Part shown: positions 1-20,019 of the stretch, piece by piece | Numbering within the stretch: the stretch's first letter is position 1 | Layout: every line of letters starts with the position of its first letter | From: a virus | Virus record (IMG/VR): IMGVR_UViG_3300037493_000740 | Span: 1-20,019 of that record | Length of the DNA: 20,019 nucleotides | Direction: 5' to 3' (one strand) | Notes under the pieces: model-generated | The model's input: only the letters and a program-made list of their open reading frames with translations | Told to the model about the DNA's origin: nothing | Database searches by the model: none | Made by a program: the position numbers and the translations under genes

Positions 1-52
1 GAGCATGTTCTCCCATCTCATCAAATTCAAAGTCTAAATTTTCAAATTTCAT
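1..52 (-). CDS. Partial acidic protein, N-terminus only
   Basis: A reading frame begins with ATG at 52 on the minus strand and runs off the left edge. The 17 visible residues are MKFENLDFEFDEMGEHA, rich in acidic and aromatic residues. The start lies behind a very A/T-rich leader, as for other genes here, with no Shine-Dalgarno sequence. Too little is visible to name a function. It belongs to the minus-strand group together with the genes at 336-542 and 885-1199. Confidence 0.55.
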   Translation of the reverse strand, partial: MKFENLDFEFDEMGEHA

Positions 53-314
53 ATTATAGATTTAATAAAAAAAAAGATAAATATTATTGTTTAATTTATC
101 AGTTGTAATCAGGATTGCTGCCTGACCTATAGGATACTACCCTACTTATAATTAATTTGCATTGTTAATCTGTTCTTATCATTAGTTCAAAGATTCTGAT
201 TAGTAAACCCCTCTGCACTCAGTATGCTTATCCTGTATTACTACATCACGGATAAGTTAAGACACTACACGGTCACATACTGTCTACCCTTGGGAAGTAG
301 AGATGGTGCATTAC
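53..314. other. Intergenic stretch between minus-strand genes
   Basis: No convincing gene is seen on either strand. The stretch carries small inverted repeats: TCAGG at 109-113 with CCTGA at 121-125, and CTTATCC at 227-233 with GGATAAG at 250-256 (16-nt loop). It presumably holds the promoter and leader of the partial gene at 1-52, but no clear promoter box could be fixed. No tRNA-like T-loop or acceptor pairing is visible. Confidence 0.5.
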
Positions 315-337
315 AAAAAGGGGATATTATTCCCCTT
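315..337 (-). terminator. Intrinsic terminator of the 68-residue gene
   Basis: Read on the minus strand, a perfect 7-bp stem AAGGGGA / TCCCCTT with a 6-nt loop is followed at once by a short T-run. The hairpin directly abuts and slightly overlaps the TAA stop of the gene at 336-542, the expected place for a Rho-independent terminator. Confidence 0.75.
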
Positions 338-542
338 AAAATTTTCTTCTACCATTAGAATCAAATTGCTCATTGTCATAAGCCATTTGATATTCTGGTG
401 TTGAACAGTTTATTATTTGTTCAACAATTTTGTTATTATAAGCAGATTTAAATTCTGCAATAGCTAATTCTTCTGAAGTAGCTTTAATAAGGTTATTACC
501 TGTTCTTTGGTCTACTGACCAATAAATTTTAAAAGTTTCCAT
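336..542 (-). CDS. Small hypothetical protein, 68 residues
   Basis: An unrecognised small protein starting METFKIYWSVDQ. An in-frame upstream ATG at 599 would add 19 hydrophobic residues. The ATG at 540-542 is preferred because the codons before it (leader AATAATATAACC) look like the A/T-rich untranslated leaders of this genome. The protein seems alpha/beta, with an N-terminal strand (FKIYWSVD), a segment LIKATSEELAIAEF that reads as a strand followed by a helix, and a polar C-terminus ending NGRRKF. There is no signal peptide or membrane segment. An intrinsic terminator lies directly on its stop, so it is probably a separate minus-strand transcript. The function cannot be named; small phage proteins in such positions are often early host-takeover factors, but that is only inference from position. 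Confidence 0.65.
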   Translation of the reverse strand: METFKIYWSVDQRTGNNLIKATSEELAIAEFKSAYNNKIVEQIINCSTPEYQMAYDNEQFDSNGRRKF

Positions 543-884
543 GGTTATATTATTTAGATTATTAATACCTGCTTGGATGAGAGTAATTAAAAGTAACAAG
601 GACTCTTTTACAAAGTTGCGTTAGTTATTTCTAACTATTACATCCAACTTATACCTTGTTACTAATTTAAATTAAGCCATACCCTAATTAAAGGGTACGA
701 CTTATCAATGCTTTAAGCATTCTCGTTACGCAACCACTCTGGATTAGTAACTACTCCGTTAACTATACACATGTCTCTGAGTATTAGAAGGTTAAGGGTA
801 TAAATTAAGTACACTCACGCAGTACTTTCGGACGTTCTATGTCAAGTTTAAGACAAAACGGAAAGGTGCTCACGCACCAATCCA
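543..884. other. Structured gene-poor region between minus-strand genes
   Basis: No long reading frame is present. The stretch holds three hairpins: TACCCT 680-685 with AGGGTA 692-697, AAGTAC 807-812 with GTACTT 822-827, and GGTGC 865-869 with GCACC 874-878. The last two both expose CTCACGCA. A 19-codon minus-strand frame (713-772, MCIVNGVVTNPEWLRNENA) reads like protein, but is too short to call. The promoter of the gene at 336-542 should lie here; no clear TAnnTTTG box was found for it. Confidence 0.45.
855..878 (-). terminator. Probable terminator of the 104-residue gene
   Basis: On the minus strand, a few bases after the TAA stop of the gene at 885-1199, the hairpin GGTGC-GTGA-GCACC is followed by TTTCCGTTTT. 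The 5-bp GC-rich stem and T-rich tail fit a modest Rho-independent terminator. The T-run is interrupted by CCG, so efficiency is uncertain. Confidence 0.5.
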
Positions 885-1199
885 TTAGTACGCGAATACC
901 TTACGTGCACCCTTGGTAACAGACCAAGCAACACCGTCACGCTCCCCGTTAGCGTCACGCTCGGCAACGAATGTCCCGATTGTGAAGATACGGTCAGCGT
1001 CGAAGCCTGCGTCTACTACGCTCCCACGAATAGGAATGTACATAGGACGTCCGTCGTTGTCAACGTACAATACATTGCCGTCGATTAACTCATACTCTGT
1101 GTTATCAAGAGTACCTGCGTCCTGTACGGATATCGCTCCGTATAAAGGCGTGCCATAGACCTTTACAAGGCCTGCGAGCAATTCTAAATTTAATGCCAT
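885..1199 (-). CDS. Hypothetical protein, 104 residues, GC-rich
   Basis: An unrecognised soluble protein beginning MALNLELLAGLVKVYGT and ending GARKVFAY. Alternating short hydrophobic strands and turns (NVLYVDNDGRPMYIPI, DRIFTIGTFVAERD) suggest a small all-beta or beta-barrel protein. Counting bases 901-1200 gives 150 G+C of 300 (50%), clearly above the A/T-rich genes around it. The start at ATG 1197-1199 follows an A-rich leader (CTTAAACTAAAAGACG), and a GC-rich hairpin lies about 35-45 nt further upstream (1233-1247). A terminator-like hairpin follows the stop, so it may be a single-gene transcript. The plus strand is also open here (913-1158), but that product is Ser/Pro/Thr-rich and does not look like a folded protein. 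The composition suggests either recent transfer or strong codon selection; the role is unknown. Confidence 0.7.
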   Translation of the reverse strand: MALNLELLAGLVKVYGTPLYGAISVQDAGTLDNTEYELIDGNVLYVDNDGRPMYIPIRGSVVDAGFDADRIFTIGTFVAERDANGERDGVAWSVTKGARKVFAY

Positions 1200-1529
1200 C
1201 GTCTTTTAGTTTAAGGATGATTCATTTGCGACGGGGAGTGTTTCCCCCCGCCCAGATTTAGTAGGGGTTCTGGTTATAGGTGCTAACCACTTTTGACTTA
1301 CCATAATAAAAAAATAAAAATATAAGAGGGGGGATTACTTACTATGTACTGTAACCACTTCCGATACCTCATACCCAAAAAAATATACAGAATAAAAAAT
1401 ATAAAAAATATAAAATAATATCTAAGGTAAGTGGCTAAACGTAGCTACACACGTACATACATACGTTCGCACCTACTGTGTAGGTTTACCTATACATAGT
1501 CCAAAAACTATATAATATTAAATATCAGT

Positions 1530-1648
1530 TAGTTATGGTTTTTTACTACCATGTTTAGTAGGCTCTTACTACCATGTACGTGATAGTAATAACCTAACAA
1601 GCAATGGTAGTTGGACTACCACTTACATGATAGTACGTTCCATAACTA
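1530..1648. repeat. Nested direct and inverted repeat block
   Basis: Two 21-bp direct repeats (1568-1588 and 1615-1635; 18 of 21 positions identical) each run from ACTACCA to TGATAGTA. A partial third copy, ACTACCATGT, lies at 1545-1554. The second copy is fused to an inverted partner, giving TGGTAGT-TGG-ACTACCA at 1605-1621. The whole block is bracketed by 9-bp inverted arms, TAGTTATGG (1530-1538) and CCATAACTA (1640-1648). This arrangement is typical of protein-binding arrays (operators or iterons). Confidence 0.7.
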
Positions 1649-1725
1649 TAATATTTTATAATTCCTACACAAAAATTAATTATTTATTAACTCATACTAT
1701 TCATTAAGTATCCTATAATAATTAG

Positions 1726-1733
1726 TACCTTTG
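1726..1733 (+). promoter_or_regulatory. Candidate Bacteroidota -7 promoter box TACCTTTG
   Basis: TACCTTTG matches the TAnnTTTG consensus of Bacteroidota primary sigma promoters and lies 21 bp before the ATG at 1755. Transcription would begin around 1739-1741, leaving a short leader. No good TTTG -33 box is seen at the usual distance, so the match is only partly supported. If it is real, a TTG start at 1731, which lies inside the box, is ruled out. Confidence 0.45.
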
Positions 1734-1754
1734 AAGACACCTTTAACAGATAAG

Positions 1755-2534
1755 ATGAATATTAGAAAAAGAATGTTCTACGATATTGAGGTTTCCTATT
1801 TTATCATCAGCGCATGGAGACTAGGATATAATCTCTCAATACAACCCCATCAAATTATTAAGTACCCTGCAATTATCTGTCTCTCCTGGAAATGGGAAGG
1901 AGAAGATACTGTACAAAATCTTAGATGGGATAAGAAGCAATGTGATAAGACTTTGCTAACAAACTTCATAAAAGAGTTAGACAAGGCAAATCAAATTGTA
2001 GCACACAACGGTGACAGGTTTGATTTAAAATGGCTACGCACAAGAGCTGTCCTACACGGACTAGAAATGAAACCTAGATATGAAACTATAGATACTCTTA
2101 AGATAGCTAAGTCTCAATTCAGTTTTGCATCTAATAAATTAGACGAGTTAGGTAAATTCTTAGGAGTTGGTCAGAAAATTCCTACCGACTATTCCTTGTG
2201 GGATAGAATCTGTCAAGAAAAATCTCCTGAAGCGCTAGACGACATGGTTAAATATTGCGATGAAGATGTTAGATTACTAGAAAGAGTATTTGATAAGATA
2301 CGACCTTATGGTAAAGCACAATTTAACTACGGCAAACTTTACGGGGACGACAATTGGTCTTGTCCAGAATGCGGTAATTTAAAAACTACAGTCAGCAAAG
2401 CCTACACTACAGCAATGGGTACACGTAGATATTATTTACGTTGCAAAATTAACAAATGCAATACTAATTTCCCAGTAAGTAATAAAACCTACCTTAAAAT
2501 GATGGAGTGGAAAGTACTTAATCCTACTATTTAA
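1755..2534 (+). CDS. DEDD-type 3'-5' exonuclease with C-terminal zinc ribbon
   Basis: A predicted RNase H-fold exonuclease of the kind related to the proofreading domain of family B DNA polymerases; it would digest nucleic acid from 3' ends using two metal ions. The three Exo motifs are visible: ExoI FYDIEVS (D10, E12), ExoII AHNGDRFD (N85, D90) and ExoIII YCDED (Y167, D171), so it is of the DEDDy type. A C-terminal extension carries a four-cysteine zinc ribbon (CPEC at 203-206; C230 and C235) that could bind DNA or RNA. No polymerase domain follows, so it is a stand-alone enzyme. The frame also has an upstream TTG at 1731, but this lies in a promoter-like box, so ATG 1755 is chosen (259 residues). 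It is the first plus-strand gene after the divergent hub. Processing of replication intermediates or degradation of host nucleic acid are both possible. Confidence 0.82.
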   Translation: MNIRKRMFYDIEVSYFIISAWRLGYNLSIQPHQIIKYPAIICLSWKWEGEDTVQNLRWDKKQCDKTLLTNFIKELDKANQIVAHNGDRFDLKWLRTRAVLHGLEMKPRYETIDTLKIAKSQFSFASNKLDELGKFLGVGQKIPTDYSLWDRICQEKSPEALDDMVKYCDEDVRLLERVFDKIRPYGKAQFNYGKLYGDDNWSCPECGNLKTTVSKAYTTAMGTRRYYLRCKINKCNTNFPVSNKTYLKMMEWKVLNPTI

Positions 2535-2618
2535 CTATCACCTTTATATATTTTTACTATCAAATTTGGATAGTAACTATATTATTATGATATTTGTACT
2601 ATCAATTATGTATATTTG
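2533..2618 (+). promoter_or_regulatory. Intergenic operator/promoter region with TACTATCA repeats
   Basis: The gap holds AACTATCA at 2533-2540, a perfect inverted repeat TACTATC-AAATTTG-GATAGTA at 2555-2575, and another TACTATCA at 2597-2604. TATATTTG at 2611-2618 matches the TAnnTTTG promoter box. The same octamer, inverted as TGATAGTA, occurs twice in the hub upstream of the exonuclease gene. The layout resembles an operator overlapping a promoter for the winged-helix gene that follows. Confidence 0.5.
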
Positions 2619-2620
2619 CA

Positions 2621-2926
2621 ATGTATAAGTACAAGGATAATAAAAATAGGAAAATGATAGCAGTGTATCTAGATACAAAAGAAAGTGTATTACTAAAGTC
2701 TAATGATAGGACTTTCCATGTACTATTTCACATCTTACGTCAACTAGACTTTGAGAGAAATCTGTGGTATGCAGATAAAGAAAATAAAATAATCATCATG
2801 AACAAATTGGGAATATCACCTCCTACTTTAGATAAGCATCTAGCCTCTCTAAAGGAAAGGGATTTAATAAGAACAGCAGAAACACGAGGAAGATATAGAT
2901 TAAATCTAGAAATCTTTTCAATGTAA
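2621..2926 (+). CDS. Winged helix-turn-helix DNA-binding protein
   Basis: A small basic protein of 101 residues from ATG 2621. The C-terminal half has the pattern of a winged helix: MNKLGISPPTLDKHLASLKE as helix-turn-recognition helix, then RDLIRTAETRGRYRLN as the wing. The N-terminal half (VYLDTKESVLL, then a hydrophobic helix FHVLFHILRQL) completes the fold and may mediate dimer formation. Three starts are possible: TTG 2594, ATG 2621 and ATG 2654. If the box at 2611-2618 is the promoter, transcription would start near 2625 and ATG 2654 would be the true start. The stop overlaps the next ATG (TAATG), implying translational coupling. The inverted repeats just upstream make autoregulation likely. 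It could be a transcription regulator or, less likely, a replication-initiator-like protein. Confidence 0.68.
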   Translation: MYKYKDNKNRKMIAVYLDTKESVLLKSNDRTFHVLFHILRQLDFERNLWYADKENKIIIMNKLGISPPTLDKHLASLKERDLIRTAETRGRYRLNLEIFSM

Positions 2927-3153
2927 TGGCTACTGAGGATAAAATTGGAGAATTTATATCTGAGGATTTAGGAAAATTATTCAGAAGAGAGCAGGGTCTG
3001 GCAAATAGTTTTAAAGGTTATTGTGATAGACACAATAAAATATTTGAAACATCAATTTGCATGTCAGCATCAGATCCTGTTTTATTCACTTTACAAATTA
3101 GAATTAAAAATAAAGATAACAATGACAACAACGGAGAAATTAACAGAAATTAA
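2926..3153 (+). CDS. Small hypothetical protein, 75 residues
   Basis: An unrecognised protein starting MATEDKIGEFISEDLGKLF. Its ATG overlaps the stop of the winged-helix gene (TAATG), and its last 32 bases overlap the next gene, so it sits in a tightly coupled operon. The N-terminal half is charged and probably helical; the middle (ASDPVLFTLQIRIK) looks like beta-strand; the tail is asparagine- and aspartate-rich. There is no membrane segment or catalytic motif. The position suggests an accessory factor, but nothing in the sequence tells its role. Confidence 0.55.
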   Translation: MATEDKIGEFISEDLGKLFRREQGLANSFKGYCDRHNKIFETSICMSASDPVLFTLQIRIKNKDNNDNNGEINRN

Positions 3154-3502
3154 AAAAGTATTAGCAACTTGTTTTATTAATGCTACTGACAAAGCTATGG
3201 AACATGGCTTACAGTTTAAATATACTTCTTACCCAGTGCCTGAAGAAAATGGATGGGCCCTAGATGTTATTGTCAAGGAAGCGGGGTACAGCGAGAGAAC
3301 TATACAACAGTTTAGATATAAGAAACCTGATGATATAGATATTAAGAATATGGAGTATCATGTTATCTTAGACGTATTAGGTTCCTTAGCACAAGGTGCA
3401 TTAATCACATGGTACGAAGTAGCTAAGATGTTAGCAACAGACACAGACTTACAAAAAACTATTATAGATGAAACAAAGAAAGGTAATATCACTTCCAACT
3501 AA
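3122..3502 (+). CDS. Hypothetical protein, 126 residues
   Basis: An unrecognised alpha/beta protein, MTTTEKLTEIKKVLATCFIN at its start. The frame is open from 3023, but ATG 3122 is preferred: it has an A-rich leader (AAAGATAACA), gives a coherent helix, and keeps the overlap with the upstream gene to 32 bases. Visible parts are an amphipathic N-terminal helix, a polar middle with GWALDVIVKEAGYSERTIQQF, and a helical C-terminus (LDVLGSLAQGALITWYEVAK). The segment AGYSERTIQQFRYKKP could be a DNA-binding helix-turn-helix, but that is a weak impression. It overlaps the following gene by 35 bases. Confidence 0.6.
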   Translation: MTTTEKLTEIKKVLATCFINATDKAMEHGLQFKYTSYPVPEENGWALDVIVKEAGYSERTIQQFRYKKPDDIDIKNMEYHVILDVLGSLAQGALITWYEVAKMLATDTDLQKTIIDETKKGNITSN

Positions 3503-4085
3503 TGAGAGTAAGATATATCGTCAAATTCTAGCTTTCATGAATTTCATGTTAAATCTAACTCCACAAGAACGTGATGTATTAGCTGAACTTATTAGACTGG
3601 ACAATGAGTACGAAGCTCTTCCTGCTGATAAGCGCGCGAAGTTTATTCTATCCACGGACATGCGTAAAGAGATTAGGGATAACCTGAACATTGAAGAGAA
3701 GCAATTTAATGTTATACTATCTAGACTTAAAAGCGATAAAAAATCCTTCATGGGCAAACCGTTACTGGGGGACAACAACGCCCTCCACCCACAATTACAG
3801 TTTAAGCCTGACCAAGACGGATTCCAATTTGAAGTAAATCTCATCATGACTACTATTCCTCCTACTACTAAGAAGTTTACAGAGGAATTGGACGAAGCTA
3901 TTATGGAAAAGAATACTGAAGAACAAGATTACATAGAGGAACAAATTTGGAGCGCTCCCGTACACGACCCTGCAATGGAACATGCTAAAGCTACTATCAA
4001 TGCCGAGAAAGATATTGATGCATCTAAAGTGCCCGTATTTGAAGAAGAAGAATTTGATTTTACTATAGCACCTCCTAATGACTAA
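3468..4085 (+). CDS. Putative helix-turn-helix protein with acidic tail, 205 residues
   Basis: The N-terminal half reads as helices, with YRQILAFMNFMLNLTPQERD followed by a long helix VLAELIRLDNEYEAL and a region IRDNLNIEEKQFNVILSRLK that fits a winged-helix recognition segment. Proteins with a similar pattern occur near the packaging genes of crAss-like phages, but I cannot name this one. The C-terminal third is highly acidic (NTEEQDYIEEQ, FEEEEFDF), possibly a flexible tail that mimics nucleic acid or binds a partner. ATG 3468 lies inside the upstream gene; an internal ATG at 3537 is possible but would cut the first helix. Its last 8 bases overlap the start of the IHF-like gene (ATGACTAA), which points to coupled translation. 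Confidence 0.65.
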   Translation: MKQRKVISLPTNESKIYRQILAFMNFMLNLTPQERDVLAELIRLDNEYEALPADKRAKFILSTDMRKEIRDNLNIEEKQFNVILSRLKSDKKSFMGKPLLGDNNALHPQLQFKPDQDGFQFEVNLIMTTIPPTTKKFTEELDEAIMEKNTEEQDYIEEQIWSAPVHDPAMEHAKATINAEKDIDASKVPVFEEEEFDFTIAPPND

Positions 4086-4347
4086 ACAAAGAGAAATACT
4101 TTTAGCAATAGCCAAGCGTCACGGGTTGAACATAGGCCAAGCAGAAGAAGTGTGGAATTTAATAGGAAGTAAAATAGCTGAGGTAATAAGTGACTTAGAT
4201 AAGAAGACAGATGAATTATATGATGATAATAAATTTCAAGTAATTCATATAGATAATTTTGGTAAATTTATTCCTAATAAAAATAAAATAAAACATGCCA
4301 ATTACTGCTTAAGATTAAAAATAAAAAAAGATGAACGTAACATTTGA
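4078..4347 (+). CDS. IHF/HU-like DNA-bending protein
   Basis: An 89-residue protein with the size and layout of the HU/IHF family: two N-terminal helices (REILLAIAKRHGLNIGQAEE and VWNLIGSKIAEVI), then a beta segment (FQVIHIDNFGKFIPNKNKI) in which IDNFGKF takes the place of the usual gFGtF motif, and a basic C-terminal end. The DNA-intercalating arm is short and lacks the classic RNP motif, so binding may differ from host HU. IHF-like genes in this part of the genome are a known trait of crAss-like phages. Likely roles are DNA bending during packaging, replication or transcription. It starts inside the preceding gene and overlaps the next by 17 bases. It ends in TGA, showing that TGA is a stop here. 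Confidence 0.72.
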   Translation: MTKQREILLAIAKRHGLNIGQAEEVWNLIGSKIAEVISDLDKKTDELYDDNKFQVIHIDNFGKFIPNKNKIKHANYCLRLKIKKDERNI

Positions 4348-4537
4348 AATAATTAACTCTAAAGGAATTAAAGAAAACATTACTTTCTTTACAATAGATG
4401 CCCTAGGTAAAGGTGAGCAAGTAAACACCTCTACTATATACAGTAATGGAATGCAATTTACTTGTACAATGCCTCTAGGAGAACTATGGGATAAAGTAAA
4501 AAGAATTAAGGATGATGAAAGCGCAGCACGAAAATAA
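4331..4537 (+). CDS. Small hypothetical protein, 68 residues
   Basis: An unrecognised small protein starting MNVTFEIINSKGIKENITFF. It is mostly beta-strand in the first two thirds and ends with a charged helix (GELWDKVKRIKDDESAARK). It overlaps both neighbours (17 bases upstream, 26 downstream), so expression is probably coupled. There is no signal peptide, membrane segment or cysteine cluster. It lies within the packaging-linked operon, but its role is not evident. Confidence 0.6.
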   Translation: MNVTFEIINSKGIKENITFFTIDALGKGEQVNTSTIYSNGMQFTCTMPLGELWDKVKRIKDDESAARK

Positions 4538-5036
4538 TTATTGGGATTTAAACATAGAACTATTACTTCTAGAAGAGTTTGGATTATTTTATAATAAAGA
4601 TAAATCTAAACATAAAGAAGAAAGCTCTAGAATAATGTGGGCTATTAACTACGCGTACAATCCTGAATCTAAGTTTTTCAATTATCCTAACAAGCTTGAG
4701 GTACTAGCTAAAGACTTTATAAAAATCCCTAAGTTTAAATGGGATACTGTAAAAGATATAGTAGGAGTTTTTAAGAATCTAGTCTTATCTGACGTAGAAA
4801 GATCTCTAGTAAATTGGAATGAAATAATGGTACTACGTGATAATTCTCTTAAGGATCTCTACAGGGGAGCCATCAAAGCATCTGACACAGATGAACTAGT
4901 TAAGTTAGATAAGATGCTTAGTAACACTCCTAAGATGTTTGAGGATTATAAGAAGATTAGAAGAGACTACGAAGAAGAAAAAACTATTAAGAAAGGCAAG
5001 TCAATTGCCTCACTGTCAGACTCAGGAGAACTATAA
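4512..5036 (+). CDS. Possible small terminase subunit, 174 residues
   Basis: A mostly helical, charged protein that lies two genes before the large terminase. The N-terminus (YWDLNIELLLLEEFGLFYNK) is followed by helices and a long C-terminal helical stretch rich in Lys and Glu (FEDYKKIRRDYEEEKTIKKG). Small terminase subunits are usually 130-200 residues, helical, form rings, and lie just upstream of the large subunit, so size, fold and place agree; there is no sequence motif that proves it. A second ATG follows directly at 4515. The serine-rich C-terminal end (SIASLSDSGEL) is likely disordered. It could instead be another packaging accessory protein of Bacteroidota phages. Confidence 0.5.
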   Translation: MMKAQHENNYWDLNIELLLLEEFGLFYNKDKSKHKEESSRIMWAINYAYNPESKFFNYPNKLEVLAKDFIKIPKFKWDTVKDIVGVFKNLVLSDVERSLVNWNEIMVLRDNSLKDLYRGAIKASDTDELVKLDKMLSNTPKMFEDYKKIRRDYEEEKTIKKGKSIASLSDSGEL

Positions 5037-5038
5037 TT

Positions 5039-5293
5039 ATGCTAGCAGAAATTTGGAAACATAGAAAAGAAATCTTAGAAGGAGTTACTAATACTCTTAT
5101 AAAATCTAAGATGGTAGAAGATATTGCCAAAGATAGAATGGCTATATGTGATAAGTGTGAAGAAAAGAAAACAGACGGTTGCGCAGCAATGATAAAAGCA
5201 TGCTGTAATATTTGTGGATGTTCTCTAGAATTTAAGACAAGGAGTTTAAGTTCTTCTTGTCCAGTAAACAAATGGCCAGCTTTAGAAGATTAA
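5039..5293 (+). CDS. Eight-cysteine zinc-binding small protein
   Basis: An 84-residue protein with an N-terminal basic helix (IWKHRKEILEGVTNTLIKSK) and a cysteine-rich C-terminal half. The cysteines lie at 37, 40, 48, 55, 56, 59, 61 and 74, giving a CxxC knuckle, a CC-xx-CxC cluster and a final C before PVNKW. This can coordinate one or two zinc ions. It ends two bases before the ATG of the large terminase, so the two are cotranscribed. Similar short cysteine proteins are common beside packaging genes in Bacteroidota phages, with unknown role. It could be a terminase cofactor or nucleic-acid clamp; this is inference from position. Confidence 0.65.
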   Translation: MLAEIWKHRKEILEGVTNTLIKSKMVEDIAKDRMAICDKCEEKKTDGCAAMIKACCNICGCSLEFKTRSLSSSCPVNKWPALED

Positions 5294-5294
5294 T

Positions 5295-7472
5295 ATGCTA
5301 ATAGAAAATTCTAATTTCCGACTTAAAGATATTCCTAATTTCCATCCGTTATTAGAGCACTACGATCGCGTATCATTTTGGAAAGAAGAGAAACGTAAGT
5401 GTATAGAAGGTTATTGGGTCTCAGGTAAATGGATGCCAGGCCCTTTATACTACTACGTCAACTTTCACAACATACAATTTGAAGATGATACATCGGTAGC
5501 ACAAGCATTTGGTCTACCGTTTCTGCGCGATATAGATTGGGAGTTATTTCTTATCTATGATGAATGCAGAGGATTCTCAGGGTTTGCCGATGATAAAGTA
5601 TATACTTGCGACAGAAGATACGGGCCTGATAAAGCTATCTCTATTACTCTTAAAAGAATAACAGAAGCAGAAGCACAAAAGATGAAATACATTCCTGCTA
5701 GAGAATACTTAAGAAAAAACCACGGTAAATCCCTAGGCAAACCCTTATATAAAAATGCTGCTAAACATTTTATGTCTATTCAAGCAAGGGGGTCAGGTAA
5801 GAGTTATTCTACTTCAGGAATAGTTGCCCATAACTTTCTATTTGACGGAGCAACTGACTATGACGATTACTTAGCTAGAAGAAAGCTAAAGCAATATACT
5901 TCTTCAGAAAGTATAATAGGAGCCATCGATACTAAATACTCCGAGCCTTTAGTAGCAAAAGTAAAAACAGCCTTTGAGTTACTTCCAGGAGGATTTTCCC
6001 TAGGTGATGAAGAATATCCTGCACCTCTATTCTCAAGTTACTTTGGGTCTCTACAATCTAATAAGTATATTACAGCTAACTTATCTAAGTCTAAACTGTA
6101 TCATAGAACCTTTAAAGATAATCCGCTAGCAGCTAATGGTACTCGTGCCAATTTAGTAGCACTAGATGAGGTAGGTTTCATGTATAATATAAAGGAATCT
6201 TGGGGAGCCATAGAAGCGATACAAGCAGCAAAGACTAAAAAGAACCTAGTTATATGGGCACTGGGAACAGGTGGACTTGTCTCAGGAAAAGCGGCCCTAT
6301 ATGCAGAAAGTATATTTAGAAATCCACAAGATTATAATTGCGTAGAATTTGAAGATATCTTTGAGCACCGTGGTAAGATAGGATATTTTGTGCCATATTC
6401 TTTAGTGCAAAACGAATTTAAGAAAGGTCCTAATCTAGAGACAGATGAAGCATTAGCAAGAGTTAATATAGAACACAGACGAGTCATCGCTAAAAAATCA
6501 CCTGACCCTACGGTATATCAAACAGAGATTATCAACGGACCAATGGTTCCTAGTGAAGCATTCTTGGTACTAGAGGGCGCATTCTTCCCTACCTTGCAAC
6601 TTAAAGAGCAATTGGCAGAAGTAGAAGGAGGCAAATATAAAAAGTACACAGAGGCATCCTTTAAGGGTCATATATCGTTTAACTCTAAGAATGAGCCAGA
6701 ATTCTACACACAGCAAGATGCACAACCTATTAGAAAGTTCCCACTTAATAATAACGATGATAAAAAGAGTTGCATAGAATTATGGGTAAAACCACAAAAG
6801 AATGACGAAGGAGTTGTGCCTAGAGGGGTACATATCGCAGGAATTGACGTTGTAGATAAAGATAAGTCAACTACTGATTCCCTACCGTCTATAGTCGTAA
6901 TGAATCGTTTTACTCGACAAATAGTTGCCGAGTATACAGGGCGTACAGGGGAAGCAAAAGATTTTTATGAAGTTTGTAGAAAACTACTACTATATTATAA
7001 CGCAATAGGAATGTATGAGAAAAACCTTATTGGTCTTTACAACTACTTTGACCAAATGAAGTGTACATATCTATTGGCAGATACTCCTTATCAGCTGAGA
7101 TCTACAGATACTTATAAAGCAGGAACTAACACAGCTAAAGGTATTAATGCTTCTGGTACAGTTAATGCTGAAGCAAGAAACATGATTAAATCTTGGTTAC
7201 AAGAAAGAATATCAGAGAAATCTGAGACAAGAGTGTATGAAACATTATATTCTCCCGCTATGATAACAGAGTTAGTAATGTGGAATCCTAGTGGTAACTT
7301 TGATAGGGTATCTGCACTAGGAATGCTAATGTGGTTAGACTCTACAATGTTCAAAGAGAACGTAAGACTTAAAGAAGAAGTTAAAGGTTTTATGGATGAT
7401 CCCTATTGGGCAAACATGGGAGTTTTAAAAAAGAAACCAATATCTACTATTAATTCCAATTTTTATCCATAA
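5295..7472 (+). CDS. terL: Terminase large subunit (DNA-packaging ATPase and nuclease)
   Basis: The motor that pumps phage DNA into the prohead and cuts it. The ATPase part shows a variant Walker A, QARGSGKS (163-170), and a Walker B, LVALDE (287-292, catalytic E292), followed by a coupling-like segment IWALGTGG. The nuclease part is an RNase H-type domain with three spaced acidic residues: D518 in AGIDVVD, D596 in LLADTPY and D670 in NFDRVSA. At 725 residues it is longer than T4-like terminases, owing to an N-terminal region (GKWMPGPLYYYVNF, then FLRDIDWELF) typical of Bacteroidota phage terminases including crAss-like ones. ATG 5295 follows the preceding stop by one base. The order terminase-portal-scaffold-capsid is the standard head module. 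Confidence 0.92.
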   Translation: MLIENSNFRLKDIPNFHPLLEHYDRVSFWKEEKRKCIEGYWVSGKWMPGPLYYYVNFHNIQFEDDTSVAQAFGLPFLRDIDWELFLIYDECRGFSGFADDKVYTCDRRYGPDKAISITLKRITEAEAQKMKYIPAREYLRKNHGKSLGKPLYKNAAKHFMSIQARGSGKSYSTSGIVAHNFLFDGATDYDDYLARRKLKQYTSSESIIGAIDTKYSEPLVAKVKTAFELLPGGFSLGDEEYPAPLFSSYFGSLQSNKYITANLSKSKLYHRTFKDNPLAANGTRANLVALDEVGFMYNIKESWGAIEAIQAAKTKKNLVIWALGTGGLVSGKAALYAESIFRNPQDYNCVEFEDIFEHRGKIGYFVPYSLVQNEFKKGPNLETDEALARVNIEHRRVIAKKSPDPTVYQTEIINGPMVPSEAFLVLEGAFFPTLQLKEQLAEVEGGKYKKYTEASFKGHISFNSKNEPEFYTQQDAQPIRKFPLNNNDDKKSCIELWVKPQKNDEGVVPRGVHIAGIDVVDKDKSTTDSLPSIVVMNRFTRQIVAEYTGRTGEAKDFYEVCRKLLLYYNAIGMYEKNLIGLYNYFDQMKCTYLLADTPYQLRSTDTYKAGTNTAKGINASGTVNAEARNMIKSWLQERISEKSETRVYETLYSPAMITELVMWNPSGNFDRVSALGMLMWLDSTMFKENVRLKEEVKGFMDDPYWANMGVLKKKPISTINSNFYP

Positions 7473-7498
7473 ATTTGTATCTTAAATAAATTATTACT

Positions 7499-9928
7499 AT
7501 GAGTTCTCCAGTTAAAATGCAAGGATATATTAGTTTCCCTAGACAGAAGCTACCTGATTCCAAGAAAGACGACAATTGGTTTAAAAAGAATATAGACTTT
7601 GCAGAGCACTTGTTAACCTCTGATGTTAACCTACGCTCTAATTTTAAAAACAAAAAGAGTAACTATAATTTAAGGGCTAATATAATTAACGTTAAAGATT
7701 TTGAAAAATACATTAATCCAGACAATCTGGACCTTGAATCATTACCTGCATCTTTTCAGCATGTGGGCATTGAGAATTCTAAGATTAATCTTTTACTAGG
7801 AGAGTATTCTAAAAGAAAAAAAGAATTTAAAGCTTATATTTCTGCTAATGACTCTGACGGAATAGGACGTAAGGAAGAAGAATTAATGAATCAAATTAAA
7901 TCTGAACTTACAGATATAATTAAATCTACTTCTATCTCAGATGAAGAAGTGCAGAAAAGATTAAAGAAATTAGAAAATTACCAAACATACGAATACCAGG
8001 ATGTAGCAGAAATTACTGCTAATAAAATACTTAAGAAAGAATACAAAGAGGGTGACTTCGATTTTACTTTCCTACGTACCTTTGAAGACTTACTAGTTGG
8101 AGGGGAAGAAATAATGTATTGTGGAGTACTTGGAGGCAATCCAGTAATGAGAAGAGTAAATCCTATGAATGTCTATACAATGGGAGGTAACTCTATGTAC
8201 ATTGAAGATGCAGATATTATCGTTGAATACGGATACAAATCTGTTGGACAAATAATTGATGACTATTGGGAAGAACTTTCTGAAGATGATGTAGATTTCC
8301 TAGAAAGAGGAAAAACAGATGCTTCTGCAGGAGGCGGTGGTATAGGACTTAATAGAGATATTTCTGTATATGATTATTACGGAGAACAAGGAGCACTAAG
8401 TATTTTCCATCCTAATGAGATGGGAACTAGGACTTTCTCAGGAGCCTTTGATACATACGGAAACGTAAGAGTACTTAAAGTATGTTGGAGATCGAGAAGA
8501 AAGATTGGGGAATTAACTTTCTTTGACGATGACGGCCAGGAACAAAAAGATTGGGTTCCCGAAGATTACAAAGTTAAAAAAGATTTAGGAGAAACTGTAA
8601 AATGGATATGGGTAAATGAGTGGATGGAAGGTACTAAAATTGCTGACCATATTTATACGGTAATGCGCCCTGTACCTTATGCTTCTAAATCACTTGTAAA
8701 TAAATCTAAAGGAACCCCTCCATATGTAGGCTCAGTAAACTCTACCAATGACTACAAAGTTCAGTCCTTAATGGACATTATGAAACCTCTTACATACTCT
8801 TATGACATTGCCTATTACAAAAGAGAGCTTGAAATTGCTACATATAAGGGTTCCTTTACTGCTATCAATTCCTCCCTTATACCTTCAGGTTGGGACCCAA
8901 AAGAGTGGATGCGATATGTTACTATAAATAAGTTTGCTTGGCTAGACCCAACTAATGAAATACTTAAAGGACCTTCTCAAGGTAAATCCGCGGGAGCCTT
9001 TAATACACTTACTGCTACTCAAGTAAATATAGGTGACCCTCAAGCAATTGGGATGTATACTAACTTACTAGTAGATATAGAAAATACTTTAGGCAAACTA
9101 GCAGGCGTATCAGGCGCGCGCGAGGGTCAAGTAAGTAATAGACAATCTAACGGTAGTGTAGAGACGGAAGTATCACAAACTTCTCATATTACTGAAAAAT
9201 GGTTTGCAATAGATGCTAACTTCCGTAAAAGAGTTCTTACTAAATTCCTAGAAGCTTGTAAATATGCATACAAGAAAAACCCTAAGAAAGGACAGTTCTT
9301 ATTAGACGACATGGGCCAACATATGGTGACTAAGTTTGATGAGTTTGTTTCTTCTGAATATGATGTGCATATTTCTAATTCAACTAATGATACCCAGTTA
9401 TACGATGATCTTAGAGCACTTTCTCAAGCAGCTATCCAAAATGGCCAAGCTACTATCTCAGACCTTATTGCAATTACACAATCTGAATCTGTACAAGAAG
9501 TCTCAAGACGTTTAGAAGATTCTGCTAGAAGAATTAAAGAAGAAGGTCAACAAATGGAAGAAAAGAAAATGGCTTCTCAAGAAGAGCAAACTAAAGCAAT
9601 GCTTGAAGATAAAAATGCTCAACGTCAAATAGAAGTTAAATTCCATGATGATGATATCGCAGTAAAACGTGAGCAAATACAAGCTGACTTACAAATTGCA
9701 GGTATGAAAGAAATGAATACTAATACTAGACATGCTATAGACGGAGAAAGAGTTGATACAGATAAAAACGGAATAGACGATTATTTAGATATCAGACGTA
9801 CCGATGTAGATGAGAAATATAAACAAGATCAGATTAGATTAGGAGAAGATAAATTAACTGAACAAATAAGATCTAATACTGCTAAAGAAGAAATAGCAAG
9901 AGAAAAAGTAAATAAACCAACTAAATAA
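7499..9928 (+). CDS. Portal protein
   Basis: The dodecameric channel at one capsid vertex through which DNA enters and leaves. Evidence is its place directly after the large terminase, its length (809 residues, usual for portals of Bacteroidota phages), and features of the fold: an N-terminal region with charged helices (about 100-180), a central mixed region, and a GVSGAREGQ segment around residue 540 followed by a helix-forming stretch (SVETEVSQTSHITEKWF), a common pattern in phage portals. From about residue 660 to the end it is a long, charged, coiled-coil-like tail rich in Glu, Lys and Gln. Within this tail a loop DTDKNGIDDYLD (753-764) matches a calcium-binding EF-hand/dockerin loop. 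A weak terminator-like hairpin follows the gene. Confidence 0.87.
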   Translation: MSSPVKMQGYISFPRQKLPDSKKDDNWFKKNIDFAEHLLTSDVNLRSNFKNKKSNYNLRANIINVKDFEKYINPDNLDLESLPASFQHVGIENSKINLLLGEYSKRKKEFKAYISANDSDGIGRKEEELMNQIKSELTDIIKSTSISDEEVQKRLKKLENYQTYEYQDVAEITANKILKKEYKEGDFDFTFLRTFEDLLVGGEEIMYCGVLGGNPVMRRVNPMNVYTMGGNSMYIEDADIIVEYGYKSVGQIIDDYWEELSEDDVDFLERGKTDASAGGGGIGLNRDISVYDYYGEQGALSIFHPNEMGTRTFSGAFDTYGNVRVLKVCWRSRRKIGELTFFDDDGQEQKDWVPEDYKVKKDLGETVKWIWVNEWMEGTKIADHIYTVMRPVPYASKSLVNKSKGTPPYVGSVNSTNDYKVQSLMDIMKPLTYSYDIAYYKRELEIATYKGSFTAINSSLIPSGWDPKEWMRYVTINKFAWLDPTNEILKGPSQGKSAGAFNTLTATQVNIGDPQAIGMYTNLLVDIENTLGKLAGVSGAREGQVSNRQSNGSVETEVSQTSHITEKWFAIDANFRKRVLTKFLEACKYAYKKNPKKGQFLLDDMGQHMVTKFDEFVSSEYDVHISNSTNDTQLYDDLRALSQAAIQNGQATISDLIAITQSESVQEVSRRLEDSARRIKEEGQQMEEKKMASQEEQTKAMLEDKNAQRQIEVKFHDDDIAVKREQIQADLQIAGMKEMNTNTRHAIDGERVDTDKNGIDDYLDIRRTDVDEKYKQDQIRLGEDKLTEQIRSNTAKEEIAREKVNKPTK

Positions 9929-9932
9929 AGCT

Positions 9933-9990
9933 ATAGCCCTATAGGAGAAATCATAAAAAATATATAGGCTATTTATAAAAATTATTTTAA
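9933..9990 (+). terminator. Weak terminator-like hairpin after portal gene
   Basis: ATAGCC-c-TATA (9933-9943) pairs with TATAGGCTAT (9963-9972), with one bulged C, and is followed by an A/T-rich tail containing ATTATTTTAAT. The stem is AU-rich and the loop is long (19 nt), so it may only attenuate transcription or set a processing site between portal and scaffold. Confidence 0.35.
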
Positions 9991-10017
9991 TATTGTAACT
10001 AATTAACGACAGCAAAT

Positions 10018-11187
10018 ATGAGTGAAGAGATTAACGACCTATTTGAAGGACTTCAAATAATGTCAGCAGCAGAATTAAATTCAGCCGTGGAATCTAAAAA
10101 TGAAGACGGAGAATCTTCAAAAGAAGATTCGGAAGAATTTACTTTAACTCCAGTAGCATCTGAAAAAGGAGATGATGATACTACTAGAGAGAATAAAACA
10201 GTAACAGCGAGAGCTGAAACTAACAATAGTTCTAACGAGAACAAGAATGAAGTAGTTTACAAGGCCTTGATGAAGGAACTAGTTAACTCAGGAGTTTTAA
10301 CCGTTGAAGAAATGGAAAAGCTAGATGAGATGCCAGGAACCTTTGATTCAATTAAAGAGTTAGTAAACAAAACAGTTGAAACAAATTTTAAAGCTAAAGA
10401 GAACAGCTGGAAAAGTAACATGTCTTCTGCAAAGAAAAGATTTTTAGAAATCGAAGATGCATTTGACGAAACTGACCAAGCAATCTTAATGGCACAGAGA
10501 TTAGAGTTCTTTGATACAGTAAATATAGATACAGTTAGAGCAGATGAAAATTTGCAAAAGCAAATATACTATGAGCAGTTAAAAGCTAAGAACTTTTCAG
10601 ATGCAGATGCAATAGAAGCGATTGATGATGCAGTCTCTGTTAATAAATTAGAGGAAAAAGCTTTGAAAGCAATTCCTGAATTAAAAGCAATGTCTCAACA
10701 TGTAGTTAATCAGTCTAGAAATAACAAAGAGTTAAAAACTAAAGCAGAACAAAAAGCTCAGATGGATGCTTTTGAAAATCTACTAGGCAATATAGATTCT
10801 AGAGAAGGTTTTATAGATGGTTTAAATCTCAATAAAGTCTCTAAAGATAAATTAAAAGGCAATATAGTAAACCCTGTTTACACGGACCCTAAATCAGGAA
10901 AAGAGTTTAACAGTTTAATGTATAAGCAACAAAGAAACCCAGTAGAGTTTGAAATGTTGATTAACTACTATGACACATTAGGCCTATTTAACCTAGACAA
11001 AGAAGGTAAGTTTAAACCTGATATTACTAAGTTAAAGAACGTAGCAAAAACAGCAGCTATCAATGAATTAGATAAAGTCATTGCAGCTGAAGAACAAAGA
11101 GGAGTAGGTCGTAACACATCTATGGAAACCTCACAAAAAACAGAAGGTATACTTAGTCTCCTCGAAAGAGCGACTGGTGGAAAATAA
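10018..11187 (+). CDS. Probable capsid scaffolding protein
   Basis: A 389-residue acidic, mostly helical protein between portal and major capsid genes, the usual site of the scaffold. The N-terminal 75 residues are low-complexity and acidic (SKNEDGESSKEDSEEF), followed by a helical core with many Lys/Glu repeats, a region around 150-240 with likely coiled coil, and a C-terminal part containing VNPVYTDPKSGKEFNS and a final LSLLERATGGK. There is no cysteine-rich or enzymatic motif, and no protease triad is seen. Arginine is nearly always AGA here (10 of 11), unlike the next gene. The leader contains GACAGCAAA just before the ATG, also seen before the gene at 12826. An internal head protein of other type is the main alternative. 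Confidence 0.68.
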   Translation: MSEEINDLFEGLQIMSAAELNSAVESKNEDGESSKEDSEEFTLTPVASEKGDDDTTRENKTVTARAETNNSSNENKNEVVYKALMKELVNSGVLTVEEMEKLDEMPGTFDSIKELVNKTVETNFKAKENSWKSNMSSAKKRFLEIEDAFDETDQAILMAQRLEFFDTVNIDTVRADENLQKQIYYEQLKAKNFSDADAIEAIDDAVSVNKLEEKALKAIPELKAMSQHVVNQSRNNKELKTKAEQKAQMDAFENLLGNIDSREGFIDGLNLNKVSKDKLKGNIVNPVYTDPKSGKEFNSLMYKQQRNPVEFEMLINYYDTLGLFNLDKEGKFKPDITKLKNVAKTAAINELDKVIAAEEQRGVGRNTSMETSQKTEGILSLLERATGGK

Positions 11188-11228
11188 AATAAATTTATTC
11201 GTTTAACAATTAATAACAAAAAACAAAA

Positions 11229-12740
11229 ATGGCTCAATTACTCCCATTACAACGGTATGAAGCTAAAGATTACAATGGTTTGGTTACTGATAACCACTTC
11301 CATTCTTTGTATCAACAAAAACCTCAGTTGATTAGTAATGTAATTAAACAAATTTACAAGACTAACCTACAAGGTAAATTACGTGAATTCGTAGATCGTT
11401 TCCCTGTAAAAGAAGTGGAACAAGAAAACGGATTTTATAACTGGATGTTGCAAGGTCAACACGATAAGAATCTTCCTCTAGTAGATGCTGAAACTATTGA
11501 CGGACGTACTATTTCTGCAGGGACTTTCCCAGCAAACATTGGTGCTAACGGAGAACGTTTTTACTTAATCTTTGACGAACCGTTGTTTGAAGAAACTAAC
11601 GTACTTCGTGGAGAAGTTGATGATTATCACTTGTTGGTTAAGAAAGCGATGGACGCAGGTTCTCGTTACAAAGTTGAAGTTGAATTAGTAACTGATAACT
11701 CTACTAAGTCTGTTCCTTCTGAGGAATTGTCTGTTGGAGGTCGTTGGTCTAAATTCTATTCTCTTTCTCCTTCTACATTATCTTACCAAGGTGCTAAGCC
11801 TTATTTCACTTCTCCTTGGAGAATGGAAAATCGTCCTTCTACATTACGTATGGAGTATGAAGTTGCAGGTAACACAATCAACAAAGGTAAAAACGAACCA
11901 TTAGAGTTTGGATTTAACTACAAAGGACAACAAGAATCAATTTGGATTAACTATCAAGATATGGTAGCTCATCACCAATGTGAAGAAATGTTTGCTCGTA
12001 TGTTGATGTACGGTAAGAAAAACTGGACAGCTGACCACAAATACTTGAACAAAGATGACAAGACTAAATATGCTATCGAATCAGGTGCAGGTTTCTTCGA
12101 GCAAATTGCTCCATCTAACGTTCACTACTATAACTCTTATGACCTTGATTGGCATTTAGAATTATTGTTAGACATGGGTGTTGGTAAAATTGAAAGAGGT
12201 AAGCGTGTAATTCACTTGTTAACAGGAGAATTCGGTGCTATTGAAATTTCTAAGCAAATCCAAGCTAAATCAGGAACAGGTAAATTCACTGTAATCTCTG
12301 ATAAGTTCTTAATGAGTAACACAGACCCAGGAAACTTAGGTGGTAAAAACACTAAAGGTTTAATGGAGCCACAGTGGAACGTGTACGAATGGTACAATGG
12401 AGTTGTTATTATGGTTGAGATCGTTGATTTCTTCGATGATGATGTTTACTTCCCTCAACGTCACCCTGATGGAAAAGGTCTTGTAGAATCTCACCGTATC
12501 TTAGCTTTAGACTATGGCGACAATGCAGGTATCTACCGTGTTAAACCAAAAGGAGTTCCAGATTACAACTGGGCATATATCCCAGGTATGAGAGACCCGT
12601 TCTCTCCTGCAGGTAAAGGTTCACCTAAAATGGTAGCTTCTCCAGTAGACGGATACTCAGTACACTTCCAGAAGTGGGGTGGATTGATGATTGAAGATCC
12701 TACTAAAGTAGTAGATTTACGTCTTTCAGTAGAGAGATAA
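11229..12740 (+). CDS. Major capsid protein
   Basis: The main shell protein, expected to adopt the HK97 fold. Evidence is its position after portal and scaffold genes, its length of 503 residues (usual for Bacteroidota phage capsid proteins of the crAss-like kind), and strong codon bias: 15 of 20 arginines use CGT while the neighbouring scaffold uses AGA, a sign of selection for high expression. It begins MAQLLPLQRYEAKDYNGLVT and shows an N-terminal helical arm region (SNVIKQIYKTNLQGKLREF), then beta-rich and helical segments, and ends in a strand-rich part (DPTKVVDLRLSVER). It has few cysteines and no signal. The A-rich leader (AACAAAAAACAAAA) replaces a Shine-Dalgarno sequence. A strong terminator follows 18 bases after the stop. 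The HK97 fold itself is inferred. Confidence 0.85.
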   Translation: MAQLLPLQRYEAKDYNGLVTDNHFHSLYQQKPQLISNVIKQIYKTNLQGKLREFVDRFPVKEVEQENGFYNWMLQGQHDKNLPLVDAETIDGRTISAGTFPANIGANGERFYLIFDEPLFEETNVLRGEVDDYHLLVKKAMDAGSRYKVEVELVTDNSTKSVPSEELSVGGRWSKFYSLSPSTLSYQGAKPYFTSPWRMENRPSTLRMEYEVAGNTINKGKNEPLEFGFNYKGQQESIWINYQDMVAHHQCEEMFARMLMYGKKNWTADHKYLNKDDKTKYAIESGAGFFEQIAPSNVHYYNSYDLDWHLELLLDMGVGKIERGKRVIHLLTGEFGAIEISKQIQAKSGTGKFTVISDKFLMSNTDPGNLGGKNTKGLMEPQWNVYEWYNGVVIMVEIVDFFDDDVYFPQRHPDGKGLVESHRILALDYGDNAGIYRVKPKGVPDYNWAYIPGMRDPFSPAGKGSPKMVASPVDGYSVHFQKWGGLMIEDPTKVVDLRLSVER

Positions 12741-12758
12741 TAAATATAAAGAATGTAT

Positions 12759-12793
12759 CCCCTTGGAGCTAATCACTCCGAGGGGGCATTTTT
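12759..12793 (+). terminator. Intrinsic terminator after capsid gene
   Basis: CCCCTTGGAG (12759-12768) pairs with CTCCGAGGGG (12776-12785) as a 10-bp GC-rich stem with one wobble and a 7-nt loop, followed by TTTTT at 12789-12793. It is one of the best terminators in the window and probably sets the high capsid transcript apart from downstream genes. Confidence 0.88.
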
Positions 12794-12825
12794 AATAAGA
12801 GAATTAATAATTGACAGCAAAATAA

Positions 12826-13764
12826 ATGGAAACAACGACAGCAGAAAAAGTGGTTTATGGTACATTTCTACAAGATAGAATTGTTGCAGTAAAACCAGTA
12901 GAATCATCAGGGAAATGGAGTACCCTATTAGTATCTGGACAGGACAATAAAAAAGACCCGTTCATTTATAACAAAGCAAAACGAAGCTACCAATTGCCTC
13001 TTAACAATGCAAACTTAGGTGGAGGAGTTAAAGTAATTTTAGACGATCAAAAGAGAGTTAAAATTCAAAAATACATGGAGTCTTTTCCTAACGGAATGAC
13101 CCAAAAAGAGTTCTTTGAAAAAGAATTAGGAGTAAATTTAAACCCTACTCTTAAGGCTGAAGAAAACTTCTGGAGAACAGACAGAAGAGGTAGAGTAGTA
13201 ATGACTAAAGAAGGTACTACACTAAATCTTAATCTTTCTCTAGACATGCTTAAGTATCTTATACTTATAGCTAATAAGTCACTAGTATCTCCTTCATACG
13301 AAGATAGAACATTGAAAGCGACTTATGAGTTTATGATTGTAGATGAGAGCAAAGTAACTACTAAGAAATTAGCAGAGGCAAGTGTTAAGGCAGATGCGTT
13401 TATTAAGTATGCAGAAATTACAAATAGTAAGAAAGCTACTATTGGATTTATTAAATCCCTAGGTAGAACTATTCCTGCGACCGCAAGTGAAGAGTGGATA
13501 AAAAATGAAGTCTTAAATATTGCAGATAATAACCCTGCATATTTCTTAGAAATTGTTAATCATCCTCAATATAATGAGCGTATCTTTGTACAAGAAGCTG
13601 TAGAAGCAGGTGCAATTATTCGTAAAGGAGAGAAGAGATACACACTTGACAACGGTGCTGAGTTAGGAGATATGACAGATGTTATTAACTACTTACTTAA
13701 CCCTGATAATCAGGAAGTAAAACTTAGAATTAAAGCAAAAATTGATTTAGCAAAACGTAACTAA
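12826..13764 (+). CDS. Conserved-looking virion-module protein, 312 residues
   Basis: A soluble protein of unknown exact role between the capsid and the connector-type gene. The first 100 residues look beta-rich (VVYGTFLQDRIVAVKP and later GGGVKVILDDQKRVKIQKYM), followed by a helical middle and a C-terminal region with a short motif GAIIRKGEKRYTLDNGAELG and DVINYLLNPDNQEVKLRIKA. Proteins with this style of C-terminal repeat of a basic loop and a helix occur in Bacteroidota phage virion modules, but I cannot attach a name. It is separated from the capsid gene by a terminator and a leader with GACAGCAAA before the ATG. The next gene follows after two bases. A head-completion or internal virion protein are both possible. 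Confidence 0.65.
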   Translation: METTTAEKVVYGTFLQDRIVAVKPVESSGKWSTLLVSGQDNKKDPFIYNKAKRSYQLPLNNANLGGGVKVILDDQKRVKIQKYMESFPNGMTQKEFFEKELGVNLNPTLKAEENFWRTDRRGRVVMTKEGTTLNLNLSLDMLKYLILIANKSLVSPSYEDRTLKATYEFMIVDESKVTTKKLAEASVKADAFIKYAEITNSKKATIGFIKSLGRTIPATASEEWIKNEVLNIADNNPAYFLEIVNHPQYNERIFVQEAVEAGAIIRKGEKRYTLDNGAELGDMTDVINYLLNPDNQEVKLRIKAKIDLAKRN

Positions 13765-13766
13765 TT

Positions 13767-14534
13767 ATGACTGCAAACGAAATGGCTGATGCATTAGAAT
13801 TAAAACTAGACAGAAGTGATAGTTTTGGTTCCCCTGGATATGAAGATTTTGAATTATCTTCTGTCCTAAGTGAAGCTAATAGTTTATATGTTAAGAAGTA
13901 CTTTGATGAATTAAACAACAGAAAAGGTAAAGGCTTCCAAGAAACAGAAATTAGAGACCAAGGTTTGGGAGCGTTAATACTAGACGCTCCCTCCCTCGTT
14001 TCTTCAGCTTCACAAGTTGGTGTAATAGTCAACCCTAATGTAGTTGGAAAGTTCTTTGACTTACCGTTGAACCATATGTATACTATCTATGAAGAATGTA
14101 CAATAGATAAAATAGAATGTGGAACAGCAAAAACTAGTATAGTTGCTTATGTAACTCCAATAGCTCATACAGAAATGCAGAGATTTAATTGGAGTAAGTA
14201 TAAGAAACCTTTCTATAATATTTCAGGAGACTCAAGAGTTTGGAGATCTGAATTTTCTAGACAAGTAACTGGAATTAATCCCGCGTCACCTGCAACTGCA
14301 AAGAGGCACGAGATGTTTACAGACGGTACTTTTAACATTACAGCATATCACATGCGCTATGTTAAAAACCCTGAGAATATAGTAGTAGATAGAAATACTC
14401 CTACTAACCAACGTAACTGTGAACTAGATACTTCTACTCACATAGTTATAGTAGACATAGCAATGAGCTTAATGTCTGATAGAATAAGAGAACAAAGAAT
14501 GCAAAACATAGAGCAATTTAAAGAGCTCGAATAG
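13767..14534 (+). CDS. Probable head-tail connector or ring protein, 255 residues
   Basis: Structural protein downstream of the capsid gene. The N-terminus (MTANEMADALELKLD, then SPGYEDFELSSVLSEANSL) follows a pattern that recurs in proteins of about 250-300 residues in crAss-like and other Bacteroidota phage virion modules: a helix, the GYEDFE segment, and an amphipathic helix. The rest is mixed alpha/beta, with C106-C112-type cysteines in the centre and a helical C-terminal end (DIAMSLMSDRIREQRMQNIE). Such proteins sit at the head-tail interface in related phages; this assignment comes from resemblance and position rather than a diagnostic motif. It ends with TAG, which shows TAG is used as a stop and not recoded. 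Confidence 0.55.
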   Translation: MTANEMADALELKLDRSDSFGSPGYEDFELSSVLSEANSLYVKKYFDELNNRKGKGFQETEIRDQGLGALILDAPSLVSSASQVGVIVNPNVVGKFFDLPLNHMYTIYEECTIDKIECGTAKTSIVAYVTPIAHTEMQRFNWSKYKKPFYNISGDSRVWRSEFSRQVTGINPASPATAKRHEMFTDGTFNITAYHMRYVKNPENIVVDRNTPTNQRNCELDTSTHIVIVDIAMSLMSDRIREQRMQNIEQFKELE

Positions 14535-14574
14535 ATAATAATAATATAACAATAACAATTTAAAATTAAAAAAA

Positions 14575-15852
14575 ATGTTAAGAAAAGCAAACAATGTATT
14601 CAGTGTTATACTGGATGATGTTACTAAAGCATCAGCAGCTTTGCCTGTTGCAGCAACAACTGTTACTGACGCAAATCTATCACAAGGTTCTGTAGTAGTA
14701 GCAGATTTAGGAAACAATCGTTTAAGTGTCGCAGCTTTTGCAGCTTTACCTGCTAACGGTCAATTCCGAATTCTACAAGGATTAGGTGCAGGACTTCCAT
14801 TAATGAAGTCCCCTATTTTAACTAAAAACAGAGTATTTGCTACTGTGTCTAAGCACGTAGAAGCTCAACAACAAATGACTATCGTTGGTTACAACGGAAC
14901 TACAGGTGCACTCCCAACAGCTAACGATACTGATTTCTGGATCAAAATCCGTAAGCGTGATAATGATGCAGCTAACCGTTCTCAGCCAATGAGTTTATTT
15001 GCTGGACCAGTTCGTACAGACGCTACAGGTACTCAAGAAGAATTAGCTTACTTGCTAGTTCGTAACGGTTTGAAAAACTTCAAGGATGAGCCTGCTAATC
15101 ACTACCTTAAATTTGAAGCAGTTTCTGATGCAGCTCCAGCAGCTTCTAATACAGGAGACGCAACTAATGGTTCTCGTGATATCACAGGTATTACTATTAC
15201 TACAGAAGCTGTAGGAGACACTGTTGTAATCACTGACTCTGTAACAGGTTTAACTGCTACATACTTGATTACTGCAGTAGGCGCTACTTCAGTTACTTTG
15301 AACTATGCTTACCAAGGAACTACAGAATTAGCTGCTGCATACGATTTCGGTGCTGCAGGTACTAACTATGGTGTACGTCTTACAGGTATTCAAGCTCCAT
15401 TTAACGTAAACACTTTCCGTGATTACTATGCTAATCGTTTCACAGCTACTTTCTCTGATACTTCTACATTAGTATCTCACATGCAAGGAGCATTTAACGG
15501 AACAGGTATGTGGCAACAAGTTGCTATGGACGAATACATGTCTTACGGATTTGAAGGTGAAAACAATCAATTGGCTGTTCCATCTACTCCACGTACACAA
15601 GAAGTTAAGATTCCTGGAACAGGTATTTATACATCTTTGACTTCTAAGTATTCTACTTTGACACTTGCTTGGGAAGAAACTATCTCAGGTCTTGTATCAA
15701 TGGATGGTGGAAAAGGTGCAGTAATTGTAGACCTTAACCTTAGAAATAGTGCAGGAACAGGTGTTCTTGTAGGATCAGCTTCTACAGGATTAGAGCTAGT
15801 AAACGTTTTAGGACCAATTTACGGTTTTGTTGCGGCTGCTTTTAACGAGTAA
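14575..15852 (+). CDS. Abundant structural protein, 425 residues
   Basis: A beta-rich Ala/Gly/Thr protein with no cysteine, which I do not recognise by name. The core halves (1-180 and 260-425) look like one domain interrupted around 185-255 by an Ig-like or beta-sandwich insert (GDTVVITDSVTGLTATYLIT). Eleven of fifteen arginines use CGT, the same high-expression bias as the major capsid protein, and a strong terminator follows. The leader is very A-rich. High abundance and position after connector-type genes suggest a major virion component such as a tail, decoration or second head protein. A tail-sheath or tube role is possible only if the phage is not podovirus-like; I see no sheath motif. 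The structural role is well supported, the specific role is not. Confidence 0.7.
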   Translation: MLRKANNVFSVILDDVTKASAALPVAATTVTDANLSQGSVVVADLGNNRLSVAAFAALPANGQFRILQGLGAGLPLMKSPILTKNRVFATVSKHVEAQQQMTIVGYNGTTGALPTANDTDFWIKIRKRDNDAANRSQPMSLFAGPVRTDATGTQEELAYLLVRNGLKNFKDEPANHYLKFEAVSDAAPAASNTGDATNGSRDITGITITTEAVGDTVVITDSVTGLTATYLITAVGATSVTLNYAYQGTTELAAAYDFGAAGTNYGVRLTGIQAPFNVNTFRDYYANRFTATFSDTSTLVSHMQGAFNGTGMWQQVAMDEYMSYGFEGENNQLAVPSTPRTQEVKIPGTGIYTSLTSKYSTLTLAWEETISGLVSMDGGKGAVIVDLNLRNSAGTGVLVGSASTGLELVNVLGPIYGFVAAAFNE

Positions 15853-15865
15853 TTCTCCAACCCTC

Positions 15866-15920
15866 AGTAGCCCGTCACGAAATTTTGCTGTCGAGTGATG
15901 GGCTACTATATTTATTTTTA
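15866..15920 (+). terminator. Intrinsic terminator after 425-residue structural gene
   Basis: AGTAGCCCGTCAC (15866-15878) pairs with GTGATGGGCTACT (15895-15907) as a 13-bp stem with one G-T wobble and a 16-nt loop, followed by the T-rich tail ATATTTATTTTTA. It separates the abundant structural protein from the appendage genes, so those probably need their own promoter or read-through. Confidence 0.85.
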
Positions 15921-15945
15921 TTACCTTTACTAAAATTTCAATCCT

Positions 15946-16773
15946 ATGAGTTTACTTCCTCAAATATCTTTATCATTAGGAAACAAATGCAACACTGTAA
16001 CTATTGAAGAGTTAACAGGTTTATATGTAGCTAGTACTAACATAGGAGGTTGGGGAGGCACTAACATTGACACTAGTGTTATCACTTATGCAGCAGTTAA
16101 TGTATTTCCTTTTACAGGAAGTGCAATCTCAGCATCAGGAACAGGAGAAATTACAGGAACTCTATTCACAGATACTACTCATATTTCAGGATTATTTCAA
16201 GTAGGACAACAACTTATTGGTACAGGAATTCTACCTGGAACTACTATCATTGGAGTTATCACAGGAACAGGAAACAATAACGGAGGAACTTACATTGTAA
16301 ATTATTCTCAAACAGTATTACCAACTACTATAGCAGGTATACCTGTATTAGCTTCTTACCCATTATTTGATGGTACAGTTGACGTATTCTCAGGATTACC
16401 TTCTGCACCAACTCCAGCACCTTTTATAGCACTTCAAGACCAAACTTGGTCTAACGTTGACGGAATTTATGAAATAGTTTATACAGTCACAGACGGTATA
16501 GATGTTTATACTAACGAAACTCAACATGAATTGTTCATTTGTAATTTATGTAATTGCAAAGATAGTTTAGTAATTAAACTTATTGATGCTTGTTCTACTA
16601 TTGCTGTTAAAGCTTTAAAAGAACAAGTTGATCAAATGGAAGTATTTATTTATGGAATCCAATCAGCGTTCAGCTGTGCAGATTTTGATACTGCTGAGAA
16701 TATTATCACAGCAGCAACTAATTATTGTACAACAATATCTAATTGCAGCGGTTGTGGCTGCGGAGGATGTTAA
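15946..16773 (+). CDS. Appendage protein with beta domain and cysteine-rich end, 275 residues
   Basis: A probable virion surface protein. Residues about 60-125 form a glycine/threonine-rich module (FQVGQQLIGTGILPGTTIIG, then GGTYIVNYSQTV) seen in many environmental phage tail and fibre proteins. A second beta region around 125-195 includes VDGIYEIVYTVTDG. The C-terminal 80 residues are helical and cysteine-rich: C199, C202 and C204 in ICNLCNC, further cysteines, and an end with C267, C270, C272 and C275 (CSGCGCGGC). This end may be cross-linked by disulfides or bind metal. The start ATG 15946 follows a terminator. It is immediately followed by two genes that begin with a matching cysteine motif. 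Confidence 0.65.
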   Translation: MSLLPQISLSLGNKCNTVTIEELTGLYVASTNIGGWGGTNIDTSVITYAAVNVFPFTGSAISASGTGEITGTLFTDTTHISGLFQVGQQLIGTGILPGTTIIGVITGTGNNNGGTYIVNYSQTVLPTTIAGIPVLASYPLFDGTVDVFSGLPSAPTPAPFIALQDQTWSNVDGIYEIVYTVTDGIDVYTNETQHELFICNLCNCKDSLVIKLIDACSTIAVKALKEQVDQMEVFIYGIQSAFSCADFDTAENIITAATNYCTTISNCSGCGCGGC

Positions 16774-16784
16774 TCTAGTTTATT

Positions 16785-17528
16785 ATGTGTGGATGTAAAG
16801 ACTGTAAAGGTATAACACTTTTTAAAGGCGCTGATGGACGGGGCATTACTTCTATTACAGATAATGGAGATGGCACTTTAACTGTATTATACACAGATGG
16901 GACTACTTATATTACTCCAGATTTTACAGGCCCTCAAGGGATTCCAGGAACACCAGGTATTGATGGGCAAGGTATTGATCATATATCTTTAACCACAGGT
17001 ACAGGAGCGCCTGGAACAACAGATACATACACTGTTTGGGGTGACGTAGGAGAAACTATTAACTTAGGAACATTTGATGTCTATAATGGTGTTAATGGAA
17101 TCAATGGTACAAACGGAACTAATGGAACAAATGGTACTAATGGTACTAATGCAGACGCTTTATTCAATCCATGGATAAATTTACCTTTAGTCAATGGTTG
17201 GGTCATAGATGTGTCCCCTCAATATTGTAAGAGCAACTCTAATTTAGGATTATTAAAAGGAAGTGTGTATAAGGACTTCACTGCCAATGCAATTAATGAT
17301 TTGATAGCTACACTACCCGCAGGATATAGACCCATAGCTAATTTACGAATACCTGTTTATTGGGAAAGAACAAATGCAACTGTAACTCAATTTGATACCA
17401 ATAATTTTATGAGTGTATCTTTGAATAGTCTGGGAGAACTTAGACTCTTACTAGCAATAGGCGCAGGTGATTCTGCAGGAAGAATTACATTAGATTTAGC
17501 GTCTATAATATATAGAATAGAATTATAA
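16785..17528 (+). CDS. Collagen-like fibre protein with MCGCKDC head, 247 residues
   Basis: A likely tail or head fibre. The N-terminal 55 residues (MCGCKDCKGITLFKG, then YTDGTTYITPD) form a compact anchor with three cysteines. Next comes a short collagen-like stretch (GPQGIPGTPGIDGQG), a beta segment, and seven G-x-N triplets at residues 102-122 (GVN, GIN, then five GTN). The C-terminal 125 residues, with LPLVNGW, then LLKGSVYKDF and LPAGYRPIANL, have the pattern of the terminal beta-sandwich found at the tip of many phage fibres. Collagen-like triplets usually indicate a trimeric stalk. The gene lies right behind the cysteine-rich gene and before a paralogue with the same head. Binding a host sugar or surface protein is the expected role. 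Confidence 0.72.
   Translation: MCGCKDCKGITLFKGADGRGITSITDNGDGTLTVLYTDGTTYITPDFTGPQGIPGTPGIDGQGIDHISLTTGTGAPGTTDTYTVWGDVGETINLGTFDVYNGVNGINGTNGTNGTNGTNGTNADALFNPWINLPLVNGWVIDVSPQYCKSNSNLGLLKGSVYKDFTANAINDLIATLPAGYRPIANLRIPVYWERTNATVTQFDTNNFMSVSLNSLGELRLLLAIGAGDSAGRITLDLASIIYRIEL
17088..17150 (+). repeat. In-frame triplet repeat encoding Gly-x-Asn
   Basis: Sixty-three bases encode seven consecutive Gly-x-Asn triplets, the last five being Gly-Thr-Asn, written with mixed codons such as GGTACTAAT and GGAACAAAT. The number of units could change by slippage or recombination and alter fibre length. Confidence 0.85.
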
Positions 17529-17540
17529 ATAATTAAAAAT

Positions 17541-18311
17541 ATGTGTGGTTGTAAAGATTGTCAGGGAATAACTTTATTTAAAGGAAAGGATGGACGAGGA
17601 ATAGTAAGTATTACTGCTCAAGAAGATGGTACTTTTATTTATCTATATACAGACGGTACAACATACATAAGTCCTGATTTAACGGGCCCTGAAGGTCCTC
17701 CAGGAAGCTGCGCATTTGTAGAAGTAGTAGGAGAAAATGATATTGTAGTAACAGAAAATACTGTAGGGCTTGTTACTACTTATACGGTAGGAAGACCTAA
17801 AGAATTTTTTTATGCTGAAGTTCCAACAGGAGCCAATGTGGATGATGGAACGTTTGCTTATCATTTTCCTGTAGGATATACAGGATTAATTTATACTAAT
17901 GGAACACTAGTTTCAAAATCATATTTAGTTCAAGGATCATATGATACATCAGGAGGCTTTATTAATAATAGCTCGGCTTATGGTAATTGGGTAGAGGGAG
18001 CTATAATTAAAACTGTTCTTGCTATTGATACTGTTCAATGGGAATCAAGTAGTCAAATAAATCTTTCTATAAATTTATTTAATGGTCCTAATGGAGGAGA
18101 TGTTGTTGATGAGGGAACTACAGATTATGTAGTAGATAATTTAGGAAATCATGTTGAAACAAGATTTAGTGTTATTATAATTCCTTCAAACGTATGCTTC
18201 TTTAAATATTTAACACTAGCTCCTGGAGAAAGTGTTAGTTTACAGTTTAAAGCAAAACCAGGAGAAGTTGCATTATTAAGAAAAGCTCAGTTTGTTGTAC
18301 AAGAAATGTAA
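17541..18311 (+). CDS. Second MCGCKDC-headed fibre protein, 256 residues
   Basis: A paralogue of the preceding gene: the first 55 residues match at 42 positions (MCGCKDCQGITLFKG, DGRGI, LYTDGTTYI), including all three cysteines. Only a brief collagen-like segment follows (TGPEGPPG), without the G-x-N stalk. The rest, about 190 residues, is an unrelated beta-rich region (TYTVGRPKEFFYAEVPTGAN, later YLTLAPGESVSLQFKAKPGE) that looks like one or two beta-sandwich domains. This same-head, different-tip arrangement suggests that both proteins attach to the same site on the virion and display different binding ends. The leader is A-rich and the spacing to the upstream gene is 12 bases. Confidence 0.7.
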   Translation: MCGCKDCQGITLFKGKDGRGIVSITAQEDGTFIYLYTDGTTYISPDLTGPEGPPGSCAFVEVVGENDIVVTENTVGLVTTYTVGRPKEFFYAEVPTGANVDDGTFAYHFPVGYTGLIYTNGTLVSKSYLVQGSYDTSGGFINNSSAYGNWVEGAIIKTVLAIDTVQWESSSQINLSINLFNGPNGGDVVDEGTTDYVVDNLGNHVETRFSVIIIPSNVCFFKYLTLAPGESVSLQFKAKPGEVALLRKAQFVVQEM

Positions 18312-18359
18312 AATGGTTGAAGAACTATAATATAATATTAAAAAAATAACTTTATATAA

Positions 18360-18944
18360 ATGGGATGCCCTAACGACATATTATTTGGTTATACTTATTT
18401 TGGGGAATCTATTATTACTGTAGGACCTATTACTCTTGTGCCTACAGGTACTTATGGTGGAAAAGATTCTTATACTTGGTTTGATGCTACTCTTTTATTA
18501 GACCTTATTATTCGTTGGGATATTGTAAATAATAGATGGGAGTTTGGATATGATGACGGAGGATTTAACTTAATAGCTTTTTTAAATTATATTCCTACAG
18601 ATTGCCCTGTAGATCCAAATGAAGCATTTAATTGGACTACTGTTCTAAGAAATTGGACAGAAGTTAATAGTGCTTACGGTCCAGAAATAAAGCCTTCATT
18701 AACACCTGAACAAGAATGTTTCCCTTTACTAGTGTGGAATAAACAATGTGAATTTTCTAAATGCGTTTATAATTATGTACAATTACTGCAATTTGGAGCA
18801 GCACCTTGTGATGCTTTAGATGAATTAATGAATAAAAGAAGAGCTTTAGAAATTCTTAACTGTTATGATGTTCGGGATATTCCTGATAATACTACGGATT
18901 ACAACGTCCTAACTTACGCACAAATTAAAAAATTATTAAACTAA
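18360..18944 (+). CDS. Cysteine-containing appendage protein, 194 residues
   Basis: An unrecognised small virion-module protein. The first 85 residues are beta-rich and aromatic (LFGYTYFGESIITVGPITLV, then WDIVNNRWEFGYDD), and resemble a small sugar- or protein-binding sandwich. The second half is helical, with cysteines in CFPLLVWNKQCEFSKC and further ones at PCDALDE and NCYDV, much like the helical cysteine-rich end of the 275-residue protein. It ends with a helix (YAQIKKLLN). It starts MGCPND after an A/T-rich 48-base gap and ends six bases before the next gene. A connector or adaptor between fibre parts is plausible. Confidence 0.6.
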   Translation: MGCPNDILFGYTYFGESIITVGPITLVPTGTYGGKDSYTWFDATLLLDLIIRWDIVNNRWEFGYDDGGFNLIAFLNYIPTDCPVDPNEAFNWTTVLRNWTEVNSAYGPEIKPSLTPEQECFPLLVWNKQCEFSKCVYNYVQLLQFGAAPCDALDELMNKRRALEILNCYDVRDIPDNTTDYNVLTYAQIKKLLN

Positions 18945-18949
18945 TTACT

Positions 18950-19498
18950 ATGATAACTTACGAGATAAAAATCCCAATTACTGCAGATATTAGAGAAATT
19001 TTCTTTAATAGAAATACTAATAAATTATCCTATAAAAATGATTTAGGAATTGTTACTGCTATTGTTGGCGAAAGCGGAACAACTGCAACGGTCAACATCA
19101 CATCTGCTCAAATACTTGCAATGGGTACAACTCCTATTGAGTTATTACCTGCTCCTGGAGTTGGGATGTATTATGATATTGAAAAAGTTGTATTAGAATA
19201 TACACATTTAACAACGTCATACGATTTAGAAGCTGGTAATTTGATTAATGTCAGGTCTTCGGATAATTGGAAATATATAGGCTTAACAAAAATTGGTGCT
19301 TTACAAACACAAAATAGAGTTACAACACTTATATTAACTGGTGCAGAAATTGATAATACTAATAACTTTGTACAAGGTGGATGGAGAAATTTAAACACTT
19401 CTATTATTTTGGACACTTACTACGGCACTAATCCAACCCTAGGCAACGGAACACTACGAGTTAAAATCTACTATAAGACAATTACTTTCGGAGCGTAA
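18950..19498 (+). CDS. Beta-rich phage appendage protein, 182 residues
   Basis: A probable fibre or decoration protein. The central segment (ITSAQILAMGTTPIELLPAP, followed by GVGMYYDIEKVVLEY) follows a pattern that recurs in many phage fibre and decoration proteins: a helix-like start, then a threonine-proline turn, LxPAPGxG, and a strand. The rest alternates strands (TTLILTGAEID, TLRVKIYYKTITFG). There are no cysteines, signal peptide or membrane segments. The last strand at the very C-terminus suggests oligomer packing. It follows the cysteine-containing gene with a five-base gap. Confidence 0.62.
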   Translation: MITYEIKIPITADIREIFFNRNTNKLSYKNDLGIVTAIVGESGTTATVNITSAQILAMGTTPIELLPAPGVGMYYDIEKVVLEYTHLTTSYDLEAGNLINVRSSDNWKYIGLTKIGALQTQNRVTTLILTGAEIDNTNNFVQGGWRNLNTSIILDTYYGTNPTLGNGTLRVKIYYKTITFGA

Positions 19499-19536
19499 CA
19501 AATAGCAATTACAAAAAATTATAAATAAATAAAATT

Positions 19537-19896
19537 ATGTCACAAAGAGAAGTAGCCATAACAGGCGGTCCAAATAATACCAAAGCGATGGTAACGGGAC
19601 AAGAAGAATTATTAGTAAAAGTTAATTCTTTGACCCTTACAGGATCTAACCTAGACGCAAAAACAAAAACTCCTAATTTCTTAAGACCTACAGGAGTTTT
19701 AGGTACAATTGCAGCAGGAACATTTTCTATGTCTTTTGCAAGTGTAGGAACTGCTAATGCTAAAGTAGGTGGAATGATACTTAAACCTGGAGAAACAATA
19801 AATTTTGATGCGGGTGCATTAAATAATACTTTAGGAGCTGTAGCTTATGATACTGTAACAGCAGGTGCTGAGTTAATTATTATTACACTTATATAA
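19537..19896 (+). CDS. Small decoration or fibre-base protein, 119 residues
   Basis: A small beta-rich protein. The first 50 residues include an asparagine-rich start (MSQREVAITGGPNNTKAMVT) and a strand (EELLVKVNSLTL). The second half has GMILKPGETINFDAGALNN followed by GAVAYDTV and a strand (ELIIITLI), a sequence style common in Bacteroidota phage virion proteins that form trimers on the capsid or fibre base. There is no cysteine. The stop overlaps the next start (TAATG), indicating translational coupling. The function is inferred from style and place only. Confidence 0.6.
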   Translation: MSQREVAITGGPNNTKAMVTGQEELLVKVNSLTLTGSNLDAKTKTPNFLRPTGVLGTIAAGTFSMSFASVGTANAKVGGMILKPGETINFDAGALNNTLGAVAYDTVTAGAELIIITLI

Positions 19897-20019
19897 TGTC
19901 TACACATATAGACATATCTCCTAATTTAGTTGGCTATACAAGTAGATTATATACTCAGACAAATTCTAGTACTCCTGTAGCAGCTACTGCTGTTGAGGGC
20001 AGTTTATTAGATGGTGGAT
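19896..20019 (+). CDS. Partial protein, N-terminus only
   Basis: Starts at the overlapping TAATG of the previous gene and runs off the right edge. The 41 visible residues begin MSTHIDISPNLVGYTSRLYT and continue with a Ser/Thr/Ala-rich segment (NSSTPVAATAVEGSLLDGG), which resembles the start of a virion appendage protein. The overlap with the upstream gene indicates a shared transcript and coupled translation. Confidence 0.6.
   Translation, partial: MSTHIDISPNLVGYTSRLYTQTNSSTPVAATAVEGSLLDGG

Follow-up and report, generated by a model that had tools for sequence, protein, structure and literature searches.

A winged-helix protein of 101 amino acids encoded at position 2621 of the window (the whole stretch of 20,019 nucleotides of viral DNA that was analyzed) probably binds inverted repeats of 21–22 bp, represses its own gene and, via an upstream array of such repeats (UE), controls the junction of two opposed gene blocks. 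The sequences themselves show the two arrays, how well these are conserved, that they are locally restricted in relatives sharing this array type, and that they co-vary with the protein. The features concerned are the following (a strand is given where one applies):

1544–1565: UE site 1, a TACTACCA half-site with a degenerate right half (from the sequence)
1567–1588: UE site 2, a 22-bp inverted repeat, TACTACCATGTACGTGATAGTA (from the sequence and relatives)
1590–1611: UE site 3, half-site TGGTAGT at 1605–1611; weak in the window's array type, with a better palindrome here in type B and in L130
1614–1635: UE site 4, a 22-bp inverted repeat, GACTACCACTTACATGATAGTA (from the sequence)
1726–1733, plus strand: TACCTTTG, which fits the Bacteroidetes −7 box; perhaps the exonuclease promoter
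1755–2534, plus strand: PolB-type 3′–5′ exonuclease with zinc-ribbon-like C-terminal cysteines (weak match); a cargo gene between the arrays, missing in many relatives
2532–2552: promoter array site S1 (TAACTATCA...; from the sequence)
2554–2576: promoter array site S2, TTACTATC(AAATTTG)GATAGTAA
2574–2595: degenerate promoter array site between S2 and S3 (from family D1)
2589–2596: imperfect −7-like box GATATTTG (by its fit to TAnnTTTG)
2596–2618: promoter array site S3 (GTACTATCAATTATGTATATTTG), overlapping the −7-like boxes
2611–2618, plus strand: −7-like box TATATTTG directly 5′ of the winged-helix ATG (by its fit to TAnnTTTG)
2621–2926, plus strand: winged-helix protein, 101 amino acids, recognition helix at residues 67–79 (from a profile match and a model)

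The phage was assigned to the Crassvirales by its TerL (32.9% to Cellulophaga phage phi14:2 over 94%) and gene order, and represents an apparently undescribed crAss-like lineage. UE is located at the point where leftward and rightward gene blocks diverge. In the relative G001 (91.5 kb), the leftward genes include those for PolA, primase, helicase, a Sak4-like and an exonuclease VIII-like protein, and the rightward block comprises terminase and the genes following it. The family A DNA polymerase of G001 is split at 81851–84816 into ORFs of 592 and 82 amino acids that flank an endonuclease VII/HNH-type ORF, an arrangement resembling insertion of a homing element. For crAss001, passages of two papers (PMC8375218; PMC10136315) describe transcription of a small early module followed by the replication genes and the late structural genes, with expression timing that correlates with gene orientation.

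A sequence-only reading had drawn attention to an octamer on both sides of the exonuclease gene. Exact copies are present at 1581–1588 and 1628–1635 (TGATAGTA) and at 2555–2562 and 2597–2604 (TACTATCA), and copies with one mismatch at 2533–2540 (AACTATCA) and 2568–2575 (GGATAGTA); all of these coordinates proved correct when the letters were read, the exact copies also by search. The copy at 2568–2575 lies, as proposed, in a perfect inverted repeat, forming part of the right arm of 2554–2576 with its perfect 8-bp arms. Absent from the earlier list were two further octamers at 3992 and 16242, both within long ORFs, and a variant of the half-site with T-to-C at position 6 (TACTACCA at 1544 and 1567, GACTACCA at 1614). 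The six octamers of the window compare with 1.29 ± 1.09 expected from 100 dinucleotide shuffles (maximum 4), and four of the six fall in the two intergenic stretches named earlier. In regions picked after the fact, two octamers each were found at 1540–1645 and 2535–2620, versus local shuffle means of 0.012 and 0.013, and none of 5000 shuffles reached two in either; for the entire 1200–1754 region (two octamers, shuffle mean 0.047), 5 of 5000 shuffles did.

The genome-wide count was run on relatives, with the 20,019-base record itself as G000. G001 and G002 (88.0 kb), which have the same array type, contained 10 octamers each, four of each at the same two spots, versus 5 and 4 copies of the reversed pattern. 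In these same-type relatives, copies outside the two spots are close to the reversed-pattern background; in G003 and G004, whose upstream array is of another type built on a different half-site, the counts were 11 and 12 versus 7 and 3. The octamer is real and locally enriched, but it is a half-site of 21–22 bp inverted repeats rather than a full site, and these repeats recur with a period of approximately 23 bp in the upstream array and of 20–22 bp before the winged-helix gene.

UE spans 1544–1635 and comprises about four sites; sites 2 and 4 are 22-bp palindromes, and sites 1 and 3 are weaker. The starts of sites 2 and 4 are 47 bp apart in the window and 48 bp apart in type B. UE was found in 32 of the 33 near loci (window counted), the remaining one (L077) being an incomplete locus. 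The array types vary at most sites together: type A has TACTACCA/TGATAGTA, type B TATACCT and type E CTATTACGG, and types C and D have TACTRTYA with other centers. In type E (L127, L130), UE has shifted to CTATTACGG, yet the promoter sites are still TACTATCA-like.

In a matrix scan of the window, G001 and G002, the densest half-site clusters were UE (6, 7 and 7, respectively) and the promoter array (4 in each), followed by clusters of 2, 3 and 3; because the matrix was built from such sites, only their absence elsewhere is informative. In type B, UE was the densest cluster in G003 and G006 (5 each), and in G004 UE and the promoter array both scored 4; the promoter array was not second densest in G003, where it scored 3 and another place 4, nor in G006, where it fell outside the top five. 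Since the two densest half-site clusters of the window, G001 and G002 lie at the UE/promoter locus, this locus probably contains the type A targets, a restriction that fits autoregulation plus junction control, or else an origin, better than a regulon spread over the genome. Motif-free palindrome and 8-mer scans did not single out UE genome-wide; it was among the top five windows of G000, G001, G003, G005, G006, G011 and G013, with many ties.

Further elements were observed around UE. A second conserved and co-varying palindrome to its left (1471–1495, ACCTAC TGT GTAGGT, TTACCTATAC) has a 6-bp stem and often a 3-nt loop, and in L004 three half-repeats change together (ATCTAC..GTAGATTTATCTATAC); it could be an early promoter hairpin. 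This intergenic region also has repeats with a TAACCAC core, for the most part spaced by about 40 bp, with copies at 1284 and 1352 in the window (68 bp apart), four in G006 (8147–8303) and four in G009 (27201–27322). Elsewhere in these genomes the word is scattered, with one close pair at 2007/2031 in G006 and one at 62149/62164 in G009. A leftward promoter candidate in the right flank of UE (TTGACA...TAGTTATG) was discarded, as it is not conserved within the window's own group.

The promoter array of the winged-helix gene (2532–2618) likewise comprises about four sites, starting at approximately 2532, 2554, 2574 and 2596, 20–22 bp apart. An S2-like palindrome and the S3 word TTTGTACT[A/G]T were both present in 31 of the 33 near loci (window counted), with a start-to-start spacing of 42 bp in 29 and 41 bp in two, equivalent to four helical turns; none of the 21 far loci has either. 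This count scored L127 and L130 as without sites (their aligned start lies further on), and related sites were seen there by eye. The −7 box of Bacteroidetes promoters has the consensus TAnnTTTG, and the putative operator S3 overlaps the promoter predicted on this basis for the winged-helix gene, a layout consistent with autoregulation. The −7-like box ends two bases before the ATG, similarly in many relatives, which suggests that the transcript may be leaderless or nearly so.

The two octamer regions had been taken for the promoters of the winged-helix and exonuclease genes. The assignment stands for the former, but UE is not the private promoter region of the exonuclease, because it is also present in relatives without this gene and lies about 120–210 bp upstream of it. 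The slot between UE and the winged-helix promoter (1640–2530) contains no gene, the exonuclease or other sequence (e.g., L054, L071, L072, L079, L066). No UE-like array was found in the flanks of the exonuclease relatives at 25 loci (L009–L033), of which 15 were inspected by eye; in the other 10 together with L012, a count of octamer and TACTACCA copies gave none (0 of 11). L012 has a single ACTATC/GATAGT inverted repeat downstream of its exonuclease gene.

The protein encoded at 2621 matched PF01022 above the cut-off (23.5 versus 22 bits). Its AlphaFold2 model (pLDDT 84) places the recognition helix at residues 67–79 and gave structural matches to many winged-helix proteins, the best with a Z score of 8.1, which is common for this fold. 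Fold and helix-turn-helix match both identify it as a winged-helix transcription regulator. A search of 50,697 phage records yielded no convincing homologue (one partial, nonsignificant match, E = 0.1), and none of 82 candidates from a profile scan of bacterial genome contigs was confirmed. The gp12 protein of crAss001, encoded at a similar position, was unrelated by comparison. The recognition helix letters differ by array type (A, PPT; B, [VTA]P[GA]; C, P[VA]T; E, ITT). Helix and UE type do not correspond one to one, since PPT is shared by type A and some members of type D.

Co-variation in the near clade was evaluated with the winged-helix protein, the exonuclease and TerL as partners, using distance matrices whose p-values take no account of shared ancestry. 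Among the 10 exonuclease carriers, several of which are near-duplicates, UE distance correlated with winged-helix distance at r = 0.90 (partial r = 0.92 given the exonuclease). For UE and the exonuclease, although these lie nearer each other, plain r was 0.28 and partial r −0.47 given the winged-helix protein. At the 28 loci with TerL (a requirement of this test, which left out L066, L078 with its longer array and L084 with its truncated protein), the partial r was 0.80 for UE and the protein given TerL, versus −0.07 for UE and TerL given the protein. The recognition helix gave a partial r of 0.23 beyond the rest of the protein, versus 0.74 for the rest; linked inheritance hence explains part of the near-clade signal, because the helix adds little beyond the remainder. 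L073 is the sole near locus with an Asp71-to-Ala exchange in the recognition helix (Asp in 31, one truncated), and its in-register half-sites carry G instead of C as their third letter, both in UE and in the left S2 arm, although it is one lineage and some half-sites retain C. The register was judged by eye, because the automated count includes off-register words. The far locus L118 also has Ala at position 71.

The sister clade consists of more distant relatives whose winged-helix proteins are 46–55% identical. Its junction has instead two palindromes with rapidly changing arms, followed by a gene for a 171-amino-acid protein (L114, 2918–3430) with a helix-turn-helix-like segment, judged by eye to be a recognition helix; the protein matched no Pfam family. 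Of 17 loci checked, 16 have the palindromes at a distance of 32 bp, the 17th (L113) having one palindrome within its sequence. Six segments were paired with distinct arms: KAMFL with GGTACTA, KSTFI with GGTGTTA, RDKFF with GTCCCCT, ESMFS with ACTGCTA, ESTFL with ACTGTCA and PSGFS with TGCAA. Thirteen of the 21 far loci were scored, and in these the correspondence was one to one, with 13 of 78 locus pairs sharing both segment and arms and none sharing only one. The far loci left out were four near-duplicates (L108, L112, L113 and L115), L094, whose sequence includes no upstream DNA, L122 and L148, which lack the second gene, and L101, whose palindromes are imperfect; the helix letters of L101 are those of L117, and the right arms match whereas the left arms differ. 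The arms correlated with the segment at a partial r of 0.70 given the rest of the 171-amino-acid protein, versus −0.10 for arms and rest given the segment. L138 is farther from L114 than L141 is (0.32 versus 0.26), yet it has the same segment and arms as L114.

A circuit of UE and the promoter array with the winged-helix protein as predicted binder is well supported by this co-variation. The protein had been named earlier as the natural candidate to bind the octamer, and it is indeed the best candidate, judged by co-variation and by the sites over its own promoter region. The octamer would then be one half of an operator that the protein binds as an inverted repeat of 21–22 bp, and occupancy of the approximately four sites over the promoter would repress the winged-helix gene. 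Occupancy of UE would set transcription away from the point where the leftward-read replication genes meet the rightward-read structural genes, with early expression to the left most likely lowered and expression to the right adjusted. That the protein binds and represses, and that it governs early versus late expression, is, like any function as an origin, what we infer from the arrangement. The small self-controlled circuit postulated earlier agrees with the sites overlapping the protein's own promoter region, but it is too narrow a description, because UE stands at the junction of opposed gene blocks.

A comparable arrangement is the switch of phage phi29, in which the small DNA-binding protein p4 acts on multiple inverted repeats that separate the early genes from the divergently oriented late genes. 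The arrangement here differs in having about four regular sites, a second array on the regulator's own promoter and a cargo gene that can separate the arrays; we know of no sequence relation between p4 and the winged-helix protein. In TubR/tubC, a winged-helix protein of about 100 amino acids is associated with an upstream repeat array and autoregulation, features observed or predicted here as well; no tubulin-like or ParA/ParM partner was recognized among the ten window proteins scanned. For crAss001, a passage of PMC6235969 states that DNA-binding proteins are predicted where each of the two opposed genome halves begins, and the position at the divergence of opposed blocks is shared with the protein described here. 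The junction stretches scanned in crAss001 and phi14:2 contained no palindromes comparable to the UE array.

UE could alternatively be a replication origin, with initiator repeats beside an A+T-rich stretch and the winged-helix protein as an autoregulating initiator, as in lambda ori or iteron plasmids; we consider this unlikely. Lambda ori has four imperfect palindromes about two helical turns apart that diverge together with the winged-helix O protein, and the regularly spaced UE repeats diverge together with the encoded winged-helix protein in the same manner. Unlike the lambda repeats, UE is intergenic rather than inside the initiator gene, and the protein of about 100 amino acids has one recognizable DNA-binding domain and no visible second, helicase-loading part. 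The cumulative GC-skew minimum lay within about 1 kb of UE in four of nine relatives (G001, G002, G003, G006), but GC skew is confounded with the switch in transcription direction, the minimum fell uninformatively at the contig start in another four, and in G009 it was 1.8 kb from the winged-helix gene (the position of UE there was not located). Profile matches to RepL (3 of 43 members) and Phage_rep_O (2 of 43) were weak and patchy, and L144 matched an O-like PHROG weakly (E = 0.0018). A passage of a review mentions two repL copies in p-crAssphage (PMC10136315).

That the arrays are bound by another protein, such as the IHF/HU-like protein encoded at 4078 or the virion RNA polymerase, with the winged-helix gene merely linked, is improbable. 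Co-variation of neighbors can arise by linkage, most of the near-clade signal lies outside the recognition helix, and the leftward strand of the window, from UE to the first gene read in that direction, contained no TAnnTTTG box that could mark an early promoter. Against this, the exchangeable exonuclease, whose gene separates UE from the winged-helix gene, shows no co-variation with UE after correction for the winged-helix protein, and the sister-clade palindromes track the helix-turn-helix-like segment and not the rest of the 171-amino-acid protein. That UE acts as a structured RNA within the leftward transcript's leader is very improbable: the window's minus strand folds at z of about −4.5 and several relatives also beat their shuffles, but the strand favored by z varies (plus in L076 and L127, minus in the window and L130), arm mismatches show no clear strand bias (59 G·T versus 45 A·C), no Rfam match came near the cut-off in 1200–2800, and the RNA element was dropped as the main reading for lack of a consistent strand-specific fold.

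Autoregulation and junction control by the winged-helix protein would represent an ordinary kind of regulator, newly seen in what is apparently an undescribed crAss-like lineage. Among titles and opening lines of abstracts in the open-licence literature, there was no description of such arrays. It is conceivable, if distinctly unlikely, that arrays and regulators constitute immunity-like specificity types in crAss-like phages without lysogeny, with the pair inherited as a unit across exchangeable cargo. A resident genome could then repress an incoming genome of the same type, supporting a carrier state like that discussed for crAss001.

To our knowledge, the switching between early and late gene blocks of crAss-like phages has not been described in molecular detail. 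The results supply a named regulator, two mapped candidate operator arrays and a natural series of matched protein and site variants in two sister clades. With short DNA fragments and small proteins, junction control and the recognition code thus become directly testable.
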